Positions 1 through 64,000 of a DNA stretch of 64,000 bases are shown here, piece after piece; the first letter of the stretch is position 1; every line of letters begins with the position of its first letter. The stretch lies in contig NZ_CP162004.1 in assembly GCF_040822115.1 (NCBI RefSeq), positions 930,001 to 994,000 on the forward strand, written 5' to 3'. The translations under genes were made by a program, and so were the position numbers. Origin of the DNA: Flavobacterium sp. WC2421. GTDB taxonomy: Bacteria > Bacteroidota > Bacteroidia > Flavobacteriales > Flavobacteriaceae. Under the pieces are notes generated by a model, which ran no database searches, was not told the DNA's origin, and saw only the letters and a program-made list of their open reading frames with translations.

Positions 1-227
1 CATTTTTAAAATTTTCATTAATTTTATTAGGTATTGCTATGGTTTTATTCTTTTGTTCCTTTGCTCTAGCTTTTGCTATTGGAAATTATTTTGATAGTTA
101 TCCTTTGGGTTTTTTAATTGTAGGAGGGATATATTTTTTCTTTACTATGCTGTTATTTTTAATAAAAGATAAAATGATTGAAGGACCTCTTTTAGAGAAA
201 TTTTCAGAAATATTTTTTAACGACTAA
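1..227 (+). CDS. Phage-holin-family-like membrane protein, 5' truncated
   Basis: The reading frame is already open at base 3, so the gene begins left of the window and the ATG at 39 is probably internal. The visible 74 or so residues hold two hydrophobic stretches separated by a short loop containing NYFDSYPLG, followed by a charged tail ending in FFND. This pattern resembles the small two-pass proteins annotated as phage holin family (Phage_holin_3_6/DUF1469) that many flavobacteria carry in short stress-type operons. It is 3 bases upstream of the next gene, so the two are probably co-transcribed. The family assignment is recalled from layout and hydropathy, not from a search; a lytic role is not implied. 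Confidence 0.6.
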   Translation, partial: FLKFSLILLGIAMVLFFCSFALAFAIGNYFDSYPLGFLIVGGIYFFFTMLLFLIKDKMIEGPLLEKFSEIFFND

Positions 228-230
228 ATT

Positions 231-494
231 ATGGGAACAAGAAAATATTCGTCTTATGCTCAGATTGATAGAGAACTAGAAATTTTAAAAATTGAGAAGG
301 AAATAAACCTTCAAAAAATCCATTTAGAGATACAAGGTGTAAAAGAGAATTTAGAGCCAAAAAACATCATGAAAAATGCTGTAAGTGGTATTGTAAGCTC
401 ATTTAGTCCAAGTATTCCAGGACCTTATGGAAAGATTATAGGATTAGCATTTCCATTTATAACAAAATGGATATTTAAAAAAAGAGGCCGTTAA
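231..494 (+). CDS. Small conserved hypothetical protein (87 aa)
   Basis: The protein opens with MGTRKYSSYAQIDRELEIL, has a charged helical stretch to about residue 40, then a Ser/Pro/Gly-rich stretch and a hydrophobic segment near residues 66-80 ending in KKRGR. It starts 3 bases after the holin-like gene and a strong terminator overlaps its stop, so it is the last gene of that operon. It resembles small flavobacterial proteins found after YtxH and holin-like genes (possibly DUF6327), but this is recollection. The single hydrophobic segment near the C-terminus suggests membrane association. Function unknown. Confidence 0.65.
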   Translation: MGTRKYSSYAQIDRELEILKIEKEINLQKIHLEIQGVKENLEPKNIMKNAVSGIVSSFSPSIPGPYGKIIGLAFPFITKWIFKKRGR

Positions 495-507
495 GCCTCT
501 TTTTTGT
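481..507 (+). terminator. Intrinsic terminator, holin-like operon
   Basis: A 9-bp arm AAAAGAGGC at 481-489 pairs perfectly with GCCTCTTTT at 496-504 around a 6-base loop, followed by T residues. It overlaps the stop codon of the upstream gene. Because the SPFH gene converges from the other strand, the hairpin may act in both directions. Confidence 0.85.
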
Positions 508-512
508 TGTTG

Positions 513-1493
513 TTATATTTCTTCTTCTGCTTCATCTTCTTCTCTTGAAGGTTCAATTTCTTTTACTTCTTTCTTCGCTTGTTTTCTATTTGTTTTTTTC
601 ATCATTTCTCCCACTTGATTGGATGCACTAAATGAAGCTACCATGTTATTTAGCATTTCGCTTCCTGCTTGTGGTGAATTAGGTAATAAAATTAAATTTG
701 AATTGGAGTCTGCGCCAATGGCTTGTAATGTGTCGTAATGTTGCGTAACTACTATAAGGGCCGAGGCTTCTTGTGAGTTTATTCCAACTCTATTCAGTAC
801 ATCCACACTTTCAACTAATCCTCTTGCAATCTCTCTTCTTTGATCAGCAATACCTTGTCCTTGTAAACGCTTACTTTCGGCTTCTGCTTTGGCTTTGGCA
901 ACAATTCTAATTCTAGATGCTTCTGCTTCAAATTCAGCTACTGTTTTCTCTCTATCAGCAGCATTTATTCTGTTCATGGCGTTTTTAACTTGAATATCTG
1001 GATCAATATCAGTAACTAAAGTATTGATGATAGTGTAACCGTAAGTGGTCATAGCTTCATTCAATTCTCTTTTTACTGCAATAGCAATATCATCTTTTCT
1101 TTCAAATACATCATCCAGTTTTAGTTTTGGAACTTCGGCACGAACCACATCAAATACATAAGAGGTGATTTGATCATGTGCATATTCAAGTTTATAAAAG
1201 GCATCATACACGGTATCTTTTACAACCATAAACTGTACTGAAACTTTAAGTTTTACAAATACGTTGTCTTTTGTTTTGGTTTCGATAATAACATCCAGTT
1301 GTTGGATTTTTAGATTTACGCGTCCTGCAACTCTATCAATCAATGGAATTTTTAAATGTAAACCCGATTGTCTTACGCTGTGAAATTTTCCAAATCGTTC
1401 TATAATTACTGACGATTGTTGTTTGACAGTAAAGAAGGAGGAGAGTAAGATAAAGAATCCAAAAACAAGAATAATAAGTAATGCAATGTTCAT
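513..1493 (-). CDS. SPFH/band 7 domain membrane protein (stomatin-like)
   Basis: Residues 3-20 form one N-terminal membrane segment, followed by an SPFH/band-7 domain (about 20-190) with the typical SVIIERFGKFHSV entry and the IDPDIQVKNAMN segment. An Ala/Glu-rich coiled coil (about 180-225) and an acidic-basic tail (EEDEAEEEI) complete it. Family members oligomerise as membrane scaffolds, often around proteases or lipid domains. At 326 aa it has normal length. No NfeD-type partner gene lies next to it, which would have been the usual companion. Call is firm at family level; the physiological role here is not shown. Confidence 0.9.
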   Translation of the reverse strand: MNIALLIILVFGFFILLSSFFTVKQQSSVIIERFGKFHSVRQSGLHLKIPLIDRVAGRVNLKIQQLDVIIETKTKDNVFVKLKVSVQFMVVKDTVYDAFYKLEYAHDQITSYVFDVVRAEVPKLKLDDVFERKDDIAIAVKRELNEAMTTYGYTIINTLVTDIDPDIQVKNAMNRINAADREKTVAEFEAEASRIRIVAKAKAEAESKRLQGQGIADQRREIARGLVESVDVLNRVGINSQEASALIVVTQHYDTLQAIGADSNSNLILLPNSPQAGSEMLNNMVASFSASNQVGEMMKKTNRKQAKKEVKEIEPSREEDEAEEEI

Positions 1494-1569
1494 AATTATA
1501 TAATTTAGTTTAAAAATTACTGTTAAATTACGAAAAATCTTTAGGTTTGTGTTAGTTTACTGTTATTAT

Positions 1570-2211
1570 ATGAAAAAGCTAGTTACATCCTTCGTTTTAT
1601 TTTTTTTTACTTGTATAACATTTGCCCAGTATGGCTATAGGGATTCTAATAGAATTGGAATTACTGTTGGTGTAAATCAATTTACCTTAAACACCAATAA
1701 CTTTCAAACAAAACCTGATTTGGGTTGGAATACGGGGCTTTCCGTTCGAGGAAATTTCTACGACAATTGGGATATGGTTTATTCAATTCAGTTTTCAGAA
1801 AACAATTTTTTAGTTCAAACAAATAATGTTGGATTTGGGCATAAAGATGTAAACTATAAATTACCTTCAGCTCAAATTTCATTGCAATTAAGTTTTGTTT
1901 TAGTTGAAAATGTGTTGAGTGTTGAGTTTGGCCCAATTGTACAAATAAACGGAAAATTTAAAATCAAACCCGAAGAAGAGAATAATGTTATTTCAGGAAC
2001 TACTTTATTAGCTAAAGATATTGTGGATATTTCTAAGTTTAATTTTTATCCAACAGTTGGATTAACTACTGGAGTGAAACATTTCCGATTTAATGTGTCC
2101 TATCAATATGGTGTCAATAATATGCTAGGGAATTTAAATTCTAAAAATTTAGGATATGATTTTAAAGGAAACCCAGGAATTCTGAATGGTAATATTCTAT
2201 TGTATTTATAA
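1570..2211 (+). CDS. Outer-membrane beta-barrel protein (PorT-like family)
   Basis: The start is set at the ATG at 1570 because the protein then begins MKKLVTSFVLFFFTCITFAQ, a good signal peptide cleaved before Gln; an upstream in-frame ATG at 1549 would add only seven residues ahead of the signal. The mature part has alternating strand-like segments (NRIGITVGVNQF, GLSVRGNFY, FRFNVSYQYG) and ends in NILLYL, as expected of a small barrel of about 8 strands. It stands alone between convergent terminators. Specific function is unknown. Confidence 0.75.
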   Translation: MKKLVTSFVLFFFTCITFAQYGYRDSNRIGITVGVNQFTLNTNNFQTKPDLGWNTGLSVRGNFYDNWDMVYSIQFSENNFLVQTNNVGFGHKDVNYKLPSAQISLQLSFVLVENVLSVEFGPIVQINGKFKIKPEEENNVISGTTLLAKDIVDISKFNFYPTVGLTTGVKHFRFNVSYQYGVNNMLGNLNSKNLGYDFKGNPGILNGNILLYL

Positions 2212-2241
2212 AAAAAGTCCCGAGTTTATCGGGACTTTTTT
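2211..2241 (+). terminator. Bidirectional intrinsic terminator
   Basis: AAAAAGTCCCGA (2212-2223) pairs perfectly with TCGGGACTTTTT (2229-2240) around a 5-base loop. With A-runs on one side and T-runs on the other it can serve both the barrel gene and the convergent gltX gene. The same stem core recurs at 59402-59430. Confidence 0.9.
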
Positions 2242-2246
2242 TGTTT

Positions 2247-3752
2247 TTATAAAGTAGCTATTGCTTTTTGAATTCTTTTTATCGTTTCGTCTTTACCAAT
2301 GACTTCTACGATATCAAATAGGTGCGGACCTTTTAACGCACCAACTAAGCTCAATCGGAAAGGTTGCATTACTTTACCCATTCCTATTTCGTTTTTCGTC
2401 ATCCAGTCTTTAACAATCGTTTCTATGTTCATCGAGGTAAAATCGGTAATTTCTTCAACAACCGAAATCAATTCTTGCATTAATGCAGGAGTATCTTCCT
2501 TCCAGTTTTTTCTTGCTTTTTCATCATAGGTTGTAGGAGCCACAAAAAAGAAATCACTCATTTCCCAAAATTCAGATACAAAATGTGCTCTTTCTTTGAT
2601 TAAAGAAACCACTTTTGTCACGACATTTTCATCTACTGTAAATCCTTTTTCTTTTAAAATAGGAGTGAAGGCTTTAGCCAAAGTAGGATCATCTGCCTTG
2701 ATTAAATACTGGTGATTGAACCATTTGTTTTTTTCTGGATCAAATTTAGCACCCGCTTTATGTACTCTGTTTAAGTCAAATTTTTCAACTAATTCTTCTA
2801 AGGAGAATAACTCTTGTTCCGTTCCATCATTCCAACCTAATAAAGCCAAGAAGTTAACAACAGCTTCAGGAAAGAATCCGTTTTCTCTATAACCAGTTGA
2901 AATACCTTCTTCTGTTTTCCATTCTAATGGAAATACTGGAAAACCTAGTTTGTCTCCATCACGCTTTGATAATTTACCATTTCCAACAGGTTTTAAAATC
3001 AAGGGCAGGTGAGCAAATTCTGGTGCTTTCCAACCAAAAGCTCTGTATAATAAAACATGTAAAGGCATGGAAGGCAACCATTCTTCTCCACGGATTACAT
3101 GCGAAGTTTCCATTAAATGATCATCTACAATATTTGCCAAATGGTAGGTTGGCATTCCATCACTTTTAAACAATACTTTATCATCCAGTAAACTAGTTTC
3201 AAATTTTACATCACCACGAATGATATCATGAAGTTGTAACGTTTCATCTACTGGTGTTTTAAAACGGATTACATAATGTTCTCCATTTGCAATTCTTTTA
3301 GCAGTTTCATCTGCTGAAATAACTAAAGAAGTATCTAGTTTTTCTCTATTTGTATGATTGTAAATGAATGTTTTCCCTTGTTCTTCTTCTGATTTTCTAA
3401 AAGCATCTAACGCTTCTGGAGTATCAAATGCGTAATAAGCCCAACCTGAATTGATTAATTGATCAGCGTATTCTTTATACAAATGTTTTCTTTCGCTTTG
3501 ACGGTAAGGTCCAAACTTTTCGTTCTTTCCAATTGTTTCATCAGGGGCAATTCCTAACCATTCTAATGCTTCCATTATATATGCTTCGGCACCTGGAACA
3601 AAACGATTTTGATCTGTATCTTCAATTCTTAAATAGAAAGTTCCACCATTTTTTTTGGCAAACAAATAATTAAATAAAGCAGTACGTACACCGCCAATAT
3701 GTAAAGGTCCTGTTGGACTTGGTGCAAAACGCACGCGAATTGGGTTTGACAT
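2247..3752 (-). CDS. gltX: Glutamate--tRNA ligase
   Basis: This class I aminoacyl-tRNA synthetase charges tRNA-Glu, and its product also feeds haem synthesis through HemA (46695). The HIGH signature appears as PSPTGPLHIGG near residues 11-21 and the KMSKS signature as KLSKRD near residue 260. The length of 501 aa is normal for bacterial GltX. The C-terminal half is the anticodon-binding helical domain. The gene is monocistronic, closed by a bidirectional terminator and preceded by a good -7 element. The product cannot be told from a possible GlnRS by length alone, but the sequence around the active site fits GltX. Confidence 0.96.
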   Translation of the reverse strand: MSNPIRVRFAPSPTGPLHIGGVRTALFNYLFAKKNGGTFYLRIEDTDQNRFVPGAEAYIMEALEWLGIAPDETIGKNEKFGPYRQSERKHLYKEYADQLINSGWAYYAFDTPEALDAFRKSEEEQGKTFIYNHTNREKLDTSLVISADETAKRIANGEHYVIRFKTPVDETLQLHDIIRGDVKFETSLLDDKVLFKSDGMPTYHLANIVDDHLMETSHVIRGEEWLPSMPLHVLLYRAFGWKAPEFAHLPLILKPVGNGKLSKRDGDKLGFPVFPLEWKTEEGISTGYRENGFFPEAVVNFLALLGWNDGTEQELFSLEELVEKFDLNRVHKAGAKFDPEKNKWFNHQYLIKADDPTLAKAFTPILKEKGFTVDENVVTKVVSLIKERAHFVSEFWEMSDFFFVAPTTYDEKARKNWKEDTPALMQELISVVEEITDFTSMNIETIVKDWMTKNEIGMGKVMQPFRLSLVGALKGPHLFDIVEVIGKDETIKRIQKAIATL

Positions 3753-3769
3753 TTTTGTAAATTTTGGTG

Positions 3770-3777
3770 CAAAGATA
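3770..3777 (-). promoter_or_regulatory. Candidate gltX promoter, -7 element
   Basis: On the minus strand the sequence reads TATCTTTG, a full match to the Bacteroidota TAnnTTTG -7 element, 18 bases upstream of the gltX ATG. A convincing TTG -33 element at the usual spacing is not obvious. Confidence 0.5.
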
Positions 3778-3995
3778 CAATTTCAATTATTCAAATGGTT
3801 TATTTGAAATCGGGTAATTCCATCATTTTCAACTTTGCATCCTTTTAACATTTCTTTATTGACATGTAGCTATTTATTGTTTTTCATTGGTCATGTGTAA
3901 TTCACATATTATGTTTCGTACTTTGAGTACTTTTTTCTGATGTTCATTTCATATAAATTGTTACTTTTATTGGTTATATAAAACAGTTATAGATT

Positions 3996-6900
3996 TTGGA
4001 GAATTCAAATTTTATTTATCAAAAATTAGAAGCTTTCATTAGAAAGTTTTATTTAAATGAATTGATACGAGGAATCGTTTTCTTTATCGGTTTGGGTTTG
4101 CTGTATTTTCTATTTACTCTTTTTGTAGAATATTTTCTTTGGCTTAAGCCAATAGGGAGGATGTTTTTGTTTTGGATTTTTCTTGGAGTTGAAGGGTTTC
4201 TTTTCCTTCGCTATATTCTGTTCCCAATTTTTAAATTGTTTAAATTTCAAAAAGGGTTAGATTATAAACAAGCGTCCCAAATTATTGGTAGTCATTTTGC
4301 AAATGTTAATGATACGTTGACTAATTTTATTCAACTTTCGGATGCTACGTCTATAAATTCTAAATCAGAATTGTTACTCGCATCAATCGAACAAAAGGCA
4401 AATGCTTTAGAACCGATTCCTTTTAGTAATGCAATTAATTTTAATTCGAATAAAAAGTATTTGCCATTAGCCATTATTCCTGTTTTGTTATTTAGTGCTT
4501 TTTTTGTATCCGGCAATAAAAGTATTATTTCTCAAAGTTTAAATAGAGTAGTGCACTTTAATACTGCATTTTTGCCACCAGCTCCATTTCAATTTATGGT
4601 GCTGAATTCCGCTTTACAAACAGAACAGAATAAGGATTTTATTCTTAGAGTAAAAACTATTGGTTCTGTTGTTCCTGAAAATGTTATGATTTTTATAGCT
4701 AACGAAAGTTATTTTTTAGAAAAAAACGGCAACGGCGAGTTTCATTTTAAAATAGCAAATCCTAGTACGGCTATTTCTTTTCATTTGGAAGCCAACACAG
4801 TTTCGTCTCCTGATTATGAGTTAAAAGTTATAGTTGTTCCATCTATTGTTGATTTTGAAATGCAATTGAATTATCCATCTTATTTAAATAAGAAATCAGA
4901 AGTAATTCAAGGAACAGGTAATGCAATTGTACCCGAAGGAACACGTGTTGTATGGAAAATGAAGACGCTGGCTACTGAAAATGTAGTGTGGTCTAGTGAT
5001 AAGGTGGAATTTCCCTTTTCAAAAGAGGAAAACAAGTTTGTTTTGTCTAAAAATATACTTCAAAATACAGATTATCAAATTATTACCTCCAATAATAGAG
5101 TAAATAATTACGAAAAATTAAATTATCAGTTATCTATAATCAAAGATCAGTTCCCTGCCATACAAGTGCATACTGCACCGGATAGTTTAAACGTGGATCG
5201 CAACTATGTTTTAGGTCAAATTTCTGATGATTATGGATTATCAAAGCTTCAGGTTGTTTATTATCCTAAATCGAATCCCATCAATGTAAAACGTGGAACA
5301 ATTGCAATAAAGTCATCACCATTTGATCAGTTCGTATTTTCTTTTCCTTCTAATCTTCCAGTGGAACAAGGTGTTTCTTATGAGTATTATTTTGAAGTTT
5401 TTGATAACGATGGAGTGCATAATTTCAAAAGTTCAAAATCATCTGTTTTTTCTAATCGTGTGGCTACAGATGAAGAGCAGAAAGATCAATTTTTGCAACA
5501 GCAAAATGATAATATCAAGGGTTTAGAAAATTCATTAAAAAATCAAAACAAGCAAATTTCGGAATTAGATAAACTTCAGAAATCGGGAAAGGAAAAAGAC
5601 AAGTTTGAATTTAAAGAACAACAGGAAGTAAATGATTTTATCAAACGTCAAAAACAACAAGATGATTTGATGAAGCAATTTGCTGATAAAATGAAAGACA
5701 ATCTTAATAAATTCAAATCAAAAGAAAAGGATGAGTTGAAGGAGGCTTTACAAAAGCGATTAGATAATGCCGATAAAGATTTAGAGAAGAACCAAAAATT
5801 ATTAGATGAACTTAAAGATCTGAATGATAAAATTAAAAATGAAGAGTTGTTATCTAAGCTGGACAAATTCAAACAAAACAGTAAAAACCAAGTAAAAAAT
5901 TTACAGCAATTGGTGGAGCTTACTAAGAAGTATTATGTAGATAAAAAGGCAGAACAGATTGCGGATAAGCTAGACAAACTTTCACAGAAGCAAGATCAAT
6001 TGTCAGATAATGTAAAGGAGAATTCGTTAGATAAACAGAATGAAATTAATAAGGCATTTGACAAAATCCAAGAAGATCTGAAAGATTTAAAGAAAGACAA
6101 TAAGGAGTTGAGGGCGCCACTTGATTTGCCTGATGACGCTGCCAATGAAAAGAATATTGATGATGATTTAAAGAAAGCTTCGGATGAACTGCAAAAAGAC
6201 AATAAAGATAAGGCTAAGCCAAAACAAAAAAATGCGGCTAAGAACATGAAGTCTATGTCTAAGAAAATGGCGCAGAGTTTGGAGTCAAGTGAGATGGAAC
6301 AATTAGATGAAGATGTAAAAATGTTGCGCCAAATTTTAGATAATTTATTGGCTTTTTCTTTGTCTCAAGAGGACTTAATGACGCAGTTTAAAAGTTTAAA
6401 AACAGGTTCTCCAGCTTTTAATAAAAAAATTAAATGGCAACAGGATTTAAAACAGCAGTTCAAGCATGTTGATGATAGTCTGTTTGCAATGTCACTTCGT
6501 AATCCTAAAATTGCCGAAGATGTTACTCGTGAAATAGGAAACATGCAATACAATATAGATAAGTCTTTGGAGAGTTTATCTGACTCTCAAATTCCAAAAG
6601 GGTTATCACATCAGCAATATACTATTTCTGCAGCTAATAAATTAGGTGATTTTTTAAGCGATATATTAAATAGCATGCAAATGTCTTTATCAGGAATGGG
6701 TTCAGGTAAACCAAAACCGGGTGAAGGGTCAGGGATGCAATTGCCAGATATAATTAAGAAGCAAGAAGGAATAGGAGAGAAGGTCAAGGAGGGAATGGGA
6801 GCTGGAAAGAAACTTGGCGAAGACAAAGAAGGGAAGCCTGGTGAGGGTTCTAAACCAGGAAAAGGAGATTCACAATCTGAGGAAGAAGGAGAAGGAAATG

Positions 6901-7301
6901 CTAAGGCAATAATGGAGATTTATAAAGAGCAACAACAACTTAGAGAGGCTCTAGAAAACGAGTTGAATAAACAAGGGCTCGGCAATCAAGGACAAAGTGT
7001 TTTAGAACAAATGAAACAAATTGAGAAGCAGTTGCTGAACAAAGGATTTAAGAATGAAACACTGCAAAAGATTCTTAATCTTAAGCAGGAATTATTGAAA
7101 TTAAAAACAGCTGTTCAAGAGCAAGGGGAGGAAAATAAACGCCAATCACAAACAAATAAAAAAGACTTTAATAATGAATCTAAACCGTTACCAGACGCAT
7201 TGTTAGATTATTTAAATACGATAGAGATTTTAAATAGACAATCATTACCTTTGCGCTCCAATTTCAACCAAAAGGTTCAAGAATATTTTAATAAAAAATG
7301 A
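3996..7301 (+). CDS. DUF4175 family large membrane protein
   Basis: The 1101-residue protein has an N-terminal region with membrane segments at roughly 24-46, 53-72 and 155-172, a beta-rich domain to about 460, then a long Lys/Glu/Asp/Gln-rich coiled coil (about 465-790), and a Gly/Pro/Lys-rich linker (about 890-945). This order matches the DUF4175 proteins of Bacteroidota, whose function is unknown. The start must be the TTG at 3996, because an in-frame TAG lies six bases before it and the encoded MENSNFIYQKLEAF is the family's usual opening. It overlaps ybeY by 4 bases (ATGA), so translation is probably coupled. Confidence 0.85.
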   Translation: MENSNFIYQKLEAFIRKFYLNELIRGIVFFIGLGLLYFLFTLFVEYFLWLKPIGRMFLFWIFLGVEGFLFLRYILFPIFKLFKFQKGLDYKQASQIIGSHFANVNDTLTNFIQLSDATSINSKSELLLASIEQKANALEPIPFSNAINFNSNKKYLPLAIIPVLLFSAFFVSGNKSIISQSLNRVVHFNTAFLPPAPFQFMVLNSALQTEQNKDFILRVKTIGSVVPENVMIFIANESYFLEKNGNGEFHFKIANPSTAISFHLEANTVSSPDYELKVIVVPSIVDFEMQLNYPSYLNKKSEVIQGTGNAIVPEGTRVVWKMKTLATENVVWSSDKVEFPFSKEENKFVLSKNILQNTDYQIITSNNRVNNYEKLNYQLSIIKDQFPAIQVHTAPDSLNVDRNYVLGQISDDYGLSKLQVVYYPKSNPINVKRGTIAIKSSPFDQFVFSFPSNLPVEQGVSYEYYFEVFDNDGVHNFKSSKSSVFSNRVATDEEQKDQFLQQQNDNIKGLENSLKNQNKQISELDKLQKSGKEKDKFEFKEQQEVNDFIKRQKQQDDLMKQFADKMKDNLNKFKSKEKDELKEALQKRLDNADKDLEKNQKLLDELKDLNDKIKNEELLSKLDKFKQNSKNQVKNLQQLVELTKKYYVDKKAEQIADKLDKLSQKQDQLSDNVKENSLDKQNEINKAFDKIQEDLKDLKKDNKELRAPLDLPDDAANEKNIDDDLKKASDELQKDNKDKAKPKQKNAAKNMKSMSKKMAQSLESSEMEQLDEDVKMLRQILDNLLAFSLSQEDLMTQFKSLKTGSPAFNKKIKWQQDLKQQFKHVDDSLFAMSLRNPKIAEDVTREIGNMQYNIDKSLESLSDSQIPKGLSHQQYTISAANKLGDFLSDILNSMQMSLSGMGSGKPKPGEGSGMQLPDIIKKQEGIGEKVKEGMGAGKKLGEDKEGKPGEGSKPGKGDSQSEEEGEGNAKAIMEIYKEQQQLREALENELNKQGLGNQGQSVLEQMKQIEKQLLNKGFKNETLQKILNLKQELLKLKTAVQEQGEENKRQSQTNKKDFNNESKPLPDALLDYLNTIEILNRQSLPLRSNFNQKVQEYFNKK

Positions 7302-7717
7302 TCAATTTTAATTACGAAAACGAGTTTAATTTAGATAATGAAGAAGCAATCGCTAACTGGCTTTCTGCTGTAATTATTTCTGAAGGTAAAAAAGAAGGGG
7401 AGATTAATTATATCTTTTGCGATGATGAGTATTTACATAAAATAAATGTGGAATATTTAGATCATGATACATTGACTGATATTATAAGTTTTGATTACAC
7501 AATGGGAAATGAAATTAGTGGAGATGTGTTTATATCTGTAGAGCGTGTGCAAGACAATGCTGTTGATTTTAATGTGGCTTTCGAAGAAGAATTGAGACGT
7601 GTTTTAGTCCACGGTGTGTTACATTATTGTGGCTATAAAGACAAAGGTGAGGATAACGAACGTTTAATGCGTTCCAAGGAAGATGAAAAAATCGCCATGT
7701 TCCACGTGGAACAGTAA
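7298..7717 (+). CDS. ybeY: Endoribonuclease YbeY (16S rRNA maturation)
   Basis: YbeY is a zinc-dependent endoribonuclease needed for 3' end processing of 16S rRNA and ribosome quality control. The 139-aa protein carries the family's ISFDY strand and the motif HGVLHYCGYKD near its C-terminus. The first two metal His residues are present, but the third position of the usual HGxxHxxGxxH is Asp. It starts inside the end of the DUF4175 gene (ATGA overlap). Its last six codons, giving MFHVEQ, are formed by a parS-like palindrome, an unusual case of a chromosome-segregation site shaping a protein terminus. Confidence 0.93.
   Translation: MINFNYENEFNLDNEEAIANWLSAVIISEGKKEGEINYIFCDDEYLHKINVEYLDHDTLTDIISFDYTMGNEISGDVFISVERVQDNAVDFNVAFEEELRRVLVHGVLHYCGYKDKGEDNERLMRSKEDEKIAMFHVEQ
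7698..7713. promoter_or_regulatory. parS-like site 1 (inside ybeY 3' end)
   Basis: TGTTCCACGTGGAACA is a perfect 16-bp palindrome and differs from the classical ParB site TGTTtCACGTGaAACA by a symmetrical pair of bases. It encodes the last residues and nearly reaches the stop of YbeY. Confidence 0.75.
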
Positions 7718-7743
7718 ATTCTTAAATTAGATATTCTTGGTTT

Positions 7744-7759
7744 TGTTTCACGTGGAACA
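7744..7759. promoter_or_regulatory. parS-like site 2
   Basis: TGTTTCACGTGGAACA matches the ParB-binding parS consensus at all but one base. It lies in the ybeY-mnmG intergenic region, 30 bases after site 1 ends. Confidence 0.75.
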
Positions 7760-7789
7760 ATTCTTGTTGATTGTTTTTAGCGCGAATGT

Positions 7790-7805
7790 AGTTCCACGTG
7801 GAACA
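7790..7805. promoter_or_regulatory. parS-like site 3
   Basis: AGTTCCACGTGGAACA has the full 14-bp palindromic core GTTCCACGTGGAAC seen in site 1, with one changed outer base. It lies 84 bases before the mnmG ATG. Confidence 0.75.
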
Positions 7806-7889
7806 ATGGAAGTTGTGCTTTTAGAAAAATAAAATAGTACTTAGATTTTAATACCATTCTCGACGAAGTCGAGTTAATTTATAAAGAAA

Positions 7890-9761
7890 ATGTTTCAAGA
7901 AGAATATGATGTTATTGTAGTTGGTGCAGGGCACGCTGGTTCAGAAGCCGCTGCTGCCGCTGCAAATTTAGGTTCCAAAACTTTATTGGTAACAATGAGT
8001 TTGCAGAATATCGCGCAGATGTCTTGTAATCCTGCCATGGGTGGAATTGCCAAGGGGCAGATTGTTCGTGAGATTGATGCACTTGGTGGTTACTCTGGAA
8101 TTGTTTCGGATCGTACGGCGATTCAATTCAAGATGCTTAACAAATCGAAAGGTCCTGCAATGTGGTCTCCTCGTGTTCAAAGTGACCGAATGCGTTTTGC
8201 TGAAGAGTGGAGGTTGATGTTGGAAGGAACGCCAAACTTGGATTTTTACCAAGAGATGGTGCAGGGTCTTATTATTGAAGACGGAAAAATAAAAGGAGTT
8301 CGTACTTCGCTTGGAATCGAAATCAAAGCGAAATCAGTTGTGTTGACTAATGGAACTTTTTTGAATGGTTTAATCCATGTTGGCGAAAAACAATTTGGTG
8401 GTGGTAGAGCAGGGGAAAGTGCTGCTTATGGAATCACCGAAGATTTGATAAAAGTAGGTTTTGAATCTGGTAGAATGAAAACTGGGACACCTCCTCGTGT
8501 GGATGGTCGTTCTCTTGATTTTACTAAAATGAATGAAGAAAAGGGTGATGCGAGACCAGATAAGTTTTCGTATTCGGATATAACTTCTCCGTTGGTTCAT
8601 CAACGTTCTTGTCATATGACATATACATCTCTGGAAGTACATGATATTTTGCGTGAAGGTTTTGATCGTTCACCGATGTTTAATGGTCGTATAAAAAGTA
8701 TAGGACCTAGATATTGTCCTTCTATTGAAGATAAGATAAATCGTTTTGCCGATAAAGAAAGACATCAGCTATTTATAGAGCCCGAAGGTTGGAAAACTTG
8801 TGAGGTTTATGTAAATGGTTTTTCTACTTCTCTTCCTGCAGATATTCAATTCAAAGCCATGCGTTCCGTTGTGGGTTTTGAGAAAGTACAGTTCTTGCGT
8901 CCGGGTTATGCAATCGAGTACGATTATTTTCCTCCTACACAATTAAAACATACCTTAGAAACTAAGTTGGTAGAAGGGTTGTATTTTGCGGGACAAATTA
9001 ATGGAACTACAGGATATGAAGAAGCCGCCTCTCAAGGATTGATGGCTGGAATTAATGCGCATTTAAAAGTGCATGAAAAAGCGCCATTGATTTTAAAAAG
9101 AGACGAAGCTTATATTGGAGTATTAATTGATGATCTAATTACCAAAGGTACTGAAGAGCCGTATCGAATGTTTACCTCTCGCGCGGAGTATAGAACGTTG
9201 TTGCGTCAAGACAATGCTGATTTTAGGTTGACACCAATGTCACACGAAATTGGCTTGGCTTCTGAGGCACGTTTACGCAGAATGGAGCACAAATTGAAGG
9301 AGTCAGAAAAAATGGTTGCTTTCTTCCGAGAATCTAGTATTACAATGGCAGAAGCAAATCCAATTTTAGAATCAAAAGAAACTGCATTGATTTCGCAAGG
9401 AGATAAAATGTTTAAAATTTTCTCGCGTCCTCAAATCGATTTAGAGGATATGATGAAATTTGAAAAAGTAAAAACATATGTTTCCGAGAATGATGTGGAT
9501 CAAGAAATATTAGAACAAGCCGAAATTCAAGTGAAGTATTCTGGTTACATAGAAAAGGAACGCAACAATGCGGATAAGCTAACTCGTTTAGAAGATGTGA
9601 AAATCCCAGAAGATTTTGATTATCATAAAATCAAATCCATGTCTATTGAAGCAAAGCAAAAGTTAACTAAGATACGTCCAGTAACTATTTCTCAAGCGTC
9701 AAGAATAAGTGGAGTTTCGCCAAGTGATATTTCGGTCTTGTTGATTTACATGGGGAGATAA
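7890..9761 (+). CDS. mnmG: tRNA U34 carboxymethylaminomethyl modification enzyme MnmG (GidA)
   Basis: MnmG works with MnmE to modify the wobble uridine of several tRNAs, using FAD and methylene-tetrahydrofolate. The 623-aa protein starts with a Rossmann FAD-binding fold containing GAGHAGSEAA (residues 12-21), and has the signature GPRYCPSIEDK and the second signature GINGTTGYEEAA-like segment (here QINGTTGYEEAASQG), plus a C-terminal helical domain for MnmE and tRNA. The ATG at 7890 gives the standard N-terminus. Four parS-like sites flank it. In many bacteria gidA is close to the replication origin, so the locus may be origin-proximal. Confidence 0.97.
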   Translation: MFQEEYDVIVVGAGHAGSEAAAAAANLGSKTLLVTMSLQNIAQMSCNPAMGGIAKGQIVREIDALGGYSGIVSDRTAIQFKMLNKSKGPAMWSPRVQSDRMRFAEEWRLMLEGTPNLDFYQEMVQGLIIEDGKIKGVRTSLGIEIKAKSVVLTNGTFLNGLIHVGEKQFGGGRAGESAAYGITEDLIKVGFESGRMKTGTPPRVDGRSLDFTKMNEEKGDARPDKFSYSDITSPLVHQRSCHMTYTSLEVHDILREGFDRSPMFNGRIKSIGPRYCPSIEDKINRFADKERHQLFIEPEGWKTCEVYVNGFSTSLPADIQFKAMRSVVGFEKVQFLRPGYAIEYDYFPPTQLKHTLETKLVEGLYFAGQINGTTGYEEAASQGLMAGINAHLKVHEKAPLILKRDEAYIGVLIDDLITKGTEEPYRMFTSRAEYRTLLRQDNADFRLTPMSHEIGLASEARLRRMEHKLKESEKMVAFFRESSITMAEANPILESKETALISQGDKMFKIFSRPQIDLEDMMKFEKVKTYVSENDVDQEILEQAEIQVKYSGYIEKERNNADKLTRLEDVKIPEDFDYHKIKSMSIEAKQKLTKIRPVTISQASRISGVSPSDISVLLIYMGR

Positions 9762-9822
9762 GATTTTAGATTGCTGTAGTATTATTAGCGATTTCTGAGT
9801 TTTAGATCTGCAATCTAAAATC
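9762..9822. repeat. Inverted repeat after mnmG
   Basis: GATTTTAGATTGC (9762-9774) and GCAATCTAAAATC (9810-9822) are a perfect 13-bp inverted repeat with a 35-base spacer, starting one base after the mnmG stop. A further imperfect copy of the arm (ACAATCTAAA) follows at 9831. It could fold in RNA, but there is no T-run, so it is not a typical terminator. Confidence 0.6.
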
Positions 9823-9847
9823 GTTAATCTACAATCTAAATTCATTT

Positions 9848-9863
9848 TGTTCCACGTGAAACT
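9848..9863. promoter_or_regulatory. parS-like site 4
   Basis: TGTTCCACGTGAAACT matches the parS consensus except for the last base and one core position. It lies 87 bases after the mnmG stop, so the four sites bracket the gene over about 2.2 kb. Confidence 0.7.
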
Positions 9864-9914
9864 ATTGCTGAAACCCTTGTTATTATTGAATAGTTTTAAA
9901 AATAAATAAAACAC

Positions 9915-9946
9915 AACCCTAAAAGTATTTCTGTGCTTTTGGGGTT
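9915..9946 (+). terminator. Possible weak terminator
   Basis: AACCCTAAAAG (9915-9925) pairs with CTTTTGGGGTT (9936-9946) with a single G-T wobble and a 10-base loop. The tail (TGGTTTG) is only partly T-rich, so termination is uncertain. Confidence 0.4.
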
Positions 9947-9983
9947 TGGTTTGAAAAAGTATAAATAGTATATAATTTAATAA

Positions 9984-10832
9984 ATGGACATTTCTAATAA
10001 AAAACATTTCCTTACCGTAAAAGACCATTCCGTTTCAAAAGAAATTTTCGAATTATACTATGATGAAAATCTGGATATGTTAGTAACACATCCGCAACCT
10101 AGTTTAGACGTTTTAGGTAAGTATTATGAAAGTGAAGATTATATTTCTCATACGGATGGGAAACGTTCTTTATTTGAGAAAGCCTATCATTTTGTAAAAA
10201 GCATCGCTTTAAAAAACAAACTAGATTTAATCAATTCACTTCAACCAGCTAAAGGACGCATTTTAGATATTGGTGCAGGTACAGGTGATTTTTTATCGGT
10301 GGCCAAACAAAATGGTTGGGAAACAATTGGAGTCGAGCCAAGTGAAAAAGCAAAAGCTATAGCAAGTAAAAAAGGAGTTGCTTTTGTGGAAGAAACAAGA
10401 ACTCTAGAAAATCAATCTTTTGATGTGATTACGATGTGGCATGTTTTGGAACATGTACCCGATTTGGATTTTCAAATAAAAGAATTGAAACGGTTATTAA
10501 AACCCAATGGATCTTTAATTATTGCGGTACCTAATTTTAAATCATTTGACGCAAAACATTATGGCGCGTTTTGGGCAGCATATGATGTACCGATTCATTT
10601 TTGGCATTTTTCTAAAAAAGCAATAAAATTACTTTTTGAAAAAGAAAACATACAATTGGAAAAAGTACTTCCTATGAAGTTTGATTCATTTTATGTTAGT
10701 TTACTTTCAGAAAAATATAAATCCGGAAAAATGAATTTTATAAAAGCATCTTTTGTTGGTTTATGGTCCAACTGGAAAGCAAAAGGTAGTTTTGAATATT
10801 CATCCCATATTTATGTTCTAAAAAACAACTAA
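9984..10832 (+). CDS. Class I SAM-dependent methyltransferase
   Basis: The central part holds the Rossmann methyltransferase fold with motif I ILDIGAGTGDFL near residues 92-103, the acidic end of strand 2 in GVEPSEKA, and the FDVITMWHVLEHV segment typical of Methyltransf_23 enzymes. The N-terminal 80 residues (including a DHSVSKEIFELYYDE opening) and the C-terminal 80 residues are additional caps. Related proteins often act on cell-surface or secondary-metabolite substrates, but the substrate here cannot be read from the sequence. It stands alone between mnmG and the OmpH-like gene. Confidence 0.8.
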   Translation: MDISNKKHFLTVKDHSVSKEIFELYYDENLDMLVTHPQPSLDVLGKYYESEDYISHTDGKRSLFEKAYHFVKSIALKNKLDLINSLQPAKGRILDIGAGTGDFLSVAKQNGWETIGVEPSEKAKAIASKKGVAFVEETRTLENQSFDVITMWHVLEHVPDLDFQIKELKRLLKPNGSLIIAVPNFKSFDAKHYGAFWAAYDVPIHFWHFSKKAIKLLFEKENIQLEKVLPMKFDSFYVSLLSEKYKSGKMNFIKASFVGLWSNWKAKGSFEYSSHIYVLKNN

Positions 10833-11038
10833 AATCGATTTTAATATAGTTTTAAGACTCGATTGTTGCTTCAGACGTATATTTTGTTGGCTATTTTTAG
10901 ATTTAAGCTTATTTTAACGCTATTAAAGCCGTTTTTTATAATTACAAATTATACTTTTGTTTTTTTTAATAGTAAAATCTAATAGTATAAATAAACTCGT
11001 AAAATCTAAACTTTTTTAGGTTACTATCTATTTTTTTA

Positions 11039-11046
11039 TATTTTTG
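11039..11046 (+). promoter_or_regulatory. Candidate -7 element for the OmpH-like gene
   Basis: TATTTTTG fits TAnnTTTG and lies 32 bases before the ATG at 11079. No clear -33 TTG is present. Confidence 0.35.
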
Positions 11047-11078
11047 TCGTACACACATTAAATTACAAATAAACCAAA

Positions 11079-11666
11079 ATGAAAAAAGTATTATTAATTA
11101 TTGCAATTTCTATTTCAGTTGTTGCTTGTAACAAAACTGCAGAAGTTAAAGAAGTAAAAACAGCTTATGTAGATACTTCAGTATTAATGAAAGAATATAC
11201 AGAAGCAAAAGATCTTGAAGCTAAATATAAAGCACAGTCTGCTGAAAAAGGAAGACAACTTGAAGCAGAGATTAATCGTTTCAAACAAGAAGCTGCCAAT
11301 TTTCAATCTCAAGCGCAAGCGAATGGTCAAGAGTGGGCTCAGAAAAAAGGTGCTGAATTGCAAAAAAGAGAACAACAATTAGGGTATGCACAACAAGCTT
11401 TATCGCAACAATTGCAACAAGATAGTAGTGTTGAAATGGATACTTTAGTAAGTGGTGTTAAAAAATTCATCAAAGCATATGGTAAAGAAAAAGGGTACAG
11501 CTACATTTATGGTACTGGTGATGCTGCTTCTATTTTGTATGCTGAAGAGAAATATGACATTACAAAAGATATTGTTAAAGCATTAAATGACAAATACAAA
11601 TCAGCTGCCAAAGCAGATGAAAAAGTAGAAGTTAAAGCTGATGCTAAAACAGAAACTAAAAAATAA
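11079..11666 (+). CDS. OmpH/Skp-family lipoprotein
   Basis: Skp/OmpH proteins are periplasmic holdases that chaperone outer-membrane proteins with two long helical arms. Here the N-terminus is a lipoprotein signal with VVAC (Cys17), not the usual cleavable signal peptide. The region from about 30 to 120 is a helical coiled coil rich in Gln, Ala, Lys and Glu, and the KGYSYIYGTGDAASILYAEEKYDIT segment is the typical C-terminal beta element of bacteroidetal OmpH. The tail is a Lys/Ala/Glu-rich stretch. It is monocistronic with a strong terminator. Lipid anchoring would tether the chaperone to a membrane. Confidence 0.85.
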   Translation: MKKVLLIIAISISVVACNKTAEVKEVKTAYVDTSVLMKEYTEAKDLEAKYKAQSAEKGRQLEAEINRFKQEAANFQSQAQANGQEWAQKKGAELQKREQQLGYAQQALSQQLQQDSSVEMDTLVSGVKKFIKAYGKEKGYSYIYGTGDAASILYAEEKYDITKDIVKALNDKYKSAAKADEKVEVKADAKTETKK

Positions 11667-11685
11667 TTTTATTTTTAATTCGATT

Positions 11686-11724
11686 GAAACCTTCATTCTT
11701 TTATTAGAATGAAGGTTTTTTTTT
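11686..11724 (+). terminator. Intrinsic terminator
   Basis: AACCTTCATTCT (11688-11699) pairs perfectly with AGAATGAAGGTT (11706-11717) around a 6-base loop, followed by a run of eight or more T. Confidence 0.92.
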
Positions 11725-11839
11725 GTTACGAATTGTATCTTTTGTTTTTATTTTATAATCTTAAAAAAAGGTACATTTACTTTGTTTTAATTCGGTTGAT
11801 TATACCGAAACTATTTTCCGTTTTTAATTTATACGCCTA

Positions 11840-14113
11840 ATGCAAACCATTTCCGAAGCTGCCGCTTACACACTACAATTTATCAATCAAACCCAACGAT
11901 CTGTTTTTCTGACCGGGAAAGCAGGAACTGGTAAAACCACTTTGCTTCGTGAAATTATAGCAACGACCCATAAGAATACGGTGGTGGTTGCACCTACAGG
12001 AATTGCGGCTTTAAACGCTGGCGGTGTTACAATTCACTCCATGTTTCAATTGCCTTTTGGAGGTTTTATTCCTTCTTTTAATGTCGATTCTCAATTTACG
12101 GATACAGTTAAATTTGAGTCCAAAGACACCTTGCGGAGGCATTTTAAAATGAGTGGATTGAAGAAATCCGTAATTCGCAATATGGAATTGCTGGTAATTG
12201 ATGAAGTGAGTATGCTTCGTGCTGATTTATTGGATGCGATGGATTACATGATGCAAACCGTACGCAAGAAAACAACTCCTTTTGGTGGTGTGCAAGTTTT
12301 GTTTATTGGAGATTTATTACAGCTTCCACCCGTTATTCGTGATGAAGAATGGAAAACGTTGCGTGCTTACTACCAAGGAAAATTCTTTTTTCATTCGCAT
12401 GTTGTGCAACAAAGTCCACCTCTGTATATCGAATTATCGAAAATATACCGCCAAACAGATACTGGTTTTATTTCGGTTTTAAATAATTTAAGAAATAACC
12501 AAATTTCTACTGAAGACATTGAGTTGCTCAATAAATACGTGAAACCTGATTTTGATCTCAAAGAAAACAAAGGCTATATCACATTAACTACACATAATGC
12601 CAAGGCGGATACCATGAATGCGCAAGCATTAGAAGATTTAAAAGGAGAATTAATTAATTATAAAGCGGATATAGTAGGTGATTTCCCTGAAAAATTATTT
12701 CCAATTGAAGAACGTTTGCTACTTAAAGTAGGAGCACAAGTCATGTTTGTGAAAAATGATTTATCCTTTGATAAAAATTACTTCAACGGAAAAATGGGGA
12801 TTATCAAGTCCCTTTCGAGCCAAGAAATTAGAATTCATTTTCCAGAGGAAGACAAAACCATTGAAGTCGAAAAATACGAATGGCAAAACATTCGCTATAA
12901 AGTAGATCCTGTTACTAAGGAAATAGAAGAGGAGGTTTTAGGAACTTTTGTTCATTATCCTATTAAATTGGCGTGGGCGATTACGGTACATAAAAGCCAG
13001 GGATTAACTTTTGACAAAGCAGCGATTGATGTTTCGCAAGTTTTTATGCCTGGACAAGCGTATGTGGCTCTTTCGCGTTTACGCTCCTTAGAAGGCCTTG
13101 TTTTACTTTCTCCGTTGCGGATGAACGGAATTTCAAATGACCAAGATGTGATGAACTATGCACTGAACAAAGCCTCAGAAGAGGTGTTGAAAAATTCGCT
13201 GCATTTTGAAACTAAAAACTTTATTCATAATTACTTGATTAATAGTTTTGACTGGTCAGATCTGGCACAAGAATGGCGCAATCACAAGTACAGTTATTCG
13301 GAAAAATCCGAAAGTTCCGAGAAATCCAAACATACAATTTGGGCAACCAAGCAAATGAATGCTATTGATGCACTTTTGGATCCATCCAAAAAATTCATCA
13401 TACAGCTCAATAAAATTTTCAATAACGAAACGGTCGATTTAATTCATGTTTCTGAAAGAATTCAAGCTGCTTTTGATTATTTCTTCAAACCCATGGATGA
13501 GTTGGTTTTTGAGATCTTGTGGAAGCTAGAAGAGGTAAAACGCATCAAGAAAGTAAAAGCTTTTTTTGATGAATTAATTGTTTTAGAAGAGTTGCAGACG
13601 AAAGCGGTCTTGCGTTTGATGAAAGCCAAATTGTTAATTGAAACCGTAGTTGCTGGAGAAACTATTTCGAAAGAGAAACTAACTTCAGACGAAATAAAAA
13701 AATACATTCCGAGGAAAAAAGAGGCAATCGAAAATCAATTTAAGAAAGTGCATATTACTTTGATTGAAGATGAAAAAGATGTAGAGCGTTATTCGGCAAA
13801 GAAAAAATCAGAAAATAAAGCACCGAAGAAATCAACTGTCGAGGAAACCTATGAGTTGTGGCTGGCTAAAAATTCAATTCAGGATATAGCAACCATTCGT
13901 AAACTGACCACTCAAACTATCGAAAGCCATCTAGTAAAACTAATACAATCTAAAAAAGTAAAAGTAAATGACATTCTACCTAATGATAAAATAACTGAAT
14001 TGAGTGAAGCCTTCAAGCATTACAAAGAAGAATCACTAACAGGAATGAAAGAGCAGTTTGGTGATAAGTATTCTTGGGACGAACTGAGAATGTTCAAAGC
14101 CAGCTTAAATTAA
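11840..14113 (+). CDS. PIF1/RecD-type helicase with C-terminal HTH domain
   Basis: The 757-aa protein begins with an SF1B helicase core: Walker A GKAGTGKTT (residues 26-34), the VVVAPTGIAALNAGG motif, Walker B VIDEVSML near residue 120, and, far downstream, the AWAITVHKSQGLTFDKA and YVALSRL motifs. Together these are typical of PIF1-like 5'-3' helicases. The C-terminal part after about 640 (STVEETYELWLAKNSIQDIA) resembles the helix-turn-helix domain (HTH_40) attached to RecQ-like proteins. A role in replication or repair is likely. It is monocistronic, followed by a bidirectional terminator. Confidence 0.9.
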   Translation: MQTISEAAAYTLQFINQTQRSVFLTGKAGTGKTTLLREIIATTHKNTVVVAPTGIAALNAGGVTIHSMFQLPFGGFIPSFNVDSQFTDTVKFESKDTLRRHFKMSGLKKSVIRNMELLVIDEVSMLRADLLDAMDYMMQTVRKKTTPFGGVQVLFIGDLLQLPPVIRDEEWKTLRAYYQGKFFFHSHVVQQSPPLYIELSKIYRQTDTGFISVLNNLRNNQISTEDIELLNKYVKPDFDLKENKGYITLTTHNAKADTMNAQALEDLKGELINYKADIVGDFPEKLFPIEERLLLKVGAQVMFVKNDLSFDKNYFNGKMGIIKSLSSQEIRIHFPEEDKTIEVEKYEWQNIRYKVDPVTKEIEEEVLGTFVHYPIKLAWAITVHKSQGLTFDKAAIDVSQVFMPGQAYVALSRLRSLEGLVLLSPLRMNGISNDQDVMNYALNKASEEVLKNSLHFETKNFIHNYLINSFDWSDLAQEWRNHKYSYSEKSESSEKSKHTIWATKQMNAIDALLDPSKKFIIQLNKIFNNETVDLIHVSERIQAAFDYFFKPMDELVFEILWKLEEVKRIKKVKAFFDELIVLEELQTKAVLRLMKAKLLIETVVAGETISKEKLTSDEIKKYIPRKKEAIENQFKKVHITLIEDEKDVERYSAKKKSENKAPKKSTVEETYELWLAKNSIQDIATIRKLTTQTIESHLVKLIQSKKVKVNDILPNDKITELSEAFKHYKEESLTGMKEQFGDKYSWDELRMFKASLN

Positions 14114-14151
14114 GAAATTTTAGGTTTTCAATTGGGTCAGTAATCTAATAA

Positions 14152-14189
14152 AAAAACCTCTAATAGCGCATTTGCCTTTGGAGGTTTTT
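14152..14189. terminator. Bidirectional terminator
   Basis: AAAAACCTC (14152-14160) pairs with GAGGTTTTT (14181-14189) around a 20-base loop. It lies between two convergent genes and can serve both. Confidence 0.7.
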
Positions 14190-14208
14190 AAATAGTGAAA
14201 TGTATTTT

Positions 14209-15144
14209 TTATAAAGATTCAATTAGCAACCAAGCTTCAGGATTGTCTTTTTCTTGAATTTCTTTTTTTGCTTTCTGTGCTTCAGCATACGTAGCATAAC
14301 TACCATAAAGTACTGGGAAAAGACCATATTTGTTTGGCGCTATTCTTCGGGCTTTGTATCCTAAATTAGATAAACGATTGAATATTTTGTCTGCATTTTT
14401 TTCTTCTCTAAAAGCTCCAGCCACCACATGATATGGTAATTTTCTTTCTTTTACAGCAAGTGTTACAGCTGGTAAAGGGCTTTTGATGAAGAAAGTAGCT
14501 TCTTGAATTTTGTTTTGTACTTGTTTTTGAACAGCAGTTTCAACTAAAACGGTTTGTGTAGCAATTTGATTTTGATAAACAGAATAGCCAACAGTTCCAG
14601 TTAAACCCAATCCTAAAACGAAAATTGCGGCGTATTTTAAGAACGAACTTTCTTTTCTTTCTTCTGGTTCAAATGAGATTACTTTTCCAGTTTCTAAAGA
14701 TTCTAATTTTTGTTCGAAAATTTCTCTTTTTACAACTGGAGAAACAAATGAACTTAAACCGAAAGAACTAGTTAAGTAATTCGTTTGATCGAAAGGTTTA
14801 AATATCAAATTATTATCGGCATTCAATGAAACATCTCCAATGTTTTTTAGTGAGAAAGCTCCGTTTTGCTCTAATGTTTTTTTCCAATTCACAACTGCAT
14901 ACTGAATAGCACTTACGGCATAGTCGTAAGATGTTTTTTCGGCTTGAGCAATATGATTAGCAAGCAAGCCATCGTTATTTTTTAAATTAGCGTTGAAAGA
15001 AATCATTTTTTTAGGAGGAAAAAATGAATTAGCACTTTCAACCCACTGAGCTGATTGAATTTCAGTCAAAAATGCACCGAAACCAGGAACGGTAACACAT
15101 TGATAACGATATAAAAGCTGGGCTATGTAAGATTCGATGTTCAT
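14209..15144 (-). CDS. HU-like and SPOR domain membrane protein
   Basis: The start is placed at the ATG at 15144, giving MNIESYIAQLLYRYQCVTVPGFGAF, the usual opening of flavobacterial proteins that combine an HU/CCDC81-like N-terminal domain (about 1-120), a single membrane helix (about 185-205, FLKYAAIFVLGLGLTGTVG) and a C-terminal SPOR domain (about 235-310, YHVVAGAFREEKNADK). SPOR domains bind denuded peptidoglycan at division sites. The HU-like part would be cytoplasmic, so the protein may link envelope and nucleoid. A complete -33/-7 promoter lies just upstream. Confidence 0.85.
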   Translation of the reverse strand: MNIESYIAQLLYRYQCVTVPGFGAFLTEIQSAQWVESANSFFPPKKMISFNANLKNNDGLLANHIAQAEKTSYDYAVSAIQYAVVNWKKTLEQNGAFSLKNIGDVSLNADNNLIFKPFDQTNYLTSSFGLSSFVSPVVKREIFEQKLESLETGKVISFEPEERKESSFLKYAAIFVLGLGLTGTVGYSVYQNQIATQTVLVETAVQKQVQNKIQEATFFIKSPLPAVTLAVKERKLPYHVVAGAFREEKNADKIFNRLSNLGYKARRIAPNKYGLFPVLYGSYATYAEAQKAKKEIQEKDNPEAWLLIESL

Positions 15145-15149
15145 ACATA

Positions 15150-15178
15150 CAAAGTTATACAATGAAAACAGCTATCAA
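15150..15178 (-). promoter_or_regulatory. Promoter of the HU/SPOR gene
   Basis: On the minus strand TTG (from 15178) and TAACTTTG (15157-15150) are separated by 18 bases, matching the Bacteroidota TTG/TAnnTTTG promoter layout. The -7 element ends 5 bases before the chosen ATG, so the mRNA would be nearly leaderless. Confidence 0.55.
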
Positions 15179-15247
15179 AATTTTATTCACAATTTTTATT
15201 AACAATTGAGATAATAATTTTATACTTTTCAGCAACAATTAATTAGC

Positions 15248-16348
15248 ATGACGGAACAGGATTTATTTTATTTATTAGCCTTACAAAGAGTAGAGGGAGT
15301 TGGCGATATTATGGCCAAAAAATTGATCACCCATTGTGGTAGTGCCGAAGCTGTTTTTACAACAAAAACTGCTGCAATTGCAGCTATTGACGGCGTGGGT
15401 TCGATGTTGTTGAAAAACCTAAAGGACAAGTTAGTTTTTGAAAAAGCTAGTCAAGAACTGGAGTTTATAAAAACGAATGGTATTAAAGGCCTTTATTTCC
15501 AAGACGAAGCATATCCTGAGCGCTTGAAACAGTGTATTGATGGACCACTTTTATTATTTACTTCTGGGAATATCAATCTAAAAAACCGTAAAATAATCAG
15601 TATTGTGGGAACCCGCCAAATTACGTCGTATGGAACGGAGTTTTGTAGAAAACTGATTGAAGATTTAGCTCCTCTAGATCCCATCATTGTAAGTGGTTTT
15701 GCTTATGGCGTGGATATCGTGGCGCATCAACTGGCGATAGAATATAATTTACAAACCATTGGTGTAGTAGCACACGGTTTGAATCAAATATATCCCAAAA
15801 CGCATAAAAAATATGTCGCCAAAGTAGAAGAGAACGGTGGTTTTATGACTGAGTTTTGGAGTTCCTCGAATCCCGACAAAGAAAATTTTGTTCGAAGAAA
15901 CAGGATTGTTGCAGGAATGTCTGAGGCTACAATTGTAATTGAATCAGCGGATCGTGGTGGTTCCTTGATTACGGCTAACATGGCTAATGATTACAATCGC
16001 GATGTTTTTGCAGTCCCGGGTCGCGTAACGGACAAATACAGTCAAGGCTGTAATAACTTGATAAAAACTCAAAAAGCCAATGTACTCACCAGTGCTGCCG
16101 ATGTAGTTTACATCCTCAATTGGGACATTCAAAAAGAAATAAAACCCGTTCAGAAACAATTGTTTGTTACTCTAGATGAGGACGAACAAAAAGTCTATGA
16201 TTACCTTTTAAAAACAGGAAAAGAACTAATGGATATTATCGCTTTGCGATGTGATTTTCCTATTTACAGGATTTCAGGACTGCTCTTGAACATGGAATTG
16301 AAAGGTGTTGTAAGACCGTTACCAGGGAAATTGTTTGAAGCAATTTAA
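15248..16348 (+). CDS. dprA: DNA-processing protein DprA
   Basis: DprA (Smf) binds incoming single-stranded DNA and loads RecA during natural transformation. The N-terminal part has two helix-hairpin-like repeats (LQRVEGVGDIMAKKLI, IDGVGSMLL), followed by the Rossmann core (about 85-290) with IVSGFAYGVDIVAHQ, ENFVRRNRIVAGMSEA and DRGGSLITANMA, and a C-terminal winged-helix domain (about 300-366). All the family signatures are present and the length is normal. It is monocistronic and closed by a terminator. Whether the organism is competent cannot be told from this alone. Confidence 0.95.
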   Translation: MTEQDLFYLLALQRVEGVGDIMAKKLITHCGSAEAVFTTKTAAIAAIDGVGSMLLKNLKDKLVFEKASQELEFIKTNGIKGLYFQDEAYPERLKQCIDGPLLLFTSGNINLKNRKIISIVGTRQITSYGTEFCRKLIEDLAPLDPIIVSGFAYGVDIVAHQLAIEYNLQTIGVVAHGLNQIYPKTHKKYVAKVEENGGFMTEFWSSSNPDKENFVRRNRIVAGMSEATIVIESADRGGSLITANMANDYNRDVFAVPGRVTDKYSQGCNNLIKTQKANVLTSAADVVYILNWDIQKEIKPVQKQLFVTLDEDEQKVYDYLLKTGKELMDIIALRCDFPIYRISGLLLNMELKGVVRPLPGKLFEAI

Positions 16349-16351
16349 AAT

Positions 16352-16390
16352 CTAAAACCCTTCCTAGTTTTGAATAGAAAGGGTTTTTTT
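16352..16390 (+). terminator. Intrinsic terminator after dprA
   Basis: AAAACCCTT (16354-16362) pairs with AAGGGTTTT (16379-16387) followed by a T-run. The convergent trpS gene ends 19 bases further on, so it may be shared. Confidence 0.8.
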
Positions 16391-16408
16391 TATGTTGTTT
16401 TTCAAAAA

Positions 16409-17386
16409 TTAAACGACTTCAAAGCCTAATTTTTCTCTAACACGAGATAACACTCCATTAGCCACAACGGTTGCTTTCTCAGCACCAATTTTCAGTAAAG
16501 CATCTACTTCTGGAAGATTATTGATATAGTAATTGTATTTTTCTCTTTCGGTTTTGAACGTTTCCGTTATCAGTTCAAACAAGGCTTGTTTGGCATGACC
16601 ATAACCATAATTCCCACCTAAATAATTGGCTCTCATTGTTGCTAGTTGCTCTTCATTAGCCAATAAAGAATAAATAGCAAAAGCATTACAAGTATCTGGA
16701 TTTTTAGGATCTTCTAGTGGCGTACTATCTGTTTCAATGCTCATGACTTGCTTGCGCAACGCCTTATCATCTAAGAATATATTGATAATGTTATTGGCCG
16801 ATTTGCTCATTTTTCCACCATTGGTTCCAGGAATTAGCATGCTGTCCTCTTGGATTTTAGCTTCAGGAATAACAAAGGTTTCTCCCATTTGGTGATTGAA
16901 ACGAGAGGCTACATCACGGGTAATTTCTAAATGTTGCAATTGGTCTTTTCCTACGGGAACTAATTGTGCATCGTATAATAAAATATCAGCGGCCATTAAC
17001 ATCGGGTAGGAGAACAATCCTGCATTTACGTCTTCCAGTCGGTCTGCTTTATCTTTGAATGAATGTGCTAATGTCAATCTTTGAAAAGGAAAGAAACAAC
17101 TTAAATACCAGGACAACTCCGCCGTTTGAGGCACATCAGATTGTCTGTAGAAAACTACTTTATTCACATCTAGTCCACAAGCCAGCCAAGCTGCAGCGGT
17201 ACTGTAAGTATTAGCTCTTAAAGTTGCTCCGTCTTTTATTTGTGTAATGGAATGCAAGTCGGCAATAAAAAGAAAAGATTCATTTTTTGGATCATTCGAT
17301 AATTGAATTGCAGGAATGATTGCTCCTAGTAAATTGCCTAAATGTGGTGTTCCTGTACTTTGAACTCCGGTAAGTATTTTTGCCAT
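16409..17386 (-). CDS. trpS: Tryptophan--tRNA ligase
   Basis: This class Ic synthetase charges tRNA-Trp. The HIGH-like signature is STGTPHLGNLLG near residues 10-21, and the KMSKS loop is GGKMSKSANN near residue 195. The length of 325 aa and the SWYLSCFFPFQRLTLAHSFKDK segment fit bacterial TrpS. It converges with dprA. No tRNA-type leader or T-box is visible upstream, in keeping with Bacteroidota. Confidence 0.96.
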   Translation of the reverse strand: MAKILTGVQSTGTPHLGNLLGAIIPAIQLSNDPKNESFLFIADLHSITQIKDGATLRANTYSTAAAWLACGLDVNKVVFYRQSDVPQTAELSWYLSCFFPFQRLTLAHSFKDKADRLEDVNAGLFSYPMLMAADILLYDAQLVPVGKDQLQHLEITRDVASRFNHQMGETFVIPEAKIQEDSMLIPGTNGGKMSKSANNIINIFLDDKALRKQVMSIETDSTPLEDPKNPDTCNAFAIYSLLANEEQLATMRANYLGGNYGYGHAKQALFELITETFKTEREKYNYYINNLPEVDALLKIGAEKATVVANGVLSRVREKLGFEVV

Positions 17387-17524
17387 TGTAATTTTTTTCT
17401 GAACCGCAAAGTTCGTAAAGATTTTTGCAAAGCGCGCAAGGTTTTCTGTTTTTATACTATTAAATAGTTCCCAAATTTAATTGTTTTTAATAAAAGTATC
17501 ATTTGATTCCTTATTTTTGAACTC

Positions 17525-18268
17525 ATGAAAGGAATAAAAATTATTTTTTGGACACTTTGGCGTATTTGGTTTTATGTCCTTATGGCAATCCCCATATTGA
17601 TTATGTTTCCTTTTTTAGTAGCTTCTATTCTTTCTGAAAAAGGCTATCCTTATTTCTTTAAAATGGCCAGAATTTGGGCCAAATTCATTCTGTACGGGAT
17701 GGGTTTTTATTATAAAATTGACAAAAATCAAAAGTTAGAAACCGATAAAAGCTATATGATTGTTGCCAATCATACTTCAATGGTTGATATTATGTTAATG
17801 CTGGCAGTAATTAAAAATCCGTTTGTTTTTGTAGGTAAACAAGAATTAGCCAAGATTCCGTTATTTGGATTTTTCTATAAAAGAACCTGCATTTTAGTAG
17901 ATCGAGGCTGTTCAAAAAGCCGAATGGAAGTTTTCAATCAGGCTCAAAAAAGAATTAATAGAGGATTAAGCGTATGTATTTTTCCAGAAGGTGGAGTTCC
18001 AAATGATGAATCGATTGTTTTGGATACGTTTAAAGATGGGGCATTCCGGTTAGCTATTGAACATCAAATTCCCATTGTCCCGATTACCTTTGGAGATAAT
18101 AAAAAAAGATTTTCTTATACCTTTTTCAGTGGAAGCCCAGGTATAATGAGAGTTAAAATTCATTCTCAAGTGGATACGATTAGTAAAACAGGAACAGATA
18201 GAAAAGCAATTCGTGAAAACGTTCGAGATATTGTTTATGCTCAATTAATGACTTTTAATGCTAATTAA
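17525..18268 (+). CDS. 1-acyl-sn-glycerol-3-phosphate acyltransferase (PlsC type)
   Basis: PlsC-type enzymes add the second acyl chain to lysophosphatidic acid. The catalytic block NHTSMVDI (HX4D) lies near residue 80, and FPEGGVPNDES near 155 is the substrate-binding motif, in the usual spacing. One N-terminal hydrophobic helix (about 10-33) would anchor it to the inner membrane. It is one of two such genes in the window; the other is at 37111. Its stop codon overlaps that of the convergent barrel gene by 4 bases, with both stops formed from TTAA. Confidence 0.88.
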   Translation: MKGIKIIFWTLWRIWFYVLMAIPILIMFPFLVASILSEKGYPYFFKMARIWAKFILYGMGFYYKIDKNQKLETDKSYMIVANHTSMVDIMLMLAVIKNPFVFVGKQELAKIPLFGFFYKRTCILVDRGCSKSRMEVFNQAQKRINRGLSVCIFPEGGVPNDESIVLDTFKDGAFRLAIEHQIPIVPITFGDNKKRFSYTFFSGSPGIMRVKIHSQVDTISKTGTDRKAIRENVRDIVYAQLMTFNAN

Positions 18269-19689
18269 AAGGTATAGCTAATTCCAGAATACAACCCAAT
18301 AAAAACAGGTTTATAGTTATCGGAATTGTTTGAATAGGTATTCAATTGATACTTGACCATGGGTTCAACATTAATTTGAAATGATTTTATAAATTGGTAC
18401 TTAAATCCCATCCCAACATTAGTACTAAAGTGAATTGGGTTTAAATTATTAGCTTCTCCTAATTTTAAATTAATAGTATTAGACACTAATGATATTTTAT
18501 TTTGATTTAAAAATAAAGTACTAATTCCTCCAATAACAGTAATGCCAAATTTTTTATTTATGAGTGCATAGGAAAGCTCCAAAGGCACTTCATAGTATCC
18601 CATTTTTTGATTGATTGCGCCTGTATTTGTATTTTGGTAGCTTCTTTCAAGGGTGGCTAGCGTATTGAGTTCCGATTCGTTTTTAATTTCAATCGATTCA
18701 TTGGAAGTGTAATTAATGTTAGTCAAATTATGAGCTATCAAACTTGATGAATAGATTACATCTTTAGTATTATATCCCAATGTAAGCTTATTAACACCTG
18801 TTCTTACGGTTAATTTTTTTGAAACAGCATAATTCACCCCTATTCCAAAACTAAGGCTGTTATCGGCTGTTTTTTGGTTTTCTGAGAATTGTGGATCAAT
18901 CGATGATCCGCTTGAATTTGAATTCAAATAGACTGCGGCAACATTGGGAACGATTTGCCATTTATCCAAATTAGTAAGAACGACTGTCGATTTTTTTTCC
19001 TCCTTCTTTTTTAGAATTGCTTCTAATTCGTTTTGTGTTTCTGGAATAATTTCTGTTGAATTTATAGCATCAGTTGTTGCAACTTTAGTGTCAGAGTTCT
19101 TTACTGATTTGATATTTCCACTGATTTCATTCCCAGTATTTTTTGGCGTATTTGTATTTATAAAAGGGTTTCCTTCAACAGTAAACTGATCTGAAATTAT
19201 TTTGTTAGTATTAGAAGCTACTGATTTTAACGATGAATTATTTTTTGATTTATAAAGCGAAGTATCATTTTGATTTTTCTTCTGTTCAGTACTGGTTTCT
19301 GAGGAAATAAAAGTTGTATTTTCTTTTTCATGATTTCTAACAGTTTTTGGGTTAGTTATTACGATTTGTTGCTTATTTTTTATGAGAAAAGGGATATTCT
19401 TATTTTCTTTTTTTGTTGCAATTGAATCTTTGTTTTCGGTTGTATTTTTTGAGTCTAAAACAATAGTTTTTTTATTTTCTGTGTTTGTATTGAAAACCAT
19501 ATTTAAGGTAAAAAGACCCAGAATAAAAGCAGCAGCAATTCCTGAAAACTGCACCCAAAACGGGATTATTTTTCTTTCTTTTTCCTTTAATTCGGCCTCT
19601 ATATTGAGCCAAACTTGTTTATTTGGCTCTGCTTCAAAATCTTTGAATTTTTCTTGAAACAATCGGTCAATGTTTTTTTTATCGTTCAT
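18265..19689 (-). CDS. Putative dual-membrane-spanning anti-sigma factor (Dma-like)
   Basis: The first 40 residues are cytoplasmic and resemble anti-sigma N-termini (NIDRLFQEKFKDFEAEP, VWLNIEAEL). A membrane helix follows (about 44-66, FWVQFSGIAAAFILGLFTLNMVF), then a Ser/Thr/Asn/Lys-rich linker of roughly 180 residues, then a beta-rich domain (about 250-474) ending in SYTF, as in outer-membrane barrels. This architecture matches the dual membrane-spanning anti-sigma factors described in Bacteroides, which regulate an adjacent ECF sigma factor. It overlaps the sigma gene by ATGA, which supports coupled translation. Topology is inferred from sequence only. Confidence 0.7.
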   Translation of the reverse strand: MNDKKNIDRLFQEKFKDFEAEPNKQVWLNIEAELKEKERKIIPFWVQFSGIAAAFILGLFTLNMVFNTNTENKKTIVLDSKNTTENKDSIATKKENKNIPFLIKNKQQIVITNPKTVRNHEKENTTFISSETSTEQKKNQNDTSLYKSKNNSSLKSVASNTNKIISDQFTVEGNPFINTNTPKNTGNEISGNIKSVKNSDTKVATTDAINSTEIIPETQNELEAILKKKEEKKSTVVLTNLDKWQIVPNVAAVYLNSNSSGSSIDPQFSENQKTADNSLSFGIGVNYAVSKKLTVRTGVNKLTLGYNTKDVIYSSSLIAHNLTNINYTSNESIEIKNESELNTLATLERSYQNTNTGAINQKMGYYEVPLELSYALINKKFGITVIGGISTLFLNQNKISLVSNTINLKLGEANNLNPIHFSTNVGMGFKYQFIKSFQINVEPMVKYQLNTYSNNSDNYKPVFIGLYSGISYTF

Positions 19690-20228
19690 TTTGCCAATGA
19701 CTTTATTTCGATTCTAGTATAAGCTTCAATTTTTTCTTTTAAAATAAGCCTTGCCCTTGAAAGATTAGATTTTGTGGTTCCAGTTGTTATTTTTAGTATT
19801 TCTGAAATTTCTTTATGGGAATAACCATCAAGAACATAGAGGCTGAAAACGAGTCGGTACTGATCTGGTAATTCTTGGATGATTTTCATCAAATATTCAA
19901 TGGGTACATTTTCATCATCAATTTCAACTTCATCGTCAGGAATGTTTTCATTAATCACTTCCATATATCGTATTCCTTTGAATTTTTGAAGTGCATTGTT
20001 GATCATTATTCTTTTCGCCCAACCTTCAAAGGATCCCTTACCACTAAACTGGTCTATTTTTCTAAAGATTATCAAAAAACCATCTTGTAAATTATCTTGA
20101 GCATCCGCATAATTACTGGAATACTTCAAGCATACCCCAAAAAACTTTTTAGCAAACAATTCATACAATTGTTCCTGAGCTTTAGGGTAATTTTTTTTAC
20201 AATCATTAATGATTTGATCTAATCCCAC
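19686..20228 (-). CDS. ECF-type RNA polymerase sigma factor
   Basis: The 180-aa protein has a sigma-70 region 2 (about 10-80, DAQDNLQDGFLIIFRKIDQFSGKGSFEGWAKRI) and a region 4 helix-turn-helix (about 110-165, YSHKEISEILKITTGTTKSNLSRAR). The length and lack of regions 1 and 3 fit the ECF group. It is followed by the Dma-like gene with an ATGA overlap and is preceded by a small lipoprotein gene only 16 bases away, so all three probably form one operon. The stimulus is unknown, but its partner suggests an envelope signal. Confidence 0.93.
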   Translation of the reverse strand: MGLDQIINDCKKNYPKAQEQLYELFAKKFFGVCLKYSSNYADAQDNLQDGFLIIFRKIDQFSGKGSFEGWAKRIMINNALQKFKGIRYMEVINENIPDDEVEIDDENVPIEYLMKIIQELPDQYRLVFSLYVLDGYSHKEISEILKITTGTTKSNLSRARLILKEKIEAYTRIEIKSLAK

Positions 20229-20244
20229 AGGTTTTTTCTAGTTG

Positions 20245-20658
20245 TTAGTTGACTACAGGAACTTCTACTTCTTCATATAGGTCTGCACCAGCAGTATCTT
20301 TTCCTTTATAAAACTTAAAGATATAGGATCCAGTATTAGTTACATAAAAATTAAAAGAAACTTCAGATAATGCAGGGATTTCTGTGGTACATATTTCATT
20401 GTTTTTTACAGCGGTCTGAATAGCTATTGTTCTTACATTTAAATCTTTGTTATAATAAATTCCTTGAAAAATGTGACAGGCAGTGGGTTTTTGATATTTT
20501 AGTTTTATTTCATAAGTCTCCCCAAGCTTAAAATTCTCAGGTAGAGTATAACTATTAACGGGTAGTACTTCGTAGTTATAAGTATCTTGATTACCATTAT
20601 CAAGGCTACATCCTGTTACAGTGGTAATTAACAGGATAAATAACGCAAACTTTTTCAT
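20245..20658 (-). CDS. Small lipoprotein, first gene of the sigma operon
   Basis: The chosen ATG (20658) gives MKKFALFILLITTVTGCS, a lipoprotein signal with TGC; upstream in-frame starts add charged residues before it. The mature part of about 120 aa is predicted to be beta-rich (YEIKLKYQKPTACHIFQGIYY, FNFYVTNTGSYIFKFYKGKD) and contains at least two Cys, which could form a disulphide. No recognised family. Its 16-base spacing from the ECF sigma gene suggests it may be a regulatory partner or target of the system. Confidence 0.65.
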   Translation of the reverse strand: MKKFALFILLITTVTGCSLDNGNQDTYNYEVLPVNSYTLPENFKLGETYEIKLKYQKPTACHIFQGIYYNKDLNVRTIAIQTAVKNNEICTTEIPALSEVSFNFYVTNTGSYIFKFYKGKDTAGADLYEEVEVPVVN

Positions 20659-20762
20659 TTTTTTACTATTTTTTAAATTTATAACAGACACATTCACTAG
20701 ATAAGGATGAGCTTGTTTTTAATAGATAATAAATTTTGAAAAAGGTTGCGTATAGAAATAAA

Positions 20763-20786
20763 AAAACCCGAAAATTTTCGGGTTTT
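20763..20786 (-). terminator. Terminator after recA
   Basis: AAAACCCGAAAA (20763-20774) and TTTTCGGGTTTT (20775-20786) form a perfect 24-bp palindrome with no loop base. It serves recA on the minus strand (stop at 20793) and may act for the lipoprotein promoter region as an insulator. Confidence 0.85.
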
Positions 20787-20792
20787 AGTTTT

Positions 20793-21800
20793 TTATGCTT
20801 CTGCTAATTCTTTTATTCTAGCTTTAATTTTTACTTCGAGTTCATCAGCTAATTCTGGATTGTCTTTTATTAAAGACTTAACAGCGTCACGCCCTTGTCC
20901 TAATTTGGTTTCGCCATAACTAAACCAAGAACCTGCTTTTTTGATGATTTCAAATTCAACAGCTAAATCTAAGATTTCTCCTGTTTTTGAAATTCCTTCA
21001 CCATACATGATATCAAATTCAGCAATTTTGAAAGGTGGTGCAACTTTATTTTTCACCACTTTTACTTTAGTTCTGTTTCCAAGAACATTATCACCGTCTT
21101 TAATTTGAGTTGAACGACGGATGTCTAAACGTACCGAAGCATAAAACTTCAATGCATTTCCTCCCGTTGTAGTCTCTGGATTTCCAAACATTACTCCAAT
21201 TTTCTCTCTCAACTGGTTGATGAAAAATACAGTACAGTTTGTTTTGCTAATTGTTCCTGTTAATTTTCTTAAAGCTTGAGACATTAAACGGGCATGAAGA
21301 CCCATTTTAGAATCTCCCATTTCACCTTCAATCTCACTTTTTGGTGTCAATGCAGCAACCGAGTCAATTACAACAATATCAATAGCGCCTGAACGAATCA
21401 AGTTCTCTGCAATTTCTAACGCTTGTTCTCCATTGTCTGGTTGAGAAATAATTAAGTTTTCGATATCTACTCCTAATTTCTCTGCGTAATTTCTATCAAA
21501 TGCGTGTTCAGCATCAATAAAAGCGGCAATTCCACCTGCTTTTTGTGCTTCAGCAATAGCGTGAAGCGTCAAAGTAGTTTTTCCAGATGATTCTGGACCG
21601 TATATCTCTATAATTCTTCCTCTTGGATACCCACCAACTCCTAATGCTAAATCGATTCCTAAAGATCCAGAAGAAATGCTTTCCACTTCTACTATCGCTT
21701 TATCCCCCATTTTCATTACAGTTCCTTTTCCGTATGTTTTATCTAATTTGTCAAGCGTCAATTGTAGCGCTTTTAATTTTGCTTCTTTCTCTGTACTCAT
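20793..21800 (-). CDS. recA: Recombinase RecA
   Basis: RecA forms the DNA-strand exchange filament and activates SOS-type responses. The start is placed at the ATG at 21800 ([24 protein letters not shown]), because the upstream ATG at 21824 adds only MKEKVKEK. The Walker A motif GPESSGKT is at residues 68-75, and the [21 protein letters not shown] and [14 protein letters not shown] blocks (L1/L2 loops) are intact. The length of 335 aa is normal. It works with the upstream holB-side operon only by location; an own promoter is not clear. No LexA box was recognised. Confidence 0.97.
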
Positions 21801-21961
21801 CTTCTCTTTTACCTTTTCTTTCATTTGTATTATTTTATCGCTCTAAGAAATTTGGAGAACCTGTTAGATTGCTACAATTTTCATTTTTTTAAATTTTTAT
21901 GCTCGTAAAAATACTTCTTTTTTTAATTAAATTTTTCACTTTCAAGAAGTAAATACAGTTT

Positions 21962-22471
21962 TTACATGAACAAGGCTTTTAACTCCGTAGCATCTTCGGG
22001 TTTTATTTTTCCTGCCAAAAGTAAACTCAGTTGCTTGCGTCTTAAAGCAGCATCAAAACGTTGTTTTTCCAGCTCAGTCTCGGGGATTATTTGTGGCACT
22101 TCTACAGGTCTTCCAGTGTCATCCACCGCGACAAAAGTATATATGGCTTCATTAGCTTTGGTTTTGTTTCCAGATTCTCTGTCTTCTACCCAAATATCAA
22201 TATAAATTTCCATAGAACTTTTGAACGATCTAGATACTTTGGCCTCAACCGTAACCACACTTCCTAATGGAATGGCTCTGTTAAAAGCCACATGATTTAC
22301 CGATGCTGTTACTACAATTCTTCTAGAATGTCTGCGCGCAGCAATGCTGGCAGCACGATCCATTCGAGCCAATAGCTCACCACCAAAAAGATTATTCAAA
22401 GGATTTGTTTCACTTGGTAAAACTAAATCGGTCAATGTTGTTAAAGATTCTGAAGGATGTTTAGGTGTCAT
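21962..22471 (-). CDS. Acyl-CoA thioesterase (hotdog fold)
   Basis: The start is placed at 22471 (MTPKHPSES) since the upstream 15 codons are an unlikely hydrophobic extension that overlaps the DoxX gene. The NPLNNLFGGELLARMDRAA and SVNHVAFNRAIPLGSVVTVEAKV segments are typical of the YciA-like acyl-CoA thioesterases that hydrolyse acyl-CoA to free acid and CoA. Length of 169 aa is normal. It lies 32 bases after the DoxX-like gene, probably in the same operon. The chain-length preference cannot be predicted. Confidence 0.88.
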   Translation of the reverse strand: MTPKHPSESLTTLTDLVLPSETNPLNNLFGGELLARMDRAASIAARRHSRRIVVTASVNHVAFNRAIPLGSVVTVEAKVSRSFKSSMEIYIDIWVEDRESGNKTKANEAIYTFVAVDDTGRPVEVPQIIPETELEKQRFDAALRRKQLSLLLAGKIKPEDATELKALFM

Positions 22472-22503
22472 ATTTTTTATTAATGTAAATAGTATTTTTA
22501 ATA

Positions 22504-22887
22504 TTAATTCAACCAATAGACCGCCATTATAGCAGGAATAAAATAAATAACTATGGTTCTGGCTCCATCATAATCTTTTGCTAAACGTTGTCCAAAAAGC
22601 AACATTATTAAAGTAATACAAGAGAAAACAGCGCCATAGAACCCAAATAAACGGCCGTTGTTTATTAATAATTCGATACATCCTACAATGCATAAAATTC
22701 CTGAAATTAATTCTAATATCAGAATGTTTAATAAGGCTAAAGGCACGTGGTTTTTTAATTGTGTTTTTGCAAAATGTTCTTTCAACCAAGTCACATTATC
22801 TTTCCAATAAAAGAGTTTGTCATACCCAGATTGAATAAATGAAATTGCAAGAAAAACTAAAATTAAAATAGAAGCAGCGTTGTTCAT
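22504..22887 (-). CDS. DoxX-family membrane protein
   Basis: The 127-aa protein has four likely membrane helices (about 4-22, 50-72, 78-98, 105-125) and the FIQSGYDKLFYW opening typical of DoxX-type proteins. Members are linked loosely to redox and quinone chemistry; no specific activity can be given. It lies 4 bases downstream of holB and is probably in its operon. Confidence 0.8.
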   Translation of the reverse strand: MNNAASILILVFLAISFIQSGYDKLFYWKDNVTWLKEHFAKTQLKNHVPLALLNILILELISGILCIVGCIELLINNGRLFGFYGAVFSCITLIMLLFGQRLAKDYDGARTIVIYFIPAIMAVYWLN

Positions 22888-22891
22888 ATTG

Positions 22892-24040
22892 TTATTTTTT
22901 ATGGATTAAGCGGGTAAGTTTAATAGATAAATCGGTTAATATAATTTTTGCATTTCCGTTGCGTTCCACGTGATACATGGCATCCGAAAGTTCCTTGAAA
23001 ATATCATGAATGTTATTGCCATTGACAAATGGAGCAAAATTCTCGAGTTTAAATTTATCAACTTTGGGCTCAAAATAAACCAAATTGGGCGTTTCATAGT
23101 TAATCAATAAAGCCTGGCGGAACATTTCGATACAAAACTCAAGAAATTTCTTCTGAGTTTCTCTCCCTAAACCAGCTATTTTTTCACTCCAAAGAATTAA
23201 ATCTTGAATAGCAGCGGCATTTCCTTTTGCTTTAAATGCAGCTCGCACCCATGTAACAAACCATTGTTCAAATGGAAATTCATCATTGTCATCACGTAAT
23301 AAATGTAAGGCAAGATTATAATTGCCTTGTGCTTGATGGGCAATTTTTGAAGCTAACTTTGGATCTACTTGTTCACGAGAAACCAATGCTTCTGCAATTA
23401 TGGGTTCGCTTAAACCGTTAAAATGCAAAATCTGGCATCGAGAACGTATGGTTTGAATTATGTCTTCTTCGTTTTCAGAAATTAAAATAAATACTGTTTT
23501 TTCTGGTGGCTCCTCTAGTAACTTCAATAGTTTATTAGAGGCAGCAATATTTAATTTATCAGCCATCCAAACAATCATAATTTTATAACCGCCCTCGTAT
23601 GATTTTAAAGATAATGACTTTAAAATTTCTTGAGCATCATCAACTCTTATTTCACCTTGTTTGTTTTGAACTCCCAAAACAGCATACCAATCGAAAAGAC
23701 CTCCGTAAGGATTTTGCAAAACAAATTGTCTCCAATCTGCAATAAAATCAAGGCTTTTTGGGCTTTTCTTTACTGCATCTGTGGTTACAGTAGGATAAGC
23801 AAAGTGTAAATCAGGATGGGATATTTTTTGGAATTTCAGATTGCAAGATTCATTAGAACCGCAGTTCTCCCCATTTTGATTGTTGCATAAAATGTATTGT
23901 GCATAAGCAATCGCCATAGGTAAAGTACCACTTCCTTCTGGACCAACAAATAATTGTGCATGAGGTATTCTACCAGAATCAGCACTTTTTGTCAGATGGT
24001 TTTTAATGTGTTCTTGTCCTAAGATTTGAGAAAATTGCAT
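22892..24040 (-). CDS. holB: DNA polymerase III delta' subunit-like AAA+ protein
   Basis: The delta' subunit is part of the clamp loader of the replicative polymerase. The opening FSQILGQEHIKNHL and GRIPHAQLFVGPEGSG are typical, and the P-loop is degenerate (GSGTLP, with no catalytic Lys), as expected of delta'. A zinc-ribbon is suggested by Cys residues near 53-66 (CNNQNGENCGSNESC). The LLKLLEEPP and ENEEDIIQTIRSRCQILHF segments are the sensor/SRC motif. The length of 382 aa is usual in Bacteroidota. It is the first gene of a probable holB, doxX, thioesterase operon with a complete promoter. Confidence 0.93.
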   Translation of the reverse strand: MQFSQILGQEHIKNHLTKSADSGRIPHAQLFVGPEGSGTLPMAIAYAQYILCNNQNGENCGSNESCNLKFQKISHPDLHFAYPTVTTDAVKKSPKSLDFIADWRQFVLQNPYGGLFDWYAVLGVQNKQGEIRVDDAQEILKSLSLKSYEGGYKIMIVWMADKLNIAASNKLLKLLEEPPEKTVFILISENEEDIIQTIRSRCQILHFNGLSEPIIAEALVSREQVDPKLASKIAHQAQGNYNLALHLLRDDNDEFPFEQWFVTWVRAAFKAKGNAAAIQDLILWSEKIAGLGRETQKKFLEFCIEMFRQALLINYETPNLVYFEPKVDKFKLENFAPFVNGNNIHDIFKELSDAMYHVERNGNAKIILTDLSIKLTRLIHKK

Positions 24041-24044
24041 AAAG

Positions 24045-24072
24045 CAAAGATAGAAGAAATTGGGTTAGTCAA
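24045..24072 (-). promoter_or_regulatory. holB promoter
   Basis: On the minus strand TTG (24072-24070) and TATCTTTG (24052-24045) are spaced by 17 bases, an excellent match to the Bacteroidota consensus. The -7 element is 5 bases before the holB ATG, implying a very short leader. Confidence 0.65.
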
Positions 24073-24180
24073 AAATTTTAAAGAAGCAAAGTTTTAATTC
24101 TCAAAATTGAGGAAAAGCTTGTTTAAAATTAGGTCTAATTTTACTTTCTATCAATGGGATCCTTTTAGAAATGAATGTGT

Positions 24181-24213
24181 TTACCGCAATTATTGCAGTT
24201 TTCACCGCAATAA
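24181..24213 (+). promoter_or_regulatory. Candidate LytTR operator upstream of the LytS gene
   Basis: TTACCGCAATTA (24181-24192) and TCACCGCAATAA (24202-24213) are direct repeats with a 21-base period, about 51 bases upstream of the LytS ATG. They share the TYACCKCAWWWA pattern with the pair at 26063-26095. LytTR regulators bind paired direct repeats about two helical turns apart, so this is a candidate autoregulatory site. Confidence 0.55.
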
Positions 24214-24263
24214 TTAGAATTTTTACGATTAGAACCCTAGATTTGAGTGGATAAGTAGTATTC

Positions 24264-25325
24264 ATGAAAAAAACGATTTCTTTTTACGCATTGCATTTTA
24301 GTCTATGTCTTGCATTCATGGTTTTGCCCTATGCATTTACTTCATCGGGAACCGTTTTAAGCTTGCCAGATTTGGTAAGTAATGGTCATGATAGAATTTA
24401 TTTTCTAATTTATTTTTTGTTGCTTATTTTCTTTTACCTCAATTATTATTATTTGATCCCTAAGGTTTATTTTTCAAATAAACTGATTCTATACTTTTCA
24501 ATAATTATCTTTTTTTTAGTTTTTTTTCTTTTTATTTCTAAATTTTTTGACCATCCAGAACGTAACTTTCTTGATTTCGGGCAGGGAATTCATCCTAAAG
24601 ATGGTTTTCTACCACCAAAATATATGGGGACGCCGCCTTTGATGGAGGGCGGGCCACCTACTCAATATGGTCATACGATTTTAGTCTATTTGATTGGGGT
24701 AATTTCCAGTTTGTTATTTGCGATTAATATTCGTTTACAAAAAGTAGAAAAAGATAAAATGAAATCGGAATTGTCTTTTTTGAAAGCACAAATTAACCCC
24801 CATTTTTTGTTTAATACCTTGAACAGTATTTATGCTTTAGCTATTAAAAAAGATGATAAAACGGCTGATGCTGTTGTGCAATTATCAGAACTCATGCGTT
24901 ACATAATTACAAATGCAAATGATGATGTAATTGCTTTGGACAAGGAAATAAACTACATCAATAACTTTATTCAACTCCAAAAAACGCGTTTAGGTAATAC
25001 CGTACAGGTTGATTATTCAATCGAAGGAAATACATATGGAAAATGTGTTACACCACTTATCTTGATTTCATTTATAGAAAATGCTTTTAAACATGGTGTT
25101 AATCCAAATGAAGACTCACAGATTGCTATACAAATTACTATTATTAATGATTATTTGACTTTATTTGTTTCCAATAATAAAGTACAATCAAAAAAATCAG
25201 ACAGTGGCATTGGATTGCAAAATACAATAGAAAGATTGTCCCTTTTGTACCCTAATAATCATGTTTTGACAATTGATGATAACCTCAAAAAATATAGTGT
25301 AACTTTAACTATCAAAGTAGGATGA
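24264..25325 (+). CDS. LytS/YpdA-type sensor histidine kinase
   Basis: The N-terminal half has four likely membrane helices (about 8-26, 45-66, 73-92, 137-156). The cytoplasmic kinase part is of the His_kinase (HPK7/8) type with the LKAQINPHFLFNTLNS box (phospho-acceptor His180) and an ATPase domain with NAFKHGVNP and GIGLQNTIERL. The extracellular loop of about 45 residues (about 93-136) contains DFGQGIHPKDGFLPPKY and may sense a ligand. It overlaps the LytTR gene by ATGA, so the pair is translationally coupled. A motif pair upstream may be an operator. Confidence 0.92.
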   Translation: MKKTISFYALHFSLCLAFMVLPYAFTSSGTVLSLPDLVSNGHDRIYFLIYFLLLIFFYLNYYYLIPKVYFSNKLILYFSIIIFFLVFFLFISKFFDHPERNFLDFGQGIHPKDGFLPPKYMGTPPLMEGGPPTQYGHTILVYLIGVISSLLFAINIRLQKVEKDKMKSELSFLKAQINPHFLFNTLNSIYALAIKKDDKTADAVVQLSELMRYIITNANDDVIALDKEINYINNFIQLQKTRLGNTVQVDYSIEGNTYGKCVTPLILISFIENAFKHGVNPNEDSQIAIQITIINDYLTLFVSNNKVQSKKSDSGIGLQNTIERLSLLYPNNHVLTIDDNLKKYSVTLTIKVG

Positions 25326-26011
25326 TTAAAGCCATTGCTCTTGATGACGAACCTTTAGCACTCGATATATTGCAAAGTTTTTGCAACGATATTGAGTATA
25401 TTGATTTGCAAAAAACATTTGCAAAATCGGAAGATGCTTTTAAATATTTAAAAAAGTATCCAGTTGATTTATTGTTTTTAGATATCAATATGCCGTCCAT
25501 TTCGGGGATTGATTTTTATAAAAAGTTACCAAATAAAGTGATGGTAATTTTTACAACTGCTCATTCTGAATATGCAGTCGAAGGATTTACTTTAAGTGCT
25601 ACTGATTATATTTTGAAACCTTTTTCTTTTCCAAGATTCGAACAAGCGGTTGAAAAAGCATACTCACAATGGAAATTGCAAAATCAAGATCCTGAAAAAC
25701 TATATCTTTTTATTCGGGCTGATTACAGTTTAAATAAAATTCTTATTTCTGATATTTTATATGTAGAAGGATTAGACGATTACTTGAAAATTCACTTAGA
25801 AAATCAAAAGACAATTGTGGCCAGAATGACTTTGAAAGCACTACTCCAAAAATTGCCTGTACCTGAATTTATAAGAGTGCACCGTTCTTATATTGTCCCT
25901 ATTTCTAAAATTGAAAAAGTAAGAAATAAGATAATTTACATCAATCAGGAGGAAATTCCTGTAAGTGCCAGTTATGAATTGGCTTTTTTTACTGCAATTC
26001 ATAAGGAATAA
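25322..26011 (+). CDS. LytTR-family response regulator
   Basis: The receiver domain (about 1-120) has the acidic pocket at Asp8/Asp9, the phospho-acceptor Asp54 in LFLDINMPSISG and the conserved Lys in YILKPFSF. The C-terminal LytTR DNA-binding domain (about 130-229) shows ILYVEGLDDYLKIHLENQK and FIRVHRSYIVP. It forms a two-component system with the overlapping LytS gene. The 12-base direct repeats in front of the next gene and in front of lytS are candidate binding sites. Confidence 0.95.
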   Translation: MIKAIALDDEPLALDILQSFCNDIEYIDLQKTFAKSEDAFKYLKKYPVDLLFLDINMPSISGIDFYKKLPNKVMVIFTTAHSEYAVEGFTLSATDYILKPFSFPRFEQAVEKAYSQWKLQNQDPEKLYLFIRADYSLNKILISDILYVEGLDDYLKIHLENQKTIVARMTLKALLQKLPVPEFIRVHRSYIVPISKIEKVRNKIIYINQEEIPVSASYELAFFTAIHKE

Positions 26012-26062
26012 AAAATCATTTTAAAAGAATAAAACTATTACATTATTGTATTTTATGTTAGT

Positions 26063-26095
26063 TTACCTCATAAAATCATGCTGTTACCTCATAAA
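26063..26095 (+). promoter_or_regulatory. LytTR-type direct-repeat operator of the dioxygenase operon
   Basis: TTACCTCATAAA occurs twice, perfectly, at 26063-26074 and 26084-26095, a 21-base period or two helical turns. A near-consensus -7 element (TACTTTTA) follows at 26120. The distance from the second copy to the predicted transcription start (about 40 bases) suits activation. The adjacent LytTR gene is the obvious candidate regulator. Confidence 0.7.
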
Positions 26096-26155
26096 TTTCA
26101 GGGATTCTTTCCATTTAAATACTTTTATTGAAAACAACAATAAAATCATTTAGAG

Positions 26156-26905
26156 ATGGAAAGAAAGCAATTTTTAAAAGGATTGGGATTTGCAGGTTTA
26201 GGCGCTTTGACTATTCCAGTAATCAAAGCTTGTAGCAGTAATAATACTAATGCATCAACATCTGACACAACCCAAGCAACCGATACTAGCGGATCAACTT
26301 CTACAAGTAGTTGTTCTGTTACTTCATCTGAAACAGCAGGGCCGTTTCCTACAAAATCACCTTCTTCATTGGTTGCTACAAACATTGTTAGTGATAGAAC
26401 TGGCATTGGATTTACAATCAACATAACAATCAACAATACAAATGCCAGTTGTGCTGCTTTGGCTGGAGCAATTGTAGACATTTGGCATTGTGATAAGGAT
26501 GGGTATTATTCAGAATATGGAGGAACAGGAATGCAATCAGCTGACTTTACTTCGGTTCATTTTTTAAGAGGAAGACAAACCACAAACGCAAATGGTAAAG
26601 TTAGTTTTACTTCTGTTTTCCCAGGATGGTATAGCGGTAGAGCTACACACATACATGTCCATGTTTATAACTCTTCAGGAACTTCTTTACTAGTTACTCA
26701 AATTGCGTTTCCTGAAGGGTCAAATAGCGCCGTAGTTTTGGTAAATACTTCATCTGCCAATGGCTATACAAAAGGGATGTCAGGTTATACATATAACAGT
26801 TCTGATAATGTTTTTTCGGATGGAGTGGCCAATGAATTGTCAACAGTTACAGGAAGTGTTGCTGAAGGTTTTGTGCTTGAGCATGCTATAAATGTTGCTG
26901 GTTAA
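26156..26905 (+). CDS. Intradiol ring-cleavage dioxygenase-like lipoprotein
   Basis: The start MERKQFLKGLGFAGLGALTIPVIKAC is a signal with a likely lipid Cys26, followed by a Ser/Thr-rich linker to about residue 55. The catalytic domain has ETAGPF, DIWHCDKDGYYSEY, FLRGRQTT and PGWYSGRATHIHVHV, which contain the four likely iron ligands (Tyr118, Tyr159, His165, His167) of protocatechuate/catechol dioxygenases. Active enzyme is therefore possible, but secreted and lipid-linked members have no assigned substrate. It is the first gene of the LytTR-controlled block; pirin-like and unknown genes follow with tight spacing. Confidence 0.85.
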   Translation: MERKQFLKGLGFAGLGALTIPVIKACSSNNTNASTSDTTQATDTSGSTSTSSCSVTSSETAGPFPTKSPSSLVATNIVSDRTGIGFTINITINNTNASCAALAGAIVDIWHCDKDGYYSEYGGTGMQSADFTSVHFLRGRQTTNANGKVSFTSVFPGWYSGRATHIHVHVYNSSGTSLLVTQIAFPEGSNSAVVLVNTSSANGYTKGMSGYTYNSSDNVFSDGVANELSTVTGSVAEGFVLEHAINVAG

Positions 26906-26906
26906 A

Positions 26907-27617
26907 ATGAAGGAACAAAGTCAAGCTCAAATATACAAATCGGAATTAAGAGGACTTTTAATTTCAGATGGGGATAATTGTCTGTCTACTTTCAATTTTG
27001 GTACTTATTATGATGACTTTAGAAAACCGTTTGGCTTATTACACGTTTTAAATGAAGAAATTCTTTTGCCTCAACATTGTTCTAAAACAAGTATAGAAAC
27101 GGATACTGAAATAATTATTTTACCATTATTTGGAGGTGTTGAATACAAAGACAGTCTAGGAAACGAGGATTTCATTAGAGTCGAACAAATAAGGAGTTTT
27201 TCTGCTGAAAAAGGAATGTCATTTGAGCTTTTTAATCCTTATGGAGTGGAGAATGTTAGTTATTTACAAATTTGGATTAAGTCCGGAAAACAGGATTCAA
27301 AAACTGGGTTCAAACAATTTGATTTTGATTTGAACCAAAAAAACCAATTGATTTCATTATTCAAAACTGCAAATAGTTTTGGTTTTATTGGAAATTATGA
27401 AGGTAGGATCGAAGGACTTTATCAGTTGAAAAACAAATCAAATGGCGTTTTCATTTTTGTGATTAGTGGCGCATTCGAAATTGATAATCGATTGTTGGAA
27501 TCCAGAGACGGATTGCATTTGCTAAAAACAGATTTTTTTGAATGGGAAGCATTATCCGAAAATGCTCTTTTTTTGCTGTTAGAAATACCATTAGATAAAG
27601 AACTGATTTATGAATAA
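26907..27617 (+). CDS. Pirin-like cupin protein
   Basis: The start is placed at the ATG at 26907, one base after the dioxygenase stop, because it gives MKEQSQAQIYKSELRG, similar to pirin-like openings. The sequence TFNFGTYYDDFRKPFGLLHVLNEE, IIILPLFGGVEYKDSLG and YLQIWIK are typical of pirin/quercetinase-type double-cupin proteins. However the cupin metal residues are less clear than in true quercetinases. It overlaps the next gene by 8 bases. It probably works in the same process as the dioxygenase. Confidence 0.75.
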   Translation: MKEQSQAQIYKSELRGLLISDGDNCLSTFNFGTYYDDFRKPFGLLHVLNEEILLPQHCSKTSIETDTEIIILPLFGGVEYKDSLGNEDFIRVEQIRSFSAEKGMSFELFNPYGVENVSYLQIWIKSGKQDSKTGFKQFDFDLNQKNQLISLFKTANSFGFIGNYEGRIEGLYQLKNKSNGVFIFVISGAFEIDNRLLESRDGLHLLKTDFFEWEALSENALFLLLEIPLDKELIYE

Positions 27618-28113
27618 TATTAAAATCCGATTAGCCTATCGATTGGTAATTGACAGCGCTTCGACTTTTATCTGGGACAAATATGTTCATGAAGATACTT
27701 TCAAGGAATATTTCATGCAACATCAACAATTCAATTCTAAGGAAAATCCTAAAAATACCTTTCGGGAGTTGCTTTCAGAAAATGAAAAAGCCAATCAATT
27801 GCATTATTTAGTTGGGATTGCAGCTAGCAATTATGTAGACCAGCTCAAAGGGAACTTTCATCGGGTTACTGATGTATTGGGAAATCAATATTTCCCTTTT
27901 ACAAATTATCAATTGGATATCATTAATACAGATTGCACTGACATCGTAAAGCACAAAATAGGCATAACGTTTTATTCTCCTGTTTTGGCGTATTTAGGCA
28001 TGGTTGAGAAAAACTATTTGGTTTCAAAAAACAGTACTGACTGCAATGAATTTGACACGATTATGTTTCCAGCGCAACCTAATTTAGCTATTTGTTTTTA
28101 CAAAGAAGAGTAA
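27610..28113 (+). CDS. Unknown protein of the dioxygenase operon (167 aa)
   Basis: The protein overlaps the pirin-like gene by 8 bases and is the last of the LytTR-controlled block. It has no signal peptide or clear membrane helix and no recognised motif. The residues VGIAASNYVDQLKGNFHRVTDVLGNQYFPFTNYQLDIIN and the closing LAICFYKEE suggest a soluble alpha/beta protein. Three Cys residues are scattered. Its position suggests a role with the dioxygenase and pirin-like proteins, though none is shown. Confidence 0.65.
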   Translation: MNNIKIRLAYRLVIDSASTFIWDKYVHEDTFKEYFMQHQQFNSKENPKNTFRELLSENEKANQLHYLVGIAASNYVDQLKGNFHRVTDVLGNQYFPFTNYQLDIINTDCTDIVKHKIGITFYSPVLAYLGMVEKNYLVSKNSTDCNEFDTIMFPAQPNLAICFYKEE

Positions 28114-28335
28114 AAAAAACAGGTATCTACACTTGATAAAGTCTTTCTTATTTTAAAACGAGATAAGAGCGGATTTTTTTTATACGATCAATTTTATGAT
28201 CATCATTTTTTCTTTTTAAGTATTTTTTGATGATATAAAAAGTAAAAGTCGGATTTATTATTAATTTACATCGATTTCGTTGTTAAAAATCTTAATTTTT
28301 TAGTTTTTTCAAATTTAATAATAATCTAAAAGTTC

Positions 28336-28343
28336 TATATTTG
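28336..28343 (+). promoter_or_regulatory. Candidate pgk promoter, -7 element
   Basis: TATATTTG matches TAnnTTTG and lies 36 bases before the chosen pgk ATG. The -33 region is AT-rich without an obvious TTG. Confidence 0.45.
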
Positions 28344-28379
28344 TTACTCTTTCAAAAAAACAAACTAAAAAAGAACCTG

Positions 28380-29567
28380 ATGAAGACTTTAAACGATTTT
28401 GATTTCAAAAATAAAAAAGCAATAATACGCGTTGATTTTAACGTGCCTTTGGACGAAAATTTTAATGTGACTGATGCTACTCGTATCGAAGCAGCAAAAC
28501 CTACAATTGATACTATTCTTGCTCAAGGTGGAAGTGTAATCTTGATGTCACACTTAGGAAGACCTAAAGGAGTTGAAGAAAAATATTCTTTGAAACATAT
28601 ATTAAAAACAGCTTCAGATATTCTTGGAGTTCCAGTTCAATTTACTTCAAATTGTATTGGTGAAGAAGCGAAGAACGCTGCTGCAAACTTAAAAGCAGGA
28701 GAAGTTTTATTATTAGAAAATCTACGTTTTCATGCTGAGGAAGAAGCTGGAGATGTTGCTTTTGCAAAAGAATTAGCTTCACTTGGAGATATTTATGTAA
28801 ATGATGCTTTTGGAACAGCACACAGAGCACATGCTTCAACAACAATTATTGCACAATTTTTCCCAACAGAAAAATGTTTTGGAGCATTATTAGCAAAAGA
28901 AATTGAAAGCTTAAATAAAGTTTTAAAGAACAGTGAAAAACCAGTAACAGCAGTTCTTGGAGGTTCTAAAGTTTCTTCTAAAATTACAGTTATCGAGAAT
29001 ATTCTTGACAAAGTAGACCATATGATTATTGGTGGTGGAATGACTTTTACTTTTGTTAAAGCATTAGGAGGAAAAATTGGAGAATCTATTTGTGAAGATG
29101 ACAAACAAGAATTAGCATTAGAAATCTTGAGATTGGCTAAGGAAAAAGGAGTTCAAATTCATATTCCTGTAGATGTAGTTGCTGCGGATGATTTTTCAAA
29201 TACAGCAAATACTAAAATTGTGGATGTAAGAGAAATTCCTGATGGATGGCAAGGTCTTGATGCAGGTCCAAAATCATTGGAAAACTTCAAAAAAGTAATA
29301 TTAGAATCTAAAACGATTCTTTGGAACGGACCTTTAGGTGTTTTTGAAATGGAAAGTTTTGCTAATGGAACTATCGAATTAGGAAACTTTATTGCAGAAG
29401 CTACAGAAAATGGTGCTTTTTCACTTGTAGGTGGAGGAGATTCAGTTGCAGCAGTAAAACAATTTGGTTTTGAACATAAAGTAAGTTACGTATCAACAGG
29501 TGGTGGTGCAATGTTAGAAATGCTTGAAGGTAAAGTATTGCCAGGAATAGCTGCAATTCTAGATTAA
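28380..29567 (+). CDS. pgk: Phosphoglycerate kinase
   Basis: Pgk transfers a phosphate between 1,3-bisphosphoglycerate and ADP in glycolysis. The start is placed at 28380 ([25 protein letters not shown]), since the upstream extension would be odd and overlaps the promoter. The substrate motifs [22 protein letters not shown], and the nucleotide motif GGGDSVAAV are intact, and 395 aa is the normal length. The gene appears monocistronic with an own promoter. Confidence 0.96.
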
Positions 29568-29676
29568 TAAATACATTTTTAACAATATTTATTGAATTTT
29601 TTAGTTCTAACATATTAAGTTTGTAAAAAAATGGCGTAGTAACCATTTATAATTAAGGATGTTGACATAAAAAAGC

Positions 29677-31740
29677 ATGAATATAAAAAATACCACAATA
29701 GCATTTTTACTATTGCTATCGATTCCTTTGTTTTCGCAAGAAGTTGCTGAAAGCAAAGGAATTGTTGTTATAGAAAACAATTTATCTTATCTCGATTCTA
29801 TCAAAAAAACCTTTGTCAATGATGAAATGGCGTCTTGTGTAGATAGTTTATGGATGAAAGAATTGACAAATCTTGATTTGTATAATGACATTACAAATGA
29901 TATTGAAAACATAAATATTGATGAAAAAGTAGATTATGAATTGCCAACTGAATTGTTGAAATCGCGATTGGAGGCCATGAATGCAAAATCTCCTTTTAGA
30001 ATTGAATACAATGAGAGTCTTGAAAATGTAATTCGGTCTTTTCTAAAGTACAGAAAAAAATCATTTGAAAAGTTGATGGCTATTTCGGATTATTATTTCC
30101 CCATGTTTGAAGAGGCTTTTGCGAAAAAAAATGTCCCGTTGGAAATCAAATATTTAGCAGTGGTTGAATCGGCATTAAACCCAAGAGCCGTTTCAAGAGT
30201 AGGAGCAACGGGTTTATGGCAGTTTATGTATCAAACAGGAAAACAGTACAATCTAAAAATTGATTCTTATATCGATGAGCGCAGTGATCCTCTAAAAGCG
30301 ACTGCTGCAGCAGCACAATACATGTCTAATATGTATGGCATTTTTGGCGATTGGGAGCTGGTATTAGCTTCTTATAATTCTGGTCCAGGGAATGTTTCTA
30401 AAGCAATACGAAGATCAGGAGGAAAACAAAACTATTGGAACATTCGAAAAAACCTTCCTAAAGAAACACAAGGGTATGTTCCTGCTTTTTTAGCAACTAT
30501 GTATCTTTATGAATACCACAATGAACATGGAATCAGACCTGATAAAGCGCTAGTGCAGCGTTTTGAAACGGATACCATTTTAATGAAAAAACAAATGTCC
30601 TTTAAACAAGTTTCTGATTTATTGGATGTGCCTGTCACTCAACTTCAATTGTTAAACCCGTCTTATAAGTTAAATGTAATTCCTTTTTATGGAGATGAAA
30701 ACCATTATTTAAGATTACCCAAAGAAAAGATTGCACTATTTACTTCAAATGAAGATAGAATATATGCCTATGTTCAACACGAATTAGATGGTAGAGAAAA
30801 ACCTTTTCAAAACTCAAGAGCAATTGTTTCTAAAGAAGAAAATACAGATGGAAGAACTCAAACAATTACACATACAATAACCAAATATTATAAGGTAAAA
30901 CGTGGAGATAATTTAGGTAATATTGCTGATAAATATGATGTCGCTGTAACTGATTTAAAAAAATGGAATAAACTAAGAAGCAATACCATTTCCTATGGTA
31001 AAAGTTTAAAAATTATCTCAACAGAAAGCATTGTAAAAGTAATGAAGAAAGAACCTGAAGTAGCACCAATTTCAAGAGAAACTATTTTAGAAAACCAAAG
31101 AATTGCTTCCATGAAATTAAAAATTAAAAAAGAAGTAAAATCGGATAGTTTATCACCTAATAATACTTCTTTTTATGTTGTTCAAAAAGGGGATAATTTA
31201 AATGTGATTGCTGAAAAAAATAATGTTTCGATTGCAGATATTAAAGAATGGAATCATCTTTCAGCATCCACAATTCAACCTGGAAAATCACTACAAGTCT
31301 CGGCTACTATAGTAGAAGAAACCAAAGAAGAGGTAGTCGCAATTACACCAGAACCAGCAGCGTTAAAAGACATTAATTATACGGTTCTAAAAGGGGATAA
31401 TCTTAGTATTATTTCAAGAAAATTTGGAACAGCAATAGCTGATTTAAAAGAATGGAATAATTTATCGAATCAAAATATAGCTGTTGGAAGTTCTTTGATT
31501 GTGGCCAAAAATGAAGTAGCCATTACTACCGATAATGCAACAGCAAGTTCGTTTAAGAAAAAAGATAATTATTCGAAAGCTTCAGTAAACAAAGCAATTG
31601 ATTATTATGTTCAAAAAGGGGACTCTTTGTATAGCATTTCAAAAAAATATCCAGGAGTATCCGTCTCAGATCTTAAAAAATGGAATGATATTCGCACTGA
31701 AGGGATTAAACCAGGAATGAAATTGAAAATTAATGGATAA
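29677..31740 (+). CDS. MltD-like membrane-bound lytic transglycosylase with four LysM domains
   Basis: The protein has a signal peptide (LLLLSIPLFSQ) and an SLT domain near 145-260 with the catalytic Glu164 in LAVVESALNPR and the GLWQFM and YNSGPGNV motifs. Four LysM repeats follow at about 408-450, 500-545, 565-610 and 642-686, each opening like YVxxGDxL. Such enzymes cut glycan strands of peptidoglycan and bind them through LysM. The four repeats are more than in MltD of Escherichia coli (two). It lies just after pgk without an operon link. Confidence 0.92.
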   Translation: MNIKNTTIAFLLLLSIPLFSQEVAESKGIVVIENNLSYLDSIKKTFVNDEMASCVDSLWMKELTNLDLYNDITNDIENINIDEKVDYELPTELLKSRLEAMNAKSPFRIEYNESLENVIRSFLKYRKKSFEKLMAISDYYFPMFEEAFAKKNVPLEIKYLAVVESALNPRAVSRVGATGLWQFMYQTGKQYNLKIDSYIDERSDPLKATAAAAQYMSNMYGIFGDWELVLASYNSGPGNVSKAIRRSGGKQNYWNIRKNLPKETQGYVPAFLATMYLYEYHNEHGIRPDKALVQRFETDTILMKKQMSFKQVSDLLDVPVTQLQLLNPSYKLNVIPFYGDENHYLRLPKEKIALFTSNEDRIYAYVQHELDGREKPFQNSRAIVSKEENTDGRTQTITHTITKYYKVKRGDNLGNIADKYDVAVTDLKKWNKLRSNTISYGKSLKIISTESIVKVMKKEPEVAPISRETILENQRIASMKLKIKKEVKSDSLSPNNTSFYVVQKGDNLNVIAEKNNVSIADIKEWNHLSASTIQPGKSLQVSATIVEETKEEVVAITPEPAALKDINYTVLKGDNLSIISRKFGTAIADLKEWNNLSNQNIAVGSSLIVAKNEVAITTDNATASSFKKKDNYSKASVNKAIDYYVQKGDSLYSISKKYPGVSVSDLKKWNDIRTEGIKPGMKLKING

Positions 31741-31815
31741 AAATAGTTTGTTTTCAAACTATAAAATTTCAATTTTTCAGATTAATTGAACAGACACCTT
31801 TTATTAATACACACA

Positions 31816-32475
31816 ATGTTCAAAGCAATAACTGTTGCATTTATATTTCTTATGTTTTTCAATTCCTGTGAAGTTAAGCAAAAAAGCTTAGCCATGAATG
31901 ACTGGTATGGATTTACAAAAAACGATACAGAAAGAATTGCTCCTTCACAGGTATATGAGTTCACAGAAGGTATGATACGAATGTATGGTGACAACATCGG
32001 TTATTTAATGACAAATGCATCCTATGAAAATTTTGAACTAAGTTTAGAGTTCCGATGGAATATGGATGAAAAATATAAAAGAGACACAGGCAAAAAAAAT
32101 AGTGGTGTGATGTACAATATTCCTTCAGATGCACCCGATCATATTTGGCCACAAGGAATACAATTTCAAATAAAAGAGAATAGTACTGGCGATTTTGTTT
32201 TTTTAGATAATATAAAAGCAAAAGTAAATGGTATATTTATTGATGCTGGTGCAAGTGTAGTTTCTCCTAAATTTGATAGTAACGAGAACCCTTATGGACA
32301 ATGGAATAAAATACTAATTTTATCGTACAATGGGAAATGCACTCAATATTTGAATGGAAAGTTAGTAAATGAATGTATTGAGGCATCATCTAATGAAGGT
32401 AAAATTTCTTTAAATTATGAAGGTTCACCAATTGATTTTAAAAATATTAAGTTGAATTACATTCGTAAATTATAA
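31816..32475 (+). CDS. DUF1080 (3-keto-disaccharide hydrolase-like) lipoprotein
   Basis: The ATG at 31816 gives MFKAITVAFIFLMFFNSC, a lipoprotein signal with Cys18; the frame's earlier TTG at 31786 adds no sense. The domain from about 30 shows DWYGFTKNDT, FELSLEFRWNMDEKYK, SGVMYNIPSDAPDHIWPQGIQFQI and NGKLVNE, typical of DUF1080 laminin-G-like beta-sandwich proteins. Many act on glycosides, but a specific substrate is unknown. No sugar operon lies nearby. Confidence 0.8.
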   Translation: MFKAITVAFIFLMFFNSCEVKQKSLAMNDWYGFTKNDTERIAPSQVYEFTEGMIRMYGDNIGYLMTNASYENFELSLEFRWNMDEKYKRDTGKKNSGVMYNIPSDAPDHIWPQGIQFQIKENSTGDFVFLDNIKAKVNGIFIDAGASVVSPKFDSNENPYGQWNKILILSYNGKCTQYLNGKLVNECIEASSNEGKISLNYEGSPIDFKNIKLNYIRKL

Positions 32476-32555
32476 TGCCAAAATACTTTTCCTTTTTTAA
32501 ATAAGAAGTTGGTGTATTTTTTCTTTATTTAGTGATTAATATCTTTACAAAAACA

Positions 32556-33530
32556 ATGAATAAAAGTCTTATCTTATTTTCCTTAATTCTCATTCTAATT
32601 GTTTCTTGCAAAAAGAAAGACGATGCAATTCCACGTAAAACAACAGGAGCAATAAATACTATTTCAGTAATTATTGATGATCAATTATGGAATGGTGAAG
32701 TAGGTGACAGTGTCAGAAATAAGTTTGCTTCACCAGTTATTGGACTGCCACAAGAAGAACCTCTTTTTACTATAAATCAATATCCAGTTAAACTAATGGA
32801 GGGATTTATGACGGACAGTCGCAATATTATCGTTATAAAAAAAGGCGAAAAAAATAACTTTGAAATAAATAAAGACCAATATGCTTCACCTCAAAATGTA
32901 TTCCATATTTCTGGTAAAACGGGAGGAGATATTATTGCAATTATTCAAAAGCACAGCCCGGAAATAATCAAACTAATTCGTAAAACTGAAATTGAAGAAT
33001 GTCAAAGGATAAATAAAAAATCACTACTAGACCCTAAAATAATTACTGATAAATTCCATATAAATTTAGAGGTTCCTACCAGTTATCAATACGTAATACA
33101 ACAGGAAAACTTTATATGGTTGAAAAAAGAAATTATAAGTGGAAATACAAGTTTGTTACTTTATCAAGTTCCTATAAATGCACTTAAGAAAGGAAATAAC
33201 CTAGTTACAAGTATCATAAGTATGCGCGATTCTATTGGAGGATTGTACATTCATGGAAAAGAACCCAATACGGATTTAATTACTGAGGAAGCGTATGCAC
33301 CATATTTTTTCAAGATAAAACTAGACGGCAAAGTAGCTTATGAAACAAAGGGAACATGGGAATTGAAGAATGATTTTATGTCGGGTCCCTTTATTAATTA
33401 TGCGATTATAGATGAAGAACACAACAGAGTTTTAGTTTTGGAAGGATTTAGTTACTCCCCTTCAAAAGAAAAAAGAGATCTAATGCACGAGTTGGAGTCT
33501 ATTATTAAATCAGTTAAAATTATTAAATAA
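32556..33530 (+). CDS. DUF4837 lipoprotein
   Basis: The start is placed at the ATG at 32556 (MNKSLILFSLILILIVSC, lipid Cys18), rather than the GTG at 32532. The mature part matches the DUF4837 pattern: a first half opening TTGAINTISVIIDDQLWNGE, a second repeat-like half opening DKFHINLEVPTSYQYVIQ, and MSGPFINYAII near the end. Such proteins are common in Bacteroidota with unknown role. It lies upstream of elaA-like and near S41/OmpA genes but is not clearly in an operon. Confidence 0.8.
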   Translation: MNKSLILFSLILILIVSCKKKDDAIPRKTTGAINTISVIIDDQLWNGEVGDSVRNKFASPVIGLPQEEPLFTINQYPVKLMEGFMTDSRNIIVIKKGEKNNFEINKDQYASPQNVFHISGKTGGDIIAIIQKHSPEIIKLIRKTEIEECQRINKKSLLDPKIITDKFHINLEVPTSYQYVIQQENFIWLKKEIISGNTSLLLYQVPINALKKGNNLVTSIISMRDSIGGLYIHGKEPNTDLITEEAYAPYFFKIKLDGKVAYETKGTWELKNDFMSGPFINYAIIDEEHNRVLVLEGFSYSPSKEKRDLMHELESIIKSVKIIK

Positions 33531-33588
33531 CAATTTGTTAAATTCGCGATTTTAAATTTTATATTCACACTCAAGATAACAATTACCA

Positions 33589-34035
33589 ATGACAATAGAA
33601 TGGAAAATAAAGCCTTTTGACGCACTTTCAGTTCATGAGCTATATGATTTACTAAAATTAAGAAGTGAGATCTTTGTAGTGGAGCAAAACTGTGTTTATT
33701 TGGACCTTGACGGCAAGGATAAGATTGCATTGCATCTTTTTGCGGAATATGATGGTAAAATTGTGGCACACGCTCGCCTTTTTAAAGCAGGAATTAGTTT
33801 TGATAATGCTTCAATAGGTAGAGTAGTTGTAGATGCAAATTATCGCGACAGAAAATGGGGGCATGATTTAATGCGAGAAGCAATTGCTGGAATTAAACAA
33901 CACTTTAACCAAAGTAAAATTACGATTGGTGCTCAATTGTATTTAAAAAAATTTTATGAAAGTCATGGATTTGTTCAAACGAGTGAAATGTATTTAGAGG
34001 ATGATATTCCACATATTGAGATGACAAAGGATTAA
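33589..34035 (+). CDS. GNAT N-acetyltransferase (ElaA-like)
   Basis: The 148-aa protein has the ElaA pattern LRSEIFVVEQNCVYLDLDGKD near the N-terminus and the acetyl-CoA-binding segment ASIGRVVVDANYRDRKWGHDLM near the middle. Members acetylate unknown amines, possibly small polyamines or proteins. It converges with the OmpA gene and overlaps it by 4 bases at the stop codons. Substrate is not predictable. Confidence 0.88.
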   Translation: MTIEWKIKPFDALSVHELYDLLKLRSEIFVVEQNCVYLDLDGKDKIALHLFAEYDGKIVAHARLFKAGISFDNASIGRVVVDANYRDRKWGHDLMREAIAGIKQHFNQSKITIGAQLYLKKFYESHGFVQTSEMYLEDDIPHIEMTKD

Positions 34036-34838
34036 ATCTTAGTAATTAAAAACTCCACTCTACGATCAACCGCTTCCCCTTTTCCCAAGGGGAATTTGTT
34101 TCCACAACCTTTATAAGTCATTCGAAGGCTATTGACATTTTTTGAAATTAAATACCAGAATACAATTTTGGCCCTATTTAAAGACAATTTTCTTTCGTTG
34201 GTTGCCCGATCAATTGCATCATAATAGTAGCTGGGAGTACAGCACACATGACCTCTAATTTCAAATTCAATATTTTTGTTTTTCTGAAGTTGTTCGGCAA
34301 TCTTATCCAACTCCTTTTTTGAGTTTGAACTTAATTTACTACTTCCAAGTTGAAATAGGATATTTTCAAAATAAATACGATCACCTACACTATGCTTCTC
34401 TTGAATAGAATTATAAATTCCTTTTCCAAAACTATTTTTTTTAACTATTAATAAATCTACACGTCTATTTTTGGAGCGAATTTCTGCTAAGTTTGCGAAG
34501 ACATCTTCTGTTATTATTACGCGCCCTTTTCCTTCAATAATTAAAATTTTATTTTTATTAAATCCATGAGAAGTGAGTACTGCTTTTACAGTGTTAACTC
34601 TGTCTTCGGATAATTTATAGTTATAGTCATTATTGCCTCTATCGTCACAGTAGCCATAAATTTGTATGGATTCTATAACTGTGGTATCCGCTTTTATGAC
34701 AAAATCAAGAATGGCTTGTTCTTGTTGATTGTCAATACTATATTTATCAAAATCAAAATAGATTGTTTCGACTTTTTTTTCTTGCGCAAAAAGACAACCA
34801 AAAGACAGTAATGTAATTAACTTTAAATAGTTGAGCAT
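34032..34838 (-). CDS. Protein with two tandem OmpA-like domains
   Basis: A signal peptide (about 1-18, SFGCLFAQ) precedes two OmpA C-terminal-type domains: residues 25-130 (YFDFDKYSIDNQQ, GYCDDRGNNDYNYKLSEDRVNTVK) and about 155-265 (ENILFQLGSSKLSSNSKKELDKI, RGHVCCTPSYYYDA, LSLNRAKIV). Each can bind peptidoglycan through meso-diaminopimelate. There is no barrel domain. The second domain has an insertion with two Cys. It starts one base inside the S41 gene end, so the two genes are probably coupled. Confidence 0.8.
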   Translation of the reverse strand: MLNYLKLITLLSFGCLFAQEKKVETIYFDFDKYSIDNQQEQAILDFVIKADTTVIESIQIYGYCDDRGNNDYNYKLSEDRVNTVKAVLTSHGFNKNKILIIEGKGRVIITEDVFANLAEIRSKNRRVDLLIVKKNSFGKGIYNSIQEKHSVGDRIYFENILFQLGSSKLSSNSKKELDKIAEQLQKNKNIEFEIRGHVCCTPSYYYDAIDRATNERKLSLNRAKIVFWYLISKNVNSLRMTYKGCGNKFPLGKGEAVDRRVEFLITKI

Positions 34839-36475
34839 TAAATTTTCAGGATGTTTTTATAGTTTGTGGTATTGTTTAAAATGTCGATTGATTTTTGAAT
34901 TTCCGAATTGTTTTTTATATAATATTGATAAAATCCTTCTTGATATTGATATCTTTTAATGATTTCTTCAACAATAATTTTTTTAATTTCTTCTTTATTT
35001 TTGTCTAATTGTGTTTCTTCACTCTTTTGAAGAGCATTTAGTAATTGTTGATATTCAGTACTAATAGTATCGTCAATTTTTTCTTTTTTGGCTACAGCCA
35101 AAGTATTCTTTAAAGCCAATTCTGTTTCCGTATCAAAAGAGAATTTTTCTGCTTTTAAAAACAGTTTGAAATCTTGATAATCGGCATCAGTTATAGTGGG
35201 GATTTTATCTCCTAGATTTGGATTCTTATAATAATAACGAGTTACATAATTAAAGATACCATCATTTTTTAGTAAAGCATCAGTGATAACACTAGTGTTT
35301 GATTCTTTAAGTTCGATATCAGGAGAAACGCCTCCACCATCATAAACCGTTCTTCCTTTACGTGTTTTAAAAGCATTGTAATTTTTTTCAGAAGTTCTTG
35401 TTGCTACTCCATTTTTGTCTTTATGTGCATAGTCTAATGCTTGAATGCAACGGCCTGACGGAGTATAATAACGAGAAATAGTTACTTTTAGCTGGGTATT
35501 GTAGGTCAAATCAATTGGTTTTTGCACGAGTCCTTTCCCAAAACTTCTACTCCCCACAATAACGGCGCGGTCTAAATCTTGTAAGGCTCCCGAAACAATT
35601 TCAGATGCTGATGCACTTCTTCCGTTTACAATAATAACTAATGGAATTTGAGTGTCTACAGGGTCAAAAGCGGTTTTATAAGTGTTGTTGTGGTTTTCAA
35701 TTTTTGATTTTGTAGTGACAATGACTTCATTTTTTGGTACAAATAAATTACAAATGTTCACGGCTTCATTTAAAAGCCCGCCTGGATTTCCTCGTAAATC
35801 TAAAATGATTCTTTCGGCACCTTGTCTCTTTAGTGATTCTAATGCTTCTTTGGTTTCATTAGATGCTTTTTTGTTAAAATGAGCTAAAACAATATAGCCC
35901 GTTTTTTCATCTATTTTGGTGAAGAAGGGAACTGATTTGATTTCAACTTCGTCCAAAATAATCTGTGCCGTATTCACCTTACCTTGACGGATGTATTTGA
36001 TGTCAATTTTGGTGTTTTTTGCCCCTTTTAATAATTGTGAAGCATCCTCTTTGAATTCAGATAAAAGCACATCACCTATTTGTATAATTTCATCTCCAGG
36101 TTTGAAACCCGCTTTATCGGCAGGGAAATTTTTATAGATTTCTTTAATTATTAATTTATCTTGTTTTCGAGTAATTAAAGCGCCTATTCCGGTATATTCG
36201 CCAGTGTTGTTTATTTTAAATCGTAATACATCTTGCTCATTGAAATAAACAGTGTAAGGGTCAAGACTGGCTAGCATGCCTTTGATAGCGCTATCCATTA
36301 ACTCTCCCGGATTTGTTTCGTCCACATAATTAGTGTTCAATTCCTTGAAAAGAGTAGTGAATATTTCTATTTGCTTCGCAATTTCAAAAAAATCGTTTTT
36401 GAAACTCGCACCTACAAATATAAAGGCCGAAGCGACAATAGGGATGATGTATTTTTTTTTGAAAAAAGGGGCCAT
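34838..36475 (-). CDS. S41 C-terminal processing peptidase
   Basis: The 545-aa protein has an N-terminal membrane segment (about 9-27), a PDZ domain (about 85-165, GIGALITRKQDKLIIKEIYK) and an S41 catalytic core with NGRSASASEIVSGAL (catalytic Ser near 290) and GSRSFGKGLVQ (general-base Lys). The C-terminal 150 residues are a helical Lys/Glu extension. Such proteases process or degrade envelope proteins. It is downstream of rnpA and upstream of the OmpA gene by one base of overlap. Confidence 0.93.
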   Translation of the reverse strand: MAPFFKKKYIIPIVASAFIFVGASFKNDFFEIAKQIEIFTTLFKELNTNYVDETNPGELMDSAIKGMLASLDPYTVYFNEQDVLRFKINNTGEYTGIGALITRKQDKLIIKEIYKNFPADKAGFKPGDEIIQIGDVLLSEFKEDASQLLKGAKNTKIDIKYIRQGKVNTAQIILDEVEIKSVPFFTKIDEKTGYIVLAHFNKKASNETKEALESLKRQGAERIILDLRGNPGGLLNEAVNICNLFVPKNEVIVTTKSKIENHNNTYKTAFDPVDTQIPLVIIVNGRSASASEIVSGALQDLDRAVIVGSRSFGKGLVQKPIDLTYNTQLKVTISRYYTPSGRCIQALDYAHKDKNGVATRTSEKNYNAFKTRKGRTVYDGGGVSPDIELKESNTSVITDALLKNDGIFNYVTRYYYKNPNLGDKIPTITDADYQDFKLFLKAEKFSFDTETELALKNTLAVAKKEKIDDTISTEYQQLLNALQKSEETQLDKNKEEIKKIIVEEIIKRYQYQEGFYQYYIKNNSEIQKSIDILNNTTNYKNILKI

Positions 36476-36572
36476 AGCATTTAGATTCTAACTTTAAAGA
36501 TTACTAAATTAAGCAATAATAAATTCATTTATGTAGTAAACTGTATGTTCATTTTATTTGAAAAAAGAAAAA

Positions 36573-36986
36573 TTATCCCGTAATAGAATCATTGCCATTT
36601 TCATGGGTTTCTTTTTTTGCAGTTTGAGCTATAAACTTCTCAAACAATTGAATTGTTTTGGTATTGATTTCTTCGAATGATAGGCGGTCTTTGCTTTGGT
36701 AAAAAAACATAAAAGCATAGGGTTTATCTAAACTATCAATAAGGAGATGCTTGTTAAGGCGGTAGGTTTCCCGGAGCACTCGTTTGAAATAATTTCGGTC
36801 AACCGCTTTTTTAAAGTGCTTTTTCGAAACAGAAACGCCCATTTTTATTTTTTGAGCATCAACGGTGTCATCGGCATAGTAAACCAATCGTAAAGGGTAT
36901 TTGGAAACCGATTTCCCTTCAGAAAACAATAATCCAATCGTAATTTTACTTTTAAGTTTTTCGTTTTTGGAATAAGTGAAGTTCAT
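36573..36986 (-). CDS. rnpA: Ribonuclease P protein component
   Basis: RnpA binds the P RNA to mature 5' ends of tRNA. The start is placed at the ATG at 36986 (MNFTYSKNEKLKSK); the upstream ATG at 37004 adds six residues. The conserved KAVDRNYFKRVLRE box is the RNR-type signature, with Tyr in place of Arg. The length of 137 aa is normal. The gene is followed by the S41 protease; rpmH, its usual neighbour elsewhere, is not here. Confidence 0.92.
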   Translation of the reverse strand: MNFTYSKNEKLKSKITIGLLFSEGKSVSKYPLRLVYYADDTVDAQKIKMGVSVSKKHFKKAVDRNYFKRVLRETYRLNKHLLIDSLDKPYAFMFFYQSKDRLSFEEINTKTIQLFEKFIAQTAKKETHENGNDSITG

Positions 36987-37018
36987 TTCTATAAAAAAAG
37001 GCAAAGATTTCTAAAAAG

Positions 37019-37026
37019 CAAAGGTA
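37019..37026 (-). promoter_or_regulatory. Candidate rnpA -7 element
   Basis: TACCTTTG on the minus strand fits TAnnTTTG, 33 bases before the chosen ATG. No clear -33 element. Confidence 0.4.
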
Positions 37027-37085
37027 CAATTAAACCCGAAACCTATTATTGTTTAGGAATTAAATACCACTAAAAATATATTTAT

Positions 37086-37093
37086 TACTTTTG
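37086..37093 (+). promoter_or_regulatory. Candidate -7 element of the acyltransferase-desaturase pair
   Basis: TACTTTTG fits TAnnTTTG and lies 17 bases before the ATG at 37111. The -33 TTG is not visible at normal spacing. Confidence 0.4.
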
Positions 37094-37110
37094 TGTCTAA
37101 TTTATTTAGC

Positions 37111-37845
37111 ATGCAAAAACTGATTTCGTATCCCATATCCGTCATATATTATTTGTGTTTTGGTCTTACGTTGGTTGTATTTCATCCTATTCAATGGGTT
37201 TGTTTTAATTTATTTGGATATCAAGCCCATAAAGTGAGCGTTGATTATCTAAATTTTTTTTTACTCAAATGCACAAATCTTTTAGGGACAACCTACAAGT
37301 TTGAAAATCTGGATAGCATTCCTGAAGGAGTTCCATTAATATTTGTATCCAATCATCAAAGCATGTATGATATCATAGCGATGATTTGGTTTATGCGTCG
37401 TTTTCATTGTAAGTTTGTCAGCAAAAAGGAATTGGGTAAAGGAATTCCAAGTGTTTCGTATAATTTAAGACACGGAGGTTCAGCGCTTATTGATAGAAAA
37501 GATCCAAAACAAGCCATACCAGCAATTAAAGGATTATCCGAGTATATTGAAAAAAACAATCGTTCAGCTGTAATTTTCCCTGAAGGAACACGAAGTAAAA
37601 CGGGTCATCCAAAACCGTTTGCACAAAGCGGACTAAAGATATTGTGCAAGTATGCTCCATCGGCTTATGTAGTTCCAATAAGTATAAATAATTCATGGAA
37701 AGTGGTGAAATATGGTTTTTTTCCACTTGGTTTAGGAAATCGCCTTACCTTTGTAATTCATAAGCCTTTAAAGGTTAGTGAATTTAAATTTGAAGAGATC
37801 ATAGAAAAGGCTGAAAGCGCCATAGTAAAAGGAATAAAATTTTAA
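37111..37845 (+). CDS. 1-acyl-sn-glycerol-3-phosphate acyltransferase (second copy)
   Basis: The start is placed at the ATG at 37111 (MQKLISYPISVIYYLCFG). The catalytic HX4D motif is in SNHQSMYDIIA near residue 82, and FPEGTRSKTGHPKPF is the substrate block. The length of 244 aa is typical of PlsC. It is followed 10 bases later by an acyl-ACP desaturase, so the pair probably adjusts membrane-lipid saturation. It is not close in sequence to the PlsC-like protein at 17525 except for the motifs. Confidence 0.9.
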   Translation: MQKLISYPISVIYYLCFGLTLVVFHPIQWVCFNLFGYQAHKVSVDYLNFFLLKCTNLLGTTYKFENLDSIPEGVPLIFVSNHQSMYDIIAMIWFMRRFHCKFVSKKELGKGIPSVSYNLRHGGSALIDRKDPKQAIPAIKGLSEYIEKNNRSAVIFPEGTRSKTGHPKPFAQSGLKILCKYAPSAYVVPISINNSWKVVKYGFFPLGLGNRLTFVIHKPLKVSEFKFEEIIEKAESAIVKGIKF

Positions 37846-37855
37846 TTTATATAAA

Positions 37856-38842
37856 ATGTCAATAAAAAACATTCGATTAGAAGTAATGCAGTTTTTAGAA
37901 AAAAACGTGGCAAGCTATGTTGATCAGTATTTAATACCTGTTGAAGAAATATGGCAACCCTCTGATTTTTTACCTAATTCTGAAAGCGATAATTTCTTAG
38001 AAGAAGTAAAAGAGTTACGTGAAATATCTAAGGACTTACCTTACGATTTCTGGGTAGCAATGGTAGGAGATATGATTACCGAAGAGGCTTTGCCAACCTA
38101 TGAAAACTGGTTAATGGAAGTTGAAGGTGTAGATAATCTAGAGAGAAACGGTTGGGCCCAATGGGTTCGTCAGTGGACAGGTGAAGAAAACCGTCATGGA
38201 GATTTACTAAATAAATATTTGTATTTATCTGGTCGTGTAAATATGCGCGAAATTGAAATGACAACACAGCATCTTATCAACGACGGTTTTGATATTGGTA
38301 CTGGTAGAGATCCTTATAAGAACTTTGTTTACACTAGTTTTCAAGAATTAGCTACTTATGTTTCTCACAATAGAGTTTCTCAATTAGCGAAAAGCTATGG
38401 AGATAAAAAATTAGCTAAAATGTGTAAAATGATTGCTGGTGACGAAATGCGTCATCACCATGCGTATAGTGAATTTGTAAATCAGATTTTCAAAATTGAT
38501 CCTAGCGAAATGATGCTTGCTTTTCAATACATGATGAAAGCTAAAATTGTGATGCCAGCGCATTTCTTGAGAGAATCAGGAGCAAAAATTAGTTCTGCTT
38601 TTGAATTATTCTCTGATTCAGCACAACGTATTGGTGTTTACACAGCTAATGATTATGTCGAAATCATGCAAAAATTAATTGACAAATGGGAAATTGATAA
38701 AATCTCAGGTTTAACGGATGAAGCCGAGAAAGCGCGGGATTACTTGATGAAACTACCAGCAAGAATGGCTAGAATTTCGGAAAGAATTGTAATTCCTCAA
38801 GAAACTCATATTTTTAAATGGGTTGAACCTGCAAGATTATAG
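37856..38842 (+). CDS. Acyl-ACP desaturase (ferritin-like di-iron)
   Basis: The 328-aa protein resembles soluble stearoyl-ACP delta-9 desaturases. The two di-iron boxes are EENRHG (residues 110-115, with His114) and DEMRHHH (196-202), and the first ligand Glu76 and Glu164 also are in place. It introduces a cis double bond into acyl-ACP. It is 10 bases downstream of an acyltransferase, so it should act in membrane-lipid synthesis. A terminator follows it. Confidence 0.92.
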   Translation: MSIKNIRLEVMQFLEKNVASYVDQYLIPVEEIWQPSDFLPNSESDNFLEEVKELREISKDLPYDFWVAMVGDMITEEALPTYENWLMEVEGVDNLERNGWAQWVRQWTGEENRHGDLLNKYLYLSGRVNMREIEMTTQHLINDGFDIGTGRDPYKNFVYTSFQELATYVSHNRVSQLAKSYGDKKLAKMCKMIAGDEMRHHHAYSEFVNQIFKIDPSEMMLAFQYMMKAKIVMPAHFLRESGAKISSAFELFSDSAQRIGVYTANDYVEIMQKLIDKWEIDKISGLTDEAEKARDYLMKLPARMARISERIVIPQETHIFKWVEPARL

Positions 38843-38875
38843 TCTTTATGACTGAATAGATAGATTCAAATATAT

Positions 38876-38924
38876 AAATGTTGATTTTTAAAGTGTTAAA
38901 ACTTTGAAAATCAACATTTTTTTT
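38876..38924 (+). terminator. Intrinsic terminator after the desaturase
   Basis: AAATGTTGATTTT (38876-38888) pairs with AAAATCAACATTT (38907-38919), and the inner AAAGT (38890-38894) pairs with ACTTT (38901-38905). A long T-run follows. Confidence 0.85.
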
Positions 38925-38937
38925 AAAATTATAAAAA

Positions 38938-39591
38938 ATGAACAACACAGATATTATTAGTAAAACAATCGCTTTTGTAAAAGAAAAACTCAATAATGCT
39001 GAGGGTGGACATGACTGGTTTCATATCGAAAGGGTGTATAAGAACAGTATATTGATTGCTAATGAGGAAGCTTGTGACTTAACTGTAGTGAAATTAGGAG
39101 CGTTACTTCATGATATTGCCGATAGCAAATTTCATGGCGGTGATGAAACAATAGGCCCCAAAACGGCACGAACATTTCTAGAATATGAAAATGTAGATGA
39201 ATCTATTATTGATCATGTTGTAAAAATCATTGAAAACATCTCTTTTAAAGGTGGGAATTTTGAAAAGAATTTCTCGTCTATAGAATTGGATATTGTTCAA
39301 GATGCAGATCGTTTAGACGCTATTGGAGCTATTGGAATCGCGAGAACGTTCAATTATGGCGGATTCAAAAATAGAGCGCTGTATGACCCTAATATTGCTC
39401 CAAACACAAAAATGAATAAAGAAGAGTACAAAAATAATGAGGCTCCAACTATCAATCATTTTTATGAAAAATTATTACTCTTAAAAGATAAAATGAATAC
39501 TCCTTCAGGAAAAGCCATTGCAACAGAAAGACACCGTTATATGGAAGGGTTTTTGTCCCAGTTTTATGCGGAATGGGATGGGGAAAAATAA
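38938..39591 (+). CDS. HD-domain hydrolase
   Basis: The 217-aa protein has the HD-superfamily pattern GHDWFHIERVYK with the first His, LGALLHDIAD with the HD pair, and a later Asp in VQDADRLDAIGAIGIARTF. Members hydrolyse phosphomonoester or phosphodiester bonds in nucleotides; this size is often a nucleotide pyrophosphohydrolase/phosphohydrolase. It follows a terminator and stands alone. The exact substrate is unknown. Confidence 0.88.
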   Translation: MNNTDIISKTIAFVKEKLNNAEGGHDWFHIERVYKNSILIANEEACDLTVVKLGALLHDIADSKFHGGDETIGPKTARTFLEYENVDESIIDHVVKIIENISFKGGNFEKNFSSIELDIVQDADRLDAIGAIGIARTFNYGGFKNRALYDPNIAPNTKMNKEEYKNNEAPTINHFYEKLLLLKDKMNTPSGKAIATERHRYMEGFLSQFYAEWDGEK

Positions 39592-39607
39592 TGATTCATG
39601 AATGAAG

Positions 39608-39650
39608 ATTAACGATTTTTGATTGCTGATTGAAATCAAAAATCGTTAAT
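39608..39650. repeat. Perfect 17-bp inverted repeat
   Basis: ATTAACGATTTTTGATT (39608-39624) and its exact complement at 39634-39650 enclose a 9-base loop. It lies between two convergent genes and could end transcription in either direction despite low GC. It resembles the intergenic repeats near mnmG in its shared AATCGTTAAT part. Confidence 0.55.
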
Positions 39651-39665
39651 TAAAAATCGAATATC

Positions 39666-40067
39666 TTAAATAATCCCTTTTTCTTTCATTTCGATTATTA
39701 CATCCGACGCATTTTTAAAGGTAGGCGCTTGTTCAATAATACTTCCAACCCTTTTTTTATTCAGTTTAAAAGTGATGTCATTTTCGGTTGTGAATAATAA
39801 AGCAGTCAAAAATGGATTGTTCATATAGGGAAACAAAATTGCATAGGCATCTTCCAAAGTGTGAAAACTTTCCACTTCTTCTGTTTTATAACGAGCCATA
39901 AGCGAAAGTGTGTATCCACCTTCATCTAATAAAACGGGTCGTATATAAATATTTTTCAATTCGGTATCACCTATGGTTTTTGCCAAAGTTAATTTGGCAT
40001 AAGTACCTTCTTGAATGCTTTTTTTTACGCTTTCCCAAAAAAGGGCAAATATTGGTTCGTATGACAT
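39666..40067 (-). CDS. Hypothetical protein (133 aa)
   Basis: The protein starts MSYEPIFALFWESVKKSIQEG, with a two-layer alpha/beta appearance and no signal or membrane helix. Blocks such as LKNIYIRPVLLDEGGYTLSLMARY and NKKRVGSIIEQAPTF look ordered but no family comes to mind. It converges with the HD gene and is separated from the crotonase gene by a hairpin. Function unknown. Confidence 0.6.
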   Translation of the reverse strand: MSYEPIFALFWESVKKSIQEGTYAKLTLAKTIGDTELKNIYIRPVLLDEGGYTLSLMARYKTEEVESFHTLEDAYAILFPYMNNPFLTALLFTTENDITFKLNKKRVGSIIEQAPTFKNASDVIIEMKEKGII

Positions 40068-40173
40068 GAGTTTATTTTTAGGTTTGATTTTCTCAAAAAG
40101 GGAGAGTGCAAAATTAGGTTTTGTAAGTGAAAAGAGGAATGTATTCTATGAAAACTTTGTTTTTATAAATAGA

Positions 40174-40216
40174 AAACCGCAGATTCATAGCTTTATATTC
40201 TGTGAATCTGCGGTTT
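40174..40216 (-). terminator. Possible hairpin terminator after the crotonase gene
   Basis: AAACCGCAGATTCA (40174-40187) pairs perfectly with TGAATCTGCGGTTT (40203-40216). On the minus strand the tail is TTTTCTATTTAT, a modest T-rich stretch, so it may end the crotonase transcript. Confidence 0.55.
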
Positions 40217-40234
40217 ATTTTTAAATGTAAAGAT

Positions 40235-41017
40235 TTACTCTCCAGTAAAAACGGCTTTTCTTTTTTCTAAAAAAGCAGTAGTCCCTTCTTTAAAGTCTTC
40301 GGTTCCAAAACATTTTCCAAAGGATTTTATTTCTGTTTGAAAACCATTTTCTCCTTCTTTATAATTTGCATTGATTGCATTGATTGCCATGCTAATTGCT
40401 ACCGGAGAATTTTTCATGATTTTTTGAGCTATTCCATTACAGAAATCCAAAAGGTCCGCTTGAGAAACGATGTGATTCACTAAGCCTGTTCTGTATGCTT
40501 CATCAGCGTTAACCATTCCTGCCGTCATAATCATTTCCATGGCACGGCCTTTACCAATCAATTGTGGCAAACGTTGTGTACCTCCATAACCTGGGATAAC
40601 TCCTAGAGATACTTCTGGCAAGCCCATTTTTGCATTTTCTGATGCTACTCTAATATGACAAGCCATAGCGAGTTCTAAACCGCCACCTAAAGCAAAGCCG
40701 TTAATGGCTGCTATTACTGGGATTTTAAGGTTTTCAACAAAATTAAATAAAGTGTCTTGTCCTTGAGCTGCTAACTGAACTCCCTCTTCCACAGAAAAAT
40801 CAGCAAATTCAGCAATATCTGCTCCAGCGACAAACGCTTTTTCTCCGCTACCAGTCAAGATAATTACTCTTATATCGTGACTTTTTTCAAATTCTTGAAA
40901 TGCTTGATGCAATTCTTGAATAGTCAATCTGTTCAGCGCATTCAACTTTGTAGGGCGGTTAATCGTTATGGTAGCAATATTATTTTCGGAAGTAATAAGT
41001 AGGTTTTCGTAGCTCAT
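40235..41017 (-). CDS. Enoyl-CoA hydratase/isomerase family protein
   Basis: The 260-aa crotonase has the oxyanion-hole block KAFVAGADIAEFADF and the active-site segment GFALGGGLELAMACHIRVA and PEVSLGVIPGYGGTQRL, with the two Glu residues (in GGGLELA and in MGLPEVSLG) that catalyse hydration. Family members serve fatty-acid oxidation. Monocistronic or paired with the histidine kinase upstream (9 bases apart), which would be an odd but possible link. Substrate chain length unknown. Confidence 0.9.
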   Translation of the reverse strand: MSYENLLITSENNIATITINRPTKLNALNRLTIQELHQAFQEFEKSHDIRVIILTGSGEKAFVAGADIAEFADFSVEEGVQLAAQGQDTLFNFVENLKIPVIAAINGFALGGGLELAMACHIRVASENAKMGLPEVSLGVIPGYGGTQRLPQLIGKGRAMEMIMTAGMVNADEAYRTGLVNHIVSQADLLDFCNGIAQKIMKNSPVAISMAINAINANYKEGENGFQTEIKSFGKCFGTEDFKEGTTAFLEKRKAVFTGE

Positions 41018-41026
41018 TGTAGTAAA

Positions 41027-42499
41027 TTAAGAGTTAATTATTGGTAAAGAAACCGTAAAAGTAGTTCCTTGTCCATATTCTGTTTCAAAGGTAATTGTTC
41101 CTTTATAATTTTCAATAATATTTTTGATAATACCAAGACCTAATCCCATTCCACTATTTTTAGTAGTAAACTTAGGTTCAAATATACGGCTAATATCCTC
41201 AGGTTTAATTCCTATTCCATTATCCTTAACCATAATTAATACTTTATCATTATCTCTTTTAACCGTTACATGCACTGTTTTGTCATCTTGTTGTTCTGGA
41301 ATAGACTGAATGGCATTTTTAACCAAGTTGGTTATAATGCGGATGAGTTGTGTTCGGTCAATTTTAGATATGATCTCTGGAGATTCACTTTTAAAAACAA
41401 TCTCCTCTTCATTGAAAATATCTAAGGTCAATTCGACAACTTCAACAACATTCAACGTCTCGTTTTGCTGCGCAGGCATAGAGGCAAAATTAGAAAAAGC
41501 AGAAGCAACAGCGTTCATAGTATCAATTTGCTGGATTAATGTTTCTGAATAATCATTCATTTTTTGTTTAACATCGGCAGCGGTTGGGTCAAATTTTCGT
41601 TGAAAACTTTGTACCGTTAATCTCATAGGAGTCAACGGATTTTTGATTTCATGAGCCACTTGTTTGGCCATTTCGCGCCAAGCTTCCTCTCTTTCACTTT
41701 GTGCCAGTTTTACAGCACTAATTTCTAGTTCGTCCACCATTCGATTGTAAGCCGTAATCAATAAATTTATTTCTTTGCTGCTAGCTTCTAATACAATTTT
41801 CTTGTTTTTTTGATTCAAACTCGTTTCGTATAATCGGTCAGAAATAGTCTTTAACGATTTTGTAATGTAAGAGGAAAGAAAGTAAGCTAATGCAAAGGCA
41901 ACAATTAACATGAAGGAATATACTTGGCCTAAACGAATGAGGAAACTATTTAATTCCTTGTCATAAAATCCGTCATCTTCCAGATAAGGGAGGTTTAAAA
42001 TCCCTAACGGCTTGAATTTATCGTCCTTAATTTGTGTAAAAGAAGACCGGTTTTTAACTCCATTTACGGTCTTTATGTCTACATATCGCTTTTCAATTGA
42101 AGACCGAACTAGTTTTAGAATGTATTTAGGAATAGGAGGAGAAACGCTATCCACCGAAAAGGATTCTTTGGATGATTTTAATAGCTTTCCGTCTAAACTG
42201 TAGATGTTTATTTCAATATTATGAATGTGGGCCAGTTCATGGATTTTATCTTTGAATATTAAATCTAAATTCTCTGTAGTCAAAGGATATGTAGTAGTGG
42301 AAAGGACATAATTAATATGCTCACGTACTGCATTTTCTTTGCGTTCTAATCGCTCTTGATGGTATTCTTTGGCTTCGTTTTTAAATTGGATTATTGAAAT
42401 AGAAGCAAGTAAAACAGAGGCTACAATTATCAATACGATCATCGAAAGAAAAATTCGAATTCGCAGTGAAAGCATAGATAATTTGAACCCCTTTAGCAT
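41027..42499 (-). CDS. NtrY-like sensor histidine kinase
   Basis: The 490-aa kinase has an N-terminal membrane helix (about 10-33), a periplasmic domain, a second helix (about 190-212), a HAMP-like linker, the HisKA box VAHEIKNPLTPMRL near residue 283, and an ATPase domain with NLVKNAIQSIP, DNGIGI and GMGLGLGIIKNII. This is close to NtrY-type kinases. No response-regulator gene is adjacent, so it is an orphan in this window. It is 9 bases from the crotonase gene and 2 bases from hemJ. Confidence 0.93.
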   Translation of the reverse strand: MLKGFKLSMLSLRIRIFLSMIVLIIVASVLLASISIIQFKNEAKEYHQERLERKENAVREHINYVLSTTTYPLTTENLDLIFKDKIHELAHIHNIEINIYSLDGKLLKSSKESFSVDSVSPPIPKYILKLVRSSIEKRYVDIKTVNGVKNRSSFTQIKDDKFKPLGILNLPYLEDDGFYDKELNSFLIRLGQVYSFMLIVAFALAYFLSSYITKSLKTISDRLYETSLNQKNKKIVLEASSKEINLLITAYNRMVDELEISAVKLAQSEREEAWREMAKQVAHEIKNPLTPMRLTVQSFQRKFDPTAADVKQKMNDYSETLIQQIDTMNAVASAFSNFASMPAQQNETLNVVEVVELTLDIFNEEEIVFKSESPEIISKIDRTQLIRIITNLVKNAIQSIPEQQDDKTVHVTVKRDNDKVLIMVKDNGIGIKPEDISRIFEPKFTTKNSGMGLGLGIIKNIIENYKGTITFETEYGQGTTFTVSLPIINS

Positions 42500-42501
42500 A
42501 A

Positions 42502-43056
42502 TTATGATTGATTTTTTTCTCGAATTTTTTTATAAAATTTAAATCCTAACATGATTAAAATTGAAAATAAAAAAATTCCAACAACACCATAAATCCAATT
42601 GACCGCATTTTTTAGAACAACTAAAAAGACTACTGCAAAAAGGATTATTGTAGCTCCTTCATTCCAAAGGCGCATAAAATTTGTTGTATATTTTACTTCG
42701 TCGTTTTGCAATTGCTTGAATATTTGATGGCATTTTCCATGATATAAATACAATACAAATACAAAGCCAAGTTTTACATGCATCCAAGGCATTTGCAACC
42801 ATGATTTTCCTAAGTCTGTAAAAAGCAACATCCAAAATGCAAATATACTCGCTAAAATTGCTGACGGCCAGGTGATAATATACCACAACCGATACGTCAT
42901 TATTTTATACTGTTTTTGTAATATTTCTTTTTCTGGCGAAGGTTTTTGAGCCGCTTCAATTTGATAAACAAACAAACGGACAATGTAAAATAAACCTGCA
43001 AACCAAGTGATTACAAAGATGAGGTGTAAGGATTTTAGATAATTATAATATTCCAT
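42502..43056 (-). CDS. hemJ: Protoporphyrinogen IX oxidase HemJ
   Basis: HemJ oxidises protoporphyrinogen IX to protoporphyrin IX. The 184-aa protein has about four or five membrane helices and the HemJ blocks LHLIFVITWFAGLFYIVRLFVY (conserved His near 11), YRLWYIITWPSAI, WMHVKLGFVFVLYLYHG and FMRLWNEG. These match HemJ rather than CopD generally. Its place one gene from hemH in a haem cluster supports the call. It starts within the last 14 bases of the MATE gene. Confidence 0.88.
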   Translation of the reverse strand: MEYYNYLKSLHLIFVITWFAGLFYIVRLFVYQIEAAQKPSPEKEILQKQYKIMTYRLWYIITWPSAILASIFAFWMLLFTDLGKSWLQMPWMHVKLGFVFVLYLYHGKCHQIFKQLQNDEVKYTTNFMRLWNEGATIILFAVVFLVVLKNAVNWIYGVVGIFLFSILIMLGFKFYKKIREKNQS

Positions 43057-44398
43057 CTTGATTTTTAATCGATTTAAGATTGATTTCTTTTTTTAAAAAA
43101 TAGCCTGTAAGTAGTGTTGACAATACGTCTGCAATTGGAAAGGCAACCCATACTCCAAAAATACCGAAAAAATTTGGTAGTATGAGTACTAATGGAATTA
43201 AGAAAAATCCTTGTTTGCTTAATGTCAACAATAAAGCTTTTTTTGCTTTTCCTACAGCTTGAAAATAGGCTGCGCCAATTAATTGTATCGCAATAATAGG
43301 TGAAGCGGCAAAAACCCATCGTAAAGCATTGGGAGTTTCTGCAATTACTTTTGGATCTGTAGTGAAAACTGCGACAATTGGTGTTGCATAAAACAAGATG
43401 AAAATAAAAATAATAGCTGCCAAAAGTGCGGCGTATTTAATGGAAATTTTTATGCTTTCTTCTACTCTGTTATAATTGCCAGCACCATAGTTATACCCAG
43501 CAATGGGAAGGAAACCTTGGGTAATTCCTAAAATAGGGAATAAACAAAACATGAGCATTCTACTGATTATTCCATAAATAGCAATGGCGTGTTCACCACC
43601 ATAGGTGTATAAAGTATGGTTGAGTATAATAGATAAAATACTGACTACGCCTTGTCTTGAAAAAGTGACAAAACTAAGTTCTGTAATTTCTTTTATAATG
43701 GGAAAGTTGAATTTAAAATGCTTCTTTTTAAGTTTTAATTCACTTTTAAATACAAAAAACCAAAGTACAAACAAGAAACACATAAAGTAGGATATGGCTG
43801 TAGCCAAAGCGGCTCCATGCATTCCTAAATTCATAATTTTTATAAAAAGAATGTCCAAACCAATGTTTACAAATGCAGGAATTATCATGGCAAACATCGC
43901 AAATTTTGCTTTTCCTTCGGCTCTTATAATATTATTTCCCATCATACAAAGTGCTAAAAAAGGCACAGAAAATATAATGGGGAAGAAAAATGCTGTTGCA
44001 GGTGCTACAATGGCGCCCTTTGCTCCAAATAACAATAACATCTCACTGCTAAAAAAAATACCAATTACTACAAAAAGTGAGGACAATAGAAAAGTCATCA
44101 AGATTTGATTCGCAAAAGTAAGTAATGCTTTTTCTTTATTATTGGCACCCAAAGCTCTGGAAAGTACGGAACCGCCACCTACGCCAATAGCCATTCCTAA
44201 AGAGGAAATTAAGAAAGTAATGGGTAAGACGACGGTTACAGCCGCAATAGCTAATGAACCGATCCATTGGCCTACAAATATGGTGTCAATTAATATATTA
44301 ACTGACATAAAGAGAATACCTATTGATGCAGGAACTGCTTGCTTAATCAAGAGTTTCTTTATGTCTTGTGTTCCTAATTCATCGGCAGTTACAGCCAT
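43043..44398 (-). CDS. MATE-family efflux transporter
   Basis: The 451-aa protein has about twelve membrane helices in two repeats, opening with a short cytoplasmic tail (MAVTADELGTQDIKKLLIKQAVPASIGILFMSVNILIDTIFVGQ). The second repeat opens FVTFSRQGVVSILSIILNHTL. MATE proteins export organic cations using sodium or proton gradients. It starts immediately at the hemH stop and overlaps hemJ, so it is in the haem operon; it may export a porphyrin-like or metal compound, but that is speculation. Confidence 0.9.
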   Translation of the reverse strand: MAVTADELGTQDIKKLLIKQAVPASIGILFMSVNILIDTIFVGQWIGSLAIAAVTVVLPITFLISSLGMAIGVGGGSVLSRALGANNKEKALLTFANQILMTFLLSSLFVVIGIFFSSEMLLLFGAKGAIVAPATAFFFPIIFSVPFLALCMMGNNIIRAEGKAKFAMFAMIIPAFVNIGLDILFIKIMNLGMHGAALATAISYFMCFLFVLWFFVFKSELKLKKKHFKFNFPIIKEITELSFVTFSRQGVVSILSIILNHTLYTYGGEHAIAIYGIISRMLMFCLFPILGITQGFLPIAGYNYGAGNYNRVEESIKISIKYAALLAAIIFIFILFYATPIVAVFTTDPKVIAETPNALRWVFAASPIIAIQLIGAAYFQAVGKAKKALLLTLSKQGFFLIPLVLILPNFFGIFGVWVAFPIADVLSTLLTGYFLKKEINLKSIKNQDGIL

Positions 44399-45430
44399 TT
44401 AATAGTTTAAATTTTTTGATATTGCCCAATTGTTAATCCATTTACTTACCGTACCGCACCATTCATCTCCATCATTTAAACAAGGGATTGCAAGGAACTC
44501 TTCTCCTCCATGTTCTTTGAACTGGTGGTTGGCTTCCATGGCAATTTCTTCCAGTGTTTCTAAACAATCGGATACAAAAGCGGGTGTTACAACTGCTAGT
44601 TTTTTGATCCCTTTCTCGGGCATTTTGTTTACTTCAACATCAGTGTATGGAGTAAGCCATTTGTCTCCTGCTAATCGCGATTGAAAAGTTTGGCTGTATT
44701 TTCCTTCTGGAATACCCAATAATTTTACAACTTGCTTTGTCGTTTCATAACATTGGTGACGGTAACAAAATTCATGAGCTGGAGAAGGAGTATTACAGCA
44801 AGAACCGTCAATTGTACAATGGGATTTGGTAACATCTGTTTTACGAATGTGACGCTCTGGAATTCCATGATAAGAGAACAATAAATGATCGTATTCAAAA
44901 TTAGCCAAATGTCCTTTTATAGAATCCGCTAGGTTTTGGATGTAATCAGGTTTATTGTAAAACGCAGGTACCGATGTAAATTTCATTTCTGGGAAATGTT
45001 TTTTACGTAATTCCTCAGCAAGTACTAGTATTGTTGTAGTTGATGCCATTGCATGTTGTGGGTACAAAGGGAAAAGCAACACTTCAGTCACGCCTTTATC
45101 ACGTAATTCTTGAAGTCCAGATAAGATGGATGGGTTTCCATAACGCATCGCTAAAGAAACGGGTATTTCGACTTGTTGTTTAACTTTTGCAAACATTCTT
45201 TTAGAAATGACAACTAATGGAGAACCTTCGTCCCACCATATTTTTGCGTAAGCAGCAGCCGATTTTTTAGGTCTTGTTTGTAAAATAATTCCGCGAACTA
45301 ATAATGCTCTCAATAAAAACGGAACGTCAATTACGTATTTATCCATTAAAAATTCATCTAAATAGGGTTTAACGTCTTTGGGAGTGGGACTTTCGGGAGA
45401 ACCTAAATTTACTAATAATACACCTTTCAT
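44399..45430 (-). CDS. hemH: Ferrochelatase
   Basis: HemH inserts iron into protoporphyrin IX. The 343-aa protein opens MKGVLLVNLGSPESPTPKDVKPYLDEFL and has the catalytic-His block LLFSYHGIPERHI and the later glutamate-containing TLEEIAMEANHQF. A Cys-rich segment (CTIDGSCC, near 206-213) and CYRHQC could support an iron-sulphur or metal site in some ferrochelatases. It is followed by MATE and hemJ on the minus strand, making one operon of late haem steps. Confidence 0.95.
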   Translation of the reverse strand: MKGVLLVNLGSPESPTPKDVKPYLDEFLMDKYVIDVPFLLRALLVRGIILQTRPKKSAAAYAKIWWDEGSPLVVISKRMFAKVKQQVEIPVSLAMRYGNPSILSGLQELRDKGVTEVLLFPLYPQHAMASTTTILVLAEELRKKHFPEMKFTSVPAFYNKPDYIQNLADSIKGHLANFEYDHLLFSYHGIPERHIRKTDVTKSHCTIDGSCCNTPSPAHEFCYRHQCYETTKQVVKLLGIPEGKYSQTFQSRLAGDKWLTPYTDVEVNKMPEKGIKKLAVVTPAFVSDCLETLEEIAMEANHQFKEHGGEEFLAIPCLNDGDEWCGTVSKWINNWAISKNLNY

Positions 45431-45593
45431 AAATTATATAATTTTTTATTGTTGTCATTGCTTCGCCAGTTCGGGTAAAACCTCGTGTTCGAAGAATGAG
45501 GAATTTGTTTCGTAAAAGTAACTAAATTTACTTTTTTATAAATTGGGATTAACTATTTTTTATTTATTGTTTAATATAGAAAATCAATCTTAA

Positions 45594-46466
45594 CTAGGTG
45601 TTTGGATTGATTGACATCAAATATTTTTTGGGAGTTGTTGCAAATTTTTTCTTGAAAGCTGCTATAAAGTGGCTTCCAGTACTATAGCCTATTTTCAACC
45701 CTACTTCATTTACATTATAGGAACCGCTGTCAAGAAGTTTTCGAGCAAAATCCATTTTATAATCAAATAGAAACCCATAAACAGTATCGCCATAAATTTG
45801 TTTGAAACCCATTTTTAATTTCTTCAAATTCAAACCTATTTCATCGGCTAATTCTTGTAAACCAGGTGGTTCAGCCATATTGGCAATAATGATTTCTTTG
45901 GCTTTTCTAATTTTCATAACATTGTCTTCGTCGATTAAAAACGGACATTGTTCTGCATTAGGATCTTCAGTTCTATTGAAATACAAACTTAGAAGTTCAT
46001 ATCCTTTTCCTTTGTAATAGAGGTTTTTTATAGAAGGATGTAAATTATAATGAAACAACTGACTCAAAACAATTGCCATAGACGGGCTAATGTTTCCTTC
46101 GTTATAGTATTTTTTGTCTTTATTGTCTCCACTTAAAAAAGTAATATAATCCGCTTCTGCAGAAAACAACGCATGAAATTTTTTGATGGAGATAATTACT
46201 GATATTACCCATGAATTTGGTGCCAATTCTAAATTTAAGGGCAATTCTTTTTGTGGATTATATAAAAGTAACGATTTTTCTTCTTTTAAATCCAATGCAT
46301 AATTTCCTTGGTTGAAAATAAATTTAGCACTTCCTTTTAGACCAAAGTGAAACTGAATCAGCCCACTACTCACTTCGCGTTGTGCATTAAAAGTTTCAAC
46401 ACCGTCATTTTGAAAGCGAATTAATGTAAAATCATCCTCTATTTTTATAATTTCTTGTGAACCCAT
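45594..46466 (-). CDS. AraC-family transcriptional regulator
   Basis: The 290-aa protein has a C-terminal double helix-turn-helix domain (about 190-285) with LQELADEIGLNLKKLKMGFKQIYGDTVYGFLF and VNEVGLKIGYSTGSHFIAAFKKKF. The N-terminal part is a sensory domain without a clear fold. It is divergent from hemA and upstream of hemH, which suggests a regulator of haem or iron genes, as PchR-type AraC proteins are. Two palindromes lie just before its start codon. Confidence 0.88.
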   Translation of the reverse strand: MGSQEIIKIEDDFTLIRFQNDGVETFNAQREVSSGLIQFHFGLKGSAKFIFNQGNYALDLKEEKSLLLYNPQKELPLNLELAPNSWVISVIISIKKFHALFSAEADYITFLSGDNKDKKYYNEGNISPSMAIVLSQLFHYNLHPSIKNLYYKGKGYELLSLYFNRTEDPNAEQCPFLIDEDNVMKIRKAKEIIIANMAEPPGLQELADEIGLNLKKLKMGFKQIYGDTVYGFLFDYKMDFARKLLDSGSYNVNEVGLKIGYSTGSHFIAAFKKKFATTPKKYLMSINPNT

Positions 46467-46490
46467 AGCGACATTTTTTTTGAGGTAAAA

Positions 46491-46531
46491 TGATAATTAT
46501 CAGTATTATTTATTTAGAACGACTCTAAATA
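46491..46531. promoter_or_regulatory. Two palindromes between the AraC gene and hemA
   Basis: TGATAATTATCA (46491-46502) is a perfect palindrome of Fur-like composition. Next, TATTTAGA (46511-46518) and TCTAAATA (46524-46531) form an 8-bp inverted repeat with a 5-base spacer. Both lie downstream of a likely TATTTTTG -7 element for the AraC gene (minus strand, 46567-46560) and could bind a repressor. Confidence 0.45.
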
Positions 46532-46661
46532 GATTGAGCCAGACAACTTGATTTCAGTACAAAAATAGCGTTTTTTGTCCATTTTTAGCACTTTAGAAAT
46601 AAAAAAACACAGAGCGACACAAATAGTACTTACAGCGTTACTTTTATAAAGACTATAGTGA

Positions 46662-46669
46662 TAATTTTG
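46662..46669 (+). promoter_or_regulatory. Candidate hemA promoter, -7 element
   Basis: TAATTTTG matches TAnnTTTG and lies 25 bases before the hemA ATG. A clear -33 TTG is missing, which can mean activation by a regulator such as the divergent AraC protein. Confidence 0.45.
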
Positions 46670-46694
46670 TTCGACTTTCTGGAAAAGTATTAAT

Positions 46695-47951
46695 ATGAAA
46701 AATAATAACCTTTCAAAGCATCACTATTTTTATTCTGTTGGTCTAAGCTATAAAAAAGCGGATGCCGAGATGAGGGGTAAATTCAGCTTAGATACTTTAG
46801 CAAAAACACGTTTGCTAGAACAAGCAAAAACCGAAGGAATCGAGAGTTTAATTGTTACTTCGACTTGTAACCGAACCGAGATTTACGGATTTGCAGAACA
46901 CCCTTTTCAATTGATAAAATTGATTTGTGAAAACAGTAATGGAAGTGTTGAAGAGTTTCAAAAAGTAGGTTTTGTCTATAAAAACCAAGAAGCAATAGGT
47001 CACATTTTTAGAGTAGGAACTGGATTAGACAGTCAGATTCTAGGTGATTTTGAAATTATATCTCAAATACGATCCAGTTTTACGCAATCAAAATCGATGG
47101 GATTAGCTAATAATTTCATGGAACGATTAGTAAATGCAGTGATTCAAGCGAGCAAAAAAATAAAAAACGATACCGAAATTAGCTCCGGAGCAACTTCGGT
47201 TTCTTTTGCGGCGGTTCAATATATCATCAAGAATGTTGAAGATATTGGTAACAAGAACATTTTATTATTTGGTACAGGAAAAATAGGTAGAAATACATGT
47301 GAAAACTTGGTTAAACACACTAAGAACGAGCACATCACACTTATCAATAGGACCAAAGACAAAGCAGAAAAACTAGCAGGAAAGCTAAATTTGATTGTTA
47401 AAGATTATTCGGAACTACACTTAGAATTACAAAAAGCGGATGTTGTTGTAGTTGCTACGGGTGCTCAAAACCCAACTGTAGATAAGGCAATTTTAAACTT
47501 AAAAAAGCCGCTATTGATTTTAGATTTATCAATTCCTAAAAATGTAAATGCTGATGTAGAGGAGTTGGAAGAAGTTACACTAATTCACATGGATTATTTG
47601 TCGCAATTGACAGATGAAACCTTGGAAAATAGAAAGAATCATATTCCTGCAGCCGAAGCAATCATTGAGGAAATCAAAGAAGAATTTAATGTTTGGACAA
47701 AAGGGCGAAAATTTGCACCTACGATTCACGCATTGAAAGAAAAACTGAATGCAATCAAGAACTCAGAACTGAATTTTCAAAGTAAAAAAATAGCCGATTT
47801 CAACGAGGAACAGGCCGAAATTATAAGCGCCAGAATCATCCAAAAAATAACGACTCACTTTGCCAATCATTTAAAAGATGATGACACCATGGTGGATGAA
47901 AGTATTGAATGGATTGAGAAAGTTTTTAAAATAGGAGCTACTACAAAATAA
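46695..47951 (+). CDS. hemA: Glutamyl-tRNA reductase
   Basis: HemA reduces glutamyl-tRNA to glutamate-1-semialdehyde, the first committed step of tetrapyrrole synthesis in this type of bacteria. The catalytic Cys58 is in TSTCNRTEIYG, the NADPH-binding segment is LLFGTGKIGRNTCENL near residue 195, and a C-terminal dimerisation domain closes the 418-aa protein. It overlaps hemC by one base (TAATG) and heads the run hemA-hemC-hemD. Expression may be set by the divergent control region. Confidence 0.96.
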   Translation: MKNNNLSKHHYFYSVGLSYKKADAEMRGKFSLDTLAKTRLLEQAKTEGIESLIVTSTCNRTEIYGFAEHPFQLIKLICENSNGSVEEFQKVGFVYKNQEAIGHIFRVGTGLDSQILGDFEIISQIRSSFTQSKSMGLANNFMERLVNAVIQASKKIKNDTEISSGATSVSFAAVQYIIKNVEDIGNKNILLFGTGKIGRNTCENLVKHTKNEHITLINRTKDKAEKLAGKLNLIVKDYSELHLELQKADVVVVATGAQNPTVDKAILNLKKPLLILDLSIPKNVNADVEELEEVTLIHMDYLSQLTDETLENRKNHIPAAEAIIEEIKEEFNVWTKGRKFAPTIHALKEKLNAIKNSELNFQSKKIADFNEEQAEIISARIIQKITTHFANHLKDDDTMVDESIEWIEKVFKIGATTK

Positions 47952-48874
47952 TGGATAAAGTAATACGAATAGGAACTCGCGATAGCGAATTAGCACTTTG
48001 GCAAGCACACACAGTTGAGAAAAAGTTAAACGATTTAGGCTATAAAACTAAAATTGTTGCTGTAAAATCTACAGGTGATATCATTCTTGATAAACCACTT
48101 TATGAATTAGGAATCACCGGAATTTTCACAAAAACTCTAGATGTTGCCATGATAAATGGAGATGTTGATATTGCAGTGCATTCCATGAAAGATGTTCCTA
48201 CAGCACTACCTAAAGGGATTGTACAAGCTGCGGTTCTAGAAAGAGCAAGCACTTTAGATATTTTAGTTCATAAAGGAAATCTTGATTTTCTTAATGAATC
48301 AGGAACTATCGCTACAGGTAGTTTGCGTCGTCAAGCACAATGGTTGAATAAATACCCCACACATAAAGTAGTTGACTTACGTGGAAATGTAAATTCACGC
48401 ATGAAGAAACTCAATGAAAGCGACTGGAACGGAGCTGTTTTTGCAGCTGCGGGTCTAGAGCGAATCAACTTGAAACCAGAGAATTTCATCAATTTAGATT
48501 GGATGATTCCTGCTCCTGCACAAGGCGCGATGTTAGTAGTTGCTATGCAAGAAGATGCTTTTACACTCGATGCTTTATCACATTTAAATGATATTGAAAC
48601 CGAAATTGTAACCTATATAGAACGCCAGTTTCTTAAAACTTTAGAAGGAGGCTGTACAGCACCAATTGGAGCTTTAGCTAGGTATAATGAAGAGGAAGAT
48701 ACCATTCATTTCCAAGGAGTTTTATTTTCGCTTGACGGAAAAGAAAAGATTGAAATCGACAAAATTGTTCCTATCGAAGAATGGAAAAAATTAGGGTTTT
48801 ATTCGGCTCAAGAAATTCTTACTACTGGCGGAACAAAATTGATGACAGAAATAAAAAATAATTTGAAGAAATAA
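47951..48874 (+). CDS. hemC: Porphobilinogen deaminase
   Basis: HemC joins four porphobilinogen units into hydroxymethylbilane. The 307-aa protein has IRIGTRDSELALWQA at the start, VHSMKDVPT, TGSLRRQAQ and the cofactor-binding Cys in LEGGCTAPIGALA near residue 236. It overlaps hemA by one base at its start and hemD by one base at its end, so the three are translationally coupled. Length is normal for the family. Confidence 0.97.
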   Translation: MDKVIRIGTRDSELALWQAHTVEKKLNDLGYKTKIVAVKSTGDIILDKPLYELGITGIFTKTLDVAMINGDVDIAVHSMKDVPTALPKGIVQAAVLERASTLDILVHKGNLDFLNESGTIATGSLRRQAQWLNKYPTHKVVDLRGNVNSRMKKLNESDWNGAVFAAAGLERINLKPENFINLDWMIPAPAQGAMLVVAMQEDAFTLDALSHLNDIETEIVTYIERQFLKTLEGGCTAPIGALARYNEEEDTIHFQGVLFSLDGKEKIEIDKIVPIEEWKKLGFYSAQEILTTGGTKLMTEIKNNLKK

Positions 48875-49566
48875 TGAGCCAAACAAGCATTTTATCCACC
48901 AAAACATTGTCGGCAGAACAAAGACAAGTATTTATTGATGCTAATTTTGATCTATTGGAACAAGATTTTATCGAAATTAAAAACAACCTTTTTGAACTGA
49001 ATACTATTAACAACAACTTGATTTTTAGCAGTCAAAATGCGGTGTTAAGTTTGATGGAGCAAAACGGTTGGGAAGCGCTAAAGTCTAAACCTGTTTTTTG
49101 TGTAGGGATTAAAACCAAAGAATTACTAGAAGCAAATGGTTTTACTGTGGATGTCTATTTGGACTACGCATCTGAATTAGCTGAAATCATCACTTTAATT
49201 TACAACCAAGAAAGCTATACTTTTTTCAGCGGAAACTTGCGTAAAGAGACTTTACCTGAAGCTTTAAAAAACGCTGGAATTACTTTTAATGAAATAGAAG
49301 TATACCAAACCACATTGGCACCTTTTAAAATATCAGATCAAGAAAATTTTGACGGAATTATGTTCTTCAGCCCATCTGCGGTTGAAAGTTATTTATCGAA
49401 TAATAAAATCAAAAAAGAATTCTGCTTTTGCATAGGCAGTACAACAGCTGCTGCATTAGAAGAGAAGAAAATCAAAAACATAGTAATTCCTGAAGTACCT
49501 ACTATCGAAGAGGTAATTTTCGAAGTAATTCAGCATTACGCACCAATGCCTGAAGAAGGTAATTAG
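48874..49566 (+). CDS. hemD: Uroporphyrinogen-III synthase
   Basis: HemD closes and rearranges hydroxymethylbilane to uroporphyrinogen III. Its sequence is weakly conserved in all bacteria, and here the support is length (230 aa), the pseudo-twofold alpha/beta pattern, the FFSPSAVESYL and CIGSTTAAALEEKKI blocks and the position right after hemC with one-base overlap. The next gene hemE follows after 62 bases. Confidence 0.88.
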   Translation: MSQTSILSTKTLSAEQRQVFIDANFDLLEQDFIEIKNNLFELNTINNNLIFSSQNAVLSLMEQNGWEALKSKPVFCVGIKTKELLEANGFTVDVYLDYASELAEIITLIYNQESYTFFSGNLRKETLPEALKNAGITFNEIEVYQTTLAPFKISDQENFDGIMFFSPSAVESYLSNNKIKKEFCFCIGSTTAAALEEKKIKNIVIPEVPTIEEVIFEVIQHYAPMPEEGN

Positions 49567-49628
49567 AATAAACAAAACAAGATAAACCATCCGCTAAAAG
49601 CCACAAGCTACTAGCCAATAGCAATAAA

Positions 49629-50654
49629 ATGATAAAAAACGACTTATTTTTAAGAGCATTAAAGGGAGAAACAGTTCAGCGTCCGCCAGTATGGATGATG
49701 CGTCAAGCGGGTAGATATTTACCTGAATTTATTGCTTTGCGTGATAAATATGATTTCTTTACTCGTTGTCAAACACCTGAATTGGCTGCCGAAATTACCG
49801 TGCAACCTATTCGTAGAATCGCTCCAGATGCTGCGATTCTGTTCTCGGATATCTTAGTGATTCCACAAGCAATGGGAATTGATGTAGAGATGAAACCTAA
49901 TTTTGGTCCGTATTTACCAAATCCTATTCGTACGATTCAAGATGTTGAGAACGTAATTGTCCCTGATGTTCACGAAACTTTAGGGTACGTTTTTGATGCG
50001 ATCAAATTGACTAAGGAAATGTTGAATGATGAGGTGCCTTTGATTGGTTTCGCAGGTTCGCCTTGGACAATTATGTGCTATGCTGTAGAAGGGCAAGGGT
50101 CTAAAAGCTTTGATAAAGCGAAAGGATTCTGTTTTCAATACCCAGAAGCAGCACATGTTTTATTACAAAAAATTACAGACACCACTATTTTATACCTAAA
50201 AGAGAAAGTAAAAGCGGGCGTAAATGCCGTTCAAATTTTTGACTCTTGGGGCGGAATGTTATCTCCTGTTGACTATCAAGAATTCTCTTGGAAATACATC
50301 AACCAAATCGTAGAAGCTTTGGCAGATGATGCACCAGTAATTGTTTTCGGAAAAGGATGTTGGTTCGCTCTTGGCGAAATGGGAAAAAGCCGTGCTTCTG
50401 CATTAGGAGTGGATTGGACTTGCTCGCCTAGAAATGCGAGATACCTTTCTGGTGGAAACATCACCTTACAAGGTAATTTTGATCCATCAAGATTGTTATC
50501 GCCAATTCCGGTGATCAAGAAAATGGTACACGAAATGATTGACGAATTTGGAAAAGATAAATACATCGTGAATTTAGGTCACGGGATTTTACCAAATATT
50601 CCTGTTGATCACGCTAAGGCATTTATTGATGCGGTGAAAGAATACAATCAATAA
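49629..50654 (+). CDS. hemE: Uroporphyrinogen decarboxylase
   Basis: HemE removes four carboxyl groups of uroporphyrinogen III to give coproporphyrinogen III. The 341-aa protein has the substrate-binding [17 protein letters not shown] at residues 19-35, the FSDILVIP segment and NLGHGILPN near the end. All the family signatures are intact. The RAYT/REP module begins directly after it, separating it from hemF and hemB. Confidence 0.97.
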
Positions 50655-50663
50655 TATATTATT

Positions 50664-50691
50664 CCTGCAAGGTCTTTTTTGACCTTGTAGG
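50664..50691 (+). repeat. REP hairpin 1 (inverse orientation)
   Basis: CCTGCAAGGTC (50664-50674) pairs with GACCTTGTAGG (50681-50691) around a T6 loop, with one wobble. It is the reverse complement of REPs 2 and 3 in layout. It follows hemE by 9 bases and may also end the hemE transcript. Confidence 0.7.
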
Positions 50692-50786
50692 TATGTTTTG
50701 AAAAATTATTTTTAGTCGTAATAATCAAAATGTTTGAGAGAAACTTGGAACATTGTTTATGAAATGATTTCCAAAAAACTGCTACA

Positions 50787-50813
50787 CTTACAAGGTTAAA
50801 AAAACCTTGCAGG
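50787..50813 (+). repeat. REP hairpin 2 (forward orientation)
   Basis: CTTACAAGGTT (50787-50797) pairs with AACCTTGCAGG (50803-50813) with one mismatch and one wobble, around an A-loop. Together with REP 1 it forms an inverted pair about 95 bases apart, the layout called REPIN. Confidence 0.65.
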
Positions 50814-50834
50814 AGTCCCAAAAACCTTCATAAT

Positions 50835-51386
50835 ATGAAATTAGAAGTTTTACAAAAAGACGGTTTTTATCATATTTATAATAGAGGAATAAATGGTTGT
50901 TTGATTTTTGAAAACGATGAAAATAAAAGGTTTTTTTTAAATCAGTTTTCAAAGTATTTGGGAGGAAAGGTAAAGTTGTTGGCGTATTGTTTAATGGATA
51001 ACCATTTTCATTTTGTTATTCAGATAAGTGATGTGGAAAAAGAAGTGACACAAGGTTTTTCTAATTTTTTTAATTCTTACGCTAAGTCGTTTAATAAAGA
51101 GCAAGATCGAACTGGGAGTTTATTTGAGAAACATTTCAAAAGGATAAGGTTAAATGATGAGAGTTATCTCAAACATTTAATTCTGTACGTTCATTTGAAT
51201 CCGAAGCATCATTTGGATTTAGACTTTCAACAGTATAAATTTTCTTCTTATGAAGCATTTGTTTCCAATAAAGAAACGAAGGTAGAGAAAGAGGAGATTA
51301 CAAAAATGTTTGGTGGTTTAGAAAATTTTATATTCAGCCACTATCAAAAAAACGATTTTTTGACTGAAAAACATACATTTGAGTAA
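50835..51386 (+). CDS. REP-associated tyrosine transposase (RAYT, Y1 HUH type)
   Basis: The 183-aa protein opens FYHIYNRGINGCLIF and has the HUH block MDNHFHFVI (His57, His59) and the YLKHLILYVHLNP segment, in which Tyr118 aligns with the nucleophilic Tyr of characterised RAYT proteins by its distance from Asn-Pro. RAYTs cut single-stranded REP hairpins but usually do not move themselves as whole elements. REP-type hairpins flank it on both sides, which supports a domesticated RAYT. It sits within the haem operon between hemE and an unknown gene. Confidence 0.88.
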   Translation: MKLEVLQKDGFYHIYNRGINGCLIFENDENKRFFLNQFSKYLGGKVKLLAYCLMDNHFHFVIQISDVEKEVTQGFSNFFNSYAKSFNKEQDRTGSLFEKHFKRIRLNDESYLKHLILYVHLNPKHHLDLDFQQYKFSSYEAFVSNKETKVEKEEITKMFGGLENFIFSHYQKNDFLTEKHTFE

Positions 51387-51440
51387 TATTGTGGCAATCC
51401 TTTAGGGTCTTTTTGATTAAGATTGTCAATACTAGTTGTA

Positions 51441-51469
51441 CCTACAAGGTTCGAAAAAAACCTTGCAGG
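51441..51469 (+). repeat. REP hairpin 3 (forward orientation), downstream of the RAYT
   Basis: CCTACAAGGTT (51441-51451) pairs with AACCTTGCAGG (51459-51469) with one mismatch. A degenerate inverse copy (CCTTTAGGGTC from 51399) lies before it, giving an inverse/forward pair on this side too. Confidence 0.65.
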
Positions 51470-51497
51470 AAAGCAAAAACAAAAAATAAAGGTTAAA

Positions 51498-51878
51498 ATG
51501 CTAAATAAAGGAGTAAGAGACGAAAAGAAAGTAAAGATTGACAATATGTTAAGCACTTTGCTTTCTTTGGTTTTTGTACCCAAATTTTGGAATATTGAAG
51601 ACACGAGTTTAATTGATAATCAATTGACGGATTTCGATTTAACAACTGTTATTTTGGATCAAATTGAAGAGAAAGACTTGATTTTATTGTTGGATAAGTA
51701 CGAAATGGATTGGACTCAAAAAGAACAATTTGCCGATTTTTTAATCGCCTATTCTATCAATAATCTATTTGATTTTTCTGCAAAAGCCATTGCTGTTTAT
51801 AATCACATTCAAATGGATAGCAAGACTTTTTCATTTGAGATATTTAATAAAATAGCTACTGCAAAAGCAAATTTATAA
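51498..51878 (+). CDS. Unknown protein between RAYT and hemF (126 aa)
   Basis: The start is placed at the ATG at 51498 because a longer reading frame from 51423 (TTG) runs through the REP and is unlikely to be coding there. The protein begins MLNKGVRDEKKVKIDNMLSTLLSLVF and appears mainly helical, with acidic stretches (LDQIEEKDLILLLDKYEMDW). It overlaps hemF by one base, so translation is coupled. No family is recognised; a haem-related role is only inferred from position. Confidence 0.65.
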   Translation: MLNKGVRDEKKVKIDNMLSTLLSLVFVPKFWNIEDTSLIDNQLTDFDLTTVILDQIEEKDLILLLDKYEMDWTQKEQFADFLIAYSINNLFDFSAKAIAVYNHIQMDSKTFSFEIFNKIATAKANL

Positions 51879-52780
51879 TGAAAAATAAATTCTTCACATA
51901 CATACAAAACTTACAAGACATCATCGTCGCAGAATTAGAAGCAGTTGATGGTCAAGCCAAATTCAAAGAAGACTTATGGGAACGCCCAGAAGGCGGAGGA
52001 GGAAGAACTCGAGTAATTGAAAACGGTAAAGTTTTTGAAAAAGGAGGTGTCAATATCTCAGCTGTTCACGGGAAATTGCCTGAAGCCATGCAAAAAATGT
52101 TCAACGTTGGTGAAGCTGATTTTTTTGCCTGTGGATTGAGTTTGGTTCTACATCCCAAAAGTCCAATGGTGCCAACGGTTCATGCCAATTGGCGTTATTT
52201 TGAAATGTATGATGAGAACGGAAACGTGATTCAGCAATGGTTTGGTGGCGGACAAGATTTGACACCTTATTATTTGTTTGAAGAAGATGCAATTCATTTT
52301 CACCAAACCTGTAAAACCGCTTGTGACAAACACAATCCGGAGTTCTACCCAAAATATAAAAAACAATGCGACACGTATTTCTGGAATGCACATCGCAATG
52401 AAGCGAGAGGAATAGGCGGATTATTTTTCGATTATTGCAAAGCTACAGACGAAATGTCAATGGAAAACTGGTTCGATTTTGTTAGTGAAGTAGGGAATAG
52501 TTTCTTGCAAGCGTATGTTCCAATTGTAGAAAAAAGAAAAGAATTACCCTATACTCCAGCACAAAAAACGTGGCAAGAAATTCGTCGTGGTCGTTATGTC
52601 GAGTTCAATTTAGTGCACGACAAAGGCACTTTATTTGGCTTAAAAACCAACGGTAGAATAGAAAGTATCTTGATGAGTTTACCACCGCATGTGCAATGGG
52701 TGTATGATCATCATGCGGAAGCGGGAAGTGAAGAAGAGAAATTAGTAAACGTATTAGAAAATCCAGTAGATTGGCTTTAA
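51878..52780 (+). CDS. hemF: Oxygen-dependent coproporphyrinogen-III oxidase
   Basis: HemF uses oxygen to convert coproporphyrinogen III to protoporphyrinogen IX. The 300-aa protein has the block VHANWRYFEM, GGGQDLTPYYLFEED and RYVEFNLVHDKGTLFGL, all diagnostic of HemF. It overlaps the unknown gene by one base and is 80 bases before hemB. No oxygen-independent hemN lies in this window. Confidence 0.97.
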   Translation: MKNKFFTYIQNLQDIIVAELEAVDGQAKFKEDLWERPEGGGGRTRVIENGKVFEKGGVNISAVHGKLPEAMQKMFNVGEADFFACGLSLVLHPKSPMVPTVHANWRYFEMYDENGNVIQQWFGGGQDLTPYYLFEEDAIHFHQTCKTACDKHNPEFYPKYKKQCDTYFWNAHRNEARGIGGLFFDYCKATDEMSMENWFDFVSEVGNSFLQAYVPIVEKRKELPYTPAQKTWQEIRRGRYVEFNLVHDKGTLFGLKTNGRIESILMSLPPHVQWVYDHHAEAGSEEEKLVNVLENPVDWL

Positions 52781-52860
52781 TTTATTTTAAATTCTGAATT
52801 TTAAATTTTAAATGGGTTTAACTTTAAACTTTTAAACCTGAAACTTTAAACTAAAAATAT

Positions 52861-53856
52861 ATGTTCCCATTACAAAGAGGCCGAAGATTAAGAACCAATG
52901 AATCTATTAGAAGTTTGGTTCGCGAGACAACATTAAGTCCGTCCGATTTTATGTTTCCCATGTTTATAGCTGAGGGAGATAACTATGAAGTTGAAATATC
53001 TTCCATGCCAGGAATCTTTCGTCGTTCGATCGATTTAACGGTAAAAGAAGTGCAAGAAATATATGCTTTAGGAATTCGCGCGGTTAACATTTATGTTAAG
53101 GTAAGCGAGAACTTAAAAGACAATACAGGAAAAGAAGCTTGGAACCCGAACGGATTGATGCAAGAAGCCATTCGTGCTATCAAAATGGCTTGTCCAGAGA
53201 TGATTGTAATGCCTGATGTAGCCTTAGATCCTTATTCTATTTATGGACACGACGGAATTATTACAAACGGCGATGTAGAAAACGACTCAACCAATGAAGC
53301 CTTGGTAAAAATGGCCGTTTCTCATGCTGAGGCTGGAGCCGATTTTGTGGCGCCATCAGACATGATGGATGGACGCGTTTTGCGTTTACGTCAAGGTCTA
53401 GATGCAGCTGGTTTTCATAATGTGGGAATCATGAGCTATTCGGCTAAGTATGCTTCGGCGTTTTACGGACCGTTTCGTGATGCTTTAGACAGCGCACCAC
53501 GCGAGTCTGATGTGGTAGTTCCAAAAGATAAGAAAACGTACCAAATGGATTATGCTAATCGCATCGAAGCAATCAAAGAAGCGCTTTGGGATGTCGAAGA
53601 AGGGGCTGATATGGTTATGGTAAAGCCAGGAATTGCTTATTTAGATATTGTTCGTGAAGTAAAAAATGCAGTAAATGTTCCCGTAACAGTGTACCATGTT
53701 TCTGGTGAATATGCCATGATTAAAGCCGCTTCCGAAAGAGGTTGGTTGGATCATGACCAAATCATGATGGAGCAATTAATGTGCATCAAAAGAGCAGGAG
53801 CAAGCTTAATATCAACCTATTTTGCCAAAGAAGCTGCGATACTTTTAAACAAGTAA
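52861..53856 (+). CDS. hemB: Porphobilinogen synthase (delta-aminolevulinate dehydratase)
   Basis: HemB condenses two aminolevulinate molecules to porphobilinogen. The 331-aa protein has the catalytic Lys in SYSAKYASAFYGPFR and the Schiff-base Lys in MVMVKPGIAYLD. In place of the zinc-binding three-Cys loop of the Zn-type enzymes it has VALDPYSIYGHDG, so it belongs to the metal-switched type that relies on magnesium or is metal-free at this site. It is the last classical haem gene of the plus-strand run. Confidence 0.96.
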   Translation: MFPLQRGRRLRTNESIRSLVRETTLSPSDFMFPMFIAEGDNYEVEISSMPGIFRRSIDLTVKEVQEIYALGIRAVNIYVKVSENLKDNTGKEAWNPNGLMQEAIRAIKMACPEMIVMPDVALDPYSIYGHDGIITNGDVENDSTNEALVKMAVSHAEAGADFVAPSDMMDGRVLRLRQGLDAAGFHNVGIMSYSAKYASAFYGPFRDALDSAPRESDVVVPKDKKTYQMDYANRIEAIKEALWDVEEGADMVMVKPGIAYLDIVREVKNAVNVPVTVYHVSGEYAMIKAASERGWLDHDQIMMEQLMCIKRAGASLISTYFAKEAAILLNK

Positions 53857-53953
53857 AATAACACTTTTATTGATTTCACTTATTTTTTAATCCTGATTTT
53901 TTGTTTCTATTTTAAAAAAATAAATTATTTTTGAGAAAACTAAAAAAACTGAA

Positions 53954-54361
53954 ATGAAAAAAGTAGCAATAATTGCAATCGCATTTTTAGCATTTGCTTG
54001 TAAAAAGCAAGAAGCAGAACCAACTGAGAAAAAGGTTGAATCAAAAGAAGCTGTATCTGAAGGAATGCCAGCTCAAGATCAAACACCAGAAGAATTAGGT
54101 GAAGTATTATTTAAAGGCAGAGGAACTTGTGCCTCATGTCATAAACTGGATACGAAATTAATTGGACCAAGTTTTCAAGAAATTGCCAAAATGTACAAAG
54201 AGAAAAATGGTAATATCGTTGATTTTCTTAAAGGAAAAAGTGAAGCAATCGTGGATCCTGCTCAATTTGCAGTAATGCAACCTAATCTTGTTCTAACCAA
54301 AACAATGACAGATGATGAATTAAAAGGACTAGAAGCATATATCTATTCTACTTTAAAATAA
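53954..54361 (+). CDS. c-type cytochrome lipoprotein
   Basis: The 135-aa protein has a lipoprotein signal (AFLAFAC, lipid Cys16), an acidic linker, then a class I cytochrome c fold with CASCH (Cys59, Cys62, His63) and a likely axial Met in AVMQPN. The size and anchoring suit a periplasmic electron carrier. It sits at the end of the haem cluster, and uses its product covalently. A terminator follows. Confidence 0.9.
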   Translation: MKKVAIIAIAFLAFACKKQEAEPTEKKVESKEAVSEGMPAQDQTPEELGEVLFKGRGTCASCHKLDTKLIGPSFQEIAKMYKEKNGNIVDFLKGKSEAIVDPAQFAVMQPNLVLTKTMTDDELKGLEAYIYSTLK

Positions 54362-54364
54362 GAA

Positions 54365-54436
54365 GCTAATCCCGCTATACGCTATATCTCAAGTGGCGAA
54401 CACCGCCACATGAGGATGCCGCTACTATCGGGGCTA
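54365..54436. repeat. REP-like imperfect palindrome
   Basis: The stretch from GCTAATCCCGCTATACGC (54365) to CTATCGGGGCTA (54425-54436) is imperfectly self-complementary, with a central hairpin GTGGCG/CGCCAC around AACAC. It is GC-richer than its surroundings and matches what I recall of a repeat seen in many Flavobacterium intergenic regions. It lies directly before the strong terminator. Confidence 0.5.
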
Positions 54437-54440
54437 AAAA

Positions 54441-54480
54441 GAAAACCATCTCAAAGACCGAGATGGTTTTCTTTTTTTTT
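54441..54480 (+). terminator. Strong intrinsic terminator after cytochrome c
   Basis: GAAAACCATCTC (54441-54452) pairs perfectly with GAGATGGTTTTC (54460-54471), followed by nine or more T. It closes the haem plus-strand operon and meets the convergent methyltransferase gene. Confidence 0.93.
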
Positions 54481-54487
54481 AGAGCCA

Positions 54488-55195
54488 TTATTTTATGCCT
54501 CCAAATGTGCCAAAACAGGCATTTTTATGTAAAATTTCGGTGCTTGAAAAACCTACTTTTTTCATTAAATCCAACTGGTATGTCATAGATCTAGGCGTAT
54601 CTTCTTTTTCAATATAATCAAAAACTTTTTGTTGGTATTCTTCGCCGCCATTTTGGGTTAAATATTTGGCATACATTTTCCAGGTTAAATTATTTACAGC
54701 TTCGTTATCTTGAATCAACAAATCAGAAATTAAAAAACAACCACCAGTCGTTAAACTATCGTATAGTTTTTGGAACAGCATTTCCCAATCGGAATCCTCA
54801 CGTAAATGATGTAAAACTGCTCCAGCCAATATGATGTCAAAATGATTTTTAGGTAAATCAATATCACGAATATCACCTTGAATAGTTTCAACTTTATTAG
54901 TGGTTAATCCTGAAACACGCTCGAATGCTTTGTCTAACATATTCCGACTCAAATCAACCAAAGTACAATGCAAGTTAGGTGTTTTAGATAGCATTTTCAA
55001 CGTATAATTTCCTGCTCCACAACCTAAATCCAAGATAGTTTTGGCTTCTGGTTTTACTGCCCTTGCTGTACAAGTAATTAATTCCAATGTAATTTTGGCA
55101 TCCATGGTTGCCACTTGACCTGTTTCTAAATTTGAGAAGCGTTCGACTTCATTATCAAAGCGTTCTCTGATTTCTATTACTGTTGATTTTTTCAT
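54488..55195 (-). CDS. Class I SAM-dependent methyltransferase
   Basis: The 235-aa protein has motif I ILDLGCGAGNYTLKML near residues 54-69, VDLSRNMLDKAFER, and DIILAGAVLHHL (post-motif II). It may be in a family near CmoA-like enzymes but the substrate is not clear. It is divergent from a LysR gene across 83 bases, with an own complete promoter, and is thus a candidate target of that regulator. Confidence 0.82.
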   Translation of the reverse strand: MKKSTVIEIRERFDNEVERFSNLETGQVATMDAKITLELITCTARAVKPEAKTILDLGCGAGNYTLKMLSKTPNLHCTLVDLSRNMLDKAFERVSGLTTNKVETIQGDIRDIDLPKNHFDIILAGAVLHHLREDSDWEMLFQKLYDSLTTGGCFLISDLLIQDNEAVNNLTWKMYAKYLTQNGGEEYQQKVFDYIEKEDTPRSMTYQLDLMKKVGFSSTEILHKNACFGTFGGIK

Positions 55196-55208
55196 AGCGT
55201 TTTTTTTA

Positions 55209-55237
55209 CAAAACTATAATTTTCATATATGACTCAA
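55209..55237 (-). promoter_or_regulatory. Promoter of the methyltransferase gene
   Basis: On the minus strand TTG (55237-55235) and TAGTTTTG (55216-55209) are spaced by 18 bases, matching the Bacteroidota consensus, 13 bases before the ATG. Confidence 0.6.
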
Positions 55238-55260
55238 AAATGCTTATTTTGTCATTTAAT

Positions 55261-55277
55261 AATACTTAAAAAGTATT
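55261..55277. promoter_or_regulatory. Inverted repeat next to the LysR start
   Basis: AATACTT (55261-55267) and AAGTATT (55271-55277) form a perfect 7-bp inverted repeat with a 3-base spacer, ending 1 base before the LysR ATG. LysR proteins often bind T-N11-A type dyads between divergent genes, so this is a candidate operator. Confidence 0.45.
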
Positions 55278-55278
55278 C

Positions 55279-56178
55279 ATGGAATTACGTCACTTAAAAT
55301 ATTTCTTAAAACTAGCCGAAGAATTGAGCTTTGTTCGTGCTGCGGATAAACTTTTTATTTCTCAGCCTCCATTGAGTCGCCAGATTAAAGAATTAGAAAC
55401 CGAAGTAGGAGCAACTCTTTTTGAACGCAACAATAAACGCGTTGTTCTTACTGATGCTGGAAAGTATTACCAAAAAGAAATACAGGAATTGGTCCAAAAC
55501 TTAGATCGAATCAATGCAAATACCAAAAAAATCAGTGAGAATCAAAGTGGTGAATTCCGAATTGCGTATGTCAGTTCTACTTTTTCTGGTGACATATCTG
55601 CGTTAATTCAGTATTTGTCTAAGCAATATCCATATGTCAATTTCCGATTGTACGAAGTGCCTACAGTCAAACAGATTGCTGCTCTAGAGGAAGGGAAAAT
55701 CGACTTTGGGATTATTCGTGCACCCTTGCATTCGTACAAAATAGAATCGCAGTTGTGGTTCAAGGACAGTTTCTCCTTAGTTTTTAACCGAAATAAATAC
55801 AATATTACTCTTGAGGAAGAATTAGAGTATTTGAAGGATGAAACCTTCGTGTTTTTTAACAGAGAATATGCGCCTAACTTTCACGGCATTTTATTAGAAA
55901 TATGTGCAAAGTATGGTTTTGAACCCAAGGTAGTTCACGAGTCTAATAATATCTCCTCTATAATCCAGTTAGTTAAAAATGGTTTGGGTATATCAATTGT
56001 GCCAACTTCTATTTTAAAAAGCTATGATTATCCAGAGCTAAGGTATGTTGAACTCAATAAAGTTAAACTGTATACTGATATTTTATTAGCAACTGCTAAG
56101 GGAAATCAATCTGAAATTGTACAATCAGCTAAGGGTTTTTTAATGCAAAAATGCATGAAGAATCAGGATAATGTTTGA
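55279..56178 (+). CDS. LysR-family transcriptional regulator
   Basis: The first 60 residues carry the winged helix (MELRHLKYFLKLAEELSFVRAADKLFISQPPLSRQIKELE), followed by the type 2 periplasmic-binding effector domain (about 90-295). Length of 299 aa is normal. It is divergent from the methyltransferase gene and 18 bases ahead of ogt. It probably regulates one or both and itself through the nearby dyad. The inducer is unknown. Confidence 0.94.
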   Translation: MELRHLKYFLKLAEELSFVRAADKLFISQPPLSRQIKELETEVGATLFERNNKRVVLTDAGKYYQKEIQELVQNLDRINANTKKISENQSGEFRIAYVSSTFSGDISALIQYLSKQYPYVNFRLYEVPTVKQIAALEEGKIDFGIIRAPLHSYKIESQLWFKDSFSLVFNRNKYNITLEEELEYLKDETFVFFNREYAPNFHGILLEICAKYGFEPKVVHESNNISSIIQLVKNGLGISIVPTSILKSYDYPELRYVELNKVKLYTDILLATAKGNQSEIVQSAKGFLMQKCMKNQDNV

Positions 56179-56196
56179 TTAATACTTAAAAAAAAA

Positions 56197-56667
56197 ATGG
56201 AAACAGCTTACATTAAAACACCACTGGGTATCGCAACAATTATTGGAGATGAAAACGGAGTTTCAGTAATTTCAGTTGCTGACGAAGGTGCTGTTTCTAC
56301 TGTAATTCCTGTAGTTTTACAAGAAGTTGTCTCGCAACTCAATGCCTATTTTGACGGAGAAAGAACCAGTTTTGATTTTAAACTCAACCCAAAAGGAACT
56401 GATTTCCAAAAGAAAGTATGGAACGCATTATTAGAAATCCCTTATGGGAAAACCAGAACCTATCTGGAACAGTCCAAGCTTTTGGGTGATGTCAAAGCCA
56501 TTCGCGCAGTAGCCTCCGCCAATGGAAAAAATCCGCTTTGGGTTGTTGTTCCCTGTCATAGAGTCATCGGTTCTGATGGTTCTCTTACTGGTTATGCTGG
56601 TGGTTTGTGGCGTAAAAAATGGTTATTGGAACACGAAAACCCTTCTGCTCAGCAAAGTTTGTTTTGA
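56197..56667 (+). CDS. ogt: Methylated-DNA--protein-cysteine methyltransferase
   Basis: This suicide protein removes alkyl groups from O6-alkylguanine by transfer to its active-site Cys. The VVPCHRVIGSDGSLTGYAGGLWRKKWLLEHE block has the active Cys120, and the DFQKKVWNALLEIPYGKTRTY helix-turn-helix is upstream. At 156 aa it has the short Ogt-type size. It starts 18 bases after the LysR gene, so the two may be co-transcribed. Confidence 0.92.
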   Translation: METAYIKTPLGIATIIGDENGVSVISVADEGAVSTVIPVVLQEVVSQLNAYFDGERTSFDFKLNPKGTDFQKKVWNALLEIPYGKTRTYLEQSKLLGDVKAIRAVASANGKNPLWVVVPCHRVIGSDGSLTGYAGGLWRKKWLLEHENPSAQQSLF

Positions 56668-56740
56668 TAATTTGAGTCAATAAACACAAGTTGTATTTTA
56701 TTTAATTAAATTCGTGAATTCGCGGCTAAACTTAAGATAA

Positions 56741-57454
56741 ATGATAGAAAAAATCAACCTCAATAACATTTTGTTTCTGGATATTGAAACAGTCCCAGAA
56801 GCCGAAGATTATAACGCCTTAGATACCGAGTTGAAAGACCTTTGGGAGCATAAAACCCAATACCAACGCAAAGAGGAATATACTCCTGAGGAATTTTACG
56901 ATCGAGCAGGTATTTGGGCCGAGTTTGGTAAAATTGTTTGTATTTCAGTTGGGTTTTTTGCGAATAAAGGAGATATTCGAAACTTTAGAGTGACTTCTTT
57001 TTTTGGAGAAGAAAAGAAAATTCTAAACGATTTCAATAATTTATTAAACAATCATTTCAATCAAGCACAGCATGTTTTATGTGGTCATAATGCCAAGGAG
57101 TTTGACATTCCGTTTCTAGCCCGTCGCATGATTATTAATCAAATTGCCATTCCTAATAAGCTAAATCTTTTTGGAAAAAAGCCATGGGAAATCCCGCATT
57201 TAGATACCTTAGAATTATGGAAATTTGGCGATTATAAGCATTTCACTTCTTTAAAATTATTGTGTAAAGTGCTGGGGATTCCTTCGCCCAAAGGCGATAT
57301 TGACGGTAGTCAAGTGGGACATGTTTTTTATGTTGATAAAGATATTGATCGCATTGTGACCTATTGTGAAAAAGACACCATTGCCGTTGCTCAAATTTTC
57401 TTGCGCTTACGCCGAGAAGATTTATTGATTGAAGAGGAAATTATACATGTTTAA
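56741..57454 (+). CDS. Predicted 3'-5' exonuclease (PolB-like)
   Basis: The 237-aa protein has the DEDD exonuclease motifs: FLDIETVPE (Asp14, Glu16), the HNAKEFDIPFLARRM block and the final TYCEKDTIAVAQIFLRL with Tyr and Asp, which fit the DEDDy class. The PolB exonuclease-like family often stands alone without a polymerase domain. Role probably DNA repair. It follows ogt by 73 bases. Confidence 0.85.
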   Translation: MIEKINLNNILFLDIETVPEAEDYNALDTELKDLWEHKTQYQRKEEYTPEEFYDRAGIWAEFGKIVCISVGFFANKGDIRNFRVTSFFGEEKKILNDFNNLLNNHFNQAQHVLCGHNAKEFDIPFLARRMIINQIAIPNKLNLFGKKPWEIPHLDTLELWKFGDYKHFTSLKLLCKVLGIPSPKGDIDGSQVGHVFYVDKDIDRIVTYCEKDTIAVAQIFLRLRREDLLIEEEIIHV

Positions 57455-57639
57455 AATAGCACAACAATCCAGAGTCATTTAAACCATTTAGAATTTAAGA
57501 ATCATTTAGTTTTTAAGCTTAATTTTCTAAATATCTTAATGTTTAAATTATTTATTAGAATTTTAGTTCTTAGTGCTCTTCGCGAAAACCCTTTGTGTAC
57601 TTTGCGGTTAAATATTTACATTTACAAAAATTATAGATT

Positions 57640-59079
57640 ATGGTATTGAGTAGATTTTGGTTGGTGATCTTTATTTCATCGATTGTTTTTATTGTGGTGA
57701 GTTTATTTTCTGGGAACAGTTACACTATTGATTTTGTGCTAAACGGTAAGAAAGACGATCCTATTTTAATATCTGAAAAATACATTGATCAATTGCCGGC
57801 TTTTATAAAAGACAGTATCGCCAGCGCTCCTAATAAAACGATGGTGATTAACAATATTGCTTCTAACCCTGATACTACATACGTTTATTCGGCTAAAACC
57901 GTAAAAATTTATAGTGGCGTTCAAAAATCAGATGGTTTATTACCCACTTGTAAAAGCACATTAATCGATTTGGTTCTTCCATTGATGGCTTATTTGGCTT
58001 TTTTCTGTGGCTTGATGGAGCTTCTAATTATTTCTGGAGCTTCGGGAAAACTAGCCATTGTTTTGAGTCCTGTTTTTGTAAAAGTGTTTCCAAGTATCCC
58101 AAAGAATCACCCTTCGATTTCCTATATGACTTTAAATTTTGCCGCAAATTTCTTAGGATTGGATTCGGCGGCTACTCCATTTGGTTTGAAGGCGATGGAA
58201 AGTTTACAGGAACTCAACCCTGAAAAAGACAATGCCAGTGATGCCCAAATTATGTTTATGTGTTTACACGCTTCGGGATTAACCTTAATTGCGACTTCAA
58301 TTATAGGGTATAGAGCAGCTGCTAATGCAAGCAATCCTGCCGATGTGATGTTGCCTTGTATTATCACTTCTTTTATTGGTACAATTGCCGCTTTTTTAAT
58401 TGTGGGAATCAAACAAAAAATCAATTTCAAAAGCGCTTCTTTAGTTGTGGCTTTGATTACCTTGATTGCTGCTATTATTGGTTTATTGATGTACATCAAC
58501 CACTTAGATTTAATAGGTAAAAATTATTTTACGGCTAATCTTTCAAGTATGATTTTGATTGCTATTATTGCGTTTACTCTGATTTTTTCGTTTATCAAGG
58601 AGAAGAAATTTTCTGATGCCAATACTACTGTTTTTGATGCATTTGTAGTAGGAGCCAATAATGGAGTCAAAACAGGAGTAATTATTTTTCCTTATGTTTT
58701 AGGAATGTTAGTTGCTATTTCACTATTTAGAAACAGTGGTTTATTTGAAATAATAAGTAATTGGATTGCTTTTATTTTCTCTAATATGGGTGTTAATAAG
58801 CAAATTACGGATGCGTTGCCAGTGGCGATGTTAAGACCCTTTAGTTCTGCAGGGTCAAGAGGGTTTTTAATTGATTCTATGAATACTTTTGGTGCCGATT
58901 CTTTGACTGGAAGATTGAGTAGTATTTTTCAGTGTAGTGCCGAGAGTACTTTCTACGTGATTGCTGTTTACTTTGGATCTGTAAATATAAAGAACACCCG
59001 TTATGCCTTGCAAACCATGTTGCTAGTTGATTTTATATGTGTAATTACAGCTATTTTTGTGGCAACTTGGTTTTTTTAG
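57640..59079 (+). CDS. Nucleoside-recognition (Gate) domain membrane protein
   Basis: The 479-aa protein has about ten membrane helices in two Gate-type halves, resembling the fused spore-maturation protein SpmA/SpmB type. Sequences such as LDSAATPFGLKAMESLQELNP and RPFSSAGSRGFLIDSM are typical. Members may transport nucleosides or related small molecules; no function is demonstrated. An N-terminal extracytoplasmic loop of about 60 residues precedes the first repeat. Confidence 0.85.
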   Translation: MVLSRFWLVIFISSIVFIVVSLFSGNSYTIDFVLNGKKDDPILISEKYIDQLPAFIKDSIASAPNKTMVINNIASNPDTTYVYSAKTVKIYSGVQKSDGLLPTCKSTLIDLVLPLMAYLAFFCGLMELLIISGASGKLAIVLSPVFVKVFPSIPKNHPSISYMTLNFAANFLGLDSAATPFGLKAMESLQELNPEKDNASDAQIMFMCLHASGLTLIATSIIGYRAAANASNPADVMLPCIITSFIGTIAAFLIVGIKQKINFKSASLVVALITLIAAIIGLLMYINHLDLIGKNYFTANLSSMILIAIIAFTLIFSFIKEKKFSDANTTVFDAFVVGANNGVKTGVIIFPYVLGMLVAISLFRNSGLFEIISNWIAFIFSNMGVNKQITDALPVAMLRPFSSAGSRGFLIDSMNTFGADSLTGRLSSIFQCSAESTFYVIAVYFGSVNIKNTRYALQTMLLVDFICVITAIFVATWFF

Positions 59080-59091
59080 AACTAAATAAAA

Positions 59092-59262
59092 ATGAATCGG
59101 TTAGTAAGGAAACTACTTTTTTTGTGGGTTGGGAACCTGTGTATGTGGTTTTACTATAGTGGAAAAAAATCAATGGAAAACGTCGCTAAGGAGGATAATG
59201 AAACTTTAGGACTAATTGTAACAATGACTATAGGATTGTTAATTTATTTTTCTTTCTTTTGA
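59092..59262 (+). CDS. Small membrane ORF (56 aa)
   Basis: An ATG at 59092 opens a frame of 56 codons ending in TGA at 59262, encoding two hydrophobic stretches (LLFLWVGNLCMWFYY and LIVTMTIGLLIYFSFF) around a polar middle. It lies 12 bases after the preceding stop, consistent with an operon with the Gate-domain gene. No homology is recognised. Coding status is likely but unproved. Confidence 0.45.
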   Translation: MNRLVRKLLFLWVGNLCMWFYYSGKKSMENVAKEDNETLGLIVTMTIGLLIYFSFF

Positions 59263-59307
59263 AATATACAATTGAGACTGTTTTATAAACTATTAAAAAC
59301 TTAAAAA

Positions 59308-59379
59308 ATGTCAAAATACACTAAATACATAGCAATAGCTTTGGTAATTCTTTTTTTACTTACCAGTTTGATAAGTTAA
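59308..59379 (+). CDS. Tiny single-helix ORF (23 aa)
   Basis: The frame from the ATG at 59308 encodes 23 residues, MSKYTKYIAIALVILFLLTS and then LIS, a perfect single membrane helix with a positively charged start. It is followed by the terminator at 59402. It has the look of a small membrane protein, but such short frames occur by chance in AT-rich DNA. Confidence 0.35.
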   Translation: MSKYTKYIAIALVILFLLTSLIS

Positions 59380-59401
59380 AAAAATTATCTGTTTTAAATA
59401 A

Positions 59402-59430
59402 AAAAAGTCCCGATACTATCGGGACTTTTT
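59402..59430. terminator. Bidirectional terminator between small ORFs and tatA
   Basis: AAAAAGTCCCGAT (59402-59414) pairs perfectly with ATCGGGACTTTTT (59418-59430) around ACT. It directly adjoins the tatA stop. The core is the same as in the terminator at 2212-2240. Confidence 0.9.
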
Positions 59431-59613
59431 TTATTTTTTTTCGTTTTCAGTATCTTCTTTTTTATCAGATGGCTGATCTTCTTTTGCGGCATTTTTAAAT
59501 TCTTTAATTCCGCTTCCTAAACCTTTCATTAGTTCAGGAATTTTTTTACCTCCAAAAAGTAATAAAACCACTGCTAATATAACTAGGATTTCTGTAACAC
59601 CAAATCTTCCCAT
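59431..59613 (-). CDS. tatA: Sec-independent translocase TatA/TatE
   Basis: TatA forms the pore-forming part of the twin-arginine translocase. The 60-aa protein has a membrane helix (about 5-22), the hinge [17 protein letters not shown] and an acidic/basic tail. The gene is monocistronic, with tatC not adjacent. A candidate -7 element TACCTTTG lies upstream on the minus strand (59665-59658). Confidence 0.92.
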
Positions 59614-59825
59614 GATTGAATAATTTATGCCGAAGCAATTTGTAATAAATCTAAGAGCAAAGGTAATTAGAATAAGTTAATATGAATTGATTTTATTTCA
59701 ATTATTTAATTATGATAAAGTTAAAAATTTATTAAAATAAATCAGAATAAGGATTTAGGCGTTAGTAACCGGCCAAAGTGCTTTCAATGACTTTAATTAT
59801 TATATTTGTATGATAAAGCATAAAT

Positions 59826-60317
59826 ATGTCAAGAAAAAGATTAAAAAGAAAAAAACTCCATAATAAATTATTCATAAAAAACCGATTGGTTATTTTGAAT
59901 GAAGATACTTTTGAAGAGATTTTTTCAATGAAACTAAATCTGATGAATGTCTTCGTTGTTGCTTCGGTTGGCGCTATTTTATTGATAGGAATTACTACGT
60001 TTATTATTGCTTTTACTCCGCTAAGAGAATTTATCCCTGGCTATTCTTCCTCAAAACTAAAAAAAGACGCGACTGAATTATCTTTAAAATCAGATTCATT
60101 AACTTTAGCCTTAAAGAAAAATGAGGCCTATATTCTCTCCATTCAAAAAGTGCTTAATGGTCAATTAGAATATGCGAAATTCAACAAAGATTCCATTCTT
60201 GTATATAGTGAAGATACAATCCCGAAAGGGAAGTTATCTGCTTCAAAAGAAGAATTAGAACTGAGAGAACAAGTGGCAAAAGAGGAAAAAAAACAGACTT
60301 CAAAAAAATCGAAATAA
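59826..60317 (+). CDS. Membrane protein resembling the N-terminus of an M23-type peptidase
   Basis: The 163-aa protein starts with a basic run (MSRKRLKRKKLHNKLFIKN), a short strand (RLVILNEDTFEEIF), a membrane helix (about 40-62) and TPLREFIPGYSSSKLKKDA, followed by a helical Ser/Leu/Lys region and a Lys-rich end. Similar openings precede M23 metallopeptidase domains in other Bacteroidota as I recall, but no such domain (HxxxD, HxH) is visible here. It lies 41 bases before the GH3-like gene. A candidate -7 element TATATTTG is at 59801. Confidence 0.65.
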   Translation: MSRKRLKRKKLHNKLFIKNRLVILNEDTFEEIFSMKLNLMNVFVVASVGAILLIGITTFIIAFTPLREFIPGYSSSKLKKDATELSLKSDSLTLALKKNEAYILSIQKVLNGQLEYAKFNKDSILVYSEDTIPKGKLSASKEELELREQVAKEEKKQTSKKSK

Positions 60318-60358
60318 AATAGACAATACGTTTATATTATAAAGAACCCAAATTAAAA

Positions 60359-61846
60359 ATGTCGATAAAATCAGCTGCTGCAAAGTTATTTGCTAAAAAA
60401 ATATATAAAGAAACACAAACCTGGGTTTCAAATCCTGTTGCGAGTCAAAAGACTGTATTTATGGATTTAATAAAAGAAGCCAAGCAAACAGCGTTTGGAA
60501 TTGACCATCATTTTGATACAATAAAAACGGTTGAAGATTTTGCAAACCAAGTTCCCATTAGGGATTATGAGGACTTAAAACCCTACATTGAAAAAGTAGT
60601 AAAAGGAGAAGAAAACATTCTCTGGAAAGGGAAACCGCTTTATTTCGCTAAAACTTCAGGAACGACTTCAGGAGCTAAATATATTCCATTGACTAAGGAA
60701 TCGATGCCTTTTCATATTCAAGCGGCTCGAAATGCTATTTTGCATTACATTCACGAAACAGGTAAAGCTGACTTTGTTGATGGAAAGATGATTTTCCTAC
60801 AGGGAAGCCCAATTTTGGAAGAAAAAAACGGAATACAATTTGGAAGGTTATCAGGGATTGTAGCGCATTTTGTCCCGAAATATTTGCAAAAAAACCGCAT
60901 GCCTTCATTAGAAACCAATTGTATTGAAGATTGGGAAACCAAAATTGATGCCATTGTTGGGGAAACGTTTAATGAAAATATGACCGTAATTTCAGGAATT
61001 CCTTCTTGGGTTCAAATGTATTTTGAGCGATTAGAACAAAAAGGAGGAAAGAAAGTAGGAGATATTTTTAAGAATTTTAATTTGTTTATTTACGGTGGGG
61101 TGAATTATGAACCCTATAGAGCAAAGTTTGAAAACTTAATAGGTAGAAAAGTAGACAGTATTGAATTATTCCCTGCATCGGAAGGGTTTTTTGCCTACCA
61201 AGATTCCCAAAAAGAAAAAGGAATGCTACTGCTTTTAAAAGCGGGTATTTTTTACGAATTTGTAAAAAGCGATGAATTTTATACGGAGAAACCTAGACGA
61301 TATACGATTGGTGAAGTCGAGCTTGGGGTGAATTATGTTCTAATTATTTCTACTAATGCGGGTCTTTGGGGATATAATATAGGAGACACGGTTCAATTTA
61401 CTTCATTAAAACCGTTTAGAATTATTGTTTCTGGGAGAATCAAGCATTACATTTCGGCTTTTGGAGAACATGTCATTGGTAAAGAAGTCGAAAATGCCTT
61501 ACAAGAAGCGATGGAAGGAACAAATGTTCGTGTCAATGAGTTTACTGTAGCGCCACAAATCAATCCTGCTAGCGGATTACCCTATCATGAATGGTTCATT
61601 GAATTTGAAAATGAACCAGTAAACTTGATCACTTTTGCGGAAGCGATTGATGACGCTATGCGAAAACAAAACATTTACTACGACGATTTAATAAGAGGAA
61701 ACATTTTACAAAAAGTGGTAATAACAAGAGTTGCTAAAAACGGTTTTCAAGAATATATGAAATCGATTGGGAAACTAGGAGGTCAAAATAAAATACCAAG
61801 ACTTTCTGATAATCGAGATATCGTAGCGCTTTTGGATAAAAAATAA
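60359..61846 (+). CDS. GH3-family (auxin-responsive promoter-like) protein
   Basis: The 495-aa protein is of the GH3/adenylate-forming superfamily, with the acyl-adenylation loop KTSGTTSGAKYIPLTKES near residues 99-116, LYGGVNYEPY-like (FIYGGVNYEPYRA), and IVSGRIKHYISAFGEHV near the end. Plant GH3 proteins link acids to amino acids; bacterial homologues have mostly unknown substrates. It precedes the DUF6909-like gene by 34 bases and follows a small membrane protein by 41 bases, so an operon of three is plausible. Confidence 0.9.
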   Translation: MSIKSAAAKLFAKKIYKETQTWVSNPVASQKTVFMDLIKEAKQTAFGIDHHFDTIKTVEDFANQVPIRDYEDLKPYIEKVVKGEENILWKGKPLYFAKTSGTTSGAKYIPLTKESMPFHIQAARNAILHYIHETGKADFVDGKMIFLQGSPILEEKNGIQFGRLSGIVAHFVPKYLQKNRMPSLETNCIEDWETKIDAIVGETFNENMTVISGIPSWVQMYFERLEQKGGKKVGDIFKNFNLFIYGGVNYEPYRAKFENLIGRKVDSIELFPASEGFFAYQDSQKEKGMLLLLKAGIFYEFVKSDEFYTEKPRRYTIGEVELGVNYVLIISTNAGLWGYNIGDTVQFTSLKPFRIIVSGRIKHYISAFGEHVIGKEVENALQEAMEGTNVRVNEFTVAPQINPASGLPYHEWFIEFENEPVNLITFAEAIDDAMRKQNIYYDDLIRGNILQKVVITRVAKNGFQEYMKSIGKLGGQNKIPRLSDNRDIVALLDKK

Positions 61847-61880
61847 AAATTACATTTGTTGGTTAGAAATTATAGAAGAA

Positions 61881-63566
61881 ATGAAAGACAGTAAAAATAT
61901 ATCACGCTCTAGAGCACAAGAATCATCGGCAGCTATTGAAAAAATGTACATCACGATGCGCCATTTATTCAATAGAGGTTTTTATAAACCGATGGGTATT
62001 TCAGGAGATACTTTAAGGGAAGCTTTAATGACATTACGTCCAGAAATATATGGAAATATCGCCGAAGAAAAAGTAGAATTAAACGGACTGTTATATGTTA
62101 TTGAGCGACTTCCTATAGGAATTGAAGAATGCAGATTCATCAATTTAACTTCAGATGAAGGCTATTCTAAATCCCATTTTCAAGCAATTATTCCTCCAAA
62201 AAGGCGTCGTAATTGTTACCGAATTGATGAGGAGCAAATGAATGTTGAAATTACACGTGGGCGATCAGATATTTACGATATTTTGACGCATTTAACGTTT
62301 ATTTTCATCGAGTCTCATAAAATAAGAAATAGAGTGCTACTTGATGATGCAGGAGAAGTTTCTCGCGATTGGGTAAAATTACAACATGCAGTTTCACAGA
62401 CAAAAAAATTATCTCTTGTTGAAAAAGAGAAAGCCATTTCGCATGCTGCAAATATCCTTGGAAGAACTTTTGAAGAAGTACTAGATATCTATGATGCTTT
62501 TGGTTCAGATGCCGCTCCAGATCGTTTTTTGCAAATTATTTTTTGGTTAGGTAAATTAGCGATTGAAGAAATCATTGACAATAATAAAAGAACAATCACT
62601 TTTAGTCCTATTTTGAGAGAGCGTTTAGGGCATCACATTCATGGTGAAAGATGGGCAACCAACATCAAGGAAGTATTGAAAGAAAACGGACTTATAAACC
62701 GTCCAATTCATGTGATTAGTGCCAATATGCATAGTGTAATGAATTCTATTTTTGCAACAACAGTTTTAAAAACAAAGTTTAAAGACAAGTCGGATTTCTT
62801 TATTTATGAGGAATTAAGTAAATCTGGCGCGGATGAAGTTCGTAACAAAGTAGAAGAAGTAGCATTGAAGCATGGAATGATCTCTGTTTTAGATGATTCA
62901 GGAACAAATATTGATGTACAAATTTTTGATACTGAAAAAATCAATTGGGCTAATTCGTCCTTCCCTACAGCTAAACTTGGAGACAAAAAACCAGTGTTAA
63001 TTGTAATGGATTATGCGTTTGGGGAACAAGCCTATGAAACAATTGACGAACTATTGAAACCCTTCAAAAAAGATACTTTACTCAATGTAGAATCAGTTTC
63101 TATCATGGGAAAAGCAGGAATTCTAGAAGGAGGAAAAGGAGATATCATGATTCCGAATGCACATATAAACGAAGGAACGGCTGATAATTACTTTTTTGAA
63201 AATGAATTAACGGCCGATATGTTTGAAGGAAATGATATTGCAGTTTTTGCCGGGCCAATGGTTACTGTTCTTGGTACATCATTACAAAATAGGGATTTAT
63301 TGAAGTTTTTCCATGAATCGACTTGGGGTGTAATTGGTCTAGAAATGGAAGGTTCTTATTATCAAAAAGCGATTCAATCAGCATCTAAAATTAGAAAAAG
63401 CGTACCCAAGGATATAAAAGTAAGATATGCCTATTATGCATCGGATAATCCGCTTGAAACTGGAAGTACTCTAGCTTCTGGAGGTCTTGGAACTACTGGT
63501 GTAAAGCCCACTTATTTGATTACAATTAAAATATTGGAACAAATTTTTAATACTAAACAAAAGTAA
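61881..63566 (+). CDS. DUF6909-like protein with phosphorylase-like C-terminal half
   Basis: The 561-aa protein has an N-terminal helical half (SRSRAQESSAAIEKMYITMRHL, LTHLTFIFIESHKIRNR) and a C-terminal alpha/beta half. The latter contains SIMGKAGILEGGKGDIMIPNAHINEGT and WGVIGLEMEGSYYQKAI, which resemble the nucleoside-phosphorylase pattern with its Glu-Met-Glu motif. Bacteroidota carry this family widely, probably as DUF6909 by recollection. An AMP-nucleosidase-like activity is a possibility but unproved. It follows the GH3-like gene by 34 bases. Confidence 0.7.
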   Translation: MKDSKNISRSRAQESSAAIEKMYITMRHLFNRGFYKPMGISGDTLREALMTLRPEIYGNIAEEKVELNGLLYVIERLPIGIEECRFINLTSDEGYSKSHFQAIIPPKRRRNCYRIDEEQMNVEITRGRSDIYDILTHLTFIFIESHKIRNRVLLDDAGEVSRDWVKLQHAVSQTKKLSLVEKEKAISHAANILGRTFEEVLDIYDAFGSDAAPDRFLQIIFWLGKLAIEEIIDNNKRTITFSPILRERLGHHIHGERWATNIKEVLKENGLINRPIHVISANMHSVMNSIFATTVLKTKFKDKSDFFIYEELSKSGADEVRNKVEEVALKHGMISVLDDSGTNIDVQIFDTEKINWANSSFPTAKLGDKKPVLIVMDYAFGEQAYETIDELLKPFKKDTLLNVESVSIMGKAGILEGGKGDIMIPNAHINEGTADNYFFENELTADMFEGNDIAVFAGPMVTVLGTSLQNRDLLKFFHESTWGVIGLEMEGSYYQKAIQSASKIRKSVPKDIKVRYAYYASDNPLETGSTLASGGLGTTGVKPTYLITIKILEQIFNTKQK

Positions 63567-63569
63567 ATA

Positions 63570-64000
63570 ATGAGTGTAAACCTACCCCAAAATACTGAAA
63601 ATCAAGAAATAGATTTATCACAGATTTCTAATAAAATAGGGAGTCTATTTCAAAATTTTAGTGCTTTAATATTTAGATGTATTCAGTTCTTTATTAGAAA
63701 TGTGATTGTAATAATTGCTTTACTAATAGTGGGGATTGGGCTTGGTTTTTTCTTAGATACCACTCAAAAAACATATGATCAGCAAATAATTGTTGCCCCA
63801 AATTTTAAATCTGCGGATTATTTATATGCTAAAATTGATTTAATAAATGCTAAAATTATCGAAGGCGACACCTTATTTTTAAAAAATAGTGTAGGGTTAA
63901 AAAAACCAAAAACGATAAAAGGAATTAAGATAGAACCCATCACAGATGTATATAAATTCATTGAAAATAAATCAGAAAATTTTGAGCTAATCAAGTTAAT
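63570..64000 (+). CDS. Wzz-like chain-length/polysaccharide protein, 3' truncated
   Basis: The ATG at 63570 follows the previous stop by 3 bases and opens a frame that runs off the window. It encodes MSVNLPQNTENQEIDLSQIS, a hydrophobic helix (about 48-66, NVIVIIALLIVGIGLGFFLD) and a beta-like extracytoplasmic part with YDQQIIVAPNFKSADYLYAKIDLIN. This is the layout of Wzz/chain-length determinants. The second membrane helix is beyond the edge. Membership is likely but not certain. Confidence 0.65.
   Translation, partial: MSVNLPQNTENQEIDLSQISNKIGSLFQNFSALIFRCIQFFIRNVIVIIALLIVGIGLGFFLDTTQKTYDQQIIVAPNFKSADYLYAKIDLINAKIIEGDTLFLKNSVGLKKPKTIKGIKIEPITDVYKFIENKSENFELIKL

Follow-up and report, generated by a model that had tools for sequence, protein, structure and literature searches.

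LytTR-type regulators bind two repeats of 9 to 11 nt separated by a gap of 11 to 13 nt (PMC4847170) and can activate transcription from sites immediately upstream of the -35 element (PMC6193735). The LytTR Regulatory Systems (LRS) HdrR and BrsR of Streptococcus mutans have direct-repeat LytTR promoters that serve positive autoregulation as well as target operons (PMC6193735). LytTR operons with direct repeats were also predicted in 2018 for Bacteroides thetaiotaomicron and B. ovatus (PMC6193735, Table 3), and the original prediction for the locus described below, that such repeats were apparently undescribed in Bacteroidota, does not hold. These and the later comparisons follow the available portions of the cited papers. 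The site type and its autoregulatory use are already published, and the regulon described here is apparently unmapped. In titles and the first parts of abstracts, we found nothing on this motif, on this regulon or on a Flavobacterium LytTR operator; the only Bacteroidota LytTR operators that turned up in this material were the predicted Bacteroides ones, and the accessible part of PMC3875573 gave no binding site. Here, we analyzed a stretch of 64,000 nucleotides from Flavobacterium sp. WC2421 (contig NZ_CP162004.1), hereafter the window, in which genes for a sensor kinase and a LytTR response regulator precede an operon headed by a dioxygenase-like gene.

Repeat pairs, predicted promoters and regulator of the locus

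The 12-mer TTACCTCATAAA is present at 26063-26074 and again at 26084-26095, before the dioxygenase-like gene, while TTACCGCAATTA (24181-24192) and TCACCGCAATAA (24202-24213) are found upstream of the kinase gene. After rechecking the letters, the predicted starts (24181/24202 and 26063/26084) and the 21-bp period of each pair proved exact, and with this period both pairs fit the repeat and gap lengths of LytTR sites (PMC4847170). The 12-mer TYACCKCAWWWA occurred six times in the window against 0.67 expected, the two further matches being unpaired (24434, within the kinase gene, and 46477, minus strand). A scan of the window for TYACCKCA pairs at 21 bp (TYACCKCA-N13-TYACCKCA), the pattern that the original prediction had proposed, returned two, both on the plus strand, compared with 0.0 on average over 300 sequences simulated with a first-order Markov model. 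Both repeat pairs are thereby confirmed as real, beyond chance.

Table 1. Coordinates of the sites, predicted promoter elements and genes (positions in the window)
Feature	Position	Strand	Sequence or remarks
Distal half-site, kinase pair	24181..24188	+	TTACCGCA
Promoter-proximal half-site, kinase pair	24202..24209	+	TCACCGCA, 21 bp past distal half-site
Predicted -7 box, kinase-LytTR promoter	24238..24245	+	TAGATTTG
Sensor histidine kinase	24264..25325	+	PF06580, 95.2 bits; hydrophobic N-terminal half
LytTR response regulator	25322..26011	+	Receiver PF00072, 72.8 bits; LytTR domain PF04397, 69.8 bits; both over cut-off
Distal half-site, dioxygenase pair	26063..26070	+	TTACCTCA
Promoter-proximal half-site, dioxygenase pair	26084..26091	+	TTACCTCA
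Predicted -33 element, dioxygenase promoter	26096..26099	+	TTTC
Predicted -7 box, dioxygenase promoter	26120..26127	+	TACTTTTA
Intradiol-dioxygenase-like protein, lipoprotein-like start	26156..26905	+	PF00775 (Dioxygenase_C), 42.2 bits, over cut-off
Pirin/quercetinase-type cupin protein	26907..27617	+	
Conserved 167-aa protein, third operon gene	27610..28113	+	Pfam: no family over cut-off

The regulator gene overlaps the kinase gene by 4 bp, and its product carries FIRVHRS at residue 183, which resembles the FFRCHNS motif of the AgrA LytTR domain (PMC4227749). The kinase had been labeled LytS. Its PF06580 domain agrees with a LytS-type kinase, but PF06580 was the sole Pfam family listed at E ≤1 and the input domain 5TMR_LYT, which is part of the LytS-type definition (PMC10653868), was absent from that listing, so that the protein is not LytS proper. 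An LRS, in which a membrane inhibitor takes the place of the kinase, was considered as well and is excluded by the receiver domain and the histidine kinase.

Promoter anatomy was examined by aligning 55 upstream regions on the pair and keeping 16 that were mutually less than 60% identical outside the half-sites. In these 16 regions, the columns above 1.2 bits were the half-sites, a T preceding the first half-site, TTT at +33 to +35, A at +54, and T57, A58, T61, T62 and T63, which together read TANNTTT. The first three columns of the -33 element were T in 16, 16 and 14 of the 16 dissimilar regions. Half-site columns carried 1.60 bits compared with 0.55 elsewhere, the first figure being inflated and half-site conservation partly built in because a good pair was needed for membership; the -33 and -7 columns played no part in region selection. 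The -33 position of the kinase promoter reads TTAG (24214-24217), which is imperfect, as is the TTTC of the dioxygenase promoter.

The predicted kinase promoter has a fixed geometry. In the 40 loci whose kinase shares at least 57% identity with that of the window, distances of 24 to 32 nt were allowed between the proximal half-site and the box; a distance of exactly 28 nt, with the full TANNTTTG, was the best solution in 36, the exceptions being L144, L151, L153 (where a contig end cuts it) and L156. The distal half-site is weak at the relatives' kinase genes: of the 36 fixed-geometry loci, 28 match it at 4 or 5 of 8 positions. Kinases less than 45% identical mostly come without the 28-nt promoter, which is present in L182, L185, L193 and L194.

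Since the half-sites are two turns apart and the proximal one (counted as 8 bp) ends 4 nt upstream of the -33 element, we propose that the regulator activates both operons. Our main reading, to which we give a probability of roughly 0.8, is that the LytTR protein would activate its own kinase-LytTR genes and the dioxygenase operon through the two pairs. The sequences themselves establish the sites, their period, a constant distance to a promoter-like box, their conservation and their link to the LytTR gene; we infer that this protein binds them, that it activates and does not repress, that phosphorylation controls it, and what the signal is, as follows. Once stimulated, the membrane kinase would phosphorylate the regulator, of which two subunits would occupy the two ACC[GT]CA half-sites on the same DNA face. 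Bound there, immediately before a promoter of the Bacteroidota type (-33 TTT, -7 TANNTTT), the two subunits would aid initiation by RNA polymerase. The kinase pair would drive the kinase-LytTR operon, making a positive feedback, and the dioxygenase pair the operon of dioxygenase, cupin and 167-aa protein. The signal may be an aromatic compound or a breakdown product thereof.

The alternative that survives best, although we consider it improbable, is that the LytTR protein binds but represses, or requires a partner, in which case the pair would be a switch and not a simple activator site. With the proximal half-site this close to the -33 element, contact with the polymerase and blocking of it are alike conceivable, but the sites end upstream of that element and leave both promoter boxes free. 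Activator-dependent promoters often have imperfect -33 elements, and those of the window (TTTC and TTAG) are of this kind, which also argues for activation.

Conservation of the pair and its link to the LytTR gene

A scan of GTDB contigs identified 531 relatives of the dioxygenase, the best 80 of which made up our set of loci. A pair matching at least 14 of 16 positions at exactly 21 bp, no more than 300 bp upstream of the dioxygenase, was found in 54 of these 80 loci. The repeats are thus conserved upstream of orthologs, as had been expected, and the pair tracks the LytTR gene. Within the range of 9 to 40 bp, the next spacings were 40 bp, in 17 loci, and 28 bp, in 15; on the alignment, we read these as half-like sequences common to one Flavobacterium subgroup. 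The opposite strand of the 80 upstream regions had no pair at any spacing in this range. Over 2.59 Mb, both strands included, 54 sites were upstream of the dioxygenase, nine upstream of kinase genes and 11 elsewhere. Pairs upstream of the kinase gene or of the kinase-LytTR operon were also observed in other species, some of them without a nearby dioxygenase.

Among the same best 80 of 531, 64 loci have a LytTR gene at least 45% identical, and 53 of them carry the pair. It was also present in one of the 14 loci without a LytTR gene (a contig that ends close by) and in neither of the two loci with a more distant LytTR gene; these and the other counts across loci and genomes are not independent, because the species share ancestry. 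Eleven of the 64 were without a pair at the threshold. Four of them score 13 of 16 (L144, L176, L177, L181), two have the pair further upstream, heading inserted genes (L117, L153), and five reach at most 12 of 16 positions with no pair elsewhere (L169, L183, L188, L189, L192). Four loci (L120, L124, L125, L132) keep the dioxygenase pair with a LytTR gene roughly 8 kb upstream, where the stretch examined ends. In Leeuwenhoekiella palythoae (L185), a perfect pair precedes the kinase and the dioxygenase alike.

Several loci differed in gene content. In L084 (G083), an internal stop divides the reading frame of the dioxygenase in two, with the upstream pair intact. In L117, L135 and L153, an insertion of genes for a DUF3500 lipoprotein and a HupE/UreJ-type membrane protein (families called on L135) separates the LytTR gene from the dioxygenase and carries its own 21-bp pair. 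A secreted M43-peptidase-like gene with a type IX secretion tail was observed in L284, L285, L288, L108, L235 and L087, its domains being called on L288 only; in these six genomes (G055, G603, G635, G118, G033 and G133), what it follows is the site, the kinase-LytTR gene pair or the operon of the dioxygenase. A distant dioxygenase clade has the order kinase-dioxygenase-LytTR (L089-L091 and L093-L098, nine genomes), with a LytTR protein about 40% identical to that of the window. No pair was found before the kinase in these nine, nor before the first gene of the longer operon in the five of nine loci where that gene was found; the dioxygenase ends this longer operon in the two loci that were fully read. 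The stretches examined around three further distant dioxygenase matches (L092, L099, L100) contained neither kinase nor LytTR gene.

We then searched whole genomes. In the own genome of 3.83 Mb, TTACCKCA-N13-TTACCKCA gave one site with no mismatch and one with a single mismatch, which are the two of the window, and six sites with two mismatches, for a total of eight, equal to the eight of the reversed control. A composite made of the half-site pair and the -7 box TANNTTTR, 28 nt downstream of the proximal half-site, was found without mismatch only at the two places of the window. With one mismatch there was one site, within a 326-codon open frame of the opposite strand, with two mismatches there were four, and with up to three mismatches the 33 sites equaled the 33 of the control. 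For a wider regulon, this genome therefore held no further mismatch-free composite, and searches with up to three mismatches were at control level. The 28-nt distance was picked after inspecting the sites, so that searches of the family and the genus are fairer tests.

Across 397 Flavobacteriaceae genomes from 237 genera, the window's genus included, the exact composite occurred at four sites in two genomes, compared with one in the reversed control. Two of the four are those of the window. The remaining two come from a genome of another genus (G370) and are separated by 1.8 kb; one is upstream of a kinase gene (35% identical) and the other upstream of a dioxygenase gene (62%), and a LytTR gene (49%) lies in between. 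Immediately upstream of the G370 kinase site is a second kinase-LytTR gene pair (L241 36-1477; 36 and 38% identical to those of the window), which falls outside the circuit as drawn. The exact composite is strict and missed other relatives, such as Chryseobacterium loci in which the distal half-site is TTACCGACA.

A looser composite, with ACCKCW as the half-site and a distance of 27 or 28 nt, had 60 sites in 49 of 348 Flavobacterium genomes, compared with six in the reversed control. All 60 were inspected up to 2.2 kb upstream and 4.5 kb downstream, or less where the stretch was shorter: 50 sites (43 genomes) adjoin kinase, LytTR or dioxygenase genes, or the associated DUF3500, HupE or M43 peptidase genes. 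The ten unlinked sites (G720c, G066, G009, G736, G127, G118b, G074b, G684, G105, G033b), scored as misses, slightly exceed the six of the control; they may include further targets, or may be background throughout. Three genomes with unlinked sites have the LytTR gene, namely G118 (L281), G033 (L282) and G074 (L286), where these sites could likewise be further targets or background.

The presence of the site was also compared with that of the regulator in 150 Flavobacterium genomes. The LytTR gene (E ≤1e-70) was found in all 18 genomes with a dioxygenase at least 65% identical and in 4 of the 132 others. The strict pair without the box gave 26 sites, compared with nine in the control. Of these, 11 were upstream of the dioxygenase, two upstream of a kinase gene, one heading an operon in G145 and one before pgk (G073); of the 11 others, six fall within open frames that run to roughly 200 codons or more. 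The site in G145, a genome in which no dioxygenase turned up, heads an operon of two secreted-protein-like genes, the kinase and the LytTR gene. Sites also stand upstream of the kinase-LytTR genes in G603 and G033, with no dioxygenase seen nearby, and upstream of the kinase or the kinase-LytTR operon in G118; in G055, the site is directly 3' of the LytTR gene and upstream of the M43-peptidase-like gene. The stretches examined for G118 and G055 contained no dioxygenase. In G073 (L103), where no dioxygenase was found in the genome, the pair is directly upstream of pgk; since the dioxygenase operon of the window is followed by pgk, this pair is possibly a promoter relic, or a new target.

Slightly less probable still than repression is that the pairs are sites of another regulator, the LytTR genes being merely members of its regulon. 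The own genome encodes ten LytTR domains, the one described here and nine others, any of which might bind a similar motif. However, of the 22 genomes that have the LytTR gene, 15 contained strict pairs, compared with 7 of the 128 without it, and repeat type and period are of the kind that LytTR proteins bind in the published examples. A rough scan of 1.5 kb on each side of the nine other domains, run without a control, revealed weak, unconvincing pairs near four of them (L009, L014, L016, L017) and an ACC[GT]CA pair near none, which may speak against this alternative. We consider it very improbable that the repeats arose by chance or are non-functional sequence retained by recent common descent, for although long upstream stretches are common to Flavobacterium loci, the half-sites of the 16 dissimilar regions stand above their surroundings (in part through selection), the -33 and -7 columns were unselected, and both L. 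palythoae and G370 carry pairs before both genes. Conservation and the link to the LytTR gene thus support the original prediction that this protein would activate its own genes and the dioxygenase operon.

The dioxygenase operon and a possible regulatory code

Intradiol dioxygenases hold their iron through a Tyr-Tyr-His-His set of ligands. In 16 aligned dioxygenase sequences, Y118, Y159, H165 and H167 were invariant, and we take these residues to be the predicted iron ligands on that pattern. The best PDB matches of the dioxygenase profile were 6bdj (Tetur07g02040) and 5vg2, presumably spider-mite enzymes, which makes an aromatic compound a reasonable guess for the signal or the substrate. 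The operon may oxidize aromatic compounds at the cell surface. The predicted structure of the 167-aa protein is confident (pLDDT 93, pTM 0.86), and in the PDB neither this predicted fold nor the sequence had a clear relative.

We hold a broader reading tentatively, at a little less than even odds: a dedicated two-component system of Bacteroidota would use a fixed promoter code, readable across genera, to switch on a cell-surface oxidation module. The code would be ACC[GT]CA half-sites at 21 bp, with a distance from the proximal one to the -7 box that is shorter by about one turn compared with the LytTR promoters predicted for Bacteroides. The module would consist of the intradiol-type dioxygenase, the cupin and the 167-aa protein, extended in some species by the DUF3500 lipoprotein and HupE-type membrane protein, or by the M43 peptidase. 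If true, such regulons could be read from sequence alone across genera. The exact geometry makes one of the ten LytTR-domain circuits of this genome testable with two short DNA probes, and the site offers a handle on an uncharacterized operon that possibly oxidizes aromatic compounds at the cell surface. In a coevolution paper on Flavobacterium johnsoniae, as far as its available part goes, all five replicate columns were mutated in one of two LytTR/histidine kinase genes, which have neighboring locus numbers in one mutation table (PMC10197871).

Comparison with known LytTR systems

Among the described LytTR systems with a kinase, AgrA belongs to quorum sensing and its targets are unrelated to those proposed here, and BtsR has an ACC-type motif. 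As judged from the available text, AgrA of Staphylococcus aureus (PMC4227749) resembles the regulator of the window in its FFRCHNS-type motif and, on our main reading, in acting as a dimer on direct repeats; those of AgrA are upstream of P2 and P3, in the region of its own operon. YpdA/YpdB and BtsS/BtsR of Escherichia coli likewise combine a LytS-type kinase with a LytTR regulator (PMC4847170, PMC5552118, PMC10653868). YpdB recognizes GGCATTTCAT as a pair of direct repeats before a target gene, with a spacing of 21 bp according to the letters of the probe. The half-site letters here differ from those of YpdB, and the E. coli systems, in the parts of the reports available, sense pyruvate and have the 5TMR_LYT input that was not listed for our kinase.

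The half-site is close to the published LytTR site ACCTCTTAG-12 bp-ACCACTTAA (PMC6193735). The S. mutans LRS of that report share with the window ACC-type repeats with a 21-bp period (there 9-bp repeats and a 12-bp gap) placed just upstream of the promoter. They differ in their partner, a membrane inhibitor there compared with a histidine kinase here, along with the receiver domain in the regulator. The S. mutans repeats end 4 to 11 bp before -35 and our 8-bp half-site 4 nt before -33; counted as a 9-bp repeat (ACC to ATAA), the gap here is 1 nt. The predicted Bacteroides operons belong to the same phylum as Flavobacterium and have direct repeats with CCGG/ACCG-type half-sites upstream of a TATCTTTG -7 box. 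According to the table available, however, their repeats are 11 bp long with a 22-bp period, stand 11 bp before -33 and have other half-site letters, and their LytTR proteins carry transmembrane segments, a difference from the system described here. From the start of the proximal repeat to the -7 box, we computed 45 nt in Bacteroides, from that table and an alignment, compared with 34 nt in the window.
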